Shown here in pieces: positions 1 through 54,540 of a DNA stretch of 54,540 nt. Under the pieces are notes generated by a model. It was not told the origin of the DNA and did not search any database. It saw only the letters and a list, made by a program, of their open reading frames with translations. Position 1 is the first letter of the stretch. Every line of letters starts with the position of its first letter. The DNA comes from Dehalococcoidia bacterium. Its GTDB lineage: Bacteria > Chloroflexota > Dehalococcoidia > Lucifugimonadales > Lucifugimonadaceae. The stretch is from positions 1-54,540 of the forward strand of contig JAPKCH010000009.1 of the NCBI GenBank assembly GCA_026421185.1. Reading direction: 5' to 3'. The position numbers were made by a program, and so were the translations under genes.

Positions 1-38
1 GAACGCCGTTATCAACAAAATATCGACAGGAAAAGTTA

Positions 39-2060
39 ATGACCTCACGTGTCAATCCCAGCAACGACACTGCAGAAGTTTCGATTGCCGATGTGCTCGG
101 AACCGGATCCGATCCGGCCACTCGCGAGATTCAAACTCACGCTGACGGTCCTAAAGGCACTGTCCCGTTCACTGCTGAATTCCTGATCGAAGAGCCGAGT
201 GGTAACCACTTTGGCATGACTCAGAACGCTGGTATGGGCTGGAATCCTTCGGAGTTGATGCGCAAGCAGTTCATCATTCTTTCGACCGTTGGTGGCGTGA
301 AAGAAGAAGATGGATCGCCAGTGGCGCTGGGCCTGCACACAGGACACTTTGAACTCATTGACATGGTTAAATCAGCAGCAAAAGAACTGAAGGAACTGAA
401 ATCGGTTCCGTTCGCAGCGTTTTGTTCCGACCCTTGTGATGGCCGAACTCAGGGCACGACTGGAATGCTCGACTCGCTGCCATACCGAAACGATGCAGCA
501 CAAGTATTCAGGCGCATCGCTCGTTCGCTTCCGACTGTTCGAGGAGTGTTGGGCATAGCTTCGTGTGACAAGGGCCTGCCAGCAATGATGATGGCACTTG
601 CTGGTCTGCATAACCAGCCGGGTGTTATCGTGCCGGGCGGAACGACTCTCAAGCCAAACATTGGTGAAGACACTGGTCAGATTCAATCGATCGGTGCACG
701 ATTTGCACAGGGCGAAGTAACGCTCGAATACGCACAAGACGTCGGATGTCGTTCATGTGCATCACCGGGCGGTGGCTGCCAGTTCCTCGGAACTGCAGGA
801 ACTTCTCAGGTCGTTTCTGAAGCTCTAGGAATGGCTATCACTCACTCTGCGCTTTCACCAAGTGGTACGCCTGCTTGGCACGACATTTCACGACGCTCCG
901 CTCGTGCTCTCGTAATGATGGAACACCGCGGAGTTACTTCGCGAGATATTCTCACGGACGCCGCATTTGAGAACGCAATGGCTGTTCACGCTGCTTGCGG
1001 TGGATCGACCAATCTGCTGCTGCACATGCCAGCTATCGCACACGCTGCTGGTCGACGACGTATGACTGTGGACGATTGGAACAGAATCAACCTTGAAGTC
1101 CCTCGCTTGGTCGACGTTCTTCCAAACGGTCCTGTAGGTCACCCAACCACTCAGCTTTACGCTGCAGGTGGTGTTCCTGAAGTAATGCTTCACCTTCGAA
1201 AGCTGGACCTAATCGACACGAGCGTTATGACGGCTACTGGCCAGACTCTCGATGAAAACCTCAACTGGTGGGCAGATTCCGAACGACGACACGACGTTCG
1301 GAAATACCTCAGAGATGTTGATGGAGTTGAGCCTGACAACGTGATCATGTCGCCAGAGGGTGCCAGTAAGAAGAATCTTACGAGCACGGTTACGTTCCCA
1401 ATGGGCAACATCGCCCCTGAAGGCTCAGTGATCAAGAGCACCGCAATCGACCCTTCGGTGGTTGATGACGACAATGTGTACCGAAAACTCGGCCCGGCTC
1501 GTGTGTTCCGCTCTGAGCGTGGAGCAATGGCGGCTATCAAGTCGCGCGACGAAGATCAGAAGATCAAAGCTGGCGACATTATGGTCGTCACATGTGGTGG
1601 TCCTCTCGGAACCGGTATGGAAGAGGTTTACCAGCTAACAGCTGCCCTGAAGCACCTTTCATACGGCAAGCAGGTGGCATTGATCACCGATGCTCGATTC
1701 TCTGGTGTTTCAACGGGTGCATGTATCGGACACGTCGGGCCTGAAGCATTAGCTGGAGGCCCGATTGGTCGTGTTGAAGATGGCGACATGATCGAGATTA
1801 TCGTCGATCGTAAAAATCTTTCAGGCTCATTGAACCTCGTTGGAATGAACGGCGAGAACAAGGGAATCGACTGGGGCACAGCTGAACTTGAGAAGCGTTC
1901 TGAGCCAGATGATCTTTCTCCACACCCGCAATTGCCAGATGACACCCGGCTGTGGGCCGCTTTGCAGTCGGCTTCAGGTGGAACGTGGGGGGGTTGCGTG
2001 TTCGATGTCGACTCAATCGTCGAGACTATCGAAGCCGGTAAGAAGGCTTTAGGTAGATAA
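39..2060 (+). CDS. yjhG: IlvD/EDD-family dehydratase, YjhG/YagF (D-xylonate dehydratase) type
   Basis: Predicted Fe-S dependent dehydratase that removes water from a sugar acid such as D-xylonate to give a 2-keto-3-deoxy acid in the cytoplasm. The 673-residue product follows the YjhG/YagF branch almost end to end: THADGPKG near residue 33, [11 protein letters not shown] near 58, [13 protein letters not shown] at 130-142, SCDKGLPA at 175-182, [20 protein letters not shown] at 237-256, and the C-terminal [20 protein letters not shown] block. Cys133, Cys176 and Cys247 lie in the conserved blocks expected to hold the cluster. The N-terminus is about 20 residues longer than the E. coli protein as I remember it. 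ATG 39 follows AGGAAAAG by a few bases. Family placement is firm; the exact substrate is inferred. A KDPG-type aldolase and a KDG-type kinase that could take the product lie at 30.1-31.9 kb. Confidence 0.92.
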
Positions 2061-2091
2061 CGTTTTCGTAGATAAGGGTCAGGTCGTAATC

Positions 2092-2583
2092 ATGGATCAG
2101 CACTACACAACGGCAATGGATAGCCGGTTCGGCGTGTTGACTTTGGTTGCGACGGATCTCGGTCTACGAGCGATCAAATGGCCCGTGGAGCGGGCAGGGC
2201 GGCTGTCGTTGCCGGATGAAATGATACCTAGTCAGGATCATCCGATACTCGAAGCTACTCGTGTTCAACTTGAACAGTATTTTCGAGTCGAGCTTACTGA
2301 GTTTGATTTGCCATTAGATCTACGCGGAACTGAATTTCAACGTTCAGCATGGGTGGGTCTAGCGACGATCCCGTACGGAGAAACCGTTAGCTACAGCGAG
2401 CATGCGGCGCGAATTGGTAGGCCGAAAGCAGTTCGAGCTATCGGCGCAGCGAACGGTCGTAATCCAATTTCTATCGTCCTGCCGTGTCACCGTGTCGTAG
2501 GCGTAAACGGCAACCTGACAGGCTTCGCAGGCGGAATAGAAACAAAGCGTGAGTTGTTGGCGTTAGAAAAAAACAACACTTAA
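2092..2583 (+). CDS. ogt: Methylated-DNA--protein-cysteine methyltransferase (O6-alkylguanine repair)
   Basis: Suicide DNA-repair protein that takes the alkyl group from O6-alkylguanine onto its own cysteine. At 163 residues it has the usual single-domain Ogt length. The active-site motif is PCHRVVG with Cys132. It is preceded by the helix-turn-helix/arginine-finger segment around residues 95-125 (TIPYGETVSYSEHA, then AVRAIGAANGRNP) and followed by LTGFAGGIETKRELLALE, all standard for the family. ATG 2092 has an AAGGGTCAGG stretch about 10 bases upstream. It starts 31 bases after the dehydratase stop on the same strand, so cotranscription is possible, though no functional link is evident. Very secure call. 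Confidence 0.95.
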   Translation: MDQHYTTAMDSRFGVLTLVATDLGLRAIKWPVERAGRLSLPDEMIPSQDHPILEATRVQLEQYFRVELTEFDLPLDLRGTEFQRSAWVGLATIPYGETVSYSEHAARIGRPKAVRAIGAANGRNPISIVLPCHRVVGVNGNLTGFAGGIETKRELLALEKNNT

Positions 2584-2677
2584 CTTCAGGGTGTGCTCGC
2601 CCTCGATTGAATCTGAGTTTAGTCTGCAGTTTGATCGGCTAGTGCGGACGATTATTAAAGATTGGTTCGATCTATAA

Positions 2678-3937
2678 CTAGACCAGAACCGTATCGTTCA
2701 GCTTCATCAGGCGACCCGATAGAACTACTGTTGAAGCTTGGTCCATGTCGCGAATGTTTTTCGCAGGGTCACCAGCAAATGCAGCCAAATCAGCGGACAT
2801 TCCCGCCTGAAGGCTTCCAATTTGCTTAACAAGCCCTAGCGCTTCTGCCGTGCCGGTTGTCGAAGCGTTAATCGCCTTCCAGTTCGTCCAGCCGAGCAAT
2901 TCAACTAGCGCCCAAGCGTTTGCTGCCGATCGATCGTGAGTGCCGTAAGCCATTCCCATGTCGAGTCCGGTTGTGAACCTCACACCGGCGTCAGTCATGT
3001 CGTTGAGCCTATCGAGATGCTCACCTTCTGGAACAACCTTGTACGAAACTGCCCAGTGAGGATCAGCAGGCCCAACTTCGCCGCGTTGTTTTGCCTCAAC
3101 TCCTAGAAGGTGGTGTCCGATCGTAGGATCGACCCACTGACCTTGATCGGCCATTTGCTTCACTGTTTCGGCAGTGTAGTCGAGTCCTTTATTTGGGTCT
3201 GAGTCGTACCAACGAGCGTGGATCAGTTGATCAACACCCGCTTCGACTACATTACGAGTTCCTTGAGCCGAAAGCGTGTGAGAGACAATCGGCACGTTCA
3301 TACGGTGTGCCTCTTCGACGGCTGCTTTTAACACGGCTACCGAGTATTGAGGCGTGCGTGGATTGGCTGTTGGAGTGAACATTCCTCCGGTTGCCATCAT
3401 CTTGATTACATTGGCACCGAGTTTTACTTGAGTTCTAATGGCAGTTCTAACTTGATCTTCGGTATCAGCCTCGGTTCCGAAGAACCAGCAGTGTCCGGCG
3501 GTGATAGTGATAGGTGTGCCAGCCAACAACAGGCGAGGGCCCGGAACGTGTCCATCGTTGATCATTTGCCGTACTGCGAATGCAACTTCGTTCTTCGAAC
3601 CAAGATCACGAATGGTGGTCGTTCCCGCCAAGACTGCTTTGCGCATGTTATTCGTAGCGCGGATCGTAAGCTGCTGATCGTTCTCACTCATGGCAAGCGC
3701 TTGAGCATCGTGAGTAGCACTGCAATGCATGTGCGAGTGAGCATCGACTAGCCCCGGCAGCAGCGAGACATCACCGATATCGTGTACTTCATACGATTCA
3801 TCTGCCGATGAGAGTTTACCGATTGGCTCAACGGCTGTAATAACACCGTCTTCAACAACAACTGCGTGGTCTTCTAGCCAGCCTGAAACCTCGGGGTTTG
3901 CCACTCGCTTTGCTTTGAATATGCTCTTGTTCGTCAT
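2678..3937 (-). CDS. Metal-dependent amidohydrolase (imidazolonepropionase/prolidase-like, COG1228 type)
   Basis: Predicted cytoplasmic amidohydrolase with a TIM-barrel metal site, 419 residues. Visible: an N-terminal beta-sandwich part, then VDAHSHMH with metal-ligand histidines near residues 67-71, KMMATGG with the likely carboxylated or metal-bridging lysine near 180, PIVSHTLS and LIHARW with further histidines, and TTGLDMGM in the usual aspartate region. The C-terminal half ends with the typical ADLAAFAGDP segment that closes the sandwich domain. Relatives hydrolyse imidazolonepropionate, Xaa-Pro dipeptides or aryl amides and esters; the sequence does not decide the substrate. It is convergent with ogt and stands alone. 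Related but distinct amidohydrolases occur at 27.7, 36.3 and 44.2 kb. Confidence 0.85.
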   Translation of the reverse strand: MTNKSIFKAKRVANPEVSGWLEDHAVVVEDGVITAVEPIGKLSSADESYEVHDIGDVSLLPGLVDAHSHMHCSATHDAQALAMSENDQQLTIRATNNMRKAVLAGTTTIRDLGSKNEVAFAVRQMINDGHVPGPRLLLAGTPITITAGHCWFFGTEADTEDQVRTAIRTQVKLGANVIKMMATGGMFTPTANPRTPQYSVAVLKAAVEEAHRMNVPIVSHTLSAQGTRNVVEAGVDQLIHARWYDSDPNKGLDYTAETVKQMADQGQWVDPTIGHHLLGVEAKQRGEVGPADPHWAVSYKVVPEGEHLDRLNDMTDAGVRFTTGLDMGMAYGTHDRSAANAWALVELLGWTNWKAINASTTGTAEALGLVKQIGSLQAGMSADLAAFAGDPAKNIRDMDQASTVVLSGRLMKLNDTVLV

Positions 3938-4052
3938 GAATATACTGTCCGAGGCGTTTACGCCTCATTTTTGTGATGCTCTCGATTGCGAAACGAATAG
4001 TAGTCGCTATTTATCGAATTTACTTCTCGTCGTTATAGTGAATTTCGAATGC

Positions 4053-4280
4053 TCAATCAGTGATGAAAATTCCGACCATGTCGCCTTCGTCGGTTGCGCC
4101 GTGCTCCATAGTTTCACCCTGAAGGAACCATACCCACGTTCTGGGGCCATAAACGCCGTTGTAAGTACGAAGTTTGCCTTTTAGTACGAAAATTACGCCT
4201 GATCTATCACATGTGAGATAAACGCCCGGATGTCGGATGACGTAATCAGTTGTGAACACCACAAAAAAAGCCCCCAACAT
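4053..4280 (-). pseudogene. Truncated cupin-like remnant
   Basis: A 75-codon open frame whose translation resembles the core of a small cupin: HPGVY, then GVIFVLKGKLRTYNG, then YGPRTWVWF and EHGATDEGDMVGIF. The N-terminal strands and the first metal-binding histidine motif of a normal cupin are missing. The only ATG lies inside the terminator hairpin of the upstream tRNA-Asp, with no ribosome binding site. I read this as the C-terminal remnant of a cupin gene cut by the tRNA-terminator unit. A short expressed protein cannot be excluded. Confidence 0.4.
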
Positions 4281-4297
4281 ATTGTCGAGGGCTTTTT
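4265..4297 (-). terminator. Intrinsic terminator of tRNA-Asp
   Basis: Inverted repeat AAAAAGCCC / GGGCTTTTT with a 15-base loop, about 15 bases past the tRNA 3' end. In the minus-strand transcript it is followed by a run of seven U residues. Confidence 0.8.
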
Positions 4298-4311
4298 CTA
4301 ATTCGCTTTAG

Positions 4312-4388
4312 TGGCGATCCCGAGCAGATTCGAACTGCCGATCTCCTCCTTGACAGGGAGGCGTGTTAGGCCGCTACACCACGGGACC
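4312..4388 (-). tRNA. tRNA-Asp (anticodon GTC)
   Basis: On the minus strand the sequence starts GGTCCCG and ends CGGGATC-G-CCA, giving a 7-bp acceptor stem (one G-T pair) with encoded CCA. The anticodon arm is CCTCC-CTGTCAA-GGAGG, placing GTC in the loop. The T arm carries GTTCGAATC. Length is 77 bases with CCA. All arms fold as a canonical cloverleaf. Confidence 0.96.
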
Positions 4389-4506
4389 GCGTAAACGGCT
4401 AATAAAAACCGCTTGTACTGAGAATACGGCTGGTACCTAATGCCAGTCAACACTTCAGTTGACGATTTAATACCGGCGTTTCTATAAATCCGAGCCAGCC
4501 TGATGT

Positions 4507-4764
4507 TTAACCGTAGTTGCAGCCGATGCCTTTGTACCCGATTTCAACTTCGCCAGAAGACGTGACCATGACTGGCGTTATTTTGTCTCCGCCAGAGAGG
4601 CGCTGGACCTCTACCCACTGGTCTGGCTCTTTGGACACGTCGACCTCACGGTATGAAATATCGCTTTTTACGAGATCCTCTTTGAGAAGATCGCAGTATC
4701 CGCACGTCGGATGGGTGTAAACGATTGCGACGCCATCGACTGGCGGATGTTCGGTTTTGGGCAT
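4507..4764 (-). CDS. Glutaredoxin-like thiol-disulfide protein
   Basis: Small cytoplasmic thioredoxin-fold protein of 85 residues. It shows the glutaredoxin layout: a beta strand (GVAIVYTHPT), the active-site pair Cys21-Gly-Tyr-Cys24, helix 1 (DLLKEDL), second strand (ISYREVDV), and the cis-proline segment KITPVMV near residue 62. The CGYC site differs slightly from the classical CPYC. The C-terminus (GYKGIGCNYG) carries a third cysteine, Cys82. It likely reduces disulfides or glutathione/bacillithiol-type mixed disulfides; the thiol cofactor is unknown. It lies 120 bases upstream of tRNA-Asp on the same strand and downstream of the copper genes, about 145 bases from the YHS gene. A role in copper-associated redox handling is only positional inference. 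Confidence 0.85.
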   Translation of the reverse strand: MPKTEHPPVDGVAIVYTHPTCGYCDLLKEDLVKSDISYREVDVSKEPDQWVEVQRLSGGDKITPVMVTSSGEVEIGYKGIGCNYG

Positions 4765-4910
4765 TCCTGTTCCTGATTCGCTGCTGAGCTACTCGTAATA
4801 CCGAGTCTTAGACAGCGCTGATTCTTCTATTTGCGATACATCGACTAGTTCGATCAAATACTGTTTACAAAGCATGCGATGTAAAAAGCCGTATAAACGT
4901 ACTTCAGATA

Positions 4911-5114
4911 TTACATATCGATCGATTTTTCGCCAGAAAGATATCCTTCCGGGTCTTTTTCAAACGCCACTTTACAGCCAGGACCACAGAAGTAGTAGAC
5001 GTTACCGTCGTGAGTAGACGCGCCGCCGCCGGGGTTGCTGGTTTCGACCGTCATGCCGCATACAGGGTCGATTGCGGTTTCGGACTTGCCGCTAGTTAGG
5101 AACGGAATTTTCAT
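4911..5114 (-). CDS. YHS-domain metal-associated protein
   Basis: A 67-residue protein consisting almost only of a YHS domain. It has DPVCGMTV at residues 16-23 (Cys19), then NVYYFCGPGCKVAF at 38-51 with Cys43 and Cys47, and the closing EKDPEGYL. YHS domains often sit at the ends of copper or heavy-metal P-type ATPases or beside them and are thought to bind metal. Here the gene starts 13 bases after the copA stop on the same strand, making it the third gene of a csoR-copA-yhs operon. It probably acts as a small copper-binding partner of CopA, judged from context. ATG 5114 is preceded by a good AAAAGGAG ribosome site. Confidence 0.88.
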   Translation of the reverse strand: MKIPFLTSGKSETAIDPVCGMTVETSNPGGGASTHDGNVYYFCGPGCKVAFEKDPEGYLSGEKSIDM

Positions 5115-5127
5115 TACTGGACTCCTT

Positions 5128-7554
5128 TTATTTCGAGATCTTGATCGTTAGTGGATTGCTAGATAGTTGCGTTGGCGTTCGCTTAATGCGTGCTCCACGT
5201 CCAAGACGCAGTGAGTTTGTGACTACCGTCACCGAACTAAATGCCATGGCTCCTGCGGCTACTATTGGATTCAGAAATCCAAACTCTCCGATGATCGGTT
5301 GCAGGAAGCTCGGGGCCGATCCATCGTTGAATATTGGATAGAGAATTCCGGCTGCGATGGGTATGAGCAGTACGTTGTAGAAGAATGCCCAAAACAGATT
5401 CTGCTTGATGGTACGCATCGTGCTGCGACTGAGATCAATTAGCTCAGCTACGATCGCTGGGTCACCCGAAGTAATCGTTACATCGGCTGCTTCGATGGCG
5501 ATATCGGTGCCAGAGCCGATCGCTATGCCTACATCGGCGGTAGCAAGCGCAGGCGCGTCGTTTATGCCGTCACCAACCATTGCCACGACCTGATCGCCTC
5601 GCTGGAGGTCGATGATTGCTGCGGTTTTGCCTTCAGGCATGACGTCTGCAATTACGTTTGTGATTCCAATGACTGCCGCTACTTTTTCGGCTGTTCGTCG
5701 GTTATCGCCGGTAAGCATTACGGTTTTGATTCCGCGGGCTTTCAATTCACGTATTGCGTCGGCAGCTTCGGGTTTCAAACTATCGGAAACACCGATTATC
5801 CCGATAGGTTCACCGTCTTTTGCTACGGCCAGAACGGTTTCGCCACGTTCAGCAACGACAAATCCCTTTTCGGAGAATTCATAGGCAGCCGGAAAATTTT
5901 TCTCAATGAAAGTAACGCTTCCAATGATCACTTTAGATCCGTCGACAGTGGCGGTGATGCCTCGACCCGGAACAGCGTTTACATCTGTTGCAGCAGGTAT
6001 ATCAAGATTTCGTGTGTTGGCTTCAGCGATGACCGCACTTGCGAGTGGATGTTCTGAGTTTGCTTCAGCAGAAGCTGCTAGTTGAAGCAGCTCGCCTTCG
6101 CTAATGCCGAATGCCAGGATGCTTGAAATAGACGGCTTACCCTCGGTGAGAGTCCCAGTTTTGTCGAATACAACCGTATCGATCCTGTGAGCACGTTCGA
6201 GTGCATCAGCATTTCGAATCAAAACTCCACTTGAAGCGCCACGGCCCATTCCTACCATGATTGCGGTAGGGGTGGCGAGTCCGAGTGCGCAAGGGCAAGC
6301 GATTACCAGTACAGCCACAGTCATGAGAAGTGCGTTGATCATGGCTGGTTCAGGAGCTACGAGTGACCAGACCGCAAATGTCAGAATCGAAATTGTCAAG
6401 ACAACCGGGACGAATAGCGCTGTAACTTTATCGACTAAATGCTCGATGGGCGCACGAGACGACTGGGCTTGCTGAACCATTCGAACGATTCCGGCGAGAA
6501 CGGTGTCACGTCGGACGGCAGAGGCAACGAATCTAACAGCGCCTGTGCCGTTTACCGTTCCAGTGAATAGGCCGTCGCCAGATTGCTTTTCTACCGGAAC
6601 TGGCTCGCCAGTGAGCATGGATTCATCGATTGTCGTGTTGCCTTCAATGATGTCACCATCAACCGGAACACGTTCACCGGGGCGTAAAACGATAGTGTCG
6701 CCGGCGATAACTTCGGCAATATCAATTTCGACTGACTCACCGTCTCGAATAACTACCGCCACCGATGGCTGCAGGCCCATTAGCTTCTTGATCGCATCCG
6801 AAGTGCGGCCTCTTGCCCTTGCCTCAAGCCATCTGCCGAGCAAGACGAGACCGATGATCGAAGCTGAAACGTCGAAGTAGGTGCCTGTCGAATGGCTTCC
6901 ACCAACTGCTGCTCCTGAGAACGTCAGAGAATCATCGAACATAGACCGAATGATCGTCACGGCGAGACTGTAGAAATAGGCAGCCGAAGTTCCAATGACG
7001 ACAAGCGTGTTCATGTTTGACGTGCGCAGCCTTGTAGCTGCCCACGCCGATTTATAGAACCTGCTTCCAGCCCAGAATTGAACGGGAGTCGCCAGCGCCA
7101 GGAAGAAAATATTTACCGTGGTTGGCGATAGCTTCGAGAGCGAGTCGATCTTTGTGTAGTTCATGGCGATCATAACGAAAGCCGCTACGAGAAGACTGAC
7201 GATCATCATGTCCCTAGTGGATTTCAGTTCTGCTTCACGGATCTTTCGATCGCCATCAGCGAATATCGAGGTGTCCTCGTCAGCGAAACTTCGAACTGAA
7301 TACCCTGCTCCTAATAGAGCATCACGAACATCTGGCTTGGTAACTGAACTTGTGGCGAACTCGACTGTTGCTGTTTCAGTGCCGAGGCTCACTCGAGCGT
7401 TCGTAATACCCGGTAGCTCTCTAAGAGCGTTATTGACGTGATGAACACACGCTGCACAAGTCATACCGCCGACGCTGAAGGTCAGGGTCGAAATGTTCTC
7501 TGCGACTTCTTCATCGAACGGCAGATGGTCAAGGTTGGGATTAGCGGTCTGCAA
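5128..7554 (-). CDS. copA: Copper-exporting P1B-type ATPase
   Basis: Inner-membrane ATPase, predicted to pump Cu(I) out of the cytoplasm. The 808 residues show one N-terminal heavy-metal-associated domain (GGMTCAACVHH, Cys33 and Cys36), membrane segments from about residue 115, the actuator TGE at 315-317, the CPC membrane metal site at 420-422, the phosphorylation motif DKTGT with Asp464, the SEHPL histidine-proline motif near 500-504, and GDGINDAP at 661-668. Length and single HMA domain fit CopA. The start codon lies inside the end of csoR (14-base overlap), indicating translational coupling and copper-responsive control by CsoR. The YHS gene follows directly. Silver export is a usual side activity of the family. 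Confidence 0.96.
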   Translation of the reverse strand: MQTANPNLDHLPFDEEVAENISTLTFSVGGMTCAACVHHVNNALRELPGITNARVSLGTETATVEFATSSVTKPDVRDALLGAGYSVRSFADEDTSIFADGDRKIREAELKSTRDMMIVSLLVAAFVMIAMNYTKIDSLSKLSPTTVNIFFLALATPVQFWAGSRFYKSAWAATRLRTSNMNTLVVIGTSAAYFYSLAVTIIRSMFDDSLTFSGAAVGGSHSTGTYFDVSASIIGLVLLGRWLEARARGRTSDAIKKLMGLQPSVAVVIRDGESVEIDIAEVIAGDTIVLRPGERVPVDGDIIEGNTTIDESMLTGEPVPVEKQSGDGLFTGTVNGTGAVRFVASAVRRDTVLAGIVRMVQQAQSSRAPIEHLVDKVTALFVPVVLTISILTFAVWSLVAPEPAMINALLMTVAVLVIACPCALGLATPTAIMVGMGRGASSGVLIRNADALERAHRIDTVVFDKTGTLTEGKPSISSILAFGISEGELLQLAASAEANSEHPLASAVIAEANTRNLDIPAATDVNAVPGRGITATVDGSKVIIGSVTFIEKNFPAAYEFSEKGFVVAERGETVLAVAKDGEPIGIIGVSDSLKPEAADAIRELKARGIKTVMLTGDNRRTAEKVAAVIGITNVIADVMPEGKTAAIIDLQRGDQVVAMVGDGINDAPALATADVGIAIGSGTDIAIEAADVTITSGDPAIVAELIDLSRSTMRTIKQNLFWAFFYNVLLIPIAAGILYPIFNDGSAPSFLQPIIGEFGFLNPIVAAGAMAFSSVTVVTNSLRLGRGARIKRTPTQLSSNPLTIKISK

Positions 7555-7846
7555 TTTCGTACAACTCCACTAGTTCGCTCAGTACCTGCTCTTCTCTGCC
7601 TTCTTTAACTCCATCGACGACGCAAGTGTGTAGGTGCCCGTCGATAAGCTGAGATTCAAGCTTCTGGAGTGCGCGCCGCACGGCAAATGTTTGGCGAAGG
7701 ATGTCGACACAGTAGCGTTCTTCTTTGACCATTTTTTTCACGCCGGCAAGATGCCCCTCGATGTAGCTCAAACGCTTGATCGCATCGGACTTAGTCTCGG
7801 ATTTTGCTACTTCGTGCTGCGGGTGATCGTGGTGTTCGTGAATCAT
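7541..7846 (-). CDS. csoR: CsoR-family copper-sensing repressor
   Basis: Small all-helical DNA-binding repressor (101 residues) of the DUF156/CsoR family. The Cu(I)-ligand set is visible as Cys46, His71 and Cys75, with the 25- and 4-residue spacings of classical CsoR, which supports copper rather than nickel or formaldehyde sensing. The N-terminus carries a His-rich tail (HEHHDHPQH). The gene heads the csoR-copA-yhs operon and overlaps copA by 14 bases. A GC-rich palindrome lies about 55 bases upstream and is the probable autoregulatory operator. Copper binding should release DNA and open the operon. Confidence 0.93.
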   Translation of the reverse strand: MIHEHHDHPQHEVAKSETKSDAIKRLSYIEGHLAGVKKMVKEERYCVDILRQTFAVRRALQKLESQLIDGHLHTCVVDGVKEGREEQVLSELVELYEIADR

Positions 7847-7898
7847 CTAACCCTCACGCATTTTATAGGCGGTTTGTGTGTATTATTATGAATCTTAC

Positions 7899-7916
7899 AC
7901 CCCCCCTAGGGGGGTA
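7899..7916. promoter_or_regulatory. Probable CsoR operator
   Basis: Perfect palindrome CCCCCCTAGGGGGG at 7901-7914, flanked by AC on the left and TA on the right, between the divergent csoR (7846) and cytochrome c (7953) genes. G/C-rich inverted repeats ending in GGGTA are typical CsoR sites. An AT-rich CATAATAATA stretch on the minus strand at 7881-7890 could be the csoR -10 region, which would place the operator across that promoter. Confidence 0.7.
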
Positions 7917-7952
7917 TGGTTAGTAATGTTATTTGTTTAGACGCGGGACCTG

Positions 7953-8429
7953 ATGACGAAAAAATCTGTTCTTGGATCATTGTTCATCGTGATTGTCGTC
8001 TTCGTCGCGGCGTGTGGCGACAACAGTATGGATACGAGGGTTGACGTTGGTTCGCCTGCATCGTCATCGTCGTTGAAATTCCCAGTTGAAATAACTGAGG
8101 ATCGAATCGAAGCTGGTGAAATCATTTATATCGATAACTGCGCATCGTGCCACGGTCCTGTCAACGGTCGACAGGTTTTGGATTCGGCACCTCCGCACGG
8201 CGATACTGGGCACACTTGGCATCACCCCGACAGGCTGCTGTACCAATGGATTCTCGATAAGCCGCCACTAGCCACACTAATGCCCGCGTTCAGGGGCACT
8301 TTGACTGATGAACAAGTGATGCAGGTATTGGCTTACATAAAAAACCATTGGTTACCCGAAATTAAGAATCGCCAGAACGAAGGGTCAGTTCAGTACGAGG
8401 CTCAGGTTTTCGAGTTCGGGACCGAATGA
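7953..8429 (+). CDS. Lipoprotein c-type cytochrome
   Basis: Exported, lipid-anchored mono-heme cytochrome c, 158 residues. The N-terminus is a lipoprotein signal (hydrophobic LGSLFIVIVVFV, lipobox VAAC with Cys21). After a Ser-rich linker, the heme-binding motif CASCH is at 63-67 and a probable axial methionine is Met110 in ATLMPAF; the remaining helix ends AYIKNHW. This is the small class I cytochrome fold, an electron carrier on the outer face of the membrane. The gene diverges from csoR across the CsoR palindrome, so copper-linked expression is possible. The start at ATG 7953 has only a weak ribosome site (GCGGGA). Partner oxidoreductases are not in the window. Confidence 0.88.
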   Translation: MTKKSVLGSLFIVIVVFVAACGDNSMDTRVDVGSPASSSSLKFPVEITEDRIEAGEIIYIDNCASCHGPVNGRQVLDSAPPHGDTGHTWHHPDRLLYQWILDKPPLATLMPAFRGTLTDEQVMQVLAYIKNHWLPEIKNRQNEGSVQYEAQVFEFGTE

Positions 8430-8495
8430 TTGCTGAACGTTAGGAGTAAAGCCCCGAGGATTACTTCTCAGTAATCTTTAACTGGACGGCTGAAC

Positions 8496-8621
8496 TCAGT
8501 GTCCGCCGCGGAGAATAAATCCTGACAGGAGTTGTTCTTTCATATCGGGTATTTGAACTTTTCCAGCGTGTTCACGCCACCGTTGATCGAGTTCGCGTAG
8601 CCGTTCGGGTAGCTTCGAGCT
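8496..8621 (-). pseudogene. C-terminal remnant of an unrecognised protein
   Basis: A start-less minus-strand frame of 41 codons gives a protein-like C-terminus (KLPERLRELDQRWREH, then KVQIPDMKEQLLSGFILRGG) and ends in TGA at 8496-8498. Two TAA codons stand immediately before it in the same frame, and no start or ribosome site is present. Composition looks like genuine coding sequence, so this is probably the tail of a decayed gene. Upstream homology, if any, would be in other frames up to about 8817. I do not recognise the family. Confidence 0.35.
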
Positions 8622-8873
8622 TTATTACACTCCAGCCATTTGTAACGGCTTGAAGCGCAGGGGGAGGGTCGGTGAGGTTTTTCACAAACGCGAATGCGAA
8701 GTAGCTAAACCCGCTAAGAATTATTTCTTTGGTTATTGTCTTCAGCACCACAAACCCTTGAGTACGAATCATTCGTTTCTCTTGCAGATAAGACACTAAT
8801 AGAAAACTGTAAACCATATTTTTTGCAATTTGCGTGTTCTACTCAACCCCCTCTTATAAGTATGCAACTGCCA

Positions 8874-8892
8874 ATACGCCCCTTTGGGGTAT
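8874..8892. promoter_or_regulatory. CsoR-like GC palindrome, second copy
   Basis: ATA-CG-CCCC-TTT-GGGG-TAT, an interrupted palindrome sharing the GGGGTAT edge with the csoR operator. It lies upstream of the decayed minus-strand gene and about 100 bases before the rpoB promoter. No function can be assigned from sequence alone. Confidence 0.3.
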
Positions 8893-8989
8893 CTAGATTT
8901 CAGTTACGGTCGTTTGGAAAACTACAGAGTCAAGTCGTTTAGTTGCCACATCAAGACCACTCAAAAGCGCGCCACTCTCAAAACTTGCA

Positions 8990-9019
8990 TTGACAGGCGG
9001 GATGGTGTACGGCTAGAAT
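8990..9019 (+). promoter_or_regulatory. Strong sigma70-type promoter of rpoBC
   Basis: TTGACA at 8990-8995 and TAGAAT at 9014-9019 with an 18-base spacer. Transcription would start near 9026, leaving a leader of about 170 bases before rpoB. The rest of the 8430-8989 gap holds only the gene remnant and the palindrome listed above. Confidence 0.8.
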
Positions 9020-9090
9020 TTGAGGCTGGCAGAGAAATGTCCATCTCTTTTCGTCTCGCTCTGGTTCATATTTGTTTAATCCCTACATTA

Positions 9091-9131
9091 CCGAAAGCTC
9101 ACGCGGTTGATCCGTGTGTCCTTCGGTTTTT
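9091..9131 (+). promoter_or_regulatory. Attenuator-like hairpin in the rpoB leader
   Basis: Stem built from CCGAA (9091-9095) with TTCGG (9122-9126) and an inner CACGCGG / CCGTGTG helix around a TTGAT loop, followed directly by TTTTT at 9127-9131. This has the form of an intrinsic terminator placed inside the leader, 65 bases before the start codon. Confidence 0.6.
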
Positions 9132-9160
9132 ACGCGTTTGAGAACGATTCTCGCCCGCGT
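9132..9160 (+). promoter_or_regulatory. Second hairpin in the rpoB leader
   Basis: ACGCG (9132-9136) pairs with CGCGT (9156-9160), and inside it GAGAA (9140-9144) pairs with TTCTC (9148-9152). It begins one base after the T-run of the first hairpin. The two may fold independently or compete, since both contain CACGCG/ACGCG-like arms. Confidence 0.5.
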
Positions 9161-9196
9161 GTAATCCATCCTTCATCACTCTAGGAGTGTGTGTGC

Positions 9197-12100
9197 ATGG
9201 TCATCGCTGATCGCCGGTTAGCCCCATCAGAACAGCCTGGTTACAAAGGCTTCAACAGCATTTCTAACAATGTTGACGTTCCAAGTCTCGTTCATGTTCA
9301 GGTCAATTCCTTTGAATGGCTAAAGACTGAGGGGCTAAAAGATATCCTCGAAGAAATCTCCCCAATTGAGGATTTCTCAGGCGGCCGTTTTGATCTTAAG
9401 TTCCTGAGTCATGAAATTCGAAAGCCAAAGCACACCGAACGGGAGTGCCGAAAGCGTGAGATTACCTTCTCGGCTCCGCTATACATCACAGTTCAACTTG
9501 TGATCAAGGAGACTGGTGAAGTAAAAGAACAGACATTGTTCTTTGGCGATGTTCCGATGATGACTCGCAACGGTACATTCGTTATCAACGGTGCTGAGCG
9601 TGTTGTTGTTTCGCAACTAGTTCGATCACCGGGTGCATATTTCACAACAAAGACCGACCCAGCAACGGGCCGAAAGCTTTGCAGTGCTAAGCTGATCCCT
9701 TACCGTGGAGCGTGGATTGAGCTCGAAACGAGCAACAAGGACCTGCTTTCAGTAAAGGTTGACCGAAAGCGCAAGGCGCCTATTTCAACTCTTCTCCGTG
9801 CTTTGGGTTGGGCCACCGATGAGGAAATCCTCGGCCTCGTATCCGATGTCGATGATGACCCGGTTCACAACTTCATGCAGGCGACTCTTACTAAGGACAC
9901 TGCCGCTGCGACTGAAGAAGAGGCTCTTATAGAGTTCTACCGACGTCTACGCCCTGGCGAGCCGCCTAGTGTCGACAACGCTCGTGAGTTGATCGATAAC
10001 CTATTCTTCAACGATCGAAAATACGACCTTGGTCGTGTTGGTCGATACAAATTGAACCGCCGACTTGGCCTCGACGAGAAGACTCGAACTCTGACGAAGA
10101 ATGACTTCGTTGAGATGATTCGACGAATGATCACGATCAACAACGGTCGAGCTTCAAACGACGATATCGACCACTTGGGTAACCGCCGAGTACGAGCTGT
10201 TGGAGAACTCATTCAGAACCAGCTTCGTGTTGGACTTCTGCGAATGGAACGTGTTGTAAAAGAACGCATGACCACACAGATGGACCCAGCCACTACGACT
10301 CCTGCTGCTCTGATTAACATCAGGCCAGTAGTTGCTGCTGTTCGAGAGTTCTTCGGTGGATCTCAGCTTTCTCAGTTCATGGACCAGACCAATCCACTTG
10401 CAGAGCTGACGCACAAGCGTCGCTTGTCAGCTCTTGGCCCTGGCGGACTTTCACGAGAGCGCGCCGGATTTGATGTGCGTGACGTGCACGCATCTCACTA
10501 CGGTCGAATATGCCCAATTGAAACTCCTGAAGGGCCAAACATTGGTCTTCTAGGTTCGCTTGCGTCATATGCACGATTGAACAGCTACGGATTCATTGAG
10601 ACTCCGTACCGTAGAATTCTTCGAACCATGTCGAGCGTAAACCCCGACATTCAGGGTCGAACTCCGCTCGAGGACATCAAGGATGCTGATGGCAAGATTG
10701 TCGTCGCCGCAGGCAAGCCAGTCACTATTCCGATCGCGGAAGTGGTCAATGCTCTGTCTTCACGGGAGATAAAGGTTCAGGCTTACGTTACTACCGATGA
10801 GGCTGACCGAGATTATCTTTCGGCTGATGATGAAGAGCACAACACCATTGGTCAGGCAACGACACCAATGGATGCTAAGGGTCAAATCACTACCGACCTC
10901 GTTGAAGTTCGGCAGGGTGGCTCTGAGTCATACACATACGTTCACCCTGATGAGGTCAACTACATCGACGTGTCTCCGATGCAGATCGTAAGTATTTCGA
11001 CTGCGTTGATTCCGTTCCTCGAGCACGATGACGCTAACCGGGCTCTCATGGGTTCGAACATGCAACGTCAGGCAGTTCCGCTGGTCAAGCCTCAGTCTCC
11101 TTTAGTCGGAACTGGCATGGAATGGCGTGTTGCTACTGACTCAGGTCAGGTTCTGATGTCTGAAACTGATGGAGTTGTTTCAGCGTCGACCAGTGATCAT
11201 GTGAAGGTTCTTGGCACTGATGGAGAAACGACAGAGTACCCATTAACTAAGTTTGTTCGTTCAAACCAGGGAACTTCGATAAACCAGCACCCAATCGTTC
11301 ATAAAGGCGACAAGGTAATTCCTGGTTCACCACTCGCTGATAGTTCTTCTACAGAGAACGGTGAACTTGCTCTGGGACAAAACCTGCTTGTCGGTTTCAT
11401 GACTTTCGATGGTCACAACTATGAAGACGCAATCATACTCAATGAAGACCTCGTGAAATATGACCGGTACACGTCTATTCACATTGATAAGCACGAAGCT
11501 GAATCTCGAGAGACCAAGCTGGGTCCAGAAGAGATCACTCGTGACATTCCTAACGTTGGTGAAGAGAGCCTGAGAGACCTTGATGAAGAAGGTATCGTTC
11601 GAATTGGAGCGTGGGTAACCCCTGGCGATATTCTGGTCGGCAAGATCACACCTAAAGGTGAGACTGAACTTACTGCTGAAGAGAAGCTCTTACGGGCCAT
11701 CTTCGGAGAGAAGGCGCGTGACGTCAAAGACACTAGCCTCCGAGTTCCGCACGGCCAACACGGCAAGGTTATCGACGTTCGTATCCTGACCAAGAAAAAC
11801 GGCGACGACATGCAGCCCGGTGTTACCAAGACCGTTCGTGTTTGGGTTGCCCACACACGAAAGATCAACGAAGGCGACAAGATGGCTGGGCGGCACGGTA
11901 ACAAGGGAATTGTTGCAAAAGTACTTCCACGAGAAGATATGCCATTCCTGCCAGACGGTACCCCGCTTGACATCATGCTGAACCCGATTGGTGTTCCTTC
12001 CCGAATGAACCTTGGACAATTGCTCGAAACTCACTTGGGCTGGGCTGCTAATACTCTTGGCTTCCACGCTCGAACGCCGGTATTCGACGGTGCGCAAGAC

Positions 12101-13126
12101 AGCGTTATCGAAGACCAGCTCGCACGTGCATGGTTCGTTCTAGAATCTAAAGCTAAAAACAACGAGGATCTTGATTCAGATAAAATTGACTGGACGAAGA
12201 TTGATGCGTACTTGGAAGAGCGAGGTTTCGACCGTGATCGACTCTGGAGTGACGCTCAGTCGAACCGTGGCGTGGCTCGAGAAGCCTGCCTGCGTATCTG
12301 GTTGAAGGATTATGCTGGAGTTGAAACCGAAAGCATGAAGCCTTCGGAACTCATCCAGGAGTCACTCAAAGTATCGCGTGAACGAAACCTTTCAGCGCCT
12401 ATCTTCGGCAAGCAGTTGCTACACGATGGTCGAACGGGTCTTCCATACGACGCTCCGATTACAGTCGGAAACGTTTATATGCTGAAGCTCATTCACTTGG
12501 TGCAGGACAAAATCCACGCACGCTCTACCGGTCCTTACTCGCTTATCACTCAGCAGCCTCTTGGTGGTAAAGCCCAGTTTGGTGGACAGAGATTTGGTGA
12601 AATGGAAGTTTGGGCGCTGGAAGCATATTCAGCCGCTTACACACTTCAAGAAATGCTAACGATTAAGTCTGACGACGTGATCGGTCGAGTGAAAACCTAC
12701 GAGGCTATCGTGAAGGGTGAAGAGGTAATTCAGCCGGGCGTCCCTGAATCCTTTCACGTTTTGCTGAAAGAGCTTCAAGGTCTTGGGCTTTCGGTCGAGC
12801 TTCTAAACGAAGATATCGAACGATTCACTCAGGCTCAGACACAGTCTCAAGAAATGTCCGCAACGCTTGGAGCACCGCTGGATTGGAATGATCTTAGCGA
12901 TGAGCCACTCGGCGCTCTAGACATTGAAGAACTTAGTATTGGCGATGATCCAGTGGCTGTAGTTTCAGATGATTTAGATGACGAAGAATCGGACAACGAT
13001 GATTCAGACTCAAACGATGACGACAAGGCAGATGTGCCTACTGAAGATTCGCTTGAGGCTCTCGCTTCGAAAGAATCTAAAGATGATTCGGATGCCATTC
13101 ATGGTGTCGAAGACGAAGAGAACTAA
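9197..13126 (+). CDS. rpoB: DNA-directed RNA polymerase subunit beta
   Basis: Beta subunit of RNA polymerase, 1309 residues from ATG 9197. That start is preferred because AGGAG at 9183-9187 sits nine bases before it; GTG 9191 is too close to the ribosome site. The rifampicin-pocket region reads [20 protein letters not shown] and continues RLSALGPGG, with the Asp, His, Arg and Ser residues that define sensitivity all present. [10 protein letters not shown] and [12 protein letters not shown] (the active-centre lysine region) are intact. The C-terminus carries an unusual tail of roughly 60 residues, very rich in Asp, Glu and Ser, after the conserved end near residue 1245. rpoC follows after 138 bases. 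Transcription is from the promoter at 8990 through the hairpin leader. Confidence 0.98.
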
Positions 13127-13264
13127 CAAAACAAATTACGTCCCGCCTGAGTTCGCTTGATCTCCGGTGGGGCATTTTAACTTTGCTGACTTAGCTGGTC
13201 AGCTTCACTACCGGGTTAACCGCCCACGAGGGGCACTCCTCGGAAAGCAAGGAAACGGCCACAT

Positions 13265-16200
13265 ATGACGCAGTCGGGCGCCGATTTCAACGCAATCAGA
13301 ATTTCTCTGGCTTCGCCTGAGCAGATTCGAGCTTGGTCATACGGAGAAGTGACCAAACCTGAGACGATTAACTACCGCACACTGCGGCCGGAAAAAGACG
13401 GTCTGTTTTGTGAACGTATTTTTGGCCCTACCAAGGACTGGGAGTGCTACTGCGGTAAGTACAAGAAGATTCGTTACAAGGGCGTAATTTGCGACCGTTG
13501 TGGTGTAGAAGTTGCACGTTCCAAGGTTCGTCGCGAACGAATGGGTCACGTCAAGCTTGCTTCACCTGTAGCGCACATCTGGTTCTCGAAGGGTACACCT
13601 TCACGATTGGGCCTACTTCTTGACCTTTCACCTCGTAACCTTGAGCGAGTTCTTTACTTCGCTCAGTACGTGGTTACTTCGGTCGACGGTGCAGCGCGCG
13701 AGGATGCTATTAAGCAGCTTCAATCTTACCGAGATGCTGAAGTCAACCGACTCGGAGAAGATTTAAAAGACTCACTTGCTGGTGACGCTGTTGAATCAAC
13801 ACTCGGCACAACTATGCAGGTGATGTTCGAAGCGCGTGTTGAAGCCGACCGTATTGCTCTTGAATTTGCCGAATCCGACAAGCCTAAGAAAAAGATCACG
13901 AAGGCTCAGCAGACGAAGGCCGATAAAGCAGCAGCTGAACTCGTAGATGCTCACAATTCCGAAGTTGCCAGCTTCAAGGGCGAAGGTGCAGCTACTAAGC
14001 TTTCAGAACTTACTGACGAGCAGAAGGCTGGCGTTGAAGCCGATGTTCAAGACAAGATTGATGATCTGGAATCCATCCAAGTGATGGACCTTCTAACTGA
14101 AGCTCGATTCCGCGAGCTTCGTGACAAGTTTGGACAGGTTTTCAAGGCATCAATGGGTGCAGAGTCAGTTCTTGAAATTCTTCAGAACACGGACCTTGAT
14201 GCAGTTCGCGTCGAACTCCAGGATCAGGTTCGAAACACTTCAGGTCAGCGCCGCAAGAAGGCAATCAAACGACTCCGTGTTGTTGAAGCCTTCCGAAAGA
14301 GCGGAAACAAGGCCGAGTGGATGGTTCTTACAGTTCTACCGGTTCTTCCGCCAGAACTTCACCCAATGGTCCAGCTTGATGGTGGACGATTCGCTACCAG
14401 TGACTTGAACGATCTGTACCGAAGGGTTATCAATCGAAACAACCGGTTGAAGCACCTTATCGATCTACAGGCTCCAGACATCATCATTCGAAACGAAAAG
14501 CGAATGCTGCAGGAAGCGGTTGACGCCCTAATAGACAACGGTCGACGTGGTCGAGCCATTCAGGGAAGCCACAACCATAAGCTGAAGTCATTGACTGACT
14601 TGCTGCGTGGTAAGCAGGGTCGATTCCGCCAAAACCTTCTCGGTAAGCGAGTTGACTACAGCGGACGATCAGTCATTATCTCTGGGCCTCAGCTCAAGAT
14701 GAACCAGTGTGGGCTGCCTAAGAAGATGGCACTCGAACTGTTCAAGCCGTTCGTAATGAACGCACTTGTTGTGAAGGGTTACGCCCATAACATCAAGAGC
14801 GCAAAGCGAATGACTGAGCGAGCACGTCCGGAAATCTGGGATCTTCTCGAAGAAGTTATTCAGGACCACCCGGTAATGCTTAACCGTGCGCCAACACTTC
14901 ACCGACTCGGTATTCAGGCTTTTCAGCCGATACTTGTCGATGGATCAGCAATTCAGATTCACCCACTTGTATGTACAGCTTTCAACGCTGACTTCGACGG
15001 TGACCAAATGGCTGTGCACGTTCCGCTATCACGTGAAGCGGTTAATGAAGCAAACAAACTCATGCTTTCAACCAACAACATGCTTGCGCCAAGCTCGGGA
15101 TTCCCGATTGTTTCGCCAACGTTGGACATGGTTCTTGGTATGTACTATCTCACGGGTATTGACAACGAAGAACTTACGCATGTTGAACGTGATGAAGAAG
15201 GCAACGCCAAGTACAAGACGTACGCCAACTTTGAAGACGCTCGATACGCATACGAGATTGAGCGCGTAAAACTACGTGAAATTGTTCGAGTTCGAGACGA
15301 TAACGGTGAGTGGATTGAGACGACCATCGGTCGAATTATTTTCAACCGTGCTCTTCCTGATCATATGGAATACCGCAACATTCTGTTCAACCGTAGTGTT
15401 ATCGAAGCCATGGTTGGTGAAGTTGTAAACGAATACGGAAACGAAGAAACTGTAAAGATGCTGGACCAGATGAAGTCGCTCGGCTTCAAGTACGCAACAC
15501 AGTCCGGTACGACAATTGCGATGAAGGACATTGTGGTTCCGCCGCAGAAGCAGTCGCTGCTATCTGCTGCTGACACAAAAATTTCTAAACTTGATGAGCA
15601 GCTTAACGGCGGCCTGATCACCGAGTTGGAACGTTACAAAGCTTCTGTAGAAATCTGGACCGACGTTTCAGACAAGATGACCAAAGCGGTTGAAGATACA
15701 CTGCCTAACTACGGCGGCATCTTCACCATGGCCGATTCTGGAGCGAAAGGTAACATCGCTCAGATCAAGCAGATGGCTGGCATGCGCGGACTAATGTCTG
15801 ACCCTAAGGGCAGAATTATTGAAATGCCTATTCGATCCTCATTCGCTGAGGGCCTGTCGGTTCTTGAGTACTTTATTTCGACTCACGGAGCTCGAAAGGG
15901 TCTTGCTGACACGGCGCTACGAACTGCTGACTCGGGCTATCTAACTCGACGTCTTGCTGACGTTGCACAGGATGTAATCATCACGACTGACGATGATCTT
16001 GGCGCTCAGGGAATCATGATTAATCAGGACCTAACAGGTATACAGGCACCGCTTGCAGACCGAATTGTGACTCGTTACGCATCTGAACCGATTATCAATC
16101 CTGCAACTGGCGAGATCATCGTTGATCGTGAGGAGTTGATTACTCGAGATATTGCTGAGGAGATCACAGCGGCAGAAGTGAAACATGCTTGGGTATTCTC

Positions 16201-17704
16201 ACCGCTTTCTAGTACGACGCAGCGTGGTATTTCTCAAAAGTGCTACGGAGCATCACTTGCGACTGGTCAGCCAGCATTGCTGGGTGAAGCAGTCGGAATT
16301 ATTGCTGCGCAGTCGATTGGTGAGCCAGGAACGCAGCTCACAATGAGAACTTTCCACACGGGTGGTATTGCCGGAAAGGACATCACATCCGGTCTCCCTC
16401 GTGTTGTTGAATTGTTCGAAGCGCGAACACCTAAGGGCATGTCGATACTTTCAGAAATCGGTGGGAAGATTGAACTTGCCCAGCTTCCCGAAGGTCGTGT
16501 AGTTCGGGTTATTTCATCTGAGGAATTCTCAGATGAAATGGACATTCCTCAGACTCACCGCCAGACCGTGAAAACGGGTGACTGGGTCGACGCGGGTGAA
16601 GCAGTTCTTTCTGTGAAGAAGACTGCAATGGCAGCCGCGGTCAAGGCAGGCACTGACGATGATATTGACGAAGAAATATTCGCTCCGGTAGCTGGGGTAG
16701 TGCAAGTCACCAAGACTTCCTTACGAATAACTTGGCAGGAATCTGACGAACGTGAATACGTTATTCCGGCAGCATCAGAAATTCTGGTAGCTGATGCCGA
16801 GAAGATCGAACCAGGTACTCCTTTGACGGACGGACCAAAGAATCCGCAGGACATTCTGAAAATCGAAGGCCAGGGCGCTGTACAGCGTTATCTGGTTGAC
16901 GAAGTTCAGGCTGTTTACCGATCACAGGGTGTGCAGCTGCACGACAAGCACATTGAGGTGATTGTTCGACAGATGATGCGTAAGGTTCGAGTCGATAATC
17001 CCGGGGGCAGCGATTTTCTTCCGGGTGAATTGGTGGACAGGCACGATTACGAGTTCACGAACAATAACATGCTTACTGCCGGCGGCGAAGCCGCAACAGC
17101 AAGCCCTGTTTTGCTTGGTGTAACAAGGGCTTCCCTTAACACCCAGAGCTTCTTAGCAGCAGCATCATTCCAGGAAACTGCTCGAGTGTTGACAGAGGCT
17201 GCTGTAAACGGATCTGTTGATCGATTGAACGGTTTGAAGGAAAACGTGATCATTGGACGATTGATTCCAGCCCGACTGGACCTATCGCCTGAAGGCCGTG
17301 ACCGACTTGGACTCAAAGAGGGCGAAGCGAAATCTGGCCGACTCACCGGATTCACGCAAGCTCCTCCTGCAACGTTCGAAGATGCTCTTGCAGCTATTGG
17401 TGGTGGTGAAATGGTTGGTGCCGGTCCTAGTGCACCTTCCGGTGGCGATGTAGTTGCAGCAGCAGCAGCGGTAGTTACTTCATCTGAGGCCCCAATCGGT
17501 GATGGTGGACTTTTAGCTGCGGTAACGGCTTTGACTGACACCTCGACTGTAAGTTCGGAATCGACTGATTCGGGTGGCGATGATGCTGCGAGAGCGGCTG
17601 CGGCACTTCGTGCTTCAACATCGACAGCTGAAGAGAACGTTGAATCTGCACCACAGTTTGTGGATGAAGGTGAAAGCAGTGAAGGCGAAAACTCGGTTGA
17701 GTAA
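13265..17704 (+). CDS. rpoC: DNA-directed RNA polymerase subunit beta prime
   Basis: Catalytic subunit of RNA polymerase, 1479 residues. The N-terminal zinc site is intact (Cys61, Cys63, Cys76, Cys79). The catalytic [12 protein letters not shown] has Asp576, Asp578 and Asp580. The second zinc site, normally four cysteines, keeps only one: [10 protein letters not shown] (near residue 910) and [17 protein letters not shown] (near 979-995) carry Asp/Ser where Cys is usual, leaving Cys993 of CYG. The bridge-helix/trigger-loop region ([19 protein letters not shown]) is normal. An insert of about 130 residues rich in Lys, Glu and Ala lies near residues 150-285. The last 100 residues are Ala/Ser/Glu-rich and low complexity. 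ATG 13265 follows AAGGAAAC. Confidence 0.98.
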
Positions 17705-17727
17705 CGTTTAGTTTTATTGAACACGAT

Positions 17728-17767
17728 AATTTCGTAGCCCTCGGTTTTAGCCGGGGGCTACGAAATT
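17728..17767 (+). terminator. Terminator-like hairpin after rpoC
   Basis: Near-perfect inverted repeat, AATTTCGTAGCCC pairing with GGGCTACGAAATT, with CGG/CCG pairs closing a TTTTAG loop. It begins 24 bases after the rpoC stop. There is no long T-run, so termination may be imperfect or the hairpin may stabilise the 3' end. Confidence 0.7.
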
Positions 17768-17898
17768 AAGCGTATATACGAAGCAAACTTCCTAACCTCG
17801 TCGTAAATGCGCGGTTGTAGGTATAGCGGCAGAGCGAAAGATTTCATATAAAATTAATCAGTTGCCAACTACGTTTGACGTACACGGCGAAATACCGG

Positions 17899-17975
17899 GG
17901 GCGGTTAGCTCAGTTGGCTAGAGCGCGTCGTTGACATCGACGAGGTCACAGGTTCAAATCCTGTACCGCCCACCA
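17899..17975 (+). tRNA. tRNA-Val (anticodon GAC)
   Basis: Acceptor GGGCGGT pairs with ACCGCCC, discriminator A, encoded CCA. D arm TTAGCTCAGTTGGCTAGAGC. Anticodon arm CGTCG-TTGACAT-CGACG with GAC. T loop GGTTCAAATCC. Length 77 bases with CCA; a canonical cloverleaf. Confidence 0.97.
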
Positions 17976-18127
17976 CCACATCTGTTTTGACTAAGAAAAA
18001 TAGATGTTGGATAGAGTAAGATCGTAACCATGTGCAATCAGTCGCAAATAGAGTTCAGAATCACCAAGGTTCCTCGCGACACAACGGAGTGCAGCCCGCC
18101 TGATGGGCGCAGTACGTTGACTACGCA

Positions 18128-18170
18128 GGCACGTTGCCATCCCCCGACTTTTTTAGCTCGGCGACGTGCC
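18128..18170 (+). promoter_or_regulatory. Stem-loop in the thrS leader
   Basis: GGCACGTTGCC at 18128-18138 pairs with GGCGACGTGCC at 18160-18170 (10 of 11 Watson-Crick, one wobble). The loop contains a run of six T. A smaller hairpin (TGCAGCCC with GGGCGCA) lies just upstream at about 18090-18111. The gap from rpoC to thrS holds these structures, the terminator and tRNA-Val only. No T-box consensus was found. Confidence 0.45.
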
Positions 18171-18283
18171 CCACTTCGTTATTTATTCAATTTATCGTGA
18201 TATGCACTGATTTACGGCGTTTCATGATTTGCCCTGCGAAGCACTAGGATCTTCTTTGTTTCGCTTTTATGGAGCTATTCGAT

Positions 18284-20044
18284 ATGGCAGACCGAGTTAA
18301 ATTCAAAGATCTTTCACCCGCAGAACAGCAGGACCACCGCGATCGACTGCGTCACTCAACTGCGCACGTTCTGGCAGAAGCCGTAACGAAGCTATTTCCA
18401 GAAGCTAATCTCACGATCGGACCTCCGATCCAAGACGGTTTCTACTACGATTTTGCAGTTCCAGAGCCATTTACACCCGACGATCTCAAGAAGATCGAAC
18501 TCGAAATGCGAGATTCGATTAGAGCCAACACTGAATTCGTTGAACGAGAAACGAGTCGAGACGAAGCCCTTAAGCTAGTCAAAGACAACAAGTACAAAGT
18601 GGAAATTCTTCAAGGAATTCCTGCTGACGAACGGGTCACGTTCTGCAGCCATTCCGATGGATCTTTCGAAGACCTTTGTCGTGGTGGTCACATGCACAGA
18701 ACTGGAGATATTAAGGCGTACAAGCTTCTATCGACTGCTGGCGCTTACTGGCGAGGTGATGAGAGCAACACAATGCTGCAGCGCATTTACGGCACTGCAT
18801 GGGAATCACGCGACGCACAGAAGGCTTATCTGAAACGTGTTGAAGAAGCTGAAAAACGCGATCACCGAAAGCTAGGGCGCACACTTGGGTTGTTCTTCTT
18901 TGACCCAATCGCTCCGGCTAGCCCCTTCTTCTTGCCTAAGGGTGCTCAGGTAATGAACAGCCTTATTGACTACGTAAAAGAGCTTTACGGCAAGTACGGC
19001 TATCAGGAAGTAATGACACCGCAGATCTTCAACACTGAATTGTGGAAGCGATCTGGTCACCTCGATGCTTATGCCGAGAACATGTACTTCGTAGATGTTG
19101 ATGAACGTGAATTTGGCGTAAAGCCGATGAACTGCCCTGCAGCAGCAATGCTTTATCTTGCTGACTCGCACAGCTATCGTGAACTACCGATGCGATTAGC
19201 CGACTTCGGTCGATTGCACCGAAATGAACGATCAGGAGTTACGCACGGTCTGACTCGAGTACGTTCGTTTGTTCAGGATGATGCACACATTTTTTGTACT
19301 CTCGATCAAATAGGATCAGAGATAAATTCGTTCTTAGAAATGCTCAAAGAGGCGTATGGCACGCTTGGATTTGATAGCTACCGCCTTGAACTTTCGCTTA
19401 GGCCAGAAAAACGCGTTGGCACGGACGAAATGTGGGATCAAGCTGAAACAGCCTTGACGGAGCTACTCGATGCTTCGGGCGTGGAATACACGGCAGAGGC
19501 TGGCGAGGGAGCGTTCTACGGCCCTAAGATCGATATTTTCGTGCCTGACGCCATCGGCCGTGACTGGCAGCTTGGTACCGTTCAGCTAGATTTTTCTCTT
19601 CCAGAACGATTTGACATGGAATACGCAGCTGAAGATGGTACTCGCCAGCGACCAGTTGTAATCCATCGTGCAATGTACGGATCGCTTGAGCGATTCCTCG
19701 GCGTGCTGATCGAGCACCTGTCGGGCGCATTCCCGCTGTGGATGGCTCCTGTGCAGGCGGTTGTGGTTCCGATCGCCGATCGCCACATTGATTTCTGTAA
19801 CGAAGTCGGAGCGAAACTGAATGCAGCTGGAATCAGGGTTAAAGTGGACGACTCGAACGACCGAATGAACGCCAAGATCAGACAGGCACAACTTCAAAAA
19901 GTGCCTTACATGATCGTTGCTGGCGATCAGGAAATCGAAGCTGGAACCGTCGCTGTTCGGACGCGAACGGGCGAAAACCTAGACCCTTTGACAGTCGACG
20001 AAGTCGTTGAGAAATTCGTGACACAAATAGCGGATCGCTCTTAA
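18284..20044 (+). CDS. thrS: Threonyl-tRNA synthetase, form without TGS domain
   Basis: Charges tRNA-Thr in the cytoplasm. The product is 586 residues from ATG 18284, chosen because GGAG at 18271-18274 lies nine bases before it; an upstream ATG at 18269 has no ribosome site. The editing domain is complete: HSTAHVL near residue 26 and CRGGHMH near 132. The class II core shows the zinc/active-site PMNCPAAAML segment, motif 2 in GRLHRNERSGVTHGL and FVQDDAHIFC, and motif 3 in the RAMYGSLERFLGVLIEH region, then the anticodon-binding domain (VVPIADRH to the end). The N-terminal TGS domain of the E. coli type, about 60 residues, is absent. A structured leader precedes the gene. Confidence 0.96.
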   Translation: MADRVKFKDLSPAEQQDHRDRLRHSTAHVLAEAVTKLFPEANLTIGPPIQDGFYYDFAVPEPFTPDDLKKIELEMRDSIRANTEFVERETSRDEALKLVKDNKYKVEILQGIPADERVTFCSHSDGSFEDLCRGGHMHRTGDIKAYKLLSTAGAYWRGDESNTMLQRIYGTAWESRDAQKAYLKRVEEAEKRDHRKLGRTLGLFFFDPIAPASPFFLPKGAQVMNSLIDYVKELYGKYGYQEVMTPQIFNTELWKRSGHLDAYAENMYFVDVDEREFGVKPMNCPAAAMLYLADSHSYRELPMRLADFGRLHRNERSGVTHGLTRVRSFVQDDAHIFCTLDQIGSEINSFLEMLKEAYGTLGFDSYRLELSLRPEKRVGTDEMWDQAETALTELLDASGVEYTAEAGEGAFYGPKIDIFVPDAIGRDWQLGTVQLDFSLPERFDMEYAAEDGTRQRPVVIHRAMYGSLERFLGVLIEHLSGAFPLWMAPVQAVVVPIADRHIDFCNEVGAKLNAAGIRVKVDDSNDRMNAKIRQAQLQKVPYMIVAGDQEIEAGTVAVRTRTGENLDPLTVDEVVEKFVTQIADRS

Positions 20045-20268
20045 CCTAGTTTTTTACCATGTAAATCTGACCATGAAAAACTTACAAAAAGTAGCAGGCT
20101 GTCAATTTGACGGTCTATTGCTTGCAGTGTAGCCTCGAACCTCTTGATATTCGTTCAGCGCTCCATTTGAAACTGTGGTGGCGAGTCCGTTAATTCCGAG
20201 TAGTTCATCTAGTACAAACTTCAGAGCGCTGTGTCTTCGCGGACGCGGCGATGGATCAATAACCCCAA

Positions 20269-21405
20269 ATGACATCTGACGACATCACAATTCATCGAGG
20301 ACTTACGGGCGTTTACTTCGACAGGAGTGAAACGACCTTCATCGATGGTAAAGAGGGTGTCCTTGAATACAGGGGCTACAACATCAATGACCTCGCTGAG
20401 CAGTCTACTTTCGAAGAAACCGGATACCTGCTGATTCACGGCAAGCTTCCTACTCAGGCTGAACTCAACGAGTTCGATGCTGAACTAAAGAGTGCCCGAG
20501 AGCTTCCAGAACGAATCTTCGATGTACTTGAAATTGTCAAAGATTCTCACCCAATGGATGCTCTGCGAACTGCAGTTTCTGCACTCGCTTCGTTCGATCA
20601 AGATCGAAACGACAACTCGACTGAAGCAACGATTCGTAAAGGTAATCGCCTAACGTCTCAGGTTCCTTCTATCGTCATGGCGCATCACAATATTCGCCAG
20701 GGCAAAGACCCGATCAATCCAAGTTCAACATTAAACCATGCTGGTAACTTCCTCTACATGCTCAACGGCGACGAGCCGAGCGCAGGTACTGCGGCATTGA
20801 TGGACAAAGACTTTGTTCTTCACGCCGATCACGGTTCAAACGCTTCAGCTTTCACTGCAAGAGTAGTTGCCGGTACATCCGCCGATATTCATGGCGCAGT
20901 TACTGCCGGTATCGCAGCGCTTTCAGGACCTTCACACGGTGGAGCAGCTGAGAACGTGATGCAGATGGCGAAAGAAATCGGCAAGCCTGAAAATGCTGCT
21001 GATTACGTTCAGAATCTTCTTTCAAACCGTGAGAGGGTCATGGGATTCGGTCACCGGGTTTACAAGGCAGAAGACCCACGAGCTGGTCATCTTCGTGCTG
21101 GTGTAAAGGCTCTAAGTGAAGAGATGGGCCAGCCAGAGTGGTACCAGATCCTCGAAGCAGTTGTTGAGGCTATGAAGCCGTACGCTCGACGTGGTATCCA
21201 CGTGAACGTTGACTTCTTCGCTGGAGTTATCTACTACTTGAATGGCGTCCCTCAGGACCTGTTCGTGCCGATCTTTGCGGTTGGGCGAATTCCTGGCTGG
21301 ACGATTCAGGTTGTTGAGCAGTTCGAGCACAATATTCTGATTCGACCTTTGCTGCATTACACCGGCGGGCGAGAGCTCCAGTACGTGCCTATCGCAGAGC
21401 GTTAG
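20269..21405 (+). CDS. gltA: Citrate synthase (type II-like, short bacterial form)
   Basis: Condenses acetyl-CoA with oxaloacetate, the entry step of the TCA cycle. The 378-residue length matches short Gram-positive/archaeal-type citrate synthases. Active-site segments are all visible: LHADHGSNASAF, GPSHGGAAE with the first catalytic His, MGFGHRVYK with the second, and VNVDFFAG with the catalytic Asp. The end (VGRIPGWTIQVVEQ) is also typical. A 2-methylcitrate synthase role cannot be excluded from sequence, but no prp genes are nearby. No clear ribosome site precedes ATG 20269. A terminator hairpin follows at 21575. Confidence 0.94.
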   Translation: MTSDDITIHRGLTGVYFDRSETTFIDGKEGVLEYRGYNINDLAEQSTFEETGYLLIHGKLPTQAELNEFDAELKSARELPERIFDVLEIVKDSHPMDALRTAVSALASFDQDRNDNSTEATIRKGNRLTSQVPSIVMAHHNIRQGKDPINPSSTLNHAGNFLYMLNGDEPSAGTAALMDKDFVLHADHGSNASAFTARVVAGTSADIHGAVTAGIAALSGPSHGGAAENVMQMAKEIGKPENAADYVQNLLSNRERVMGFGHRVYKAEDPRAGHLRAGVKALSEEMGQPEWYQILEAVVEAMKPYARRGIHVNVDFFAGVIYYLNGVPQDLFVPIFAVGRIPGWTIQVVEQFEHNILIRPLLHYTGGRELQYVPIAER

Positions 21406-21519
21406 TCTTGGCATGATTGGCTCCGGGCGTCACTGGATGACTTGTTCGCAGCTTTAATATGGTGTTAGTCAGGCTCGTGACTTTGTCACTCGGCTTAAGT
21501 GAAAATCGACCCTAACCCT

Positions 21520-21536
21520 CTCCCGAAAGAAGGGAG
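21520..21536. repeat. Dispersed palindrome, copy A
   Basis: CTCCC-GAAAGAA-GGGAG within CCTAACCCTCTCCC, resembling in core and flank the palindromes at 31909-31945 and 46818-46852. All three are intergenic, suggesting a REP-like family. Confidence 0.35.
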
Positions 21537-21574
21537 GACCGGGCGATTCGTTCTTTCTCTCGCATATAGAATCT

Positions 21575-21600
21575 CGGGATGCTTTGGCATCCCGTTTTTT
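21575..21600 (+). terminator. Intrinsic terminator after citrate synthase
   Basis: CGGGATGC-TTTG-GCATCCCG followed by TTTTTT: 8-bp perfect stem with a tetraloop. It stands 170 bases after gltA and ends only 13 bases before the methyltransferase ATG. Confidence 0.85.
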
Positions 21601-21613
21601 ATTTACAAAATTT

Positions 21614-22903
21614 ATGACAACGCCTCTAGCCCGCAATAACCTAGAACAGCGGCTGATCGATCACATCGCTCAGTACGGACCGATCACGTTCCAGGCATTC
21701 ATGGAAGCTGCTCTCTACGATGAAGTTTACGGCTACTACCCAAGTAGACGTAATCAGTCTGGATCGACACCCGTAGGCACAGATGGTGACTACTTCACGA
21801 GCCCATCGAGTCACCCAGCATTTGGAGCACTACTCGCACTTCAACTCGATGAAATGTGGCGATATATGGGCTCTCCGAGTGAGTTCACAATTGTCGAAAT
21901 GGGCGCTGGAGATGGCGTGCTTAGTGCGGATATTTCACAGTACATTTCTCAAGAATTGCCTAAATTCGCTAAATCTGCATCGTACATAGCCACAGATTTG
22001 GCTCCACGTTCGAATTCAACATCTGTTGTTCAAACTTCACGTCTGCCGACTGGAATCACCGGTTGTGTGATTTCAAACGAACTGCTCGATGCGTTCCCTG
22101 TGAACCGATTTATCGTTCAGAACGGCGAGGTCCGTGAGATTTACGTTGACTACCGAGATGGCATTTTTGTTGAATCGATTGGTGATGTGAGCGAGCCTGA
22201 GATCGCTGCACGAGTGGATCCGTTCTTAGGTTCTCTTCCCGAAAATTACCGAGGTGAAGTAAACCTAAGGATTGGCTACTGGGCAGACTCGGTGGCTGCA
22301 ACTCTCGCACGTGGATATGTGATTACGATCGATTACGGTAACGACCGTCCTCGGTTGTACAAACCCGCTCGTGCCGAAGGATCACTTCGCTGCTACTACC
22401 AGCACACGCTTAGTCGAACCCCACTGAACCGTATCGGCAAGCAGGACATCACCGCTCACGTCGACTTCACGGCCGTCGATCACACGCTTGGAGTCATGGG
22501 GTTCAGTCGTATCGGAAAACCATCTCAGCAGCAGTTTTTACTTAATCTTGGAATCGACGGTTTTTTGAACGATATTGAGCAACGTGCAGTAAGCCGTGAA
22601 CTGTCTAGGTCGGAGTCGCAGGAAGACCTTGCGGGTATTGGATCGCTTATCGATCCAGAAGGACTCGGTCGATTCAGGGTTGTAGTGCATTCAAAGGGTG
22701 TTGAAGTCGATGGAGAGCCATCGCAGCCGTTAAGTGGCATCAAAGGCGGCAAACCTGATACACCTGGTCACAAAGCCCCGACGTTGAATCAAGCGTCGGT
22801 AGAACACGCTAGACTGCTGCGAGCGAGCAATCCGTTCACGCAAGACCACCCTCAGACTGGTGTTATGCCATCTTGGGAAGATCTTTTTAGTGACGAGCCA
22901 TAG
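21614..22903 (+). CDS. SAM-dependent methyltransferase, MidA/NDUFAF7 family
   Basis: Class I methyltransferase of the DUF185/COG1565 family, 429 residues from ATG 21614. A TTG at 21584 would read out of the terminator hairpin and is rejected. Family marks: GPITFQAFMEAALYD near residue 23, GYYPSR, GDYFTSPSSHPAFGALLA, the SAM-binding motif VEMGAGDGVLS, and SNELLDAFPVNRF. Mitochondrial NDUFAF7 methylates an arginine of a complex I subunit. The bacterial role is less clear, but respiratory complex assembly is a reasonable hypothesis. The C-terminal 60 residues are Pro/Gly/Lys-rich. There is no ribosome site between the terminator and the ATG, so translation may depend on a near-leaderless transcript. 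Confidence 0.85.
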   Translation: MTTPLARNNLEQRLIDHIAQYGPITFQAFMEAALYDEVYGYYPSRRNQSGSTPVGTDGDYFTSPSSHPAFGALLALQLDEMWRYMGSPSEFTIVEMGAGDGVLSADISQYISQELPKFAKSASYIATDLAPRSNSTSVVQTSRLPTGITGCVISNELLDAFPVNRFIVQNGEVREIYVDYRDGIFVESIGDVSEPEIAARVDPFLGSLPENYRGEVNLRIGYWADSVAATLARGYVITIDYGNDRPRLYKPARAEGSLRCYYQHTLSRTPLNRIGKQDITAHVDFTAVDHTLGVMGFSRIGKPSQQQFLLNLGIDGFLNDIEQRAVSRELSRSESQEDLAGIGSLIDPEGLGRFRVVVHSKGVEVDGEPSQPLSGIKGGKPDTPGHKAPTLNQASVEHARLLRASNPFTQDHPQTGVMPSWEDLFSDEP

Positions 22904-22999
22904 TCCCTGAATTAGTAGTTGAAGCCTAGATTTGAGAAATTCGAACAGCTTTATGCTGTATGTTGACCAAAGGTAGCGAATATTTTAGGTAATTTCATG

Positions 23000-23032
23000 T
23001 TGATATTTGGTTCAGACACAGCGAAATATCAA
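23000..23032. promoter_or_regulatory. Inverted repeat upstream of the gcv operon
   Basis: TTGATATTT and AAATATCAA, perfect 9-bp arms 15 bases apart, ending 14 bases before gcvT. It could be a regulator binding site or an RNA hairpin close to the ribosome site. No glycine riboswitch pattern was seen in the 143-base gap. Confidence 0.45.
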
Positions 23033-23046
23033 TGTGACAGGGGTGG

Positions 23047-24183
23047 ATGTTGAGCGATAAATCGCAATCCTCAAGTGAACAGCTTAAGAAAACCGTCCTT
23101 CATGCCACCCATGTTGAATCGAGCGCCAAGATGGTGCCGTTCGGCGGTTGGGACATGCCGGTTCAGTACTCGGGCGGCATTATTTCCGAAATCAAGGCTG
23201 TTCGTAGCTCCGCAGGTATTTTTGACGTTTCGCACATGGGGCGTCTCGAATTTGAAGGTCCCGGCGCAGAGTCGATCTTGAGTTCGATCACCTCGGCGAA
23301 TATACCTGCTCTGAAAATCGGCAGAGGCAAGTACAACTTCATCTGCAATGCCGCGGGTGGAATCATCGACGATGCGATGGTTTATCGCACTGGCGAAGAT
23401 AAGTATCTGCTCGTGATCAATGCTGGCAACGTCGACGCAGATATGGAGTGGATTAATCCTCACGTCGATGGGCGAACTGACTTCACGATGAACGTGGTCA
23501 CAAACGAAACTGCAATGATCGCTATTCAAGGCTCGTCAGCGGTTGAAATCATCGACTCTCTCTCAAATGGCGATGCGTCGAAGATTCGGCGTTTCAGAAT
23601 CGGTGCTGCTGAAGTTTCCGGAATTCCCGCAATGCTAGCTCGTACCGGTTACACCGGAGAAGATGGATTCGAAATTATCGTCGCCGCAGATGAGGGCGTT
23701 AATTTGTGGAAGACGCTGCGCGATGCCGGAGCAGTGGAAAATGGACTCGGATCTCGAGACGTATTACGTCTTGAGGCAGGGTTGCCACTTCATGGAAATG
23801 ATCTCTCCGTAGAAACAAACCCGTTTGAAGCAGGATTCGGAAGATTCGCTTACTACCAAGCGCCGAACTGCATAGCTGGTTACGCCTTGAAGCATCTCGC
23901 CGAAATTGAGCCGTCGAGATTGTTAATTGGATTCAAAATGATTGGTAGAGGTATCCCTAGAACGGGTCTAAAAATACTCTCAGAAGGCTCCGATTTATCT
24001 GACGAGTCCAAGGTAATTGGAACGGTTACTTCAGGTACACATTCGCCCACTATTGACGTCGGTATTGGCATGGGCTACGTTGAACAAAAGTACTCTGTAA
24101 TTGGAACGCAGTTGGTGATCGACGTCCGTGGGCGTGCCGTTGAAGCAGAAGTTGTTGATATGCCGTTTTACAAACGCGAGTAA
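23047..24183 (+). CDS. gcvT: Glycine cleavage system T protein (aminomethyltransferase)
   Basis: Transfers the aminomethyl carbon from lipoylated H protein to tetrahydrofolate, releasing ammonia. The 378-residue protein shows FGGWDMPVQY near residue 27, DVSHMGR (folate region) near 58, the central YTGEDGFEI, LRLEAGLPLHGND with the catalytic aspartate region near 244, and the C-terminal barrel GYVEQKY. First gene of a compact four-gene operon. AGGGG lies very close to ATG 23047; TTG 23050 would be an alternative start. Cytoplasmic. The L protein (dihydrolipoamide dehydrogenase) is not in the window. Confidence 0.96.
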   Translation: MLSDKSQSSSEQLKKTVLHATHVESSAKMVPFGGWDMPVQYSGGIISEIKAVRSSAGIFDVSHMGRLEFEGPGAESILSSITSANIPALKIGRGKYNFICNAAGGIIDDAMVYRTGEDKYLLVINAGNVDADMEWINPHVDGRTDFTMNVVTNETAMIAIQGSSAVEIIDSLSNGDASKIRRFRIGAAEVSGIPAMLARTGYTGEDGFEIIVAADEGVNLWKTLRDAGAVENGLGSRDVLRLEAGLPLHGNDLSVETNPFEAGFGRFAYYQAPNCIAGYALKHLAEIEPSRLLIGFKMIGRGIPRTGLKILSEGSDLSDESKVIGTVTSGTHSPTIDVGIGMGYVEQKYSVIGTQLVIDVRGRAVEAEVVDMPFYKRE

Positions 24184-24251
24184 ATTGACTCCCTAACCGC
24201 AGTGTTGATGACGAAATTGGCTAGAAGCTAGTCGTTGACTAGAAAATAGGA

Positions 24252-24638
24252 ATGAACAGACAGATGTATCCGGAAGATCTCAAATACTCAAAAGAACACG
24301 AATGGGTGCGCTTGAACGGAAATATTGCCGAAGTGGGCGTAACCGTTTTTGCACAGGAATCACTTGGTGATGTTGTGTTCGTTGACCTTCCTGCCGAAGG
24401 AACCGAGATTGAACAGTTCTCTAAATTTGGAGAAATCGAATCGGTGAAGGCTGTGAGTGATCTGTTTTCGCCAGTTGGCGGCAAGATCGTTGAGGTCAAT
24501 TCATCTGCCACCGATTCTCCTGAAGTCGTGAACGAAGAGCCTTATGGCACTGGCTGGTTGATCAAGATTGAGCTTTCAGATACTGCCCAGCTCGACACAT
24601 TGATGGACGCCGCTACTTATCAGGCAACATTGGACTAA
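24252..24638 (+). CDS. gcvH: Glycine cleavage system H protein (lipoyl carrier)
   Basis: Shuttles the aminomethyl group between P and T proteins on a lipoyl arm. At 128 residues it has normal length. The lipoylation site is Lys66 in ESVKAVSDL, and the surrounding hammerhead fold is recognisable (KEHEWVRLNGNIAEVGVT, then SLGDVVFVDLP). It starts with ATG 24252 after AATAGGA; ATG 24264 would remove four residues. It sits 68 bases after gcvT and 11 bases before gcvPA, so the genes are almost certainly cotranscribed. Confidence 0.96.
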   Translation: MNRQMYPEDLKYSKEHEWVRLNGNIAEVGVTVFAQESLGDVVFVDLPAEGTEIEQFSKFGEIESVKAVSDLFSPVGGKIVEVNSSATDSPEVVNEEPYGTGWLIKIELSDTAQLDTLMDAATYQATLD

Positions 24639-24649
24639 CGACCGCTTCA

Positions 24650-26014
24650 ATGGCTTCATCTGCAACCTCTGGTGGAAACACTTCCACCAACCACCCCTAC
24701 ATCCCTTCAACCGATTTAGATCGCCAGGAAATGCTTGGTGTGATCGGTGTCGACTCACTCGACGGACTTTTGGGTGATATTCCGATTGAGCACCGGCATC
24801 CCGGTCTAAATCTCGATGCTGGTCTTGCTGAACAGGAACTTTCGACCTTATTTAGATCGATTGCCGCCGAGAATGCTTCATCATCAAGCGGATATATCTC
24901 GTTTTTAGGCGCAGGTTCGTACAGCCATTACGTTCCTTCTACAGTTCGTTCGATTCTTCAACGTGGTGAATTTGTAACCGCTTACACGCCGTACCAGCCA
25001 GAAGCTGCTCAGGGCACACTTCAAGTGGGATTCGAGTTCCAGACGGTCATTTGCCAGCTAACCGGTATGGAAGTCGCAAACGCTGGAATGTACGACGGAC
25101 CGACTGCGTTCGCAGAGGCTTGCCTGATGGCATCCCGTGTGACCAAACGAACTAGAATCGGCGTACTCTCGAGTGCTGACAGTCGTTTGCCTGACACATT
25201 GCTAGCGTATTCAAAGCATCAAGGTAATGAGATTATTGTCATCACTCCAGATGCCACTGAAATTCCTGATGATCTGGCATGTATCGGTATTCAAAGTCCA
25301 AACTTTTTTGGTGAGATAGAAGATGTTGAGCGATTAACCAAGTTGGCTCACGATAACGGAGCGCTTTCCGTTGTGCATGTGAACCCAGTTGCGCTCGGTA
25401 TGTTCAAGGCCCCCGGCGAGTTCGATGTAGACATAGTCACCGCTGAAGGTCAGCCACTTGGAGTGCCAATGGCATTCGGTGGCCCTTATGTCGGACTTTT
25501 TGCGTGCAAGAAGGCGCACATACGGCAGATGCCGGGTCGAATTATCGGGCGAACTACTGATACGAAAGGGCGAACCGGATACGCTCTCACGCTCCAAACT
25601 CGCGAGCAGCACATTAGACGTCAGCGAGCGACGTCAAATATTTGTACCAGTACGCAATTGATTGGCCTGATGGTCACTGTGTACGCCGCAACGCTTGGCA
25701 AGCAGGGCATCAAGGATCTGGCGAACCTCTGCTACCAAAAAGCGCACTACGCAGCGTCTGAAATCGGAAATTTGAACGGATTTTCTGTAAATCCAATAAG
25801 CCCCGGGGGGACGTTCTTTCACGAATTTGTTGTTAAGTGCCCCGGTTCGCCATCGAAGATCAATGCGTCATTGTTGAACAAGAAAATCATAGGCGGGCTC
25901 GATATTTCAGATCGTTATGAGAACGGAATGCTCGTTTGTGTAACCGAAACCAGCTCAAAGGATGACATCGATAAATTTGTGAAAGCTCTTAGTGAGATTG
26001 GAGCTTCAGCATGA
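24650..26014 (+). CDS. gcvPA: Glycine dehydrogenase (decarboxylating) subunit 1
   Basis: N-terminal half of the split P protein, which decarboxylates glycine and loads the aminomethyl group onto GcvH. The 454 residues show SFLGAGSYSHYVPS near residue 84, YTPYQPEAAQGTLQ near 113, and FGGPYVGLFACKK near 273. It lacks the PLP lysine, which belongs to subunit 2. The stop overlaps the gcvPB start in ATGA, indicating translational coupling and an equimolar heterotetramer. The split form is common in Gram-positive bacteria, thermophiles and Chloroflexota. A non-conserved N-terminal stretch rich in Ser, Thr and Asn (about 20 residues) precedes the conserved domain. Confidence 0.95.
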   Translation: MASSATSGGNTSTNHPYIPSTDLDRQEMLGVIGVDSLDGLLGDIPIEHRHPGLNLDAGLAEQELSTLFRSIAAENASSSSGYISFLGAGSYSHYVPSTVRSILQRGEFVTAYTPYQPEAAQGTLQVGFEFQTVICQLTGMEVANAGMYDGPTAFAEACLMASRVTKRTRIGVLSSADSRLPDTLLAYSKHQGNEIIVITPDATEIPDDLACIGIQSPNFFGEIEDVERLTKLAHDNGALSVVHVNPVALGMFKAPGEFDVDIVTAEGQPLGVPMAFGGPYVGLFACKKAHIRQMPGRIIGRTTDTKGRTGYALTLQTREQHIRRQRATSNICTSTQLIGLMVTVYAATLGKQGIKDLANLCYQKAHYAASEIGNLNGFSVNPISPGGTFFHEFVVKCPGSPSKINASLLNKKIIGGLDISDRYENGMLVCVTETSSKDDIDKFVKALSEIGASA

Positions 26015-27492
26015 CCATTACAACTAGCGCAGGTGACATTGATCGACGATTGCTGATGGATCGTTCGGTAGCTGGGCGCAAAGCGTTCACACTGCCGGAA
26101 TCTGACGTACCGGCGCAGAAGTTACCTGATTCTTCTTTCCTGCGAGACGATGTTGAACTTCCAGAAGTTTCACAACTTGAAGTAATTCGTTACTTCTCAG
26201 TTCTGAGCCAACTGAACTTTTCTATCGACACGAATTTCTACCCGCTTGGCTCGTGCACGATGAAGTACAATCCGAAAATCAACGATGAACTGGCGAATCT
26301 GCCGGGTCTCGCCGATATTCACCCACTACAGCCCGACGAGACTGTTCAGGGTGCGATTCGACTTCTGAAGAATCTTCAAGACGATCTCGGCGAAATCACC
26401 GGATTGGTCGGTGTATCGCTGGCGCCACTTGCTGGGGCACAGGGCGAATACGCCGGATTGCTTGTTGCCCGCGCCTACCACGAATCCCAGAACGACTCAG
26501 CTCGCACGGTTGCCATTGTTCCCGACTCAGCACACGGAACCAATCCTGCATCAGCAGCGATGGCGGGGCTGGAAGTGGTCACTGTTCGTTCTGATGATCA
26601 AGGGAACGTTGACGTAGAAAACCTTCGTGAGCTTGCAAACGAAAGTACAGCCGTATTCATGCTCACAATTCCGAGCACACTCGGACTGTTCGAGCCGAAT
26701 ATTCTCGAAATAAACAAGATCGTTCATGATGCTGGTGGATTGGTTTACGCCGACGGTGCTAACTTGAACGCCTTGCTTGGGCTTGTGAAGCTCGGCGACT
26801 TGGGCGTAGATATTTGCCACTCGAACCTGCATAAAACGTTCTCAACACCACATGGTGGTGGTGGTCCTGGCTCAGGGCCAGTTATGGTCACCGACGAGTT
26901 GGCAAAATTCCTGCCGAAGCCGGTCGCAATGAAAACAGATGCCGGATACGTGATGGCAACTCCCGAGATGTCGATAGGAGCTATCAACGGCTTCCATGGA
27001 TCGTTCTCGATTGCAGCGCGAGCCTACGCCTATATTAAGACGCTCGGACTCGAAGGTTTGCAGTCGGTTTCTGAGAACGCAATCATTAGTGCCAACTACA
27101 TTCAGGCTAAGTTACGAGACAAATACAACATCGCTGCCGATCGATACTGCATGCACGAAACCGTGCTTTCTGCCACGAAACAGAAGAAACGTGGTGTCGC
27201 AGGTTTGGACATCGCTAAACGATTGCTCGATTTCGGCATTCACGCGCCAACAATGTACTTCCCGATGATAATCGATGAAGCTCTGATGGTCGAACCGACG
27301 GAATCTGAATCGAAAGAGACTCTGGATCACTTCATCGCAGTAATGCGACAAATCGACGATGAAATCGATAGTTCACCAGAATTAATCCTCGAAGCTCCGC
27401 ACGATTTACCAGTAACGCGCCTCGACGAAGCAACCGCTGCTCGTAAGCCGGTTTTACGCTGGACTGCTGAATCTAACTTCTTGTCTAGCTAG
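26011..27492 (+). CDS. gcvPB: Glycine dehydrogenase (decarboxylating) subunit 2
   Basis: PLP-binding half of the split P protein. The 493-residue sequence includes YPLGSCTMKYNPK near residue 86, DSAHGTNPASA near 172, and the PLP lysine Lys275 in SNLHKTFSTPHGGGG. AINGFHGSFS and the closing MVEPTESESKETLDHF are also family marks. It overlaps gcvPA by four bases. Last gene of the gcv operon; no clear terminator follows in the next 190 bases. Confidence 0.96.
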   Translation: MTITTSAGDIDRRLLMDRSVAGRKAFTLPESDVPAQKLPDSSFLRDDVELPEVSQLEVIRYFSVLSQLNFSIDTNFYPLGSCTMKYNPKINDELANLPGLADIHPLQPDETVQGAIRLLKNLQDDLGEITGLVGVSLAPLAGAQGEYAGLLVARAYHESQNDSARTVAIVPDSAHGTNPASAAMAGLEVVTVRSDDQGNVDVENLRELANESTAVFMLTIPSTLGLFEPNILEINKIVHDAGGLVYADGANLNALLGLVKLGDLGVDICHSNLHKTFSTPHGGGGPGSGPVMVTDELAKFLPKPVAMKTDAGYVMATPEMSIGAINGFHGSFSIAARAYAYIKTLGLEGLQSVSENAIISANYIQAKLRDKYNIAADRYCMHETVLSATKQKKRGVAGLDIAKRLLDFGIHAPTMYFPMIIDEALMVEPTESESKETLDHFIAVMRQIDDEIDSSPELILEAPHDLPVTRLDEATAARKPVLRWTAESNFLSS

Positions 27493-27635
27493 CTGCTTGT
27501 TCTTAGAGAGTTCATAGAGTGTTAGGCACCTGTGTTTGTTCGTGCATGAAATTATAATTTGGCTAAATTCGACCGCCGAACGACGTAAATCGGACCATGT
27601 TCACCGCTCATGTGGTTCAACTGTGAGTAAGCTAA

Positions 27636-27668
27636 CCCGAAATTCAGAATCAGTACGTAAATTTCGGG
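27636..27668 (+). promoter_or_regulatory. Inverted repeat overlapping the ribosome site of the next gene
   Basis: CCCGAAATT and AATTTCGGG, perfect 9-bp arms with a 15-base spacer. The right arm overlaps the GGGAG at 27666-27670 that serves ATG 27683, so folding in RNA could hide the ribosome site. Confidence 0.4.
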
Positions 27669-27682
27669 AGCCATAGCGTCGA

Positions 27683-28537
27683 ATGATTGTCGATACTCAC
27701 GTTCATATTTGGGAGCTGCCGCCGATCGCACAGATCGGTCCTAGCGCCCCGAATTTCACATCGAAGCCAAAAGCCCATGGTAACGCTGAACTACAGCTCG
27801 CCGACATGGACTTAAACGGCGTCGATAAGACTGTTCTCGTTCAAACGTCGTTCTCGACCTGGGACAACGAATACGTAGCGGCTTCTGCGATAAACTACCC
27901 GGATCGGTTCGTTTCGATGGGACTTTTAGACCCCATGGGCGACAAAAACGCTGAACAAGCCGTGTACTGGATGGACGAACGCCAGATGCAGGGCTTTCGA
28001 TTTCATCCGCAGTACTACTCCGATGTCGATATCCTGCTTCGACCAGAGAATGAGCCGATGTTCAAGGAAATCGAGGCACGTGCGTGCCTCGTTCAAGTTC
28101 ACAACCGACCCGAACATGCCCACCAGTTAGATCAAGTAGCGGCTAAGTACCCGGGCATCACATGGCTGATCGACCACATGATGTACCCGGATCCGAATAT
28201 GGCTCCGGATTGGGACGTTTACAAGCCTGTTTTGGCGCTGGCGAACCACGACAACGTGCTGATGAAGATTTCGGATATTCACAATCGTTCTGAGAGCGAT
28301 GAACACCCGTTCATCGATATGCACGATGTGATCAAGATGGCGATGGATGCGTTTGGCATAGATCGTGTGATGTGGGGCACTGGCTATCCCGGGTACCACC
28401 GGGTCGAGCACGGATGGTTGACACTTGCCGACGAGCTCAAGCTAGTTAGAGAAGGCTTTGATTGGCTGACGACGGAGGAGCAAGATAAATACCTTGGACT
28501 AAATGCAATGCGCGTTTGGGATTGGGATAGCGAGTAG
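27683..28537 (+). CDS. Amidohydrolase family 2 TIM-barrel hydrolase (COG3618 type)
   Basis: Predicted cytoplasmic metal-dependent hydrolase or decarboxylase, 284 residues. It starts with the family signature DTHVHIW at residues 4-10, then FRFHPQYY near 110, VQVHNRPEHAHQ near 142 (His ligand region), LIDHMMYPDP near 163, and WGTGYPGYHR near 232 in place of the usual catalytic Asp segment. The WGTGYPG form (Gly-Tyr where Ser/Asp-Trp/Tyr-Pro is common) is slightly unusual. Relatives hydrolyse lactones or decarboxylate aromatic acids; the substrate here is undetermined. It starts 190 bases after gcvPB and ends 58 bases before the selenocysteine peroxiredoxin gene. Confidence 0.82.
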   Translation: MIVDTHVHIWELPPIAQIGPSAPNFTSKPKAHGNAELQLADMDLNGVDKTVLVQTSFSTWDNEYVAASAINYPDRFVSMGLLDPMGDKNAEQAVYWMDERQMQGFRFHPQYYSDVDILLRPENEPMFKEIEARACLVQVHNRPEHAHQLDQVAAKYPGITWLIDHMMYPDPNMAPDWDVYKPVLALANHDNVLMKISDIHNRSESDEHPFIDMHDVIKMAMDAFGIDRVMWGTGYPGYHRVEHGWLTLADELKLVREGFDWLTTEEQDKYLGLNAMRVWDWDSE

Positions 28538-28595
28538 TATTGCGAGTCGGAAAGCCTTTCAGGCATCTGAAGGGAATATGGAGCACAAATAACAC

Positions 28596-29078
28596 ATGGC
28601 ACTTCAACCCGGTACACAGGCACCTAATTTCACTTTGGATGCCCACTCTGGTCAGGTAAAACTTTTTGATCTGCGCGGCAAGATAGTGGTTGTCGGATTT
28701 CATCCCGCCAGCTTCACCGGTGGCTGACTGAATCAGGTGCGCGGGTTCCGCGCAAACTACGATAAGTTCGTTGCTCTAAACGCAGAAATCATTGAGATTA
28801 GTGCTGATCCCGTTCCGGTACAAAAGGCGTGGGCTGCCAGCATGAAAGAAAACGATAGCGATGAAGACGGACAGGTTCCGTTCCCGATTGCCAGCGATTT
28901 TTGGCCGCACGGCGAAGTGATCAAAGCGTTCGATGTGTTCAACGAAGCTACCGGCAAAGCAAAACGCTCGGTATTCATCATCGACGGCGAAGGAATGATT
29001 CGCTGGTCGAACGTTTACACCGACTCGATCCCAGCCTCAGGTGAACTCCTGCACGAAATAGAGAATCTGAAATTCTGA
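28596..29078 (+). CDS. Selenocysteine-containing peroxiredoxin (AhpE/Bcp-like), TGA decoded as Sec
   Basis: Predicted peroxidase that reduces hydroperoxides in the cytoplasm. The frame from ATG 28596 encodes 160 residues if TGA 28725-28727 (codon 44) is read as selenocysteine. The N-terminal part (MALQPGTQAPNFTLDAHSG, then FDLRGKIVVVGFHP) and the C-terminal part (VFIIDGEGMIRWSNV) both belong to a peroxiredoxin, and they are in the same frame across the TGA. The active site reads PASFTGG-U, an exact fit to PxxxTxxC/U. The protein contains no cysteine at all, so it would act as a 1-Sec enzyme. A SECIS-like hairpin follows. A caller that stops at TGA would report only a 113-residue GTG-started fragment lacking the active site. 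A terminator ends the unit at 29101. Confidence 0.88.
28738..28754 (+). promoter_or_regulatory. Candidate bacterial SECIS hairpin
   Basis: TGCGCGG-GTT-CCGCGCA: perfect 7-bp stem with a GUU triloop whose first base is G, as SelB-binding loops require. The loop begins 17 bases after the TGA, inside the 16-37 base window known for bacterial SECIS elements. Confidence 0.75.
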
Positions 29079-29100
29079 TCGCTTAGATTAAATTCTGAAT

Positions 29101-29136
29101 AAAAAAGTCCGTCGGAATACTCTGACGGACTTTTTT
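29101..29136. terminator. Bidirectional intrinsic terminator
   Basis: AAAAAAGTCCGTC and GACGGACTTTTTT flank a 10-base loop between the convergent peroxiredoxin and HpcH aldolase genes. It works in both orientations. Confidence 0.92.
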
Positions 29137-29166
29137 ATTTATTAGGTATTCTGTCGCCCAGCGACC

Positions 29167-29979
29167 TTAGTAGAACGTGCCACCGTCTTTGTCGTCGCCT
29201 TCTAGTTCGCCGGCTAAACCAGCTTTCACATCGGCAAGCTGACTCTCGACGCCCGATTTTAGCATTCCAGCGTCTGAGCTAATTGGGAACCACTGCATGC
29301 CCTGCTTGATACGCCGAGATGCTTCTTCGCCGGAAGCAGTGTGTGCTCCGGTAAATACGCCGTGCCTCTTTCCAGCATCGACGACCTTTTGAACAGCAGC
29401 AATGTGATCAGGATGCTTGTTGTCTAAGCCGATCGGAACGCCCATGTTCTGGGCAAGATCGTTAGGTCCGATGAAACATACGTCGACACCTGGAACCGAC
29501 ATAATCTCGTCGATCTGATCTACAGCAATAGGATCTTCTATCATGATCACGACCAAAGTCATTTCGTTGGCATGCTTGTAGAAGCCGGAGCCGTATGCAA
29601 TTTGACCACGTGCGCTACCGATTCCACGAATTCCATCGGGAGCGTACTTTGCAGCCTGAACTATTTCACGAGCTTGTTCGGCATTTTTTACATCTGGTGC
29701 AACGATGCCCATGAACCCAATATCAAGGATTCGCTTAATCCATACTTTCTCACCATACGGAACCCGAGCGAACATAGGTGTGCCGCTGCCTTGAGCCGCA
29801 CGGAGGCAGTTCACAGCCGTTGAAACGTCTATAGCGTTGTGTTCGAAGTCGACAGTGATCCAGTCGAGATCGGTCATGTATGCCAGGACTTCGATTACTG
29901 AAGGGTCGCCAGTAGTCGACCATGTGCCGACAGTGGCTTCGCCACGTTTCATCTTGTCTATGACGGGATTTGAATCCAT
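29167..29979 (-). CDS. HpcH/HpaI-family 2-keto-3-deoxy acid aldolase
   Basis: Class II metal-dependent aldolase that cleaves 4-hydroxy-2-keto acids (for example 2-keto-3-deoxy-glucarate or -pentonate) to pyruvate and an aldehyde. The 270 residues show the phosphoenolpyruvate/pyruvate barrel: WITVDFEHNAID near 40, RVPYGEKVWIKRILDIG near 73, GIGSARGQIAYG near 119, MIEDPIAVDQID (metal Glu), and VDVCFIGPNDLAQNMG (metal Asp). The end GELEGDDKDGGTFY is a lineage-specific tail. The gene diverges from the KDPG-type aldolase and the sugar kinase, grouping three enzymes of 2-keto-3-deoxy acid metabolism. Confidence 0.88.
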   Translation of the reverse strand: MDSNPVIDKMKRGEATVGTWSTTGDPSVIEVLAYMTDLDWITVDFEHNAIDVSTAVNCLRAAQGSGTPMFARVPYGEKVWIKRILDIGFMGIVAPDVKNAEQAREIVQAAKYAPDGIRGIGSARGQIAYGSGFYKHANEMTLVVIMIEDPIAVDQIDEIMSVPGVDVCFIGPNDLAQNMGVPIGLDNKHPDHIAAVQKVVDAGKRHGVFTGAHTASGEEASRRIKQGMQWFPISSDAGMLKSGVESQLADVKAGLAGELEGDDKDGGTFY

Positions 29980-30139
29980 GTATATATCTTCCTTCGGCTT
30001 CGATCGCTTAATTGGATTAAGGATGACGTTCTTGTGAGCGTTATTGAACTTGCTATATCAAAAAGGTTACTACTCGCGTCACTGGATATAAACTAGCCTG
30101 CGGATAAATTTTTAAAAGCATCGCAAGGGAGATTCTGAG

Positions 30140-30811
30140 TTGGCCAGACACACACGGCTACAGGCACTAAACGCAGTTCACGAAATTGGTGTCGTGCCAG
30201 TTTTTTACAACGGCGACATTGTAACCGCACAGAACATTGCTAAAGCCTGTGTAAACGGCGGAATAAAGGTTCTTGAGTTCACTAATCGTGGCGATCACGC
30301 ATGGGAAGTGTTCTCGGCACTAGACAAGTTCTGCGCAGCCGAGCTTCCCGACGCCATTCTTGGCGCAGGTTCAGTTCTCGATGCCGGAACCGCTTCTATG
30401 TACATCGGCTCAGGTGCCAGCTTCATCGTTGGTCCTGTAACGAACCCCGCTGTTGCAAAGATCTGTAATCGACGAAAAGTCGGATACATTCCTGGTTGTG
30501 GCACAGCTTCCGAGATTTCAGCAGCGGAAGAGCTTGGTTGCGACATCGTCAAAGCCTTCCCTGGAAGCGCTGTAGGTGGTCCTGGATTCGTAAAAGACGT
30601 TCTGGCTCCTATGCCGTGGACATCGATTATGCCTACCGGTGGAGTCGACATCACTGAAGAATCACTTCGACCGTGGTTCGATGCTGGTGTTGTAGCCGTT
30701 GGAATGGGATCTAAGTTGGTTTCTGCCGACATATTGAAGGATGGAGCGTGGGACAAGCTCGAACAGCGCAGCAGAGACACCGTCGCACTGATCAAGTCGA
30801 TTCGCAATTAA
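30140..30811 (+). CDS. eda: KDPG/KHG-type aldolase (bifunctional 4-hydroxy-2-oxoglutarate / KDPG aldolase)
   Basis: Class I Schiff-base aldolase of the Entner-Doudoroff route, 223 residues. Key residues match E. coli Eda: Glu46 and Arg50 in VLEFTNR, and the Schiff-base Lys138 in DIVKAFPGS. GAGSVLDAG near 76 and MPTGGVD near 164 form the phosphate/carboxylate side. Translation starts at TTG 30140, with AAGGGAG ten bases upstream; no ATG is suitably placed. The gene is followed after 69 bases by a KDG-type kinase, which would supply a phosphorylated substrate. Whether it prefers phosphorylated or free 2-keto-3-deoxy acids cannot be seen. Confidence 0.88.
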   Translation: MARHTRLQALNAVHEIGVVPVFYNGDIVTAQNIAKACVNGGIKVLEFTNRGDHAWEVFSALDKFCAAELPDAILGAGSVLDAGTASMYIGSGASFIVGPVTNPAVAKICNRRKVGYIPGCGTASEISAAEELGCDIVKAFPGSAVGGPGFVKDVLAPMPWTSIMPTGGVDITEESLRPWFDAGVVAVGMGSKLVSADILKDGAWDKLEQRSRDTVALIKSIRN

Positions 30812-30880
30812 TCACACGCTGACTTATTTCAAGTTAGTAACTATCCAGAACACATAGAAAAAGAATCGAGATTCATCCCC

Positions 30881-31906
30881 ATGGTCAAGGTTGTAACTTT
30901 CGGTGAGGTAATGCTCCGACTCGCAACTATGCGACGAGAGCGCTTTACTCAGGCGCGAGAATTTGAAGTCACCTATGGCGGTGGCGAATGTAACGTTGCA
31001 GTTTCGCTCGCTCAGTTTGGGGTCGACGCAACGTTCGTAACCGCTATTCCTGATAATGACATCGGGCAGTCGTGTATCAACTACATCAGGCAGTTTGGTG
31101 TGGATACATCTGAAATCCTTCGACAGGGTCAGCGACTCGGTACCTACTACCTAGAATCAGGGGCAGCAATGCGTGCCTCTAAGGTCGTATACGACCGAGC
31201 TGCATCGTCGATCGCTGAAATTCAGCCCGGTGATGTTGATTGGGCGAAGGTGTTCGATGGAGCTGACTGGTTCCACTTCACCGGAATAACTCCGGCAATT
31301 TCAAAGAACGCTGGTGAAGTGTGTATCGAAGCCGCAAAGGCGGCCAAGGAGCTTGGGCTCACTGTTTCGGCCGACATGAACTATCGTAAGAATCTGTGGT
31401 CTCCTGAAGAGGCGCAGGCAACGATGATTCCGATGATGAAGTACGTCGATGTTTCGATAGGCAATGAAGAAGACGCTGAAAAGTGTCTTGGAATTGCTGC
31501 TGAAGGTGTTGATGTCACCGTTGGCGAGATCGATCCGGAAGCTTACAAGCCTGTTGTGCAGGAACTTTTAGACACGTTTGGATTCAAGCAGGTTGCAATC
31601 ACGCTTCGTGAGAGCTTCTCTGCTGACGACAACGGTTGGAGTGCAATCTACTTCGATGGTGACGAAATTCTCGTTGGTAACAAGTACCCAGTTCGAATCG
31701 TAGACCGCGTTGGTGGCGGTGACTCGTTCTGCGCAGCGATGATCTACGGTCTTACTCGCGACGGCTGGAACTCTCGACAGGTTCTAGACTTTGCAGTAGC
31801 TTCATCTGCTATGTCACACACCTTCCACGGTGATTTCAACCTCGTCAGCGTGAAGGAAGTTATGGCAGTTGCCGGCGGCGACACCTCGGGCCGAGTACAG
31901 CGGTAG
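30881..31906 (+). CDS. kdgK: PfkB-family sugar kinase, 2-keto-3-deoxygluconate kinase type
   Basis: Predicted ATP-dependent kinase acting on a 2-keto-3-deoxy sugar acid, 341 residues. Ribokinase-fold marks: FGEVMLRL at the N-terminus, the substrate-side YGGGECNVAVSLAQFG, and the C-terminal DRVGGGDSFCAAMIYGL with catalytic Asp281 and the anion-hole glycines. An insertion around residues 205-225 (AEGVDVTVGEIDPEAY) extends the sugar-kinase core. It sits directly downstream of eda, consistent with phosphorylating KDG-like intermediates before aldol cleavage. Fructokinase or another PfkB specificity remains possible. Confidence 0.85.
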   Translation: MVKVVTFGEVMLRLATMRRERFTQAREFEVTYGGGECNVAVSLAQFGVDATFVTAIPDNDIGQSCINYIRQFGVDTSEILRQGQRLGTYYLESGAAMRASKVVYDRAASSIAEIQPGDVDWAKVFDGADWFHFTGITPAISKNAGEVCIEAAKAAKELGLTVSADMNYRKNLWSPEEAQATMIPMMKYVDVSIGNEEDAEKCLGIAAEGVDVTVGEIDPEAYKPVVQELLDTFGFKQVAITLRESFSADDNGWSAIYFDGDEILVGNKYPVRIVDRVGGGDSFCAAMIYGLTRDGWNSRQVLDFAVASSAMSHTFHGDFNLVSVKEVMAVAGGDTSGRVQR

Positions 31907-31908
31907 CT

Positions 31909-31945
31909 CCTCTACCTCTCTCCCGGAGCGGGAAGAATTTAGAGG
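31909..31945. repeat. Dispersed palindrome, copy B
   Basis: CCTCTA ... TCCCG-GAG-CGGGA ... TAGAGG: an outer 6-bp and inner 5-bp stem just after the sugar kinase stop. Related to copies at 21520-21536 and 46818-46852. Confidence 0.4.
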
Positions 31946-32071
31946 GTATGAGAAGAGCGATCATTTGAGAATGCACGGCTTTAACAAAGCGCGGTTACGT
32001 TTTCTGTGAGATTGATCGTGGATTGGCTGAGTCTATAGATGACTCCGCTAATGCTCTAGTTAGGTAAAACG

Positions 32072-32110
32072 AAGACGCACTCTTGAGAATTTCTTAAGAG
32101 TGCGTCTTTT
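32072..32110. terminator. Bidirectional intrinsic terminator
   Basis: AAGACGCACTCTT and AAGAGTGCGTCTT, 13-bp perfect arms with an 11-base loop, followed by TT on the plus strand. It separates the plus-strand kinase from the minus-strand monooxygenase. Confidence 0.88.
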
Positions 32111-32130
32111 GTTCGTTATACGCCGGGTGT

Positions 32131-32457
32131 TTAACCCTTGTTGCCTTCGGTCTTTATTACTACTTCGAAGCCGAGAATGGCTGAACCGTGAGCGACTGTT
32201 CCGTCGGTCTTGTTCTGAGAAGCCTGACGGTGCCCTCGCTCGAATGCTTTTGAACTAACCCAGGCTTGAAATGATTCTTCTGAATCCCATCTGGTGTAAA
32301 CGAAGTAACGATCTTCACCTTCAACAGGTCGAAGCAATTCGAACCCTTCGAATCCCGGTTGGTTTTCTACTTCGCCAGCACGCTGCTGGAACCTATTCTC
32401 AAGCTCTTTGCCCTTGCCTTCACCGACAGCGATTGCATTGATTTTTACGATACTCAT
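32131..32457 (-). CDS. mhuD: MhuD/IsdG-like heme-degrading monooxygenase (ABM fold)
   Basis: Small dimeric ferredoxin-like protein, 108 residues. It resembles mycobacterial MhuD closely: VKINAI with Asn7, an ENQPGFEGFELLRPV segment at 31-45, YFVYTRWDSEESFQAW with Trp66, and His76 in FERGHR. In MhuD the matching Asn, Trp and His form the heme pocket and axial ligand, and the enzyme opens heme while keeping the meso carbon. A role in recovering iron from heme is therefore likely. General antibiotic-biosynthesis monooxygenase function is the weaker alternative. It is monocistronic, bounded by a strong terminator. No heme transporter is nearby. Confidence 0.82.
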   Translation of the reverse strand: MSIVKINAIAVGEGKGKELENRFQQRAGEVENQPGFEGFELLRPVEGEDRYFVYTRWDSEESFQAWVSSKAFERGHRQASQNKTDGTVAHGSAILGFEVVIKTEGNKG

Positions 32458-32599
32458 TTGTTCGTCTCCCGATAACCAGCCAGATGACCATCTAAGTCAC
32501 AGTCATGTTGGCGAAAAAAAGTTTTGATAGATAAATCGTAGGCGACAGGAAGCAAGTTTGCTCCTGCCAAATTACGTAATTAAAACGTGCCGATGAGAC

Positions 32600-33610
32600 T
32601 CAACCCATCGTGTGAAATACATCAGCAGTGATCTGATAATTGAGTGGCTTGCCAGCATTCCAGCGCTCATATTCATCGATCATGCAATCAGCAAGGCGTA
32701 CGGCTTCGTCTCCCACTGTGCCGCCAATGTGCGGACTGATAACGACGTTCGGTAATGACCATAGCTCAGACGTTGATGGCGGCGGTTCTGGAAAGGTCAC
32801 GTCCAGCAATGCGGTGATATCAGGCCGTCCTTGCAAGACACGAATTAAATCTTCCTCAACCAGCTGCGCACCACGCCCAGAATTGATGAAAGTCGCTCCA
32901 TCTCGCATTGTTTTAAAATGCGATCCGTTGAGTGTTCCGATAGTAGATTCCAGATCAGGAATGTGACTACTTATCACAAGTGAACGTTCGAATATCTCAT
33001 TTAGTGAAACAGGTTCAACTTTAAGTTCAACTGCACGTTTTTCAGTTAGAAACGGATCGTGAGCAATAACTTTGATCGGAAAAGCAGCAAGCAGGTTCCT
33101 AAGTCGAGTTCCGATCTTACCTAAGCCGATCAAGCCAACCGTTTCGCCAAAAACTCCGCTCCGGGGAAAGCTTTTTGCTTCATGTGTGTTCAAATTTGCG
33201 TAGTTTCGAGTTGCCCTGAAATAACCACGCAGTGATAGCAGCATTTGAGAAAGGCACATCTCGGCTACCGGGATGGCATTGACGTCCCATGCCCCGATAA
33301 GTTTGATGTCACGTTTAATCAGTGGGGATGCGAATGATTTGACGTTTCCGGCGGCGTAGAAAACAGCTTTCAGGTTCGGCATTGCATCGAAGTGGTGATC
33401 GTCAAAACTTGGTATCCCCCACGTAGCGAAAATCACTTCTACATCTGCCAAAGCGTTTGCATGTTGGTCGAAATTGAGGCCTGTGATTACGTTCGGATAG
33501 AGACAGGTAAGACCTTCTATTCGCTCTCTGCGACCGCGACCGAACACATCACCATCTTCAGGCGAGTATTCGTAGAACAACGCGGCTTTAGTTGAGTGTG
33601 AATTACTCAT
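32600..33610 (-). CDS. D-isomer-specific 2-hydroxyacid dehydrogenase
   Basis: NAD-dependent oxidoreductase interconverting a 2-keto acid and a D-2-hydroxy acid, 336 residues. The Rossmann motif is GLIGLGKIG at 159-167. Catalytic residues are Arg246 (NSGRGAQ), Glu275 (FPEPPP) and His294 (SPHIGG). Asp184 of VIAHDP after the second strand suggests NAD rather than NADP. It is the last gene of a tight minus-strand cluster; its ATG overlaps the stop of the upstream 35-codon ORF. The substrate is unknown; context (amidohydrolase, sugar isomerase, GGT) suggests catabolism of a hydroxy or keto acid. Confidence 0.87.
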   Translation of the reverse strand: MSNSHSTKAALFYEYSPEDGDVFGRGRRERIEGLTCLYPNVITGLNFDQHANALADVEVIFATWGIPSFDDHHFDAMPNLKAVFYAAGNVKSFASPLIKRDIKLIGAWDVNAIPVAEMCLSQMLLSLRGYFRATRNYANLNTHEAKSFPRSGVFGETVGLIGLGKIGTRLRNLLAAFPIKVIAHDPFLTEKRAVELKVEPVSLNEIFERSLVISSHIPDLESTIGTLNGSHFKTMRDGATFINSGRGAQLVEEDLIRVLQGRPDITALLDVTFPEPPPSTSELWSLPNVVISPHIGGTVGDEAVRLADCMIDEYERWNAGKPLNYQITADVFHTMG

Positions 33611-33714
33611 TCCAACTCGCCGCCCGCAGAGCCTGTGATAATGAACACCATTTTTGGGTATTCGGTGAGCTCACCGTAGCTCGCTATTTTTTTTTGATCG
33701 TTTGAGTCAGTCAT
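33607..33714 (-). CDS. Small 35-residue protein, translationally coupled on both sides
   Basis: A 35-codon ORF (begins MTDSNDQKKIASYGELTEY, ends GSAGGELE). Its start overlaps the GGT stop in TAATG and its own stop overlaps the dehydrogenase start in ATGA. The N-terminal half is polar; residues 21-29 (KMVFIITGS) are hydrophobic but too short for a membrane helix. I do not recognise the family. The exact overlaps at both ends are hard to explain by chance and favour real translation, either as a peptide or as a coupling device. Confidence 0.55.
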   Translation of the reverse strand: MTDSNDQKKIASYGELTEYPKMVFIITGSAGGELE

Positions 33715-35411
33715 TAATAGCCCATTGCTACGCCGTCGCGTCGTGGATCTGCGCCGCCAAGCATTGTGCCGTGATCTGTGAATTGGATGCCCTGACCGCC
33801 ACCAACGGCGTTGTGCCAATCGGGAGCCACATGCACACGATGTCCACGTCGAGCCAGATCTTCACGCATTCGCTCAGGGAACCTATTTTCAAGTAGCAGC
33901 ATTCCAGTGTCGTAGTGTCTAAACCGAGGAGCCTCGATAGCCTCCTGAACGTTCAGGCCGCCATCGATGTGGTTATGCATCATCTGCGCAGTGGTGTGCA
34001 GGATTCCCCAACTGCCAGGAGTTGAAATGGAGAGACGGATCTTCTTATCGCCGGAGCCATCTCCAGCATCAGCGTAAATTTGGGCTGGTGCGATACAGAA
34101 ATCTTGCTGCTTGCCGGGTCCGATCAAGTTTGGGCTATCGCTATCTGGGTCAATGTCGAACCACTTACACATGTTGTTCATGAACACGCCAGTACCACCG
34201 GCGACTACCGCCGAACCGAATGCGCTGCCAAGCGACTGGGTAATGGTCACAACGTTTCCTTCGGTATCTGCTGTCACGAAGTGAGTTGTTAGGCCAGTCG
34301 CATATTGAGCCTTCACGCCAGCTGGGGGGTGATCGACTCGCGATCGATTCCATCGTTCGGCAGGTGGCCCTGAAGTTTCTAGCATGCTGATTCCCGCAGC
34401 ACGTTCCGCAGCGTATTCAGCCGATAGTAGTCGGTCTAGTGGAATATCAATATAGTTTGGGTCGCCAGCGTATTTCGCACGATCGTCAGCGGCTATGTAC
34501 ACAGCCTCAACCAATTTGTGCAGAGTGTCGCTTGAACCGTACGGAAGATCATCGAAATTACTGAGAATATTTAGTGTTTCGAGAATCTGGAACGCCGATG
34601 AATTCGGTGGAGCTACTCGAACCTCGTATCCTCGGTAGTTAGTGCTTATCGGCTCCTGCCAGTACGCACGATAAGCGGCAAGTTCTTCTCGACTGATGAT
34701 TCCACCTGACTTTTTCAGACCGTCTTGAATTCGATCACCAAGCTTGCCTTCGTAGAACTCTTTTTGTCCGCCTTCTGAAATTTCTGCCATAGTTTTTGCA
34801 AGATCGGGCTGTCGGAATATGGAACCTGCGCTAAGTCCTCTACGTTCAACCACAAGAGCATTTTGAGATGTTTCGAATCGGTCGATTCGTACTAGGTTCT
34901 CTTCGATCATATCGGCGTTGAACGGTGAGAGAGCGATCCCTTCGTCGGCGTAGCGGATACCGTCACGCATCACTCTGGAAAGCGACATAGAGCCGTAGGT
35001 ATCGTGCATCGTCAACCATCCGGATACGTTGCCGGGAATCAGAGGCGAAATGGGACCTGTTTCGGAGTTGATATTGTCGTACATCTCGGGTTGAGCTGCG
35101 TTTGGAGCGTGCCCTGAGAAGTTCAATATCCGAGTGCGCTTCTCTTTCGCAACGTAAACCATTGCGATGCCGATACCGCCTACGCCCGACATGTACGGCT
35201 CGGCGACGTTCAGCATGGCTGCTACAGCCACAGCCGCATCGAATGCGTTGCCGCCGTCTCTCAATACATCGAGACCTGCCTGCGAGGCGTACGGGTGTGC
35301 AGATGCGACCATGCCGTTGACTCCCACAGCTGGTGCACGTGTCGACCGACCGTGAGGCGAGGTGCCTTTTTGGAAGAGAGCATTTGGATCGATTTCATCG
35401 ACGTTGTACAC
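33714..35411 (-). CDS. ggt: Gamma-glutamyltransferase / gamma-glutamyl hydrolase family protein
   Basis: Ntn-hydrolase that in relatives cleaves gamma-glutamyl bonds of glutathione or gamma-glutamyl amides and matures by self-cleavage. The 565 residues show the large-subunit start (GMVASAHPYASQAGLDVLR, GGNAFDAAVA) and the processing site before LTTHFVTAD, where Thr375 would become the new N-terminus. FGSAVVAGGTGVFMNNM and the SISTPGSWGI and GGGQGIQF segments complete the substrate pocket. No signal peptide is evident, so this is probably a cytoplasmic GGT-like acylase rather than a periplasmic GGT. It is cotranscribed with the isomerase-like gene upstream and the 35-codon ORF downstream. Confidence 0.9.
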   Translation of the reverse strand: MYNVDEIDPNALFQKGTSPHGRSTRAPAVGVNGMVASAHPYASQAGLDVLRDGGNAFDAAVAVAAMLNVAEPYMSGVGGIGIAMVYVAKEKRTRILNFSGHAPNAAQPEMYDNINSETGPISPLIPGNVSGWLTMHDTYGSMSLSRVMRDGIRYADEGIALSPFNADMIEENLVRIDRFETSQNALVVERRGLSAGSIFRQPDLAKTMAEISEGGQKEFYEGKLGDRIQDGLKKSGGIISREELAAYRAYWQEPISTNYRGYEVRVAPPNSSAFQILETLNILSNFDDLPYGSSDTLHKLVEAVYIAADDRAKYAGDPNYIDIPLDRLLSAEYAAERAAGISMLETSGPPAERWNRSRVDHPPAGVKAQYATGLTTHFVTADTEGNVVTITQSLGSAFGSAVVAGGTGVFMNNMCKWFDIDPDSDSPNLIGPGKQQDFCIAPAQIYADAGDGSGDKKIRLSISTPGSWGILHTTAQMMHNHIDGGLNVQEAIEAPRFRHYDTGMLLLENRFPERMREDLARRGHRVHVAPDWHNAVGGGQGIQFTDHGTMLGGADPRRDGVAMGY

Positions 35412-35473
35412 GGGATCGCCTTTCGAAAATTTGATCTAACCATCAGGCTTGTTCGGATGCCTGAAAGAGTTGC

Positions 35474-36277
35474 TTACGCAAGAGTGGATAGTTGATTGCG
35501 AGATTCGATTTGTTCTTCGCTAGAGCCGTAAGCCATCGAATAGTGCCCTTTGTATCCAGCACTTTCGAGTCGGGTGAATAGATTGGTGAAATCGAGGTTG
35601 CCTTCGCCCGGAATTAAGTGAACTTCGTATTCACCATGATTATCTGCAAGTCGCACTTCGCCGATTCGGTCTATTCCGAATGCGTCGAGGAAGCCGTCGA
35701 TTCCGTCAGGAACTAAGTGTGAGTGATTTGCTGTGAACGCCCAGCCCATGTGTTCGGCGGGAATTTCGTTGAAATACTCTCGGGTTTCTTCAACCGTGTG
35801 AGCCATGTAGTGAACTTCGGCATGTTCTGGCTCGAAGTTGAGATTTTCTAGAAGGATTCTTTGTCCGGTATCTAGCCCGTACTTACAAATTCGCTTCAAG
35901 CGGTCGAGAGAAGCCTTTTTGCGCTCTGGAACGTCGCCAGTGAAGTGATACCCGGCGTGGACCACGGTCCACGCACAATCGAGCTGATTAGAAAGATCGA
36001 CACTTGCTCGCATGTATTCCTCAACGGCTCGAGAAACGTATGGGGAATATTCAGCGACGTTCACAGCTGAAAGAGTGTGAAGGCCGATCGTAATGCCGTT
36101 TGTTTCGCACATGTCCCGTACTGCGCGTGAACGCTCAGGTGTCCACGTATCCATGTGATTAGGACCTGCGTCGGCGTTGAAATCTAGGAAGTAGAACTCA
36201 TTGTCGATAGCCCACTGTATAGCGTCTTCCAACCGGGTTTTTCCGGCGTCGATTCCAATACGATCTTTCAGTGACAT
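35474..36277 (-). CDS. Sugar phosphate isomerase/epimerase-like TIM-barrel protein
   Basis: 267-residue xylose-isomerase-like (AP endonuclease family 2 fold) protein. Visible features: FYFLDFNADAGPNHMDTW near residue 28, VVHAGYHFTG (His ligand) near 104, ILLENLNFEP (Glu ligand) near 138, AFTANHSHLVPDG near 178, and LADNHGEYEVHLIPGEGNLD near 213 with probable metal-binding His and Glu. Relatives isomerise or epimerise keto sugars, or act on hydroxypyruvate or inositol derivatives. The substrate is not decided here. It sits between an amidohydrolase (58 bases upstream) and GGT (62 bases downstream) in the minus-strand cluster. Confidence 0.8.
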   Translation of the reverse strand: MSLKDRIGIDAGKTRLEDAIQWAIDNEFYFLDFNADAGPNHMDTWTPERSRAVRDMCETNGITIGLHTLSAVNVAEYSPYVSRAVEEYMRASVDLSNQLDCAWTVVHAGYHFTGDVPERKKASLDRLKRICKYGLDTGQRILLENLNFEPEHAEVHYMAHTVEETREYFNEIPAEHMGWAFTANHSHLVPDGIDGFLDAFGIDRIGEVRLADNHGEYEVHLIPGEGNLDFTNLFTRLESAGYKGHYSMAYGSSEEQIESRNQLSTLA

Positions 36278-36335
36278 TCTTGGTTTCCTTTGTTGATTTC
36301 GTAACTGATCAGTGCCAAATCGTGAGAGAGCTTAC

Positions 36336-37775
36336 TTAGTTCCAGTTCTTGTAGAGCGTGCTGTTTTCCAAATTTACCACTTCGTACGGCAATCCTGTCG
36401 CAGCAGCAGTTTCCTTGCCTTCATCGAGCACAAGCCAAGTTCCGCCCTTGCCGATAGCTCTGCCATTGAGCATGATCAGCTCGCCAGCTACTAATGACAT
36501 CGATGCTCTTCCAGTGCCCGAGTTAATCACTGTGACATCGGCATCGGCACCTTCAGAGAAGTGCCCTTTATTGAGAAGGCCAAGCATCCGAGAAGGTGTG
36601 TAGCTTAGCTTGATTACCGCTTCATCCATGCTGAGGGCACCAAACGCAACAAGAGCCATCGAACGTTCGATGGCTACGTTTCGTGGAAGCGATCCACCGT
36701 CTGTTGAAATTGCGTCGACCCGGAACGTGCCGTCATCGTACTTCGCTGTAGCTAGGCTGAACGCACTGGTGGGCGGGTTAACTGGGTAGCTCAGGGAAGC
36801 ATCGGTAGCTGCGGTTTCCCAAATATCTACAGCTTCCTTGCCAGTAACTGCGATTACGCGCCCGCCGCGTTCGATGAGAGCCGAGCCGTATCCGTCCATT
36901 AACGATGCTTTTACGCCTTCATCTGTAGTCGGATAGCCGCGAGCTTTCAGGCAGTTTTGGGCGACGTTGTAAATCACATCGCCGTTTTCATCACACTTGC
37001 CGTTCGTACCGTTCGCTTGTGCGAGATACGCTTCGGTGATCCACTGTGATCGCATTCGTTCGATCATGCCGAGAGCTTCCTGCACTTCCTTGTGCGGCTC
37101 ATCGATCATCCCTCGTGTGTACGAGTTGATGTGAGCGACGTGCAATCGGCCATTTCCGGTAATTCCGGGTACTTCACGAAGTCCGGTCATATCGCTGCCG
37201 GAATCTTTAGTTCCTACGTGGAACGCCACCCATGCAAGCTGGTCGTTGGCTGCTTTGACTACATCAGAAGAGGCTTCAGGAGTAAACGGGTGGTAGCCGC
37301 CGAGCATCTTTACGCCGAAGCCACCACGTTTCTTCACATCTGAGATTACGTCACGAAGAACTGCGGGTCTTGGGTCGTCCTCTGAAACTGTTTCATGAGG
37401 GACTAAACCCATGAGCGATGCTACGTTGAGTCCTGCGCCACGTTGAATCATACCGGTGACCATTGCGGTGGGGTCGCCAGCGAGGTCAAGCGCAGTCGTA
37501 GTGCCTGATTCAACGAGCATGGCGTGTCCGTAAGCGCGATCGACGTTGCTGCTAAACGGGCTTGATAGGTGTGCGTGAGTATCGATATGACCCGGAATCA
37601 AGATTTGACCAGAAACATCGATTATGTCGCCGGCCTGGTCAGGAGCTATCGAATCAATTACCGCAGCGATTTTTCCTTGTCGTATTCCAACATCGAAGTA
37701 GCCATCAATATTGTTGGCGGGGTCGACCACGCGTCCGTTTTTTAGAACGGTGTCGAATTGCTGTGAAGTAGCCAA
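36336..37775 (-). CDS. Amidohydrolase (dihydroorotase / D-aminoacylase-like)
   Basis: Predicted cytoplasmic metal-dependent amidohydrolase, 479 residues. It begins with the family N-terminus (FDTVLKNGRVVDPANNIDG). Metal-site motifs: GHIDTHAHL near 58, GFGVKMLGGYHP near 152 with the candidate carboxylated lysine, VAFHVG near 183, LHVAHIN near 211, and ISTDGGS with the catalytic Asp near 355. The C-terminal strand segment ADADVTVINSG closes the sandwich domain. First gene of the cluster reaching down to 32600. About 95 bases upstream lie the phased GTAAY repeats. The same DPANNID signature recurs in the amidohydrolase at 44.2 kb, so the two are related. Confidence 0.85.
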   Translation of the reverse strand: MATSQQFDTVLKNGRVVDPANNIDGYFDVGIRQGKIAAVIDSIAPDQAGDIIDVSGQILIPGHIDTHAHLSSPFSSNVDRAYGHAMLVESGTTTALDLAGDPTAMVTGMIQRGAGLNVASLMGLVPHETVSEDDPRPAVLRDVISDVKKRGGFGVKMLGGYHPFTPEASSDVVKAANDQLAWVAFHVGTKDSGSDMTGLREVPGITGNGRLHVAHINSYTRGMIDEPHKEVQEALGMIERMRSQWITEAYLAQANGTNGKCDENGDVIYNVAQNCLKARGYPTTDEGVKASLMDGYGSALIERGGRVIAVTGKEAVDIWETAATDASLSYPVNPPTSAFSLATAKYDDGTFRVDAISTDGGSLPRNVAIERSMALVAFGALSMDEAVIKLSYTPSRMLGLLNKGHFSEGADADVTVINSGTGRASMSLVAGELIMLNGRAIGKGGTWLVLDEGKETAAATGLPYEVVNLENSTLYKNWN

Positions 37776-37868
37776 ATTAAGAGTGAATCCTGAGTGGTAG
37801 CGCTGGGCAGTAGTTTCGTTTTTGGAGATTCTACAGAGGGCATGGCGATTGGAGTGACTACAGCAGCC

Positions 37869-37929
37869 GTAATCGACCCGTAATGAAAGCGGTAACCGAG
37901 CGGTAATTCAGGTGAAAAACCGGCGTAAC
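37869..37929. promoter_or_regulatory. Helically phased GTAAY direct repeats in a divergent promoter region
   Basis: GTAAT at 37869, GTAAT at 37880, GTAAC at 37892, GTAAT at 37903, a degenerate GTGAA near 37912 and GTAAC at 37925: steps of 11, 12, 11 and then 22 bases. The repeats sit between the divergent amidohydrolase cluster and the MFS gene. Such 11-bp spacing is typical of OmpR/PhoB-type regulator arrays. The rest of this 316-base gap shows no gene. Confidence 0.5.
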
Positions 37930-38091
37930 GGAGGTGGCGTGATCATAGTTCTATCGACGGCGTGCCGACGAGATTCATAAATAACTTATTGGTTGCCTAC
38001 CGCATGTTGCGAATGAATCTCTCGACTCGTTTCCAGACATAGGCCATGGGGCAGGTCTACACTCCGCACTTTGTTATTAGCGTAGTGATCA

Positions 38092-39357
38092 ATGACCTCA
38101 AATACTTCCACATCTTCTAATTCAGTTTTGACCAGCCCGCATGGTCGACCGGGTGTGGACACGTTGATCGTTTATGCTGGTCGTGGTTTGCGCGATATGG
38201 GTCGCGGGCTCATCGCTGTTATATTGGCGATTTACCTTGCTGAAATCGGTCTTTCGATTCCGCAAATCGGACTTGTTCTCGGATCCAGTTTGGTCGGTGG
38301 ATTCGTCCTGTCGCTACTCGTTATGTTCACCGCTAACGCAATATCGCGTCGTGCATGGTTCGTGATTCTTGCGCTAATCACCGGATCAGCGATCGTGATG
38401 TTGTTCTTTACCGAGAACGTTTGGCTGATTGGGCTAGCATCGTTCTTTGGGTCGTACGCCGGTAGCGGAATGCATCTGGGACCAAGTCTTCAGATCGAGC
38501 AATCGTCACTTACCGAGGTGACCAATTCTCAAAATCGCACAAGGGCATTTTCGAATCTTTCTGTGTCATCGGCTGGCGGACGAGCGCTAGGTAGTGCTCT
38601 TGTAGGAATTGCCACATATTTGATCGGTATTCGTGATTGGGAACTGATCGACGCCTATAAGGTTTTGCTGGCGATATATCTCTGTATCAACATACTAAGC
38701 GCAGTAGTGTACCTCGCACTATCTTCGGCTGTTGAATCGAAAAAGAGCGCGGGTGATCTGCTCGTAAATCCGTTCAAAACACCGTCACGAAAACCGATCC
38801 TGAAAATATCTAGCCTATTCGGTGTCGATTCGTTCGCTGGCGGCATGATTTTCGATGCGTTCTTCGCGTTATGGATGGTCGATAAGTACGGCATGAATGA
38901 AGGCGCGATTGCCGCAATCATGATCGCTACTCAAGGTCTGAACCTAGTTTCGATATGGCTTGCTCCAACTGTCGCCAAGAAAATCGGACTATTGAACACG
39001 TTTGTGTGGACCCAAGTTGCTGCGAATATTTGCTTGATTGCCTTTGCGTTTGCACCAGGTGCCGCTATAGCCGCCGGATTATGGATGATTCGCGGAATAT
39101 TCGATGAAATGGACGTTCCCACGAGGCAGTCGTACATGATGGCTCTCGTTCCACCAGAAGAACGCACTGTTATGGCGGGATCGGCTAATTTGGGTCGTGG
39201 ATTTGGGCGCATGCCAAGTTCGACGGTGACAGGATTTCTATGGGCAGGGGCGTATACCGTTGCGCCGTGGTTGGTCGGCGGCGGACTAAAATTGGCTTAC
39301 GATTTCGCCATTTACTTCTCGTTCAGGAACGTCGAACTGCCCGAAGAGTCAGATTAG
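38092..39357 (+). CDS. Major facilitator superfamily transporter
   Basis: Integral inner-membrane transporter, 421 residues with about 11-12 hydrophobic helices in two halves: residues 20-200, then a cytoplasmic loop near 205-235 (SSAVESKKSAGDLLVNPFKT), then 240-415. The MFS motif A region after helix 2 is degenerate (ANAISRRAW). RGIFDEMDVPTRQSYMMALV near 345 is a common MFS helix 10 block. The N-terminal 25 residues are Ser/Thr-rich and cytoplasmic. Substrate unknown. It diverges from the amidohydrolase cluster across the phased repeats and may import the compound that cluster degrades; that is inference from position. Confidence 0.85.
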   Translation: MTSNTSTSSNSVLTSPHGRPGVDTLIVYAGRGLRDMGRGLIAVILAIYLAEIGLSIPQIGLVLGSSLVGGFVLSLLVMFTANAISRRAWFVILALITGSAIVMLFFTENVWLIGLASFFGSYAGSGMHLGPSLQIEQSSLTEVTNSQNRTRAFSNLSVSSAGGRALGSALVGIATYLIGIRDWELIDAYKVLLAIYLCINILSAVVYLALSSAVESKKSAGDLLVNPFKTPSRKPILKISSLFGVDSFAGGMIFDAFFALWMVDKYGMNEGAIAAIMIATQGLNLVSIWLAPTVAKKIGLLNTFVWTQVAANICLIAFAFAPGAAIAAGLWMIRGIFDEMDVPTRQSYMMALVPPEERTVMAGSANLGRGFGRMPSSTVTGFLWAGAYTVAPWLVGGGLKLAYDFAIYFSFRNVELPEESD

Positions 39358-39418
39358 TTGCGCCCTGAGTACATCATCGCTATCGGCGTCGAAGTCCTCA
39401 GAAAGTCTATCTTTTGAA

Positions 39419-39601
39419 CTAAGGTCGATCATTTTTACCGGATTTAAACTTAACTTCAGCACCGTTCACCGGAAAACTCTTTGGAACATCGGTGTTTCCT
39501 TCGATCACACCGTTCGAAATCGAGAGATAAGTAATTTCGTCGAATCCGGTATCGGCGTTCAGTATGCGGCGGCTAAGGATTAGAAGATCGTAGCGCCACA
39601 A
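39419..39601 (-). pseudogene. N-terminal fragment of an amidohydrolase
   Basis: Sixty codons reading YDLLILSRRILNADTGFDE, then YLSISNGVIEG and GAEVKFKSGK, before a stop. This is the first beta-sandwich part of a dihydroorotase-like amidohydrolase (compare YDLLIRGGRILDP...). The frame breaks exactly where the PGLIDxHxH metal motif should follow, and no barrel remains within the 344-base gap. Probable gene remnant; the rest of the gap shows nothing else. Confidence 0.55.
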
Positions 39602-39701
39602 ACAAATTCCTCATTCTTTCGAAGCTATTTCCCGATTCATGCGGCAGAATTGAACGCAGTTTATTCACTAATTTTCAAATTGGCTCAGGAGCTAGGCTGA
39701 T

Positions 39702-40313
39702 TTGTGGGACATCGGACCCGATTTGAACACGAACACTACTTCACCGATTAATCTAATTCACCTTCTTGCCGTACTCGTAAGCCTGTTGATTGCAAGCTTT
39801 GCAGTGACTGCCCCTGTGCTTGCGCAGGATGATGCTGAAGCATCGATTGTTGGTTACAGAATTCTTGACGAATCGAAGGCAGGGTCTCATACGATTCAGC
39901 TTCAGGTTAGTCCGGTAGCTCCTATTCAAGGCATCACTCGATTTGCTGTTCGAATTCGTGATACAGAAACGGGCGAAGATGTTAATGATGCAAAGGTGAG
40001 CATCCTAGCTGCACCATCTGAAAAAGGTGAAGCCCAATACACACTCGCGCTTAACTCTCCGGTAGACATTACCTACTATCTTGCGCAACTTGATATGGAA
40101 ACATCGGGTGTTTGGGCGGTTGAGGTCATAGTTGAATCAGGCCTTGGCACTGGAAGCACCATAATGTCGGTTCGAGTTTCTGATCGAGGGAGGAGCGGCG
40201 CGAGTAACGGTTCGGGACAAGCTTTGTTTGGCTTAGTCGCACTCTCGTTTGTAATTGGCATCGGCTGGGTTTGGTATCAGTCGAAGCGGGCGCTTAAGCG
40301 TCGAGATCAGTAG
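39702..40313 (+). CDS. Exported protein with C-terminal membrane anchor, unknown function
   Basis: 203-residue protein. A hydrophobic N-terminal segment (LIHLLAVLVSLLIASFAVTA, residues 23-42) ends in PVLAQ, a good signal peptidase site. The middle (about 50-165) is a beta-rich, Ig-like or FixH/YtkA-like domain. A C-terminal helix (ALFGLVALSFVIGIGWVW) is followed by a basic tail, giving an outside domain tethered by a C-terminal anchor. TTG 39702 is the start, ten bases after AGGAG. I do not recognise a specific family. It is monocistronic or cotranscribed with the membrane protein at 40538. Confidence 0.7.
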   Translation: MWDIGPDLNTNTTSPINLIHLLAVLVSLLIASFAVTAPVLAQDDAEASIVGYRILDESKAGSHTIQLQVSPVAPIQGITRFAVRIRDTETGEDVNDAKVSILAAPSEKGEAQYTLALNSPVDITYYLAQLDMETSGVWAVEVIVESGLGTGSTIMSVRVSDRGRSGASNGSGQALFGLVALSFVIGIGWVWYQSKRALKRRDQ

Positions 40314-40385
40314 CAATAGCCTGAAACAGTATTTTTAGCTCGTAACTAATTCTGTTGATTTTGAGTTCAAACAGAGTCTATTTTC

Positions 40386-40414
40386 TTGACCTAAGGCGCT
40401 CTCAATGCTAGGTT
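40386..40414 (+). promoter_or_regulatory. Candidate sigma70-type promoter
   Basis: TTGACC at 40386-40391 and TAGGTT at 40409-40414 with a 17-base spacer, about 125 bases before the membrane protein gene at 40538. Confidence 0.45.
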
Positions 40415-40537
40415 TGCGTCATCTTACAGTGGTACGCGATAAACTCATGAGGAACCGATATTCTCAGTGTTTCGCTTGTACCCCCATTGAGGCGAATTCG
40501 AGTTTAAATATCGATTTTGATTGACGAGGAGCACGCT

Positions 40538-41311
40538 ATGACTGAACCGGTACGATTTGAGACTGAAGGCATCTCTCCAAATGAGAGCGATCGAGGAACG
40601 ATTGCTGAAGCAGCGCCATTCGTAGCTTATGTAGAGCGACTTATGATCCGAGTTCGCAGTGCGAAACTCAAGGATCAAAATCAGATGCTAGACAACCTCC
40701 AAGCTTGGATTGACCGAGCTATGACAGGAGGAATAGACGTTCTTCGGGACGGCGATCAAATCATGGGCACATTGAGCGCAAACGTGTCTGAAATGATTGA
40801 TTCTCGAACGATGCTTCGCCGCATCGTTTCACCAATGGTTGGACTCGCCATTCTTGCGGGCGTACTTTCCGTTGTCACGGTTACAGTTTCGGGCTTCGAG
40901 GCGCTGTTCCTTTCAACCCCTCTTGAAATCGTATTTGCAGCTGTGATTTTCGGAATTGCAGGTAGTGCATTTACTGTTCTTCTGCGAACGGTAACTATGC
41001 AGCTTGAGTACACCGAAAAAGTGGCATTGTTTATGGTTGGACTCGCTCGCCCGTTGGTAGGCGGTGTTCTAGCTCTCGCGGTGTTCGCACTGTTCGGTGC
41101 AGGAATTATTTCATTGCCATTGGTTTCAGATCAGGAAAGCACTACTCGTATTGCGTTCCTGGCTGGTTATGGTGGAAGCGGAATATTCGCTGGTCAGCTA
41201 GCACTGTTTGCGTTCGCATTCGGAGCTGGAATATTCGAGGGTTACCTCACTCCACGGTTCTCACGTGGAGTGGCTCGAGTAGCCGACAAGGTTAGTTCTG
41301 TAACTTCTTAG
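40538..41311 (+). CDS. Four-helix membrane protein, unknown function
   Basis: 257 residues from ATG 40538, which has AGGAG six bases upstream; an in-frame TTG at 40517 is less likely. The first 85 residues are soluble and mostly helical (VAYVERLMIRVRSAKLKDQN). Four hydrophobic segments follow, near 97-120, 126-147, 158-188 and 197-230, with Gly-rich helices in the last two. No enzyme motif is visible. The overall plan resembles small sensory or scaffold membrane proteins. The stop codon lies in the long palindrome that separates it from the convergent small gene. Confidence 0.72.
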   Translation: MTEPVRFETEGISPNESDRGTIAEAAPFVAYVERLMIRVRSAKLKDQNQMLDNLQAWIDRAMTGGIDVLRDGDQIMGTLSANVSEMIDSRTMLRRIVSPMVGLAILAGVLSVVTVTVSGFEALFLSTPLEIVFAAVIFGIAGSAFTVLLRTVTMQLEYTEKVALFMVGLARPLVGGVLALAVFALFGAGIISLPLVSDQESTTRIAFLAGYGGSGIFAGQLALFAFAFGAGIFEGYLTPRFSRGVARVADKVSSVTS

Positions 41312-41387
41312 TCTTCAATCTACAACAATAAAAAAGCCCGCTCTCGATTTAGAGAGCGGGCTTTTTTATTGTTGTAGATTGAAGACT
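41310..41387. terminator. Long perfect palindrome, bidirectional terminator
   Basis: Arms of 36 bases (41310-41345 and 41352-41387) pair perfectly around a six-base GATTTA loop. The inner half, AAAAAAGCCCGCTCTC with its complement, is a standard bidirectional terminator. The outer half extends the pairing to both stop codons. It fills the whole gap between two convergent genes. Confidence 0.92.
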
Positions 41388-41618
41388 TTACCGCGGGGCG
41401 TTGATGGCTTGACCCGCGCTTGGATCATTTGTTTCATTGATTGTCATCGAACCCATCCAGATGACCACTGCGACGATCAGCGCTATCAACACCAACAGGG
41501 TGATCATCATCGACTTAAGCGGTGAGCGGCGTCTCATTCGAGGATTCTGTCCCGAAATTCGAGCTTCCATCGCCGAACTTTCTATCCGGGCAGCTAGGCG
41601 AGGGTCGTTCATGTTCAT
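41388..41618 (-). CDS. Small single-pass membrane protein, unknown
   Basis: 76 residues: a basic, Arg-rich cytoplasmic N-terminus (about 37 residues, including RMRRRSPLKS), one hydrophobic helix (MMITLLVLIALIVAVVIWMG), and a short polar outside tail. This is an N-in, C-out topology by the positive-inside rule. No family recognised. The stop codon abuts the long palindrome, which supports a real transcription unit; the ribosome site upstream is weak. Confidence 0.6.
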   Translation of the reverse strand: MNMNDPRLAARIESSAMEARISGQNPRMRRRSPLKSMMITLLVLIALIVAVVIWMGSMTINETNDPSAGQAINAPR

Positions 41619-41889
41619 GTTAAGATTTCGAATCAGTCTGTTGAGGTTATAAATTGCCGAATAGAATTACGAACTGATAACCCATTAGTAAGGGTTGTGA
41701 GTTCAGCGATCGTGATTGTTCACTTAGCTGTATACCCACCAGAGGAAAAAGACGATGATGGGCAGATATCATACGCCTGTTTTTTGTCGGGGTCTTCTAC
41801 GCCCGAGATAGTGTTGTTGCTACTTTGATAGAGTCTGAGATTCCATGCTGTTGGCAAGAATATTATTGTGGTCTTGAACGTTTGGACTC

Positions 41890-42024
41890 CTAACCCTTAG
41901 CCCACCAAATGATGCCGGCAAAAACTATCACGTAAAACACTGCTCGTAGTACCAGTTGGCGAATTGTTACGGTTCGGTGACCGTTGGGATCACGATCGCC
42001 ACCGCCTCTATCCCAAAGATTCAT
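41890..42024 (-). CDS. Small 44-residue membrane protein
   Basis: The ORF starts at ATG 42024, eight bases after a consensus AGGAG. The product begins MNLWDRGGGDRDPNGHR and continues with one hydrophobic helix (LRAVFYVIVFAGIIWWA), then a short KG tail. It lies 45 bases after the PLP lyase gene on the same strand, so it is the likely last gene of that cluster. No family recognised. It is below the length most annotation pipelines keep. Confidence 0.65.
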   Translation of the reverse strand: MNLWDRGGGDRDPNGHRTVTIRQLVLRAVFYVIVFAGIIWWAKG

Positions 42025-42069
42025 TTTATACACTCCTAAAAAGGGCTAAGTAACGCCAGTTAACTGAGT

Positions 42070-43101
42070 TTAAATTTTACCCTTGAAACCAGCAAGCTGA
42101 TCAGCAAAAGTGAATACTGCAGGTAATCCGCCGGTGTGAAGAAAGATGACCGTTTCATTATCACTGAACCCGCCTTCTTCGACCTGGTCTATCAAAGCCG
42201 CCATTGCGGTGCCAGTGTAGTTAGGGTCACAGATAATCGCATCGGTCTGGGCTGCAATATGAATAGCTTCATTGACCTGAGCGCTCATCACGCCGTAGCC
42301 TTCACCAACGTACTGGTCGAGCACTCGTATATCGCTCTGTTCGAACGTTACAGGCAAGTCGAGCAGTTCCTGAATATCTTTGTTGTGCTGGAAAATGTAT
42401 CCGCTTAGAGGAACATCGTAGTTTACGGTGACTCCAGTGAACTTCCAGTCTAATCCCATCGATTTAGCTGCGACGATCAGGCCGCACAAGGAGCGACCAG
42501 CAACGCCGATAATGTGAACGTTTTTGAGATTGTTTTCGTTGATTTGTTCAAGGATTTCGATACCAGCTTGAACGAATCCGACCATGCCGACAATTCGAGG
42601 AAATAGGTGGTCTTGAATCAGGTAGGGCTTGTGCCCTTCTGCTTCGAGTTCTTCCTTGAGCTTGGTTGCGTAGCCTTCGGCATTGCCCGACTGATATTCG
42701 TCGAGAAGGTGCAGTTCGGCGCCAAGAATCTTGTCGATGAGCAGGTTGCCTTGAACGTTTCGGTTCGCAGCGTTCTTGAGAATGAGAATGTAGCGCATAC
42801 CGATTTTGTTGGCTGCTGCGGCGGTCATACGGGCATTGTTCGAGTGGTAATCCATGATGTTGATCATCACGTCGTAACCCTCTTCGGCAACGTGAGGCAT
42901 CTCGAACTCGTAGTGGCGTGCCTTATTGCCGCCGTACGCCAACCCGGTCATATCTTCACGCTTGATCCATATCTGCGGACCACCGAGTCGTTCGGTTAGG
43001 CGTGGCATTTCTTCGAGCGGAGTCGGTAGGTGAGCGATGTTCATCCGCGGAAGCTTATCGATGTGGGACTGAAGTTCGCCTGGCGTGAGGTGTTGTGTCA
43101 T
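42070..43101 (-). CDS. PLP-dependent deaminase/desulfhydrase (ACC deaminase / D-cysteine desulfhydrase family), copy 1
   Basis: Fold-type II PLP enzyme, 343 residues. The PLP lysine is Lys60 in AYGGNKARHYEFE. NIMDYHSNNARMTAAAA near 91 is the ACC deaminase/D-cysteine desulfhydrase substrate segment (the family usually shows QSNHARxxAAAA). VAGRSLCGLIVA near 207 binds PLP phosphate, and CDPNYTGTAMAALI near 300 and FLHTGGLPAVF near 325 close the active site. Predicted to break C-N or C-S bonds of small (D-)amino acids to keto acid, ammonia or sulfide. It is 22 bases downstream of a diverged paralogue; the pair may form a heteromer or split substrates. Confidence 0.85.
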   Translation of the reverse strand: MTQHLTPGELQSHIDKLPRMNIAHLPTPLEEMPRLTERLGGPQIWIKREDMTGLAYGGNKARHYEFEMPHVAEEGYDVMINIMDYHSNNARMTAAAANKIGMRYILILKNAANRNVQGNLLIDKILGAELHLLDEYQSGNAEGYATKLKEELEAEGHKPYLIQDHLFPRIVGMVGFVQAGIEILEQINENNLKNVHIIGVAGRSLCGLIVAAKSMGLDWKFTGVTVNYDVPLSGYIFQHNKDIQELLDLPVTFEQSDIRVLDQYVGEGYGVMSAQVNEAIHIAAQTDAIICDPNYTGTAMAALIDQVEEGGFSDNETVIFLHTGGLPAVFTFADQLAGFKGKI

Positions 43102-43123
43102 GGTGCCGCCGATTGTACGTGTG

Positions 43124-44152
43124 TTAGTCGGTGAATTTGTCGGCGTGGGCGAAGAGTTGCGGGAGGCCGCCCGAATGGATGAAGCAGATCGTTTCTTCGG
43201 GGTCGATTCTACCAGATCGTAACTCGCCGATTAGACCCGACATCGCCTTGCCGGTGTAGTTGGGGTCGAGAATGAGGCCTTCTGTCTTGCCGACCATCTG
43301 AATTGCTTCGATTACCCGATCATCAGGTTCACCATAGGCAGGACCTCGGTAGTCGTCGAGAACAGTTAAGTCGTCAGTATCGAGCGAGACTTCGAGATCG
43401 AACATCTCGGCAACTTGGGACGCGCGATCAGCGGTCACATTCTGGAAATCCTCGATGCTGTCGGGTGAGTACTGGCAAGCTGTGGCACGCCAATCGAGGC
43501 CACGGTTCTTTGCGTACAGCCGTAAACCAGCGATTGAACGACCTGTTACTCCCCAGAACCGAACTGGACCTGTGACTTCGGCATCCTCAAGCTGTTGCTC
43601 AAGTTCTAGACCCGTTTCGAGAAAACCGATCATGCCCATGATGTCCGAGAACGGATCGTCGGGAAGAATGTAGGGCTTGCGACCGGCTTTAGTCTCTTCT
43701 GAGAAAAGCTTACTAGCCATCTGTCGACCATAATCGGCCGGTGTTCGATGAATATTTGCGCCCATCAATTTGCATAGAAGCAGGTTTCCGGTGAGCGGTG
43801 CAGTGACCATATCGATCGAAACGATGTGGTACTTCAGCCCAGCTTTCGCACAACCAGCGGCGATAAATCGGGACTGATTCGAGTGGTAGTGATTGATGTT
43901 GATGACGGTATCGAAGCCACATTCGAGAATGTGAGCAATCTCGAATTCGAAGTGCCGGCCTTTATTGCCACCGAACGCCAATCCGGTCACATCGTCACGC
44001 TTCACCAGAATTCGATTCGGCACATCAACGCCCTCGTCGATTAATGCTTGTTGCAACCGATCAAGCGGCTCTACGGGCGTGTTCAAGTGCGATAGCTTGA
44101 AACGAGGGAGCTCTTCGAGTTTTTTTCGTATATGTTCTTGCGAAACGGTCAA
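43124..44152 (-). CDS. PLP-dependent deaminase/desulfhydrase, copy 2
   Basis: 342-residue paralogue of the next gene. The PLP lysine is Lys64 in AFGGNKGRHFEFE. NINHYHSNQSRFIAAGCA near 97 replaces the usual substrate segment. Phosphate loop WGVTGRSIAGLRL near 200, LDPNYTGKAMSGLI near 297, FIHSGGLPQLFA near 325. Identity to copy 1 is modest by eye, so the duplication is old. It sits 45 bases after the amidohydrolase of the same strand, hinting that the amidohydrolase releases the amino acid used here. Confidence 0.85.
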   Translation of the reverse strand: MTVSQEHIRKKLEELPRFKLSHLNTPVEPLDRLQQALIDEGVDVPNRILVKRDDVTGLAFGGNKGRHFEFEIAHILECGFDTVININHYHSNQSRFIAAGCAKAGLKYHIVSIDMVTAPLTGNLLLCKLMGANIHRTPADYGRQMASKLFSEETKAGRKPYILPDDPFSDIMGMIGFLETGLELEQQLEDAEVTGPVRFWGVTGRSIAGLRLYAKNRGLDWRATACQYSPDSIEDFQNVTADRASQVAEMFDLEVSLDTDDLTVLDDYRGPAYGEPDDRVIEAIQMVGKTEGLILDPNYTGKAMSGLIGELRSGRIDPEETICFIHSGGLPQLFAHADKFTD

Positions 44153-44197
44153 TTTGAGGATTCCTGCGCTATCGAAAAAATTCTGGCGTTAGCTGAT

Positions 44198-45415
44198 TTA
44201 GTTCTGGGCTGGAAGCCAGCCCCAAGAGTGAGGTCCGAAATCGAGTGCCTGTGGAACGCCGTCTTTTACTGCCATTACCGGTTTGATCGCCTGTGATCCT
44301 GCTTTGGTTGCACCTGAAGACTCTCGGAATGAGAACTCGCCTTCGACGAGGTCGACGATCGAAATATCGGCAGTTGTGCCGACGCTGAGCGAACCGAGAT
44401 CATCAGCAATTCCAAGAATTTCAGCTGGCTTTGACGTCGTCATACGAATAGCGTCTTCGAACGAAATACCTAGCGTCATTACTTTGCCCATACACTCGGT
44501 CAGCGAGAACACCGGACCTGCGTAGATGCCCATCGCAGTGATATCGGAACTGATCGTGTCGGGAATGAAACCGGAATCTATTACCGACTGTGCCGCAGCG
44601 AATGTGAAGTTTCCGCCACCGACACCTACATCGAAGTAAACGCCGTTATTTCGAGCTTCTTGCGCCTGTGAAATTAACGATCCGTTTGCGAGAAGTGCGC
44701 CAACTGCTCCACTGAGCGTGTGAGTTACAACGTCGCCCTTGCCCAGAATGTCGGTGAGAATGCTGGGTGTTAGATCGGCAGCGATTGGATCTTGCGCAGC
44801 GATATCGCCAACGTGAACCATTACGAAACCGCCAGCTTCATCGGTAATCACCTTTGCAGCCTTCGGCATGTCGTTGCCGAGAGCAGTGATTCCGGGAGTG
44901 ACCATTCGGGCCTTTACGCCTTTGATGATGTCGGGATAGGACTGAATAACTTCGACCGATGCAGCGTGATTTATATCGTCGGCTGTTTTCACTTCGGGAA
45001 CGTTAGCTACTCCCATTTTTCCGATGTTCAGCAATGCTAAAAGTCGAGTTTTGGCGTTTGGAGCGAGGTAGTTCACCAATCCGCCTGAGTTCAACGCACC
45101 AATTGATCCTGCGTCGAGGATTGTCGTTACTCCGGCGCTCACACCGGCTGTGTCGGCATTAACCATGAATTCGTCGTTAGATGGCTTGCGAATGCCGCCT
45201 GCAGCGTGCGTGTGAAGGTCTATCAGGCCAGGTGTGACGACCAATCCGGTGGCGTCGATTACTCGCTTGCTAGCTGAAGCATCGATATTCGATTCAACAG
45301 CAACGATCTTGCCATTTTTTACAGAAATATCAAGCTTGGCGTCGATGTTATTGGCAGGGTCGAGTACTCGGCCGCCAGAAATAACGAGATCGTGGGAAAT
45401 GGGTTGTGTTGGCAT
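44198..45415 (-). CDS. Amidohydrolase (COG3964-like, dihydroorotase-related)
   Basis: 405 residues. N-terminal ISGGRVLDPANNIDAKLD is shared with the amidohydrolase at 36.3 kb. Metal motifs: GLIDLHTHAAGG near 64, GVKARMVTPG near 164 with the likely carbamylated lysine, FVMVHVGD near 197, DVVTHTLSG near 228, and ISSDITAMGIYAG with the Asp near 291. COG3964 relatives include deacetylases and D-amino-acid or aryl-amide hydrolases; the substrate here is unknown. It is followed by the two PLP lyases and preceded by an enolase-superfamily gene 173 bases upstream, all on the minus strand. Confidence 0.85.
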   Translation of the reverse strand: MPTQPISHDLVISGGRVLDPANNIDAKLDISVKNGKIVAVESNIDASASKRVIDATGLVVTPGLIDLHTHAAGGIRKPSNDEFMVNADTAGVSAGVTTILDAGSIGALNSGGLVNYLAPNAKTRLLALLNIGKMGVANVPEVKTADDINHAASVEVIQSYPDIIKGVKARMVTPGITALGNDMPKAAKVITDEAGGFVMVHVGDIAAQDPIAADLTPSILTDILGKGDVVTHTLSGAVGALLANGSLISQAQEARNNGVYFDVGVGGGNFTFAAAQSVIDSGFIPDTISSDITAMGIYAGPVFSLTECMGKVMTLGISFEDAIRMTTSKPAEILGIADDLGSLSVGTTADISIVDLVEGEFSFRESSGATKAGSQAIKPVMAVKDGVPQALDFGPHSWGWLPAQN

Positions 45416-45535
45416 GGATATTTACTAATTAGCAGAGCAGGTCGATATTAGGCGTCTTGCTGAAGACATGTACACAATAGACCAGTTTAGATTCGTGTTG
45501 GAACTGTCACTTTAACGACTTGATTGAGATAACAA

Positions 45536-45555
45536 CGAAAAATCGGTATTTTTCG
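45536..45555 (-). terminator. Possible terminator of the enolase-superfamily gene
   Basis: CGAAAAAT-CGGT-ATTTTTCG, an AT-rich 8-bp stem 33 bases past the minus-strand stop at 45589, followed on that strand by TTGTT. A GGTG-AAAA-CACC hairpin stands just before it. Stability is modest. Confidence 0.4.
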
Positions 45556-45588
45556 ATACCTACTGGTGAAAACACCACCAAATATCCC

Positions 45589-46758
45589 CTAATACTCCCG
45601 AAGAGAGCCGTCGGGATTGATCAGTGGTGGGCGGTCGTAGGGTATTGGCGGATAGTGCTTGAAGGCTTCTTCGTTTAGTTCGACGCCAATGCCGGGTTTG
45701 GTTGGCACTTCTAGGTATCCACCAACCCGTTTCAAAGGCTCTTTTACGAGTTCTGCTTTAATTCCCTTGTCATCGTCATACGGGTATTCCTGGACTGGAA
45801 TGTTGTGAGTTGCGGCATCGATCTGCACACAAGCAGCCGTTAGAACACAGCTGAGCGGATTGTGTGGAACCACTGACACATAAGCAGCCTCGGCAAGCGC
45901 TGCGATTTTCTTCACATTGGTTATGCCTCCAGCAAGCGATAGATCGGGCCGAACGAACGCTGCGCCTTGGTGATTCATCAAATCTCGGAACTGGTAAATG
46001 GTGTAGAGCCGTTCGCCCATCGCCAGCGGAATCGGCTGCTGCTGAGCAACCCATCCCCACTGATCCATGTTTTCAGGCTCGATAGGATCTTCGTAGAAAT
46101 AGAGATTTAACGGTTCGAGCGCTCGGCCTAGGCCAATCGCTTCGGCTGGAGTTAGCCGGTTGACGACATCGATCATGATGTCGCAATCAGGTCCAGCTGC
46201 TTCACGAACGGCGGCGATGCGTTTAACGGCATTATTCTGCATGCCGGTGAAGCTCATGTTTTCGAGTCCGAGACCTTCTTCGAAATCGGAATTGCCGAAA
46301 TCTCCAAACGGGTAGACCCGCAGAGCGGTGAATCCTTCTTCGACTCGCGCTGCAGCTTCTTCAGCCAGCGTTTCGGGCGTGTTGCCGCTTAGATGGGTGT
46401 ACAGGCGCACTTTCTCTCGTGTTGGTCCACCCAGTAGTTCGTAAACCGGCTTGTTGAGTGCTTTGCCTTTGATGTCCCAAAGTGCGATGTCGATTGCACC
46501 GATAGCCGCCATCATATCGGATCCGCCACGAAACAGCTGTCGACGAAACATGTGCTGCCAGTGCCGTTCGATATGGCCGGGGTCTTTACCGACCAAATAC
46601 TCAGCGCAGTATTCAACAGCTGCTCGTGGCACGAACGGTGTGCCGCCGGTGCCGCTGGCAGGGTGAAGCTCGCCAACGCCGGTGATGCCTTCGTCGGTTT
46701 CAACTTTCACATAGTTGAAGCGATCGACGGAAAGGGTGATTACCGCTGTGACTTTCAT
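45589..46758 (-). CDS. Enolase-superfamily dehydratase/racemase (galactonate dehydratase-like)
   Basis: Mandelate racemase/muconate-lactonising family enzyme, 389 residues from ATG 46758, which has GGAG about 11 bases upstream; an upstream in-frame ATG at 46812 adds 18 unconserved residues. N-terminal capping domain with VETDEGITGVGELHPASG. GAIDIALWDIKGKALNKPVY and LLGG mark the first barrel part. Metal ligands: Asp in DIMIDVVNRL, Glu in YFYEDPIEPE, Glu in AMGERLY. The probable general base is His in VVPHNPLS. Galactonate-type dehydratases carry His two residues after the first ligand; here that position is Val-Asn, so the reaction may differ. Likely acts on an acid sugar. Confidence 0.85.
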   Translation of the reverse strand: MKVTAVITLSVDRFNYVKVETDEGITGVGELHPASGTGGTPFVPRAAVEYCAEYLVGKDPGHIERHWQHMFRRQLFRGGSDMMAAIGAIDIALWDIKGKALNKPVYELLGGPTREKVRLYTHLSGNTPETLAEEAAARVEEGFTALRVYPFGDFGNSDFEEGLGLENMSFTGMQNNAVKRIAAVREAAGPDCDIMIDVVNRLTPAEAIGLGRALEPLNLYFYEDPIEPENMDQWGWVAQQQPIPLAMGERLYTIYQFRDLMNHQGAAFVRPDLSLAGGITNVKKIAALAEAAYVSVVPHNPLSCVLTAACVQIDAATHNIPVQEYPYDDDKGIKAELVKEPLKRVGGYLEVPTKPGIGVELNEEAFKHYPPIPYDRPPLINPDGSLREY

Positions 46759-46817
46759 ATTGTGATTAGCTCCGGGCGGCGTCGAACGATTTGGTCTCGC
46801 GTCGCATTTCACCTTTA

Positions 46818-46852
46818 CTCTAACTCCTTTCCATCAAGGAAAGAAGTTAGAG
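46818..46852. repeat. Dispersed palindrome, copy C
   Basis: CTCTAACT-C-CTTTCC, loop ATCAA, GGAAAG-A-AGTTAGAG: 14 pairs with one mismatch. It lies in the 311-base gap between the two divergent genes at 46758 and 47070. Nothing else clear is seen there. Confidence 0.5.
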
Positions 46853-47069
46853 GCGTCACTAGCGTCGCAACGATATTTGTTTGCTATCAATGTAGCTGTT
46901 CAGATATTTATTACCTGAGAAGGTGAAACAGCAATATGTTGGTACATGCCTTTGCACTACCCTGCAGAACGATCTCAGGTGTAGTATTTGCGGGAATTTT
47001 CGCACTTGGCTGCTCGGTGAAATTACCTGTTCAGCTATTTTTACTCTTGGTTAGAAGGATCGGTTATTC

Positions 47070-48242
47070 ATGGCAGGACCCCTGCGCGTCGGATTAGTTG
47101 GCGTTGGCCAACGTGGACTTCAGCACCTGCAAGCTCTGGTAAGCATGCAGTCGGACGAGATAGTACAGATCACTGCATTGGCTGACCCGTACCCAGAGAA
47201 CCTCGAAGACAGCAAGGTCAACAAATTCGTCGAAGGCTATTCATCAGCCGGAATCAAGATGTTCGATTCTGCAGATGGCATGATCGAATCGGGGCTGGTC
47301 GATGCAATCTGGTTCGTTATTCCGCCAAACCAGCACAAGGGCGAGATAGAGCGGGCAGCAGAGCGAGAAATCGCTATCTTCGCTGAGAAACCTCAATCGC
47401 TGTTCCTCGACGACATCATTTCTCAAGACATCGCAATCACGAAGGCCGGTGTGCCAAGCACAGTCGGCTTCCAGATGCGACACGACCGTGGTTACACCGA
47501 TATACACAACTATCTCAGCGACAAATGGGTCGCAGCTATGACCATGATTGCCGAAGGCGCAGTCGAGGGTCACGGCGTTAAGCACACTCGCACTGAAGAA
47601 CAGGGTGGCCCAGCGAACCGAGTTTGGACCGCCAACCGAGCGTGGTCAGGAACTTCAGTCGTTGAAGCTGGAATTCACCAGACCGACATCATGCGGTATT
47701 GGACGAACGACGACGTTGATTGGGTTCGAGCAACCTACACCGACCGTCCTGCTGAACTGCACGATACCGAAGGTGACAACCCCATTGCCTACACCGTGAC
47801 TTACGGCATGAAAAAGGGTGGCGTTGCCAACCTGATTTTCACGAAGCCAGCTCGTTCGTACTACGACGGTCGATTCGACGTGATTATTCACACGCACGGC
47901 ACGATCAAGCTCGAAGACGATTTTGTTGACTACGCGTTCGGTGGGGACTGGCCGCCAGCGAAGAACCCGACTATCGATCAAGTTCGCAAGGTAATTTCAG
48001 CAGGTCCGCACACCTCTGCAATGGGTGCCGAAAGCACTCGTGGAATCGGTCAGGCATTCGCCAACTCGATTACTGAGAGTGATCCTTCGAAGCGATTGAA
48101 CTCGTTCAATTCTTCGATCAACTCGCTCGCTGCTGTGCTTGCTGCGAACATCTCGAACGATCTCGATGGCGATAAGATCGTTATCGACGAATTCATTAAC
48201 GACGACAAATACGCCAAGTACCGATTAAACCCAAACAGGTAA
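47070..48242 (+). CDS. Gfo/Idh/MocA-family NAD(P)-dependent oxidoreductase
   Basis: 390 residues with the two-domain layout of the family. N-terminal Rossmann motif VGLVGVGQRGLQHLQAL at 8-24, WFVIPPNQHKGEIERAAE near 88, and FAEKPQ near 112 with the conserved Lys-Pro of the EKP motif. The C-terminal beta-sheet domain includes ESGLV-type contacts and RAWSGTSVVEAGIHQTDIMRYW near 190 with the usual Gly-His-Asp region. Predicted sugar or inositol dehydrogenase. The gene starts 311 bases from the divergent enolase-superfamily gene and is followed, after 99 bases, by a second enolase-superfamily gene, fitting a sugar-acid catabolic pair. Confidence 0.88.
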   Translation: MAGPLRVGLVGVGQRGLQHLQALVSMQSDEIVQITALADPYPENLEDSKVNKFVEGYSSAGIKMFDSADGMIESGLVDAIWFVIPPNQHKGEIERAAEREIAIFAEKPQSLFLDDIISQDIAITKAGVPSTVGFQMRHDRGYTDIHNYLSDKWVAAMTMIAEGAVEGHGVKHTRTEEQGGPANRVWTANRAWSGTSVVEAGIHQTDIMRYWTNDDVDWVRATYTDRPAELHDTEGDNPIAYTVTYGMKKGGVANLIFTKPARSYYDGRFDVIIHTHGTIKLEDDFVDYAFGGDWPPAKNPTIDQVRKVISAGPHTSAMGAESTRGIGQAFANSITESDPSKRLNSFNSSINSLAAVLAANISNDLDGDKIVIDEFINDDKYAKYRLNPNR

Positions 48243-48341
48243 CTCTCAAGAAATAAGAGTCCCGTGATCAGTTCACAAATAAATCGTTGAATTGTTCATA
48301 GGCTTCATTTTTTCAGATCGACAATCCCGGAGAATAAGTAA

Positions 48342-49529
48342 TTGCCAATAGCAGGTGAATGGTTCACACCAACCGAGCTAAGTTTCAACTCAATCAAGGC
48401 GCGGCCTGAAACGACTTGGGTTCATTTTTCACTCGGTGACGGCAATGGCATATTTGGTCAGGGCGAGATTACCGACACTCAGGTCGATCAGTCGATCGCA
48501 CCGATCGTTGCTCGCTTGGCAAACAACCTTCGGGGTCACAAGCTCACTGCTGATACCGACGTCATTACGCTGAACAATCTGTCGGTCGAGAAACTTGAAA
48601 CCGACCTCCCGCTCGCAACAGCTGTTAGTGGTCTTCGTTGCGCCATAGCCGATGTACTTGCACAGGTTCTTCAGCTGCCATTGGTCGACTACCTGCGAGA
48701 AATTTACGACCACGAGGGTAAGGCCGATCGTAAGGTTCCGCTGTACTCGAACATCAATCGTGCCCTGAAGCCGTCGTTTGATGGTCCAATGGATCGTTCG
48801 CCCGATGGCTTCTCCGAAATGGCTCAACGGGCGATGGAATCTGGATTTACAACAGCCAAGTGCGCACCGTTCGATGAATGCAGGGCTCCGTTTAGCAAAT
48901 CAGGACTTCCACGAGAAGCCGAAATGGGTCTCGATCGTATTCGAGCTGCGAAAGATGTGATTGGTCCGGATCGAACGTTATTGGTCGATTGTCATTCGCG
49001 ATTTGATCTTGAATCTGCACTGGCGTTAGAGCCAGAACTTCGTGAAGCCGGAGTTGGCTGGTTCGAAGAGCCTGTCGACCCGATCACTATGGCTGACGAT
49101 CTACGAATTATTCGTGATAAAGCTGAAATGACAATGGCTGGAGCCGAAATGGGCTACGGAGTTGGCCTGTTCAAGAAGCTGATGGAAGAAGACGTTCTAG
49201 ACGTCGTGATGCCAGATGTGAAATTCTGTGGTGGTCCAGTTGAGGCGTATTTGATTGGTCGAGAACTAGAACCTCGATGGGAGGGTTCGGTTTCGATGCA
49301 CTGTCCATCGGGGCCACTTTCCTTGTTGGCATCTGCCCACGCAACGGCAGCGTTCGGAGCCACAATTCCTCTGGAGCACGCCGTTTACGAAGCTAATTGG
49401 CGTCATGAGGTTCTGGAGCCGTTCGAGATCGTGAAAGATGGATACCTTGAACTACCGGGTGGTCCCGGTCTTGGTGCGAGAATCGATCCGGTTGCGATTG
49501 CGATGCGCGGCAAGCAGTGGACTGAGTAG
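48342..49529 (+). CDS. Enolase-superfamily enzyme, divergent mandelate racemase-like
   Basis: 395 residues from TTG 48342, nine bases after GGAG at 48329-48332. The barrel ligands appear as Asp in LLVDCHSRFD, Glu in WFEEPVDPITM and Glu in AGAEMGYG. MHCPSGPLSLLASAHATAA near 320 holds the C-terminal catalytic region. SGLRCAIADVLAQ replaces the usual SAIDIALWDxxGK segment. NSIKARPETTWVHFSLGDG shows a shortened capping domain. This is clearly a separate branch from the enzyme at 45.6 kb, and many SAR202-type genomes carry such divergent copies. Reaction unknown. Confidence 0.8.
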   Translation: MPIAGEWFTPTELSFNSIKARPETTWVHFSLGDGNGIFGQGEITDTQVDQSIAPIVARLANNLRGHKLTADTDVITLNNLSVEKLETDLPLATAVSGLRCAIADVLAQVLQLPLVDYLREIYDHEGKADRKVPLYSNINRALKPSFDGPMDRSPDGFSEMAQRAMESGFTTAKCAPFDECRAPFSKSGLPREAEMGLDRIRAAKDVIGPDRTLLVDCHSRFDLESALALEPELREAGVGWFEEPVDPITMADDLRIIRDKAEMTMAGAEMGYGVGLFKKLMEEDVLDVVMPDVKFCGGPVEAYLIGRELEPRWEGSVSMHCPSGPLSLLASAHATAAFGATIPLEHAVYEANWRHEVLEPFEIVKDGYLELPGGPGLGARIDPVAIAMRGKQWTE

Positions 49530-49666
49530 CAGGCTGGCCTGGGATTCTTCTGTATTGAACACCGCCATCTTCACTACGGAGAGGGGATTAATGCTGTTGA
49601 TCTCGTCCTCTCAATAGGGCGCGTATAAGCTGAACTGAAATTGAGTCACAATGAAAGTCCACTTGC

Positions 49667-50398
49667 GTGCCTACTGAACTTACCGCAACAGGCCCGAAGC
49701 TAACCCATCGTTCTACATTGCTAGAACGGCTGGTCGACTTTGAGAGTGAGCTAGGTGTTGAGTTTGTAGTTGAAATGCACCTTCCTGGCTATTCACTTGG
49801 CGAAAAGTGGGCGTCATTGCCTAAATCCGCTCAAGATTACGACAACGGCATCATTGTGATTAGCTCGGTCGATCCGGTCGCGGGTGTTCAACCGCGATTG
49901 GCGTTGTTGCCACCGTTCCCGATCACCGATGCCAGTGAAGCACACTCGTTCGAATATCTCAGAGCGTTCGATGCAAAGCCCCATACGATTGCGATCATCC
50001 TTCTCCGACTCGGACATTGGGCAGTTGGAATCGCAGAAGATGGCGAATTAGTTGTAACCAAAACAGGCAGCCGGTATGTGAAGAATCAACACCGCAAAGG
50101 TGGCCAATCATCGAATCGCTTCAGGCGCGGTCGTGAGAAGTGGATTCGAGAGTTATTTGATCAGGCTGGAGAAGTAGCTAGCGCACGATTCAGGGATTAT
50201 CCAGGGCATTTGGAGTTCTTGAAACTAGGTGGTGATAGAGTCGTTCTAGGCCAGTTTATTAAGCGAATCAAACTGCCCGATAGATTAGGAGATCGTGTCC
50301 TGCAGAACCGAGTGGCAGTCGATCAGCCGGGTCGAAAAGCTCTCGATGATGCTGTTCGAGATTCTTGGTCGTATCGAATTTTCGAGTTAGGCGAGTAG
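49667..50398 (+). CDS. VLRF1-type release factor (Vms1-like peptidyl-tRNA hydrolase)
   Basis: 243 residues from GTG 49667. The core has the eRF1/Vms1 layout: a strand-rich domain with GIIVISSVD near 61, TIAIILLRLGHWAVGI near 107-122 and GELVVTKTGSRYVKN near 126, then the catalytic loop RKGGQSSNRFRRGR at 143-156 with Gly145-Gly146-Gln147, followed by a helix (EKWIRELFDQAG). In Vms1/VLRF1 proteins this loop releases nascent chains from peptidyl-tRNA on stalled ribosomes. The Gln is retained, which suggests activity. The C-terminal 45 residues end in a basic, Asp/Arg-rich segment. Family assignment is from motif memory; a profile search would settle it. No ribosome-rescue partner is adjacent. 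Confidence 0.75.
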   Translation: MPTELTATGPKLTHRSTLLERLVDFESELGVEFVVEMHLPGYSLGEKWASLPKSAQDYDNGIIVISSVDPVAGVQPRLALLPPFPITDASEAHSFEYLRAFDAKPHTIAIILLRLGHWAVGIAEDGELVVTKTGSRYVKNQHRKGGQSSNRFRRGREKWIRELFDQAGEVASARFRDYPGHLEFLKLGGDRVVLGQFIKRIKLPDRLGDRVLQNRVAVDQPGRKALDDAVRDSWSYRIFELGE

Positions 50399-50616
50399 CA
50401 AGTCACTCGGAATTCGTTGCTGATTTGTGGATATTCGGATCAGTCGAGAGGTTGGGAGTTTTCTTGCAGGCCTGTAGATTGAGTTTATGGGATTTGGGCG
50501 AAATCTAAAATAACTGGTAACTCCTGAGCACGATTTAAACCCTGTTGTCGCGCCCGCAATTGAACAGTTTTAGGCGGTATATCTGTATTAAGAGATGCTT
50601 TTCTTGGCTCAACCAC

Positions 50617-50821
50617 CTAGTTTGGTGGCGACTGCAAATCATAATCATCCCCTAGATGGTTCTGGATGAAGCTATCGATGTCAATTCCGCGTTTGTGTGC
50701 TGTTAAAACTAGAGACCGATAAGACTTCTGCGAGACATCGATGATTCGCATAAAGGTTTTCCAGTCACTCCCTTTAAATCCGTCGAGCTGCTAAAGATCC
50801 GGTTAGAGCAACTAATTTCAT
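50617..50821 (-). pseudogene. Frameshifted small gene, unrecognised
   Basis: ATG 50821 opens MKLVALTGSLAARRI and stops; in another frame, starting just after, QLDGFKGSDWKTFMRIIDV continues and ends at 50617 with a helical C-terminus (SYRSLVLTAHKRGIDIDSFI). Joined by one frameshift near 50785 they make one plausible protein of about 70 residues. The helical part reminds one of small antitoxin-like proteins, but no family is certain. A 44-residue product from ATG 50751 alone is possible. The rest of the 650-base gap 50399-51048 shows only the G-rich tract listed next. Confidence 0.4.
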
Positions 50822-50905
50822 ACTGAACCTCAAATGATCCATACGTGTAGATATTTATATATAGTCTGGAACTATACGCAGACGTGCATTAGGCGTAGCA
50901 TCGTG

Positions 50906-50923
50906 CCCTCCCCTCCCCTCCCC
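50906..50923 (-). promoter_or_regulatory. G-quadruplex motif
   Basis: On the minus strand GGGGAGGGGAGGGGAGGG: four G-runs with single-A loops, a very strong quadruplex consensus. It lies 125 bases before the aminotransferase start; the C-rich strand is the coding strand of that gene. Confidence 0.6.
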
Positions 50924-51048
50924 GCTTTTTAGTGGTGGATGGCTATACGTGACGCGTCCGAGTCGAAGCTCTGCTTTAAATCGAAAACGTCAAAATACAG
51001 AATCTAAACCCGTGAACAGCGGGAACGAACACAAGGGTTACATTAGCG

Positions 51049-51984
51049 ATGACTACTGCACGCGAAGGCGAACGAGTCGCCTACTTCAACGGTAAAATTA
51101 TTCCTGAATCAGAGGTTAAGGTGCCTTTCAGGGATCGTGGATTTAAGTACGGTGATGCCGTATTCGATATGACACGCACGTTTGGTCACAAGATTTTTAA
51201 ACTTGAGACTCACATCAAGCGTTTTTATGACTCTCTCAAGTACGTAGATATCGATCCCGGTATGTCTCAGGAAGAGATGGTTGCTAAGAGCCGAGAGGTT
51301 CTAGAGGCTAATCTGCATCTTCTAGGTCCTGATGATGACTTTTGGGTAGGTCAACGCATTTCGCGCGGGGTAGATCTTGTCGGTGGTGATATGTGGGAGA
51401 CCGCTGGTGGTCCTAACGTGATAATAGAATGCGCACCGCTTCCATTGAAGCCTCGTGCCCGTCTTTTCAAAGATGGCATGGACGTTCTCGTTCCTTCAGT
51501 TCGACGAACACCGCCAGAGTCACTTAGTCCTCGAGCTAAGTCGCACAACTATTTGAACTTGATCATGGCCGATATGGAAGCCAAGGCGCAGGATGCTGAA
51601 GCGTGGGCGATCTTACTAGACACTCGTGGATTCCTGACTGAGGGAATCGGATCGAACATATTTACGATCAAAAATGGGGTGATATACACGCCTCAGGAAC
51701 AGTACGTTCTTGGCGGAATATCTCGTGAAACGGCAATCGAGATGGCAGAACGCATTGATGTTCCGGTCGTTACGAAAGACATCGACCTTTTCGACGCCAT
51801 GACTGCGGATGAAATCTTCCTGACTTCGACTTCGCTATGTATTTGCGGAGTTCGATCGTTCCAGGGTCGACAGATCGGTGATGGTTCAGCTGCCGGACCG
51901 ATTACAAAGGCATTGATGAACGAATACGTCGATTTTGTAGAGTACGACTGGCTCGGTCAGTACCTAAAACGGCTAGAAGATTAA
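51049..51984 (+). CDS. ilvE: Class IV PLP aminotransferase (branched-chain aminotransferase-like)
   Basis: 311-residue fold-type IV transaminase. Marks: AYFNGKIIPESEVKVPFRDRG near residue 11, GDAVFDMTRTF, the PLP Lys164 in RAKSHNYLNL, Glu199 in LTEGIGSNIF, and GGISRETAIEMAER near 224. Similar proteins interconvert branched-chain amino acids and keto acids, or act as R-selective amine or D-amino-acid transaminases; the substrate loops here (RTFGHKIF, near 43) do not match classical BCAT perfectly. First gene of a tight operon: serine hydrolase 18 bases later, exporter 6 bases after that. Confidence 0.88.
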   Translation: MTTAREGERVAYFNGKIIPESEVKVPFRDRGFKYGDAVFDMTRTFGHKIFKLETHIKRFYDSLKYVDIDPGMSQEEMVAKSREVLEANLHLLGPDDDFWVGQRISRGVDLVGGDMWETAGGPNVIIECAPLPLKPRARLFKDGMDVLVPSVRRTPPESLSPRAKSHNYLNLIMADMEAKAQDAEAWAILLDTRGFLTEGIGSNIFTIKNGVIYTPQEQYVLGGISRETAIEMAERIDVPVVTKDIDLFDAMTADEIFLTSTSLCICGVRSFQGRQIGDGSAAGPITKALMNEYVDFVEYDWLGQYLKRLED

Positions 51985-52002
51985 GGCTAAAAATACTTTA
52001 GT

Positions 52003-53151
52003 ATGACCAAAAAATTCTATCTGCCCCCAAAGGGCGAATGGGAACGGCGAGACGCTGCCTCGCTTGGCGTCGATCAAGCAAAGCTCGATGAATCCGTTCA
52101 GTTCGCTAAAGATAACGAAATCAATTGGCCAATCGATATTCGCCAAGGGAATGTCGGTCAAGACGCCCCTGAATGGTCTGAAAAAATTGGTCCGTTCAAG
52201 GATCGTGGCGGTCCGGCTGGAGTCGTGATTAAAAACGGCTATATCGTTGCTGAATGGGGTGATATCGAACGGGTCGATCTCACGTTTAGTGCGACGAAGA
52301 GCTACGTTGCCACGATGGCTGGCTTAGCTTTCGATAAAGGCATGATCAAAAGCACATCTGATCCGGTACTAGACTACGAATTTGAAAAATCGATAATTCA
52401 AAATGATACCGGTGTCCCAGTTGACGGATTTAATACCGATCAAAATCGTGGAATTACATGGGAGCACCTTCTTCAACAGACCTCTGAATGGGAAGGGACG
52501 CTCTACACGAAGCCCGATATCGTCGATTGGAACCGCAATCTCGATCCTGAAGGCATGGGTGCATCTGGTGATTACTCAAGGCGTGAGCGAACAGCACCTG
52601 GTGGTCACTGGGAATACAACGATGTTCGAGTAAATCGAACTGCATTAGCCCTGTTGGCAGTTTGGGGTGAGCCGCTTCCAGGCGCTATTAAACGTGAAGT
52701 TATGGACCCAATCGGGGCATCCAATAGCTGGGAGTGGCACGGATACGACGATAATTCTGTAGTGAATATTGATGGATTGGTGACTGAATCAGTGTCAGGT
52801 GGAGCTCACTGGGGCGGAGGGTTATGGGTCGACACTCTCGATCACGCCCGATTCGGAATGCTTTATCTGAACCGTGGTCGCTGGGGCGACAAGCAGATTA
52901 TTTCCGAGAAGTGGATCCATATGATGACTGTGCCGTGTGATCAGAACGATCAATATGGTTACATGTGGTGGCTGAACACTGGAGGCGTGCGCTACGGCAA
53001 GCATGCTTCTGAATCGACATTTGCTGCTTCTGGAGCTGGTGGGAACTGCGTAGTTATTGATCCTGAGAAGGATCTTGTGGTTGTGACTAGATGGTGTGAA
53101 GACGTTTCTGGTGTGGTCGATCTCGTGGCTCAAGCAGTGGGTTACAACTAA
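52003..53151 (+). CDS. Serine hydrolase, beta-lactamase class C / esterase family
   Basis: 382 residues, penicillin-binding-like fold. The nucleophile motif SxxK appears as Ser96-Ala-Thr-Lys99 (TFSATKSY). The Tyr-x-Asn motif is in HWEYNDVRVN near 204-213. The third motif region is GGVRYGKHASESTFAASGAG near 327. No signal peptide is seen, so a cytoplasmic esterase, amidase or D-aminopeptidase is more likely than a true beta-lactamase. It sits between an aminotransferase and an exporter, suggesting it releases an amino acid or its ester from a precursor. The substrate cannot be read from the sequence. Confidence 0.87.
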   Translation: MTKKFYLPPKGEWERRDAASLGVDQAKLDESVQFAKDNEINWPIDIRQGNVGQDAPEWSEKIGPFKDRGGPAGVVIKNGYIVAEWGDIERVDLTFSATKSYVATMAGLAFDKGMIKSTSDPVLDYEFEKSIIQNDTGVPVDGFNTDQNRGITWEHLLQQTSEWEGTLYTKPDIVDWNRNLDPEGMGASGDYSRRERTAPGGHWEYNDVRVNRTALALLAVWGEPLPGAIKREVMDPIGASNSWEWHGYDDNSVVNIDGLVTESVSGGAHWGGGLWVDTLDHARFGMLYLNRGRWGDKQIISEKWIHMMTVPCDQNDQYGYMWWLNTGGVRYGKHASESTFAASGAGGNCVVIDPEKDLVVVTRWCEDVSGVVDLVAQAVGYN

Positions 53152-53157
53152 ACGCTT

Positions 53158-54117
53158 ATGAGTTCAGCCCCTTCTGAAAAAATACAAAAATCTGGCAGAT
53201 CACCAGTTGTTGATCAAAGACAGCCGCTTTCGCTAAAAGCTGGTGGCTTTTCGCTTTTACTTTCCACAATGTGGGCGGGTAATCCTGTTGCCAATAAGGC
53301 AGGACTGGAAGACGCCGGCCCACTTAAACTTGGATATCTGAGATTCATTCTCGGTGCGATCGTTGTTTTGGTCTACGCGGTCTCCACCAAGCAGTCGTTT
53401 AAAATTCTTCGCCACGAATGGGTTCCGCTCGGTCTCCTAGGCGTCCTTTTTACCGTACAACTGGCGTTTATGAACATTGGTCAGGACTTTACGACGGCAG
53501 GTCATGCTGTTGTGGTGACTACTACGTTTCCGCTGTGGACAGGTGTATTTTCTCACTTTTTCGTACCGGGAGATCGAATGTCTCGTTCTCGAACATTTGG
53601 CACGCTGGTGGCCTACTCGGGAGTTGTGGCGGTTTTCTATAAGGGATTCGCAGATTCGAGTTCAGATTTCCTAATTGGCGACCTACTGCTGCTGGTATCG
53701 GCTATATTGCTCGGCGGACGCCAAGTCTTTTTGTCGCAATTGGGTCAAGGAATCTCACAGCACAAACTTCTGATGGCTCAGAGCGTATTTGGCATAACGA
53801 CGTTTGTCATAGCCAGCCTTATATTCGAAGGTGATGAGTCGTTCAGTGTGACTACGAATCTTGTGGTCGCTTTGGCGTACACGGGCGTGCTGATTGCGGG
53901 GTTGGGCTTTATAGGCCAAACATGGCTTTTGAAGCGTTATCTGCCGAGTCGTGTAACCGTAATATCCTTGAGTCAACCGGTATTTGGTGTGTTGTTCAGC
54001 TGGTGGATACTCGGCGAAACAATCGGTGGGGAACTGTATATCGGCGCAGTGCTAGTCATTATTGGATCAGCATTGGCACAACGTCGCGGCAAGACGAAAT
54101 CTACTAAGCAGCCATAA
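53158..54117 (+). CDS. EamA-family drug/metabolite transporter (DMT)
   Basis: Inner-membrane exporter with ten predicted helices in two EamA repeats (about residues 25-155 and 170-310), 319 residues. LLLSTMWAGNPVANKAGLEDAGPL near 33 and SLSQPVFGVLFSWWILGE near 277 are the usual EamA blocks. A cytoplasmic N-terminus of 30 residues is Ser/Lys-rich, and the C-terminus ends in a basic tail. Members export amino acids or metabolites, or import purines and related compounds. Operon position after an aminotransferase and a serine hydrolase supports amino-acid handling. Confidence 0.88.
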   Translation: MSSAPSEKIQKSGRSPVVDQRQPLSLKAGGFSLLLSTMWAGNPVANKAGLEDAGPLKLGYLRFILGAIVVLVYAVSTKQSFKILRHEWVPLGLLGVLFTVQLAFMNIGQDFTTAGHAVVVTTTFPLWTGVFSHFFVPGDRMSRSRTFGTLVAYSGVVAVFYKGFADSSSDFLIGDLLLLVSAILLGGRQVFLSQLGQGISQHKLLMAQSVFGITTFVIASLIFEGDESFSVTTNLVVALAYTGVLIAGLGFIGQTWLLKRYLPSRVTVISLSQPVFGVLFSWWILGETIGGELYIGAVLVIIGSALAQRRGKTKSTKQP

Positions 54118-54425
54118 TCTGCTGGTGGAACTTCTCGATAAGATAGCGAACTACTTCGACTTCTAAGTGGTGTATTGGGTAGAAAGCGCTGGCTGCGGCT
54201 TCTGCATCCAAGCTTTCGTATTCGTCATACTGCTTCATCGAAGTTTGTGCGGCTACCGCTTGAGGATTGATTCGAGAGCGTTGATACCGCCGGTTGCTTA
54301 ACCGTTAACTTCATATGCGCCATTTCGTTATAGTGCCGAGCGACCGTCGTTTCGTAAAACGGGTTTGTTATCTGCTGTCAGAACTGAAATTCCTTCCACT
54401 TCTGCGCCTGCTGATACATGGGCAA
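54104..54425 (-). pseudogene. Decayed gene with at least two frameshifts
   Basis: Three protein-like stretches read one after another on the minus strand in different frames: AHVSAGAEVEGISVLTADN (about 54425-54355), then NPFYETTVARHYNEMAHMKL (about 54370-54300), then INPQAVAAQTSMKQYDEYES running to a stop at 54104 with EVEVVRYLIEKFHQQIMAA at its end. None has a full start or an intact frame, so I read one former gene now broken. Its last codons overlap the exporter end. The family is not recognised. The remainder up to the window end shows nothing further. Confidence 0.45.
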
Positions 54426-54540
54426 TATTCGATAATATTGTCCATTGCTGCTGTATATATATTTCGGCCTGGTTGGCGAATCTTGTCGTTTATGAGAGCC
54501 GTTGAAACGGATAGATACAATCTATTCTTGTTTGTAATGA

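Follow-up and report, generated by a model that had tools for sequence, protein, structure and literature searches.

A putative selenocysteine-containing AhpE-like peroxiredoxin encoded across an in-frame TGA codon in SAR202-type Chloroflexota

Can an in-frame TGA at the active site of a bacterial peroxiredoxin gene be read as selenocysteine (Sec)? The question is raised by positions 28596-29078 (+ strand) of a 54,540-nt stretch of DNA, hereafter the window, which comprises positions 1-54,540 of contig JAPKCH010000009.1 in the Dehalococcoidia bacterium assembly GCA_026421185.1 (Lucifugimonadaceae). Judging from sequence comparison, the gene almost certainly encodes a Sec-containing, AhpE-like peroxiredoxin whose codon UGA44 is decoded by means of a downstream SECIS hairpin.

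Reading frame and conservation of the TGA codon

The open reading frame was translated as a chain of 160 amino acids with Sec at residue 44 (MALQPGTQAPNFTL...GFHPASFTGG-U-LNQVRGFRANY...ENLKF), and it ends with a second TGA at 29076-29078. A first-pass annotation of this DNA had proposed that both sides of the TGA at codon 44 (28725-28727, + strand) read as one peroxiredoxin in the same frame. Our analysis bears this out, as a single AhpC-TSA domain (Pfam PF00578, E = 1.6 × 10−31, residues 5-137) spans the TGA and covers both halves. The codon occupies the peroxidatic position of the motif P37-x3-T41-x2-U44, where the annotation had located it (PASFTGG-TGA), and the translated chain has no Cys residue, again as it had claimed. 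A scan of the window for further genes with in-frame TGA codons returned only short, chance-looking frames.

An amidohydrolase gene (PF04909; 27683-28537, + strand) lies just upstream and was the neighbour in all 12 congeners examined. On the other side, a convergent HpcH/HpaI aldolase gene (29167-29979, − strand) serves as context only; farther away, glycine cleavage genes are found upstream and sugar-acid genes downstream. Between the convergent genes lies a probable bidirectional terminator hairpin (29097-29140, no strand assigned), which has a 20-bp stem with A/T ends (−26.6 kcal/mol, z = −9.3). Its location after the full-length stop fits one transcript ending past the read-through frame. 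A consensus promoter and terminator scan recognised no promoter and no site at 29097-29140.

Orthologues were searched for in 100 related genomes. Of the 19 genomes in the genus, 17 had a TGA-containing orthologue (E < 1 × 10−70), among them the genome under study and the closed genome of the named strain Candidatus Lucifugimonas marina JH1073 (orthologue L063); the congeners G015 and G016 had none. Many further TGA homologues were spread across the order. The TGA stood in the column after P-x3-T-x2 in 29/29 aligned homologues. Among 301 genomes drawn from the phylum, the best loci had TGA or TGC/TGT at this codon and no other. Fifteen stop-free relatives, deliberately chosen from the order and from the same genome, all had Cys at this codon. 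Altogether, 45 Sec (TGA) and 31 Cys (TGC/TGT) homologues were obtained, two of the latter from Verrucomicrobiota, and no homologue had another residue. The alignment that the first-pass annotation had called for therefore gave a column of Sec and Cys only, and the random residues or other stop codons that it had named as refuting its reading were looked for in these 76 homologues and not seen.

The protein was constrained alike on both sides of the TGA, with a fraction of residue-different pairs of 0.20 upstream and 0.25 downstream. Pro37 was conserved in 28 of 29 comparable homologues, and Thr41 and Arg124 were conserved as well. On a tree of 61 sequences, Sec and Cys had to be exchanged about four times. 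All 33 sequences on its SAR202 side were Sec forms, in a set that was picked by similarity and for that reason left out one close Cys form (L146, genome G083).

Proposed SECIS hairpin, selenocysteine machinery and rival explanations

A bacterial-type SECIS hairpin is predicted at 28738-28754 (+ strand). Its stem halves (28738-28744 and 28748-28754) form a perfect 7-bp stem that encloses a GUU loop (28745-28747), so that it is a hairpin closely 3' of the UGA with a loop beginning with G. The first-pass annotation had described this stem and loop correctly and had placed the start of the stem 17 bases after the TGA; that distance belongs to the loop, and the stem begins 10 bases after the TGA. 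Synonymous variation, calculated per six-codon window as the share of residue-identical pairs with different codons, averaged 0.48 among the 17 genus orthologues. It fell to 0.059 at codons 48-53 (18 bases), the lowest of 146 windows, and this minimum coincides exactly with the stem-loop. Only 0.3% of synonymous-codon shuffles were as stable as the hairpin (z = −3.15), and the genus mean z was −3.0. The excess stability of the 56-nt fold over dinucleotide shuffles was modest (z = −2.05).

Within the genus, 99.2% of the stem cells were paired. One orthologue (L038, genome G005) has a compensatory stem change from G-C to A-U together with A53V, by which the pairing is kept and the residue is altered. 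As many as 38 of 500 shuffles gave covariation counts equally high; covariation alone is weak because the stem is nearly invariant. The stronger evidence for a SECIS element is thus the synonymous constraint and not covariation. In other SAR202 genera, the predicted hairpin at the same place was weaker, and bulged in some (mean z = −1.1), which confines the strong evidence for the element to the genus.

The first-pass annotation had also argued that the Sec reading needs selA, selB, selD and tRNA-Sec elsewhere in the genome, and all four were detected in the same metagenome-assembled genome (MAG; 2.13 Mb, 117 contigs, 96.6% complete). The genes selA (518 bits, contig C1), selB (313 bits, contig C58, plus a separate C-terminal part) and selD (370 bits, contig C83) all scored above their curated cut-offs. 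By DNA comparison, we found a tRNA-Sec with anticodon TCA at the end of the 3,356-base contig C35; it is cut by the contig end, and its 55 bases are identical to those in the closed Candidatus Lucifugimonas marina genome. Complete tRNA-Sec genes (anticodon TCA) were present in most congeners. A tRNA-Ser (GCT) that was the top Rfam match in the tRNA-Sec search of this genome proved to be a false lead, the search having been misled because the true tRNA-Sec is cut by the contig end; ARAGORN found no tRNA-Sec near selA, selB or selD in this genome.

Could the UGA stand for another amino acid, by reassignment to Trp or by misreading or suppression as Cys, with no Sec involved? We consider this very improbable, since TGA terminates this gene as well as others, and Trp is encoded by TGG, which occurs 90 times in 14 open reading frames of the window, one of which ends in TGA. 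Moreover, the only other codons in the column are those for Cys, TGG being absent, and the genome has the Sec machinery and the gene a locally conserved hairpin. A nonsense change of TGC or TGT to TGA in an ordinary Cys peroxiredoxin, whether in a pseudogene or by sequencing error, takes one base change, and the sequence comes from a MAG. However, the 17/17 TGA-containing genus orthologues come from separate assemblies, including the closed named-strain genome, the TGA is kept across families at 34-56% identity, and the region downstream of it is under purifying selection. The conservation already refutes this explanation, which is even more improbable than that of another amino acid.

The least credible alternative is that translation of the locus yields an N-terminal peptide of 43 aa and, from a GTG at 28737, a separate C-terminal protein, for which the mechanical list of open reading frames does contain a 113-aa frame. 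However, the peroxidatic motif and the single Pfam domain cross the junction, the GTG start codon is GTA in one congener, and a peptide lacking the catalytic residue would not be expected to persist with Cys and TGA alternating at this codon. The reading of UGA44 as Sec is, by comparison, as strong as sequence alone allows.

Enzyme type and proposed mechanism

The best solved relative by sequence is AhpE of Mycobacterium tuberculosis (E = 1 × 10−21), and a Foldseek search with an AlphaFold model (pLDDT 87) returned the same protein as the best match (TM 0.88-0.92). Pro37, Thr41, Sec44 and Arg124, together with PF00578 and the match to the thioredoxin fold, mark the protein as a peroxiredoxin. 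M. tuberculosis AhpE (Rv2238c; PDB 1xvw, 4x0x, 5c04) is of the same one-chalcogen type without a resolving Cys, and the catalytic Pro, Thr and Arg are common to both. However, the two are only about 33% identical, and the SAR202 protein has Sec in place of Cys.

The two enzymes also differ at His36 (codon 28701-28703, + strand), which is invariant in the aligned SAR202 Sec forms and takes the place of the Phe or Tyr of AhpE-type enzymes. According to PMC12697902, a histidine is specific to Prx6-type peroxiredoxins and needed for reduction by hydrosulfide, whereas AhpE-type enzymes have Phe or Tyr. His36 is equated with that histidine by its adjacency to the motif Pro (H36-P37) and not by structural superposition. 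The SAR202 protein thus shares the active-site His of the Prx6-type 1-Cys enzymes, but its length and fold are nearer to AhpE; the first Prx6-type chain ranked 13th in the Foldseek search and is longer. Sequence, structure and the lack of a resolving Cys agree with the AhpE subfamily, the residue before the motif Pro does not, and we therefore name the protein AhpE-like and not AhpE.

Sec peroxiredoxins with a TxxU motif are an accepted selenoprotein family (PMC13188914), one example being the Eubacterium acidaminophilum peroxiredoxin (Sohling 2001, cited there). The SAR202 protein resembles this family in being an AhpC-TSA protein with Sec for the peroxidatic Cys in PxxxTxxU, in having a TGA followed by a stem-loop, and in having Cys homologues elsewhere. 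In contrast to PrxU, it is shorter, belongs to an AhpE-like branch and has no other Cys, and the NCBIfam PrxU model NF040737 matched it weakly (74.1 bits against a cut-off of 270).

Following the known mechanism, SelB and Sec-tRNA-Sec would bind the hairpin 10 bases after the UGA and decode UGA44 as Sec. The peroxidatic site would then consist of Sec44 with Pro37, Thr41 and Arg124. By analogy with the family, the selenolate would attack H2O2 or an organic peroxide and be converted to a selenenic acid. An outside reductant would be needed because the chain has neither a resolving Cys nor any other Cys, and a low-molecular thiol, thioredoxin or hydrosulfide may reduce the oxidised selenium; we offer hydrosulfide as a hypothesis only.

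The selenium trait in SAR202

The first-pass annotation had guessed that the DNA comes from SAR202-type Chloroflexota, and close relatives do include Candidatus Lucifugimonas marina JH1073, whose SAR202 genus was described from culture (PMC10444878). SAR202 is ubiquitous in the ocean, as the same paper states, and it makes no mention of selenium. SelA and SelB co-occur in most sponge-symbiont bins of various phyla in PMC5649159, in which SAR202 is mentioned. We found no publication that names SAR202 as a Sec user, in a search that covered few subscription journals, and an earlier description is possible. The first-pass claim that Sec is not widely noted in SAR202 agrees with the literature found, but Sec was already known for the phylum, with three selenoproteins in Chloroflexi in 2006 (PMC1794560). 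The biology of Sec peroxiredoxins is established, their occurrence in SAR202 is seemingly undescribed, and the interest of the finding is modest.

A marine lineage that is represented in culture would accordingly carry a selenium trait that seems undescribed. We predict that SAR202 cultures require selenium, and that standard annotation truncates this antioxidant peroxiredoxin at its catalytic residue. Peroxiredoxins with TxxU are frequent in marine metagenomes, and the GOS marine metagenome contains 253 such sequences (PMC2398784). A bolder proposal, which we regard as doubtful, is that SAR202 has a distinct subclass that combines an AhpE-type fold, a Prx6-type His and Sec in a Cys-free chain, has its oxidised selenium reduced by hydrosulfide or a similar small agent and not by thioredoxin, and supplies an unattributed share of the marine TxxU peroxiredoxin pool.

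The Sec trait is general in the order because selA was present in 37 of the 40 relatives checked and missing only in three genomes. In 30 of the 40, selA, tRNA-Sec (full or cut) and the TGA peroxiredoxin occurred together. The three genomes without selA (G022, G023 and G024) likewise had neither tRNA-Sec nor the TGA peroxiredoxin, which suggests an apparent loss of the trait; they are 1.3-1.5 Mb in size and belong to the same family, each to a different genus. In genome G002 (83% complete), the TGA peroxiredoxin and selA were present and tRNA-Sec was not found.

Several MAGs of the genus have contigs that end in or beside tRNA-Sec (L104, at the end of C35 in the genome under study, and L103, L105, L106 and L092), which suggests an assembly branch point at this gene. 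We considered whether tRNA-Sec is an integration site, and this was not supported, as the closed L. marina genome (L096) has no integrase within the stretch examined; there, tRNA-Sec lies next to genes for a thioredoxin and a histidine kinase.

Other candidate selenoproteins were also observed. The selD gene of the genome under study (L020; C83:31871-32797, − strand) has an in-frame TGA in the motif CAGUAG near the N-terminus and is itself a probable selenoprotein gene. In L. marina (G013:C1:1276429-1276982; L157, L139 and L144), SelW/Rdx-like genes occur in tandem, one with Cys (EYCVPCGY) and one with Sec (EYCVPUSY). The second SelW/Rdx-like copy in the genome under study (L138, contig C108) appears frameshifted and decayed.
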